This document shows, one piece after another, positions 1 to 5,594 of a stretch of DNA of 5,594 bases (position 1 is its first letter; each line of letters opens with the position of its first letter). Source of the stretch: Flavobacteriales bacterium (GTDB lineage Bacteria; Bacteroidota; Bacteroidia; Flavobacteriales; UA16). The notes under the pieces were generated by a model, which did no database searches, was not told the DNA's origin, and saw only the letters and a list, made by a program, of their open reading frames with translations. The stretch is from assembly GCA_002683735.1 (NCBI GenBank), contig NYTZ01000133.1:1-5594 (forward strand), given 5' to 3'. Both the position numbers and the translations under genes were made by a program.

Positions 1-158
1 CAAGCCCTGGGCTTAAGGTATTCCCCACTTCCCACAGCCGCTGCCATTAGCCCCTCCCAGCACCTCCCAACCGCAGTTGCGCGTTTGCTGCGTCCTTGAA
101 ATCTGAGGCCAGGTCCGCCTCGGAGTGTGATCCTCGAGCTGCCCGCTTCCGGGCGCAT
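1..158 (+). other. 5' flank / probable 5' UTR
   Basis: This stretch has no ATG on the plus strand and is closed in the CDS frame by TAG at 48-50. It is pyrimidine-rich from about 21 to 70. No TATA-like box is evident. A polypyrimidine tract ending in AG at 36-37 is the only recognisable processing signal. A non-ATG (TTG) extension to position 96 is open in frame but has no independent support. Confidence 0.5.
21..37 (+). promoter_or_regulatory. Candidate 3' splice acceptor (cis or spliced-leader trans-splicing)
   Basis: A C/T-rich run (ttccccacttccc) is followed directly by ACAG, with the AG at 36-37. It lies 121 bases before the first ATG, a plausible 5' UTR length. In dinoflagellates a 22-base spliced leader is joined to nuclear mRNAs at such AG sites. 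Whether this one is used cannot be told from DNA alone; pyrimidine-AG combinations are common by chance. Confidence 0.3.
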
Positions 159-3100
159 ATGTCCAAGTGGGTCGCCAAGAAGGACGATGTGGACGCCCCA
201 GTGGTCCAGAATACAAAGTTGGAGCGGGCTGAGAGACCCGCTGGAGGAGGCGCAAGAGATGCAGCGGTTGGTGACCGGCAGCGGAATCACCTTGAGGCGA
301 GGCGGCAAGCGGATCAGGCACGGCGGCAGATACGTCTTGCGGCCCAGGAAGCACGTGGCACGGCTGGCGACGCCCGCGGCCGAAAGCAGCTTGCGGTTGG
401 GGACTCAACGCTGGGCTCGGCCCCGCCGTTGGCGCCGACGGTTGAAGCGCTGCTGACCTCCGCCCGATCTGCGCAGCTCGAGGACTGGGGGGACGACCAG
501 TACTGGGCCAACGTCACGTGGGACGGCCATGTTGGCGCCGGACGTTCTGATTGGAAGCAGGACGCCTGGAACCAGGACGAGTGGCGTCAACCCAAGGATT
601 GGATGGGCTACGCCATCGCGCCGCAGGGCGAGACTAGTTGGAAGCGTCCGGAAAGTGATGGAGGTTGGAAGGTACCTGACACTTCGGATGAATGGAGTGC
701 CGCCGAAGATTGGAACGCGAGTTGGCACGAGGGGCCTGCCGATTGGGATGAGCCCACCGAGGACCCGTGGGGAGACAATGGCGGTTCGGATTGGGACGAG
801 TTCATCACCGTGCGCGACCAGATTGTGCGCGTGGACCTCAGTGGCTTAGATCTTGGCGATGCTGACCTGAAGGCCCTCATGCGGCACCTCGATGGCTTCA
901 TGCGGCGCTACGTCGAGTCCACCCATGGGGTCTACAGCCTCAACATGGACCTCTCATGCAACTCCTACATCACCGACCTGGGTGTTGCCAACCACCTCTG
1001 CTCGTTCCTCCACCGCTGGCCGATCTGCCACAGGCTTAAGCTTTACAAGAACGCGATTGGCGACCACTCAATCAAGGCGCTCAGCAGTTGGGTGGCCGAG
1101 GGCTATGCCCATGAGTTGCACCTTTCCGACCTCTCGGGGCACCTTACAGCTGACGGGGTGTTCCACCTCTTCCGCGAGATCGCCAAGAAAGGTTGTTACC
1201 CCTACCAGAATGGCACGAGGACCAGGTGCGCGCTCTGGTTGCGCCTCGAGCATAATGGTGTCGTGGGCATTGAGGACTTGATGAAGCGAGCAAGGACGCA
1301 GCTTCCCTCACTCGCGCTCTGCGTCCTCGACCGGGCAGACCTTGCGCGCATCAGGCCGGGCACCCCGAACACCATGCCGGGCGGCAAGGAGGTGCCTGCA
1401 GTGAACCTCGTGCTCTTCAGGTTGCAGGACCGCACGCAGAAGAGGAGCCGGGTAAAGGCGCGGCCTGGGATGGCCCAGGTGGACGACGAAGGGCCAAGTG
1501 TTGCAGTTGTGGCCGAGCCTGCGGTCGCGCATGCACTTGGCGGGGACATCAAGGAGCTCTGGGAGCCGCAAGTCGAGGCGAAGAAGCCCAAGGCGGCGGC
1601 GCCACCCAAGCCAAGTGTTGCAGTTGGGGCCGCGCCCACGGCTTCGGCTGCGCCTGGCGGGGACCTCCACGAGCTCTGGGAGCCGCCGGTTGAGACGAAG
1701 AAGGCCAAGACGGCGGGACAAGCCAAGAAACTCGACGCCACGCAGCTCGTCATGGGTTGCGCGTCATACCGCTCCAATCCGCGGGCGCTGGCCAGCGGCG
1801 AGCGGGGCCCCGTCGGTGGCGGACCGGCCGGGACGGCGGCGGTGGCCGCTGCGGGCTCGCGACGGGGGCAGAGGCAGCTGGACATCGGGTCGAGCGCGGC
1901 CTTCCCCTCGCTTGGCGGGAGTGGCGACCCTTGCAGTGTGGGGGGCATGTGGGGAGCGCCCCCCACGGCTGTTGCCGCTTGGGGCTCTGCCCCTCCGTCG
2001 GTCTTCACGACCCGGGCGAGACCGGAGCCCAGGCAGGCGCCCCGACTGCCGGCCCCGCCATCCAAGGATTGGCCTGCACCTGCTCCGGTGCCCAGCGAAC
2101 GGGAGGCGGCAAACCTGCCATCCGCGACGCAGCCATTGGAGGTCCAGGCGGCCCCAGTGGTCATGTCTCCAGCGCCGCTTCCTGCTCCTGTGACAGTGAG
2201 CGTTGTCGAGGCACCAGCGCCGGAGGTGTTGCGGCCAGCATCGCCTGAGGTGGTGGGCGACTTTTCAGCGCAGCCACAGGAAGATGAGTGGCGGCCGTTA
2301 TCTTTCGCAGAAAAGAACATCTTGAAGGTCCACAAAAAATTGCGCGAGATCTCGAAGATCAAAGAGGCTCACGAGGCTGGGGCCCCGCTGGAGAAGAATC
2401 AAGTTGCCAAGGTGCAGCAGCGCCCGAAGTTGGAGCAGGAGCTCGCGGGTCTCGAGGAAAGGAGTCGCGCACAGGGTGGTCGCACATTGCAGGAGCTCGA
2501 GCGCGCAGAGCGGTGGCGCCGGGACCGAGAGGAACGGGACAAGGCCGCGGTTGCCATCCAGCGGGTCTTTCGGGGCCACACGGATCGCCTCTTCGTCCGC
2601 CTACAGACGAGGAGTGCGGCCGACGAGGTCTCCGTGCAGAAAGCCGCCCGCATTGCAGCGGCCGGGTCAGACGCAGTTATGCAGGAGCCTGAGCAGGCGA
2701 TCGCCATGGAGGCCGAGGAGCAGAATCACGAAGTGGAAGATGAAGACGAAGACGAAAATATCAACGTCACTTCGGCACCTGTTGAGAAGGTTGAGCCACC
2801 GCAGTGCGACCGCTGGTGGTACAAAACGCCGGCCGGCGACGTGCACGGTCCATTCGAGACCACCCGGATGCGGCAGTGGCACGAGAATCGGTATTTCAAA
2901 CACGAGTTGCCAGTCAAATTGGATTGGTACAAAGACTTTTACCCTTTGGGCAGCCTCTATGGACAGAATTGGGCGGACGCGTTCACAACATCTCCAGCGC
3001 ATCCGCCAGTGGAGCAGCCACTTGAAGCTGGGCTCGAAGCGCTTGTGGGGTTGCAGTCACCTGTGGTTATGCCAAGCGAGGTGCAGCAGCCACAGAGCAC

Positions 3101-5420
3101 GCAGCACAAAGCGTTGCAACAGCAACCAGTGCCGCCAAAGACCAGGGAGATGCCACAGCACACGTCTATGCAGCCATGTGTTGTTGTGGAGCAGCATCCA
3201 GACAGTAGACCAGACAGTAGATCGGATTCTCATAGGAGTCCACCAGACCAGGCTTCCGTGGCCACGCTGCAGCCGTTGTCACACGGCGAGCTTCGACTTC
3301 AGCAATCCGTTGGACCACCACGGCAGCCCCCAGTACGCCCACCCCAGCAACCCCCTGTGGGGTCGCAGCCGCCGCCCAGTGCAGGCCAGCCGCAGCAGCC
3401 GCCCACCTGTCCGCCGCAGCAGCCGCCTGTGGGTCCGCCGCAGCAGCCCCCCGCTGGCCAGCAGCGACATCTTTCCGCACCGTCGCAAGCGCACTTGGCC
3501 GCGCACACCGATACACCAACACAGGCGATAGACTTGGGGCCACAGCGGAGGGTCTCCCCGTCATCGGGGCAACCGCAGCCGCACTCGGGGCCTCCGCAGC
3601 AGCCCGCAGAGCCACCGCGGCAGCCCCCCGCACGGCCGCCCCTCCTGCCGCCCGGCACCCGCCTCGCGCCGCAGCCCGCGCCCGTCCCCGAAACGGCTGT
3701 CGCGTCGCCGGAGGGCCAGCGCCCCGTGGACGCCGAAGTGCTTCGGGAGGCCGAAGTCGTCGAGGCGCCACCGCGGTCCCGATCGCCCGCCGCAAGTGTG
3801 GCCCCGACGCCAGAGGTCTCGCCGCACATCGCGCAGATGGGGCAAGAGCCTCCAGCGCAAGCAGGAGACTCTGAGGCGTCAGCATTCTCCATGTTCCTGA
3901 AACGCGCGGGCAAGACGGCCGTTCCCGAGGCAGGGCCACCCTTACCAGTGGAACCTCAGCGGCGTTGTGAACCTCCAGGATCTGTGGCCGCGATGGCCCC
4001 AGAGCCACCACCGCCGCGGCCATCGTCGCCAGGTAGTATCCGCGAGGATGGTGAGGCCCAGCCGCCTGGCGAAGTGCAGAGCGCACTGCCATTGAGCAGC
4101 GACGCAGCACAGATGCCAACGGCCTCAGCTACAATGCAAGCGTCGGCGCTGGCACCATTGGGTTTTGGCTTGCCACCTCCAGGCACCGTGACGCGGAAGG
4201 GACCTTCCGTGGATGGCAGCCACAGCACCGCTGCCGGTAACACCGGGGAGAACAGTACTGGCGGTAGCGGTAACCGCTTCTCTTCTCTGCGGGAACCGGT
4301 GCGCGAGTCCGGCAAAGAACAAGAGGTAGTGAATGAGGAGGATGAAGGTGAGCGTGTGCATGAGGTCTCGCCACTTGAGCATCGCTTCGTTGGTCTTGTG
4401 ATCGGCAAGGCTGGGGAGACCATAAAGTCTTTCAAGAAGCAGTCGGGTGCCTCCATTGAGATTGACCAGAATTTGCCAGACGGTCTGCCCCGCGCGGTCA
4501 TTTACAAGGGTACGCGGCGGCAGGTGAATGTAGCCAGGAAGCTCGTCGAGAGCATTGTACAGCGAGCCAAGGACGATGAGAAGGCAAAGAATCAGAACAC
4601 CAGTGGAGGTGGCATGGGTATCCTGGGCCGAGGCCCAGCTGGGGAGGCAAAGGGTGGTGACGATGGACGGGAGCCTCCACCATGGCGAAGGGCGAGGGTC
4701 GAGGACGAGCTGAAGAGCAGGGCAGACGTCGGAAGCTGGAAAAAGGGGAGCGACTACGAGGCTGCGAAGTGGGGCTCGCTGACGTCGGCGGATGTGACCC
4801 TTGGAAGCATGCGGCCGGCTTGGATGAAGCCAGGTGGTGCCAAGGCCAGCGAGGATGCTGCCAAAGAGGGCTCTGCGGACGACACGGTCTTAGAGGAGCA
4901 GAAGTACAGCCGAGGGCTCCTGGTCTTCGCCAGGCATAAGATCCTTCGCAGCAAGGCCTATGAGGTGCCGTTTGAAATGATGACGATGACCACAGGCCCG
5001 CGCCCCAGGGAAGCGAAGGTGGACAAGAAGAAAGTAACACCGGAAGGTGATGTGCCAGCGCCTCGGGATGATACCACGGCTCCCAGGCTCGAACTCGCGG
5101 AGCGCTCCCCCTCGCCACCGCAGTCGGAGCGGGAGGAGGCCCCCGCCTCCGCCCTCCACGAGGCGCCCGAGTCGCGAGAGGCCCACGAGGTATGCTTGCC
5201 CAAGGTGACGTTGTACGAGAGTTTGCCTGGTGACTCCAAGGACATCTTGAAGTTGAAGAAGAAACTGCGAGAGATCCAGAAGATCGAGGAGGCCCTCTCC
5301 GGCGGCGAGAAGTTGGAGCCGAACCAGCGCGAAAAGGTCTTGAAGAAAGTTGTTTATGAGGATGAGTTGAGGCAGTTGGAGGCCATTGTGCGTCCAAACG
5401 GCAGGCCTATCGACCCATGA
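159..5420 (+). CDS. Giant multidomain putative mRNP/translation-control scaffold (Trp-rich, LRR-like, IQ, GYF, KH, eIF4E-binding motif)
   Basis: This is one intron-free frame of 1753 codons ending in TGA at 5418-5420. I chose the ATG at 159 because it is the first ATG in the window, an in-frame TAG lies upstream at 48-50, and the next in-frame Met is residue 149; its context is weak (C at -3, T at +4). Seen in order: Ala/Arg-rich N-terminus, Trp-rich segment 110-212, LRR-like domain 216-425, helical motif 718-766, IQ 800-810, GYF 884-940, Pro/Gln-rich linker about 945-1380, KH 1400-1470, YxxxxL-phi motif 1583-1589, and a second helical motif 1693-1741. No signal peptide or transmembrane segment is visible, so a cytoplasmic or nuclear location is likely. 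Family knowledge links KH to RNA binding, GYF to proline-rich partners and the YxxxxL-phi motif to eIF4E. I infer an RNA-associated regulator of translation. I do not recognise a named orthologue. The frame, modules and end are secure; the function is not. Confidence 0.9.
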   Translation: MSKWVAKKDDVDAPVVQNTKLERAERPAGGGARDAAVGDRQRNHLEARRQADQARRQIRLAAQEARGTAGDARGRKQLAVGDSTLGSAPPLAPTVEALLTSARSAQLEDWGDDQYWANVTWDGHVGAGRSDWKQDAWNQDEWRQPKDWMGYAIAPQGETSWKRPESDGGWKVPDTSDEWSAAEDWNASWHEGPADWDEPTEDPWGDNGGSDWDEFITVRDQIVRVDLSGLDLGDADLKALMRHLDGFMRRYVESTHGVYSLNMDLSCNSYITDLGVANHLCSFLHRWPICHRLKLYKNAIGDHSIKALSSWVAEGYAHELHLSDLSGHLTADGVFHLFREIAKKGCYPYQNGTRTRCALWLRLEHNGVVGIEDLMKRARTQLPSLALCVLDRADLARIRPGTPNTMPGGKEVPAVNLVLFRLQDRTQKRSRVKARPGMAQVDDEGPSVAVVAEPAVAHALGGDIKELWEPQVEAKKPKAAAPPKPSVAVGAAPTASAAPGGDLHELWEPPVETKKAKTAGQAKKLDATQLVMGCASYRSNPRALASGERGPVGGGPAGTAAVAAAGSRRGQRQLDIGSSAAFPSLGGSGDPCSVGGMWGAPPTAVAAWGSAPPSVFTTRARPEPRQAPRLPAPPSKDWPAPAPVPSEREAANLPSATQPLEVQAAPVVMSPAPLPAPVTVSVVEAPAPEVLRPASPEVVGDFSAQPQEDEWRPLSFAEKNILKVHKKLREISKIKEAHEAGAPLEKNQVAKVQQRPKLEQELAGLEERSRAQGGRTLQELERAERWRRDREERDKAAVAIQRVFRGHTDRLFVRLQTRSAADEVSVQKAARIAAAGSDAVMQEPEQAIAMEAEEQNHEVEDEDEDENINVTSAPVEKVEPPQCDRWWYKTPAGDVHGPFETTRMRQWHENRYFKHELPVKLDWYKDFYPLGSLYGQNWADAFTTSPAHPPVEQPLEAGLEALVGLQSPVVMPSEVQQPQSTQHKALQQQPVPPKTREMPQHTSMQPCVVVEQHPDSRPDSRSDSHRSPPDQASVATLQPLSHGELRLQQSVGPPRQPPVRPPQQPPVGSQPPPSAGQPQQPPTCPPQQPPVGPPQQPPAGQQRHLSAPSQAHLAAHTDTPTQAIDLGPQRRVSPSSGQPQPHSGPPQQPAEPPRQPPARPPLLPPGTRLAPQPAPVPETAVASPEGQRPVDAEVLREAEVVEAPPRSRSPAASVAPTPEVSPHIAQMGQEPPAQAGDSEASAFSMFLKRAGKTAVPEAGPPLPVEPQRRCEPPGSVAAMAPEPPPPRPSSPGSIREDGEAQPPGEVQSALPLSSDAAQMPTASATMQASALAPLGFGLPPPGTVTRKGPSVDGSHSTAAGNTGENSTGGSGNRFSSLREPVRESGKEQEVVNEEDEGERVHEVSPLEHRFVGLVIGKAGETIKSFKKQSGASIEIDQNLPDGLPRAVIYKGTRRQVNVARKLVESIVQRAKDDEKAKNQNTSGGGMGILGRGPAGEAKGGDDGREPPPWRRARVEDELKSRADVGSWKKGSDYEAAKWGSLTSADVTLGSMRPAWMKPGGAKASEDAAKEGSADDTVLEEQKYSRGLLVFARHKILRSKAYEVPFEMMTMTTGPRPREAKVDKKKVTPEGDVPAPRDDTTAPRLELAERSPSPPQSEREEAPASALHEAPESREAHEVCLPKVTLYESLPGDSKDILKLKKKLREIQKIEEALSGGEKLEPNQREKVLKKVVYEDELRQLEAIVRPNGRPIDP
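486..794 (+). other. Trp/Asp-rich segment (residues 110-212)
   Basis: Fifteen tryptophans fall in 103 residues (110, 116, 121, 132, 137, 142, 148, 161, 170, 179, 185, 189, 196, 204, 212), most preceded by Asp, Glu, Ser or Ala and set in an acidic, Gly/Asp/Pro-containing background. The spacing of 4-13 residues and lack of a hydrophobic core suggest a disordered, multivalent segment rather than a fold. It may have grown from duplication of a short Asp-Trp unit, because gattgg recurs at the DNA level. The pattern resembles tryptophan-based binding tracts such as those of GW182/TNRC6 proteins, but true Gly-Trp is rare here, so the comparison is only an analogy. Confidence 0.75.
804..1433 (+). 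other. LRR-like N-terminal domain (residues about 216-425)
   Basis: The segment has the periodic hydrophobic pattern of a leucine-rich-repeat-like fold: VDLSGLDLGDADLKALM, then LNMDLSCNSYITDLGV, then LKLYKNAIGDHSIKAL, then LHLSDLSGHLTADGVFHLF, then LWLRLEHNGV (residues 359-368). Each unit pairs a short LxL strand with an Asn/Gly turn and a helix, as in ribonuclease-inhibitor-type LRRs. The last unit follows a Cys/Tyr/Pro-containing insertion. I recall the LWLRLEHN strand recurring in dinoflagellate proteins, which supports the lineage call, but I could not search. LRR folds usually bind proteins; no ligand can be named. Confidence 0.65.
1494..1727 (+). repeat. Two-copy tandem direct repeat, 117-bp unit (39 codons)
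   Basis: Copy 1 is 1494-1610 and copy 2 is 1611-1727, directly abutting and in frame (residues 446-484 and 485-523). By hand count 93 of 117 bases match without gaps. The shared protein core is PSVAV at the start, then GGD, ELWEP, VE and KK. The conserved middle (GGDxxELWEPxVExKK) is far less diverged than the Ala/Pro flanks, which suggests that this core is the functional part, perhaps a short linear motif centred on the Trp. Confidence 0.9.
2310..2456 (+). other. Caprin-like helical motif, copy 1 (residues 718-766)
   Basis: This 49-residue, highly charged helical stretch has the pattern ILKxxKKLREIxKIxEA, a Gly-containing turn, LExNQxxKV, and LExELxxLE at the end. It aligns without gaps to residues 1693-1741 of the same protein with 26 identities (hand count). 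The pattern resembles the conserved helical region of caprin proteins (KLRxLEKK...G..L..DQ...V), which mediates oligomerisation and partner binding. That match is from memory and by eye. The downstream charged helix (about 767-798) leads straight into the IQ motif, so the two may form one long helix. Confidence 0.6.
2556..2588 (+). other. IQ motif (residues 800-810)
   Basis: Residues IQRVFRGHTDR match the full consensus IQxxxRGxxxR, with I800, Q801, R805, G806 and R810 all present. They are embedded in a basic amphipathic helix that starts near A796. IQ motifs bind calmodulin or related EF-hand light chains, often at low calcium. Such a site in an RNA-binding scaffold would allow calcium-linked control, which is inference. 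Confidence 0.75.
2703..2759 (+). other. Acidic Glu/Asp patch (residues about 849-867)
   Basis: The stretch is dominated by Glu and Asp and ends in alternating EDEDEDE (residues 860-866), encoded by repeated GAA/GAC triplets at 2736-2756. It separates the IQ helix from the GYF domain. It is probably disordered; a purine-rich triplet run like this is prone to length change. Confidence 0.7.
2808..2978 (+). other. GYF domain (residues about 884-940)
   Basis: The segment matches the GYF signature GPF-x4-M-x2-W-x3-GYF, with G897 P898 F899, M904, W907 and then R911 Y912 F913. It is preceded by the first strand W886-W887-Y888 and followed by LPVK and FYPLG, as in SMY2-type members. Two departures stand out: the defining Gly of GYF is Arg (RYF), and the SMY2-type Asp after Tyr-Lys is Thr890. 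GYF domains bind proline-rich peptides, typically PPG-phi (SMY2 type) or PPGW/PPGxR (CD2BP2 type). The core aromatic residues are kept, so binding is plausible. Confidence 0.85.
3198..3221 (+). repeat. Perfect 12-bp tandem duplication (PDSR-PDSR)
   Basis: The 12-base unit ccagacagtaga occurs twice back to back and exactly, encoding PDSR twice. A diverged third unit (SDSH) follows to about 3233. Perfect identity suggests a recent slippage event. Confidence 0.9.
3315..3458 (+). repeat. In-frame 24-bp minisatellite, six copies of an 8-residue unit (PPQQPPVG)
   Basis: Six contiguous 24-base units start at 3315, 3339, 3363, 3387, 3411 and 3435. They encode PPRQPPVR, PPQQPPVG, SQPPPSAG, QPQQPPTC, PPQQPPVG and PPQQPPAG (residues 1053-1100). 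Units 2, 5 and 6 are closest to consensus; unit 3 is the most diverged. The repeat is a polyproline-type segment that SH3, WW, EVH1 or GYF domains might bind. Copy number is likely to vary between strains. Confidence 0.88.
3591..3656 (+). repeat. Outlying degenerate copies of the 8-residue Pro/Gln repeat, ending in a PPGTR motif
   Basis: PPQQPAE, PPRQPPAR and PPLLPPG (residues 1145-1166) follow one another and are recognisable relatives of the main 8-residue array about 130 bases upstream. The middle unit differs from the first unit of the main array at only one residue. The tract ends at PPG followed by Thr-Arg, a PPGxR peptide of the kind bound by CD2BP2-type GYF domains. Confidence 0.75.
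4356..4568 (+). other. KH domain, type I (residues about 1400-1470)
   Basis: The order of elements fits a complete type I KH fold. A first strand (HEVSPLEHRFVG) leads to LVIGKAGETIKSF with the GxxG loop GKAG at 1416-1419 (bases 4404-4415). Then come the second strand ASIEID, a variable loop NLPDGLPR, the third strand AVIYKG, and the C-terminal helix RRQVNVARKLVESIV. The basic residue in the loop (K1417) and the hydrophobic groove residues are retained, so single-stranded RNA or DNA binding is expected. It is the only KH copy seen; many KH proteins carry several, so partner modules may supply affinity. Confidence 0.92.
4905..4925 (+). other. Canonical eIF4E-binding motif YxxxxL-phi (residues 1583-1589)
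   Basis: Residues Y1583 S R G L L1588 V1589 match YxxxxL-phi exactly and are followed by Phe1590 and a basic stretch (ARHKILRSK), closely resembling the eIF4G, 4E-BP and 4E-T motifs, which begin Y-x-R or Y-x-K and are followed by basic residues. The motif binds the convex back of eIF4E, competing with eIF4G or tethering a repressor to the cap. The 4EHP-type YxYxxxxL variant is absent (Gln at position -2). A seven-residue pattern can occur by chance, but its context beside KH and GYF domains raises its credibility. Confidence 0.55.
5235..5381 (+). other. Caprin-like helical motif, copy 2, at the C-terminus (residues 1693-1741)
   Basis: This is the second copy of the 49-residue helical motif, and the cleaner one: DILKLKKKLREIQKIEEAL, a GGEKLEPNQREKV turn and helix, then a Glu/Leu helix ending QLE. 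The 12 residues after it end the protein. Twenty-six of 49 positions equal copy 1 without gaps, although 926 residues separate the copies. The pair could dimerise with each other or with other proteins carrying the motif. Confidence 0.65.
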
Positions 5421-5483
5421 GCCAATTTGGGCGGGAGCCGCCATGGGGCGCCCTGCCTGGCGTTGTGTGTCGGGCTGCTCGGC
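5421..5483 (+). other. 3' UTR segment before the candidate intron
   Basis: These 63 bases between the TGA and a GTAAGT donor are GC-rich and contain no further coding signal that I can support. No AATAAA polyadenylation signal is present here or further downstream, as is usual for dinoflagellate nuclear genes. Confidence 0.5.
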
Positions 5484-5549
5484 GTAAGTAGGATCGGATG
5501 TGCGTGCATTCAACGAGTGCTTTTCTTTGTTTTTTTTCTTTTGAGGCAG
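5484..5549 (+). other. Candidate 66-base GT-AG intron in the 3' UTR
   Basis: A consensus donor GTAAGT at 5484-5489 is followed by a weak branch-like tcaac at 5509-5513, a strong T-rich tract (about 5518-5542) and an acceptor GAGGCAG ending at 5549. All parts are in the right order and spacing for a short spliceosomal intron. An alternative acceptor CAG ends at 5556, and the GAG ending at 5545 could be a tandem acceptor. The pattern is much stronger than the surrounding sequence would give by chance, but no transcript evidence is available. Confidence 0.5.
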
Positions 5550-5594
5550 GCACCAGGACTCCTAACGTTACTTCGTTCATTCGTGCGCTCTGTG
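5550..5594 (+). other. Sequence downstream of the candidate intron
   Basis: These 45 bases hold no supported gene. A branch-like ctaac at 5562-5566 followed by a T/C-rich stretch hints at another splice region, but the window ends before any acceptor can be judged. Confidence 0.25.

Follow-up and report, generated by a model that had tools for sequence, protein, structure and literature searches.

A candidate mRNP scaffold of dinoflagellates with KH and GYF domains and two eIF2A-tail-type helical hairpins

The window, i.e., the whole stretch of 5,594 nucleotides which was analysed here, contains an open reading frame of 1753 codons which, judged by sequence comparison, is real and conserved. 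We suggest that its product is a dinoflagellate mRNP scaffold acting at the translation initiation step, a reading for which we see about as much reason for confidence as for doubt. Sequence and predicted fold back the single frame, the KH and GYF domains, the leucine-rich-repeat (LRR) fold, a duplicated helical hairpin, the relation of this hairpin to the tail of eIF2A, and the dinoflagellate relatives; the binding steps of the scaffold are all putative. The features are as follows:

159–5420, plus strand: open reading frame, 1753 amino acids in the standard code, with an MSKW start common to six relatives
471–803, plus strand: Trp-rich low-complexity stretch, residues 105–215, 15 W in 111 residues
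777–1457, plus strand: ribonuclease-inhibitor-type LRR domain, residues 207–433 (predicted model)
1493–1716, plus strand: tandem repeat of 117 nt (39 codons), 1.9 copies, LWEP in each (repeat scan)
1752–1769, plus strand: conserved short motif MGCASY, residues 532–537
1899–1916, plus strand: conserved short motif AFPSLG, residues 581–586
2277–2489, plus strand: helical hairpin copy 1, eIF2A-tail type, residues 707–777, including SRAQGGR (profile, 111.4 bits)
2556–2588, plus strand: IQ-like motif IQRVFRGHTDR, residues 800–810 (exact consensus [IVL]QxxxRGxxx[RK]; below the Pfam cut-off)
2814–2948, plus strand: GYF domain, residues 886–930 (PF02213, 5.2e-10; GIGYF2 chain 7rup, E 2e-7)
3882–3911, plus strand: conserved motif AFSMFLKRAG of the AFxxFFKRxG type, residues 1242–1251, also in P0002, P0004, P0005, and P0008
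4170–4187, plus strand: short conserved motif LPPPGT, residues 1338–1343
4377–4550, plus strand: KH type I domain, residues 1407–1464, with the GxxG loop GKAG at 4404–4415 (PF00013, 1.5e-10)
4878–5018, plus strand: conserved helix and tail, residues 1574–1620, holding the eIF4E-binding-like YSRGLLV at 4905–4925 (alignment, model)
5211–5405, plus strand: helical hairpin copy 2, eIF2A-tail type, residues 1685–1749 (profile, 93.6 bits)

The first in-frame ATG leads to the N-terminus MSKW, which is also present in P0002, P0003, P0007, P0008, P0013, and P0014; an in-frame TTG at base 96 gives a possible longer frame. The G+C content of the window is 0.64 and that of the third positions 0.71. Four long frames out of the 26 other listed ones (three on the minus and one on the plus strand) matched none of the Pfam families at E 0.1, and an Rfam scan of the window gave no family at the gathering score. 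The dinoflagellate spliced-leader sequence was not found in the window, where the best agreement is 14 of 21 positions on the plus strand and 13 on the minus strand.

Homolog searches of proteins, in which 7991, 7985, and 7985 candidates were scored within the limits of shared words and length, yielded six relatives with several blocks in common with the window (P0002, P0003, P0004, P0005, P0007, and P0008), three records with the N-terminal half only (P0012, P0013, and P0014), eleven proteins with the LRR region in common (P0015–P0025), and four KH proteins that are more distantly related (P0006, P0009, P0010, and P0011). P0005 is named as Polarella glacialis. The accession number of P0008, GEMP01000169, is of the same series as that of GEMP01063346.1, a record assigned to the parasitic dinoflagellate Hematodinium (PMC6642578), and therefore P0008 most likely originates from Hematodinium. 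Thus, among the candidates scored, the family appears to be present in one parasitic and, as P0005 indicates, in one free-living dinoflagellate. The two dinoflagellate branches concerned are far apart. A dinoflagellate host had already been considered in the preliminary description, and relatives were indeed found in dinoflagellates, namely P0005 of Polarella and P0008 of a Hematodinium-linked transcriptome set.

In P0002 (1813 aa) the LRR domain, hairpin 1, the GYF domain, the KH domain, the 4E-like segment, and hairpin 2 follow each other in the order of the window, and the IQ motif is absent. P0007 keeps this order but has no GYF domain, and P0008, a record marked as complete, keeps it but has no hairpin 2; a strict IQ motif is missing from both. 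The frame could in principle be a chimera of the assembly or of the gene model, or correspond to two genes in some species. Consistent with this, P0003, which its source marks as complete with 1022 aa, stops between the IQ region and the GYF domain; P0012, P0013, and P0014 comprise the N-terminal half alone though their contigs have 6478, 4835, and 5393 bases; P0004 starts just before hairpin 1 and has no LRR half on a contig of 6981 bases; and the gene model P0005 links a kinase with the C-terminal half, which may be a fusion or an annotation error. On the contrary, the LRR domain, hairpin 1, the KH domain, and the 4E-like segment lie in a single frame and in the same order in the window, P0002, P0007, and P0008, and P0012 and P0013 seem, though by eye only, to end in frame shifts. 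We judge that these four single-frame records outweigh the half-length ones and that two genes or a chimera are hardly credible; the single protein assumed at the outset is thus borne out, although some records hold one half. The contigs of P0012, P0013, P0014, and P0004 are long enough for more protein. The gene model of P0005 consists of a protein kinase, a sub-threshold HMG box, and the C-terminal half of the scaffold family, and contains motifs of the types AFAKFFKRxG and LPPPGTVTK with at least two occurrences each.

The two helical segments had been regarded as caprin-like motifs for self-assembly. By profile comparison they are instead a duplicated hairpin related to the eIF2A tail. A profile was built from eleven hairpin sequences, six for copy 1 and five for copy 2. 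Among 177,635 PDB sequences only the tail at the C-terminus of human eIF2A matched it significantly (E 8.8e-8), the next match having an E of 0.13. The same tail was found in the PDB sequences with the profile of copy 1 alone (E 1.4e-5), with that of copy 2 alone (E 2.6e-4; next match 0.035), and with the last 94 residues as a single query (E 4.4e-5); with the full-length protein as query the eIF2A chain appeared at E 0.047 only. Both copies are related to each other with an hhalign probability of 99.1 (E 8.9e-19). The model of the C-terminal piece, which has an overall pLDDT of 62.4 and a pTM of 0.32, predicts helices at residues 1693–1714, 1721–1728, and 1730–1744 with a block-mean pLDDT of 83–96 over residues 1690–1739; the hairpin is confident in this model and the 4E-like helix moderately so. 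Hairpin 1 is complete in all six records that reach this place (the window, P0002, P0003, P0004, P0007, and P0008) and partial in P0012, and hairpin 2 is present at five of six C-terminal ends, being missing in P0008.

Self-assembly of a caprin-like granule protein through these helices would find some basis in a caprin-1 segment, to which the hairpin profile gives 13.3 bits as compared with 10.9 bits for the best of 1000 shuffles, and in the long disordered PQ-rich linkers, which would suit condensates. The eIF2A tail, however, reaches 38.8 bits in the same direct scoring, and no caprin domain is among the five families that the Pfam scan of the whole protein lists, so that we consider this explanation very improbable. 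The caprin-like label was rejected on the scores of the eIF2A tail and the caprin-1 segment. Contact to the ribosome would fit the hairpins better than self-assembly.

The C-terminus of PYM (∼54 residues) is described as resembling eIF2A and associating with 40S subunits of HeLa cells in a study whose own experiments in Drosophila did not support a ribosome association of PYM (PMC4072592). For eIF2A, binding to 40S is reported from a formaldehyde-dependent pull-down, together with an inhibition of translation through sequestration of 40S; it is further reported that the fragment 533–585 alone does not inhibit translation, that the N-terminus joined to 504–556 or 529–556 is inhibitory, that the constructs 1–503, 1–529, and 1–556 (poorly pure) show some inhibition, and that it was impossible to assess whether the tail binds 40S by itself (PMC10570035). 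Two cryo-EM studies with PYM1 as bait yielded 40S complexes, PYM1 itself not being described in the passages concerned (PMC11217289, PMC11649897). Given these reports on PYM, eIF2A, and PYM1 baits, a contact of the eIF2A-tail-type hairpin to the ribosome is no more than plausible. Should the eIF2A/PYM tail prove to be a portable and duplicated module, this would be of value outside of dinoflagellates, too.

The KH and GYF domains called in the preliminary description stand above the Pfam cut-offs in the profile check which it had named (KH_1, 41.1 bits vs 21.5; GYF, 39.3 bits vs 25.7). The GxxG loop of the KH domain is kept in six of six aligned sequences. Of the GYF signature W-x-Y, GPF, and M..W are kept and the last element reads RYF; the closest PDB chains are GIGYF2 and GIGYF1 (E ∼2e-7). 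GYF domains of the SMY2 type are described as having an aspartate at the subtype position and no long β1–β2 loop (PMC12249416). By eye, this position is T in the window, P0004, and P0008 and D in P0002, and the spacing is equal in the four relatives. PPG[FILMVA] ligands for SMY2-type GYF domains are not found in the window protein, P0004, and P0008; PPGA occurs in P0002 and PPGM in P0007. Conservation was measured as identity per 25-residue block in an alignment of the window protein with five relatives and amounts to 0.45–0.70 in the LRR region (residues 201–375), 0.50–0.64 around hairpin 1 (701–800), 0.60–0.78 around the KH domain (1401–1475), 0.50–0.60 in the 4E-like segment (1576–1625), and 0.48–0.63 around hairpin 2 (1676–1750), with the GYF domain (876–925) at 0.37–0.43 below the other domains. 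Blocks of high identity are also found outside of the named domains, at residues 1–25 (0.57) and 576–600 (0.52). P0007 is a relative with 30 member sequences and no GYF domain; accordingly, either one lineage can do without the domain or the transcript of P0007 skips it.

The sequence YSRGLLV (residues 1583–1589) fits the pattern YX4LΦ and is its sole match in the window protein; after shuffling of the protein, 24% of the sequences still contain such a match. The strict pattern is present in three of six records (the window, P0004, and P0007), the L position being F or M in P0002, P0005, and P0008 (F in two, M in one). Invariant in all six are the Y, R, and L of YxRxL as well as K, AYE, P, M, T, and RP, and a helix is predicted around the core at residues 1573–1599 (block-mean pLDDT 64–82). 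The segment matched no chain among the PDB sequences up to E 10, so that the 4E call received no support from the profile check. The eIF4E call is the weakest of the module calls, though it lies within a conserved helix, and we give eIF4E binding by this helix about even odds. One could regard the motif as a chance occurrence within another helical motif and the protein as a PYM-like, 40S-associated KH protein without contact to eIF4E, which would not be an initiation factor and would take part, e.g., in ribosome recycling, storage, or mRNP remodelling. The shuffled sequences, the strict motif in only half of the records, the lack of a PDB match, and hairpin and KH calls that are much stronger than the 4E call argue for such a protein; the invariant core positions Y, R, and L inside a predicted helix argue against it, and we regard it as quite unlikely.

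A translational repressor like GIGYF2 or plant EXA1 would bind a cap-binding protein via the helix, recruit silencing or decay factors via the GYF domain, and select the mRNAs via the KH domain. This agrees with the match of the GYF domain to the GIGYF1/2 chains, with the report that in GIGYF2 a 4EHP-binding motif accompanies the GYF domain (PMC12249416), and with the prediction that dinoflagellate eIF4E-2 needs partners for cap binding (PMC4330643). However, the motif of GIGYF2 is described as N-terminal and of the form YXYX4LΦ, whereas that of the window protein is C-terminal and without the first Y; P0007 has no GYF domain yet keeps the 4E-like segment; and the two eIF2A-type hairpins are left unexplained. 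Repression of this kind is thus an unlikely reading, though one to be taken seriously.

The IQ motif called earlier holds insofar as it matches the consensus exactly, but it stays below the Pfam cut-off (13.3 and 17.6 bits vs 20.3). In P0003 the motif is above this cut-off (22.4 bits), and a strict IQ is present in three of the six records covering this place, the window included. The LRR-like region noticed at the same time was modelled as a ribonuclease-inhibitor-type LRR with a predicted repeating β–α solenoid fold. A Foldseek search with this model gave no match at E ≤ 0.001; on re-inspection of the structure matches LRR chains come first. A likeness to aldo-keto reductases, which make up most of the top rows (TM ∼0.27), was judged spurious beside the LRR rows. 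The shorter proteins P0015–P0025 have a related LRR domain and, in several cases, by eye a Trp-rich lead like the window protein; unlike it, none of the eleven has a significant match to the hairpin or GYF profiles or to the KH or 4E patterns. No family above the Pfam cut-off was found in the seven of them that were scanned. An RWxxHL motif is present near the C-terminus of seven of the eleven (P0015–P0019, P0021, and P0022) and is not found in the window protein. Between the LRR domain and hairpin 1 the motifs MGCASY and AFPSLG recur with one-letter variants in P0002, P0003, P0007, P0008, and P0012–P0014. The 117-nt duplication at 1493–1716 has 82% matches and doubles the LWEP motif.

We favour the initiation scaffold because the hairpins resemble the eIF2A tail, the PYM tail is reported to be 40S-associated, the GxxG loop of the KH domain is intact, and the GYF domain is similar to those of GIGYF1/2; because the modules other than the IQ motif are kept in order in P0002 and, apart from the GYF domain in P0007 and hairpin 2 in P0008, in these two relatives; and because the LRR domain, hairpin 1, the KH domain, the 4E-like segment, and hairpin 2 are highly conserved. 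In such a scaffold the KH domain would hold the mRNA and the two hairpins would contact the small ribosomal subunit, while the helix with the core YxRxL(L/F/M)(V/L/I) may be a binding site for one of the numerous eIF4E forms of dinoflagellates. Partner proteins would be recruited by the GYF and LRR domains, and in some species calmodulin may act on the scaffold through the IQ motif, the possible calcium input proposed earlier. We would expect the protein to bridge selected mRNAs to 40S, with a net effect that may be activating or repressing. Counting against the scaffold are the E of 0.047 for the eIF2A chain with the full-length query, the absence of hairpin 2 from P0008 and of the GYF domain from P0007, the lower conservation of the GYF domain, the strict 4E motif in three of six records, the 4E-like segment without PDB match, and the reports on the non-inhibitory eIF2A tail 533–585 (PMC10570035) and on Drosophila PYM without ribosome association (PMC4072592). 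The post-transcriptional or translational control proposed earlier remains the direction to which the KH and GYF domains and the helices point. As a whole, the preliminary finding is sound in outline, better founded on the hairpins and weaker on eIF4E and IQ, its observation being partly confirmed and its interpretation partly supported.

In dinoflagellates gene control is thought to be largely translational and many eIF4E forms exist (PMC6027434, PMC7139794); eIF4E clades have been described, with variable eIF4G-binding sites in clade 1 (PMC4330643), and little is reported to be known about the interactors (PMC7139794). According to a 2018 review, the dinoflagellate eIF4G sequences comprise the MIF4G part only and the eIF4E-binding region is absent, no 4E-BPs were found in dinoflagellates, neuroguidin-like sequences are other possible eIF4E partners, and missing components are expected to emerge from biochemistry (PMC6027434). 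As eIF4G is reported there without its eIF4E-binding part, the window protein matters: with a conserved RNA-binding domain, eIF2A-tail hairpins, and a 4E-like helix it is a named and testable candidate for the missing initiation parts. Since the scaffold has KH and GYF domains, a 4E-type helix, and hairpins, one may even speculate, with great reserve as we consider it improbable, that the family is the cap-to-ribosome bridge which dinoflagellates appear to lack, by another route than the N-terminal half of eIF4G.

Among the literature matches listed, no title describes a protein with KH, GYF, and LRR domains, and the terms dinoflagellate and GYF together matched a study on Chrysanthemum only. 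With eIF2A the window protein has in common a helical hairpin of ∼49 residues (552–600 of chain 8dys), which is matched by both copies and thus duplicated in the window protein; the N-terminal β-propeller family of eIF2A is absent among the five Pfam matches. PYM, compared by description, likewise has an eIF2A-like C-terminus of ∼54 residues, 40S-associated in HeLa cells (PMC4072592), and its Mago-binding N-terminal family is absent from the Pfam matches. The resemblance to caprin is a weak one of the helical segment to a caprin-1 segment, with no caprin Pfam family in the window protein. Proteins of the GIGYF1/2 and plant EXA1 type are described as combining, like the window protein, a GYF domain with a 4E-family-binding-like motif, which in GIGYF2 is N-terminal (YXYX4LΦ) and in the window protein C-terminal (residue 1583) with a different consensus; the window protein has the KH and LRR domains and the hairpins in addition. 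The MIF4G HEAT family of eIF4G is absent among the Pfam matches, and yet, if our reading of the modules holds, the window protein would make the same link as eIF4G between a cap-binding protein, RNA, and the 40S subunit.
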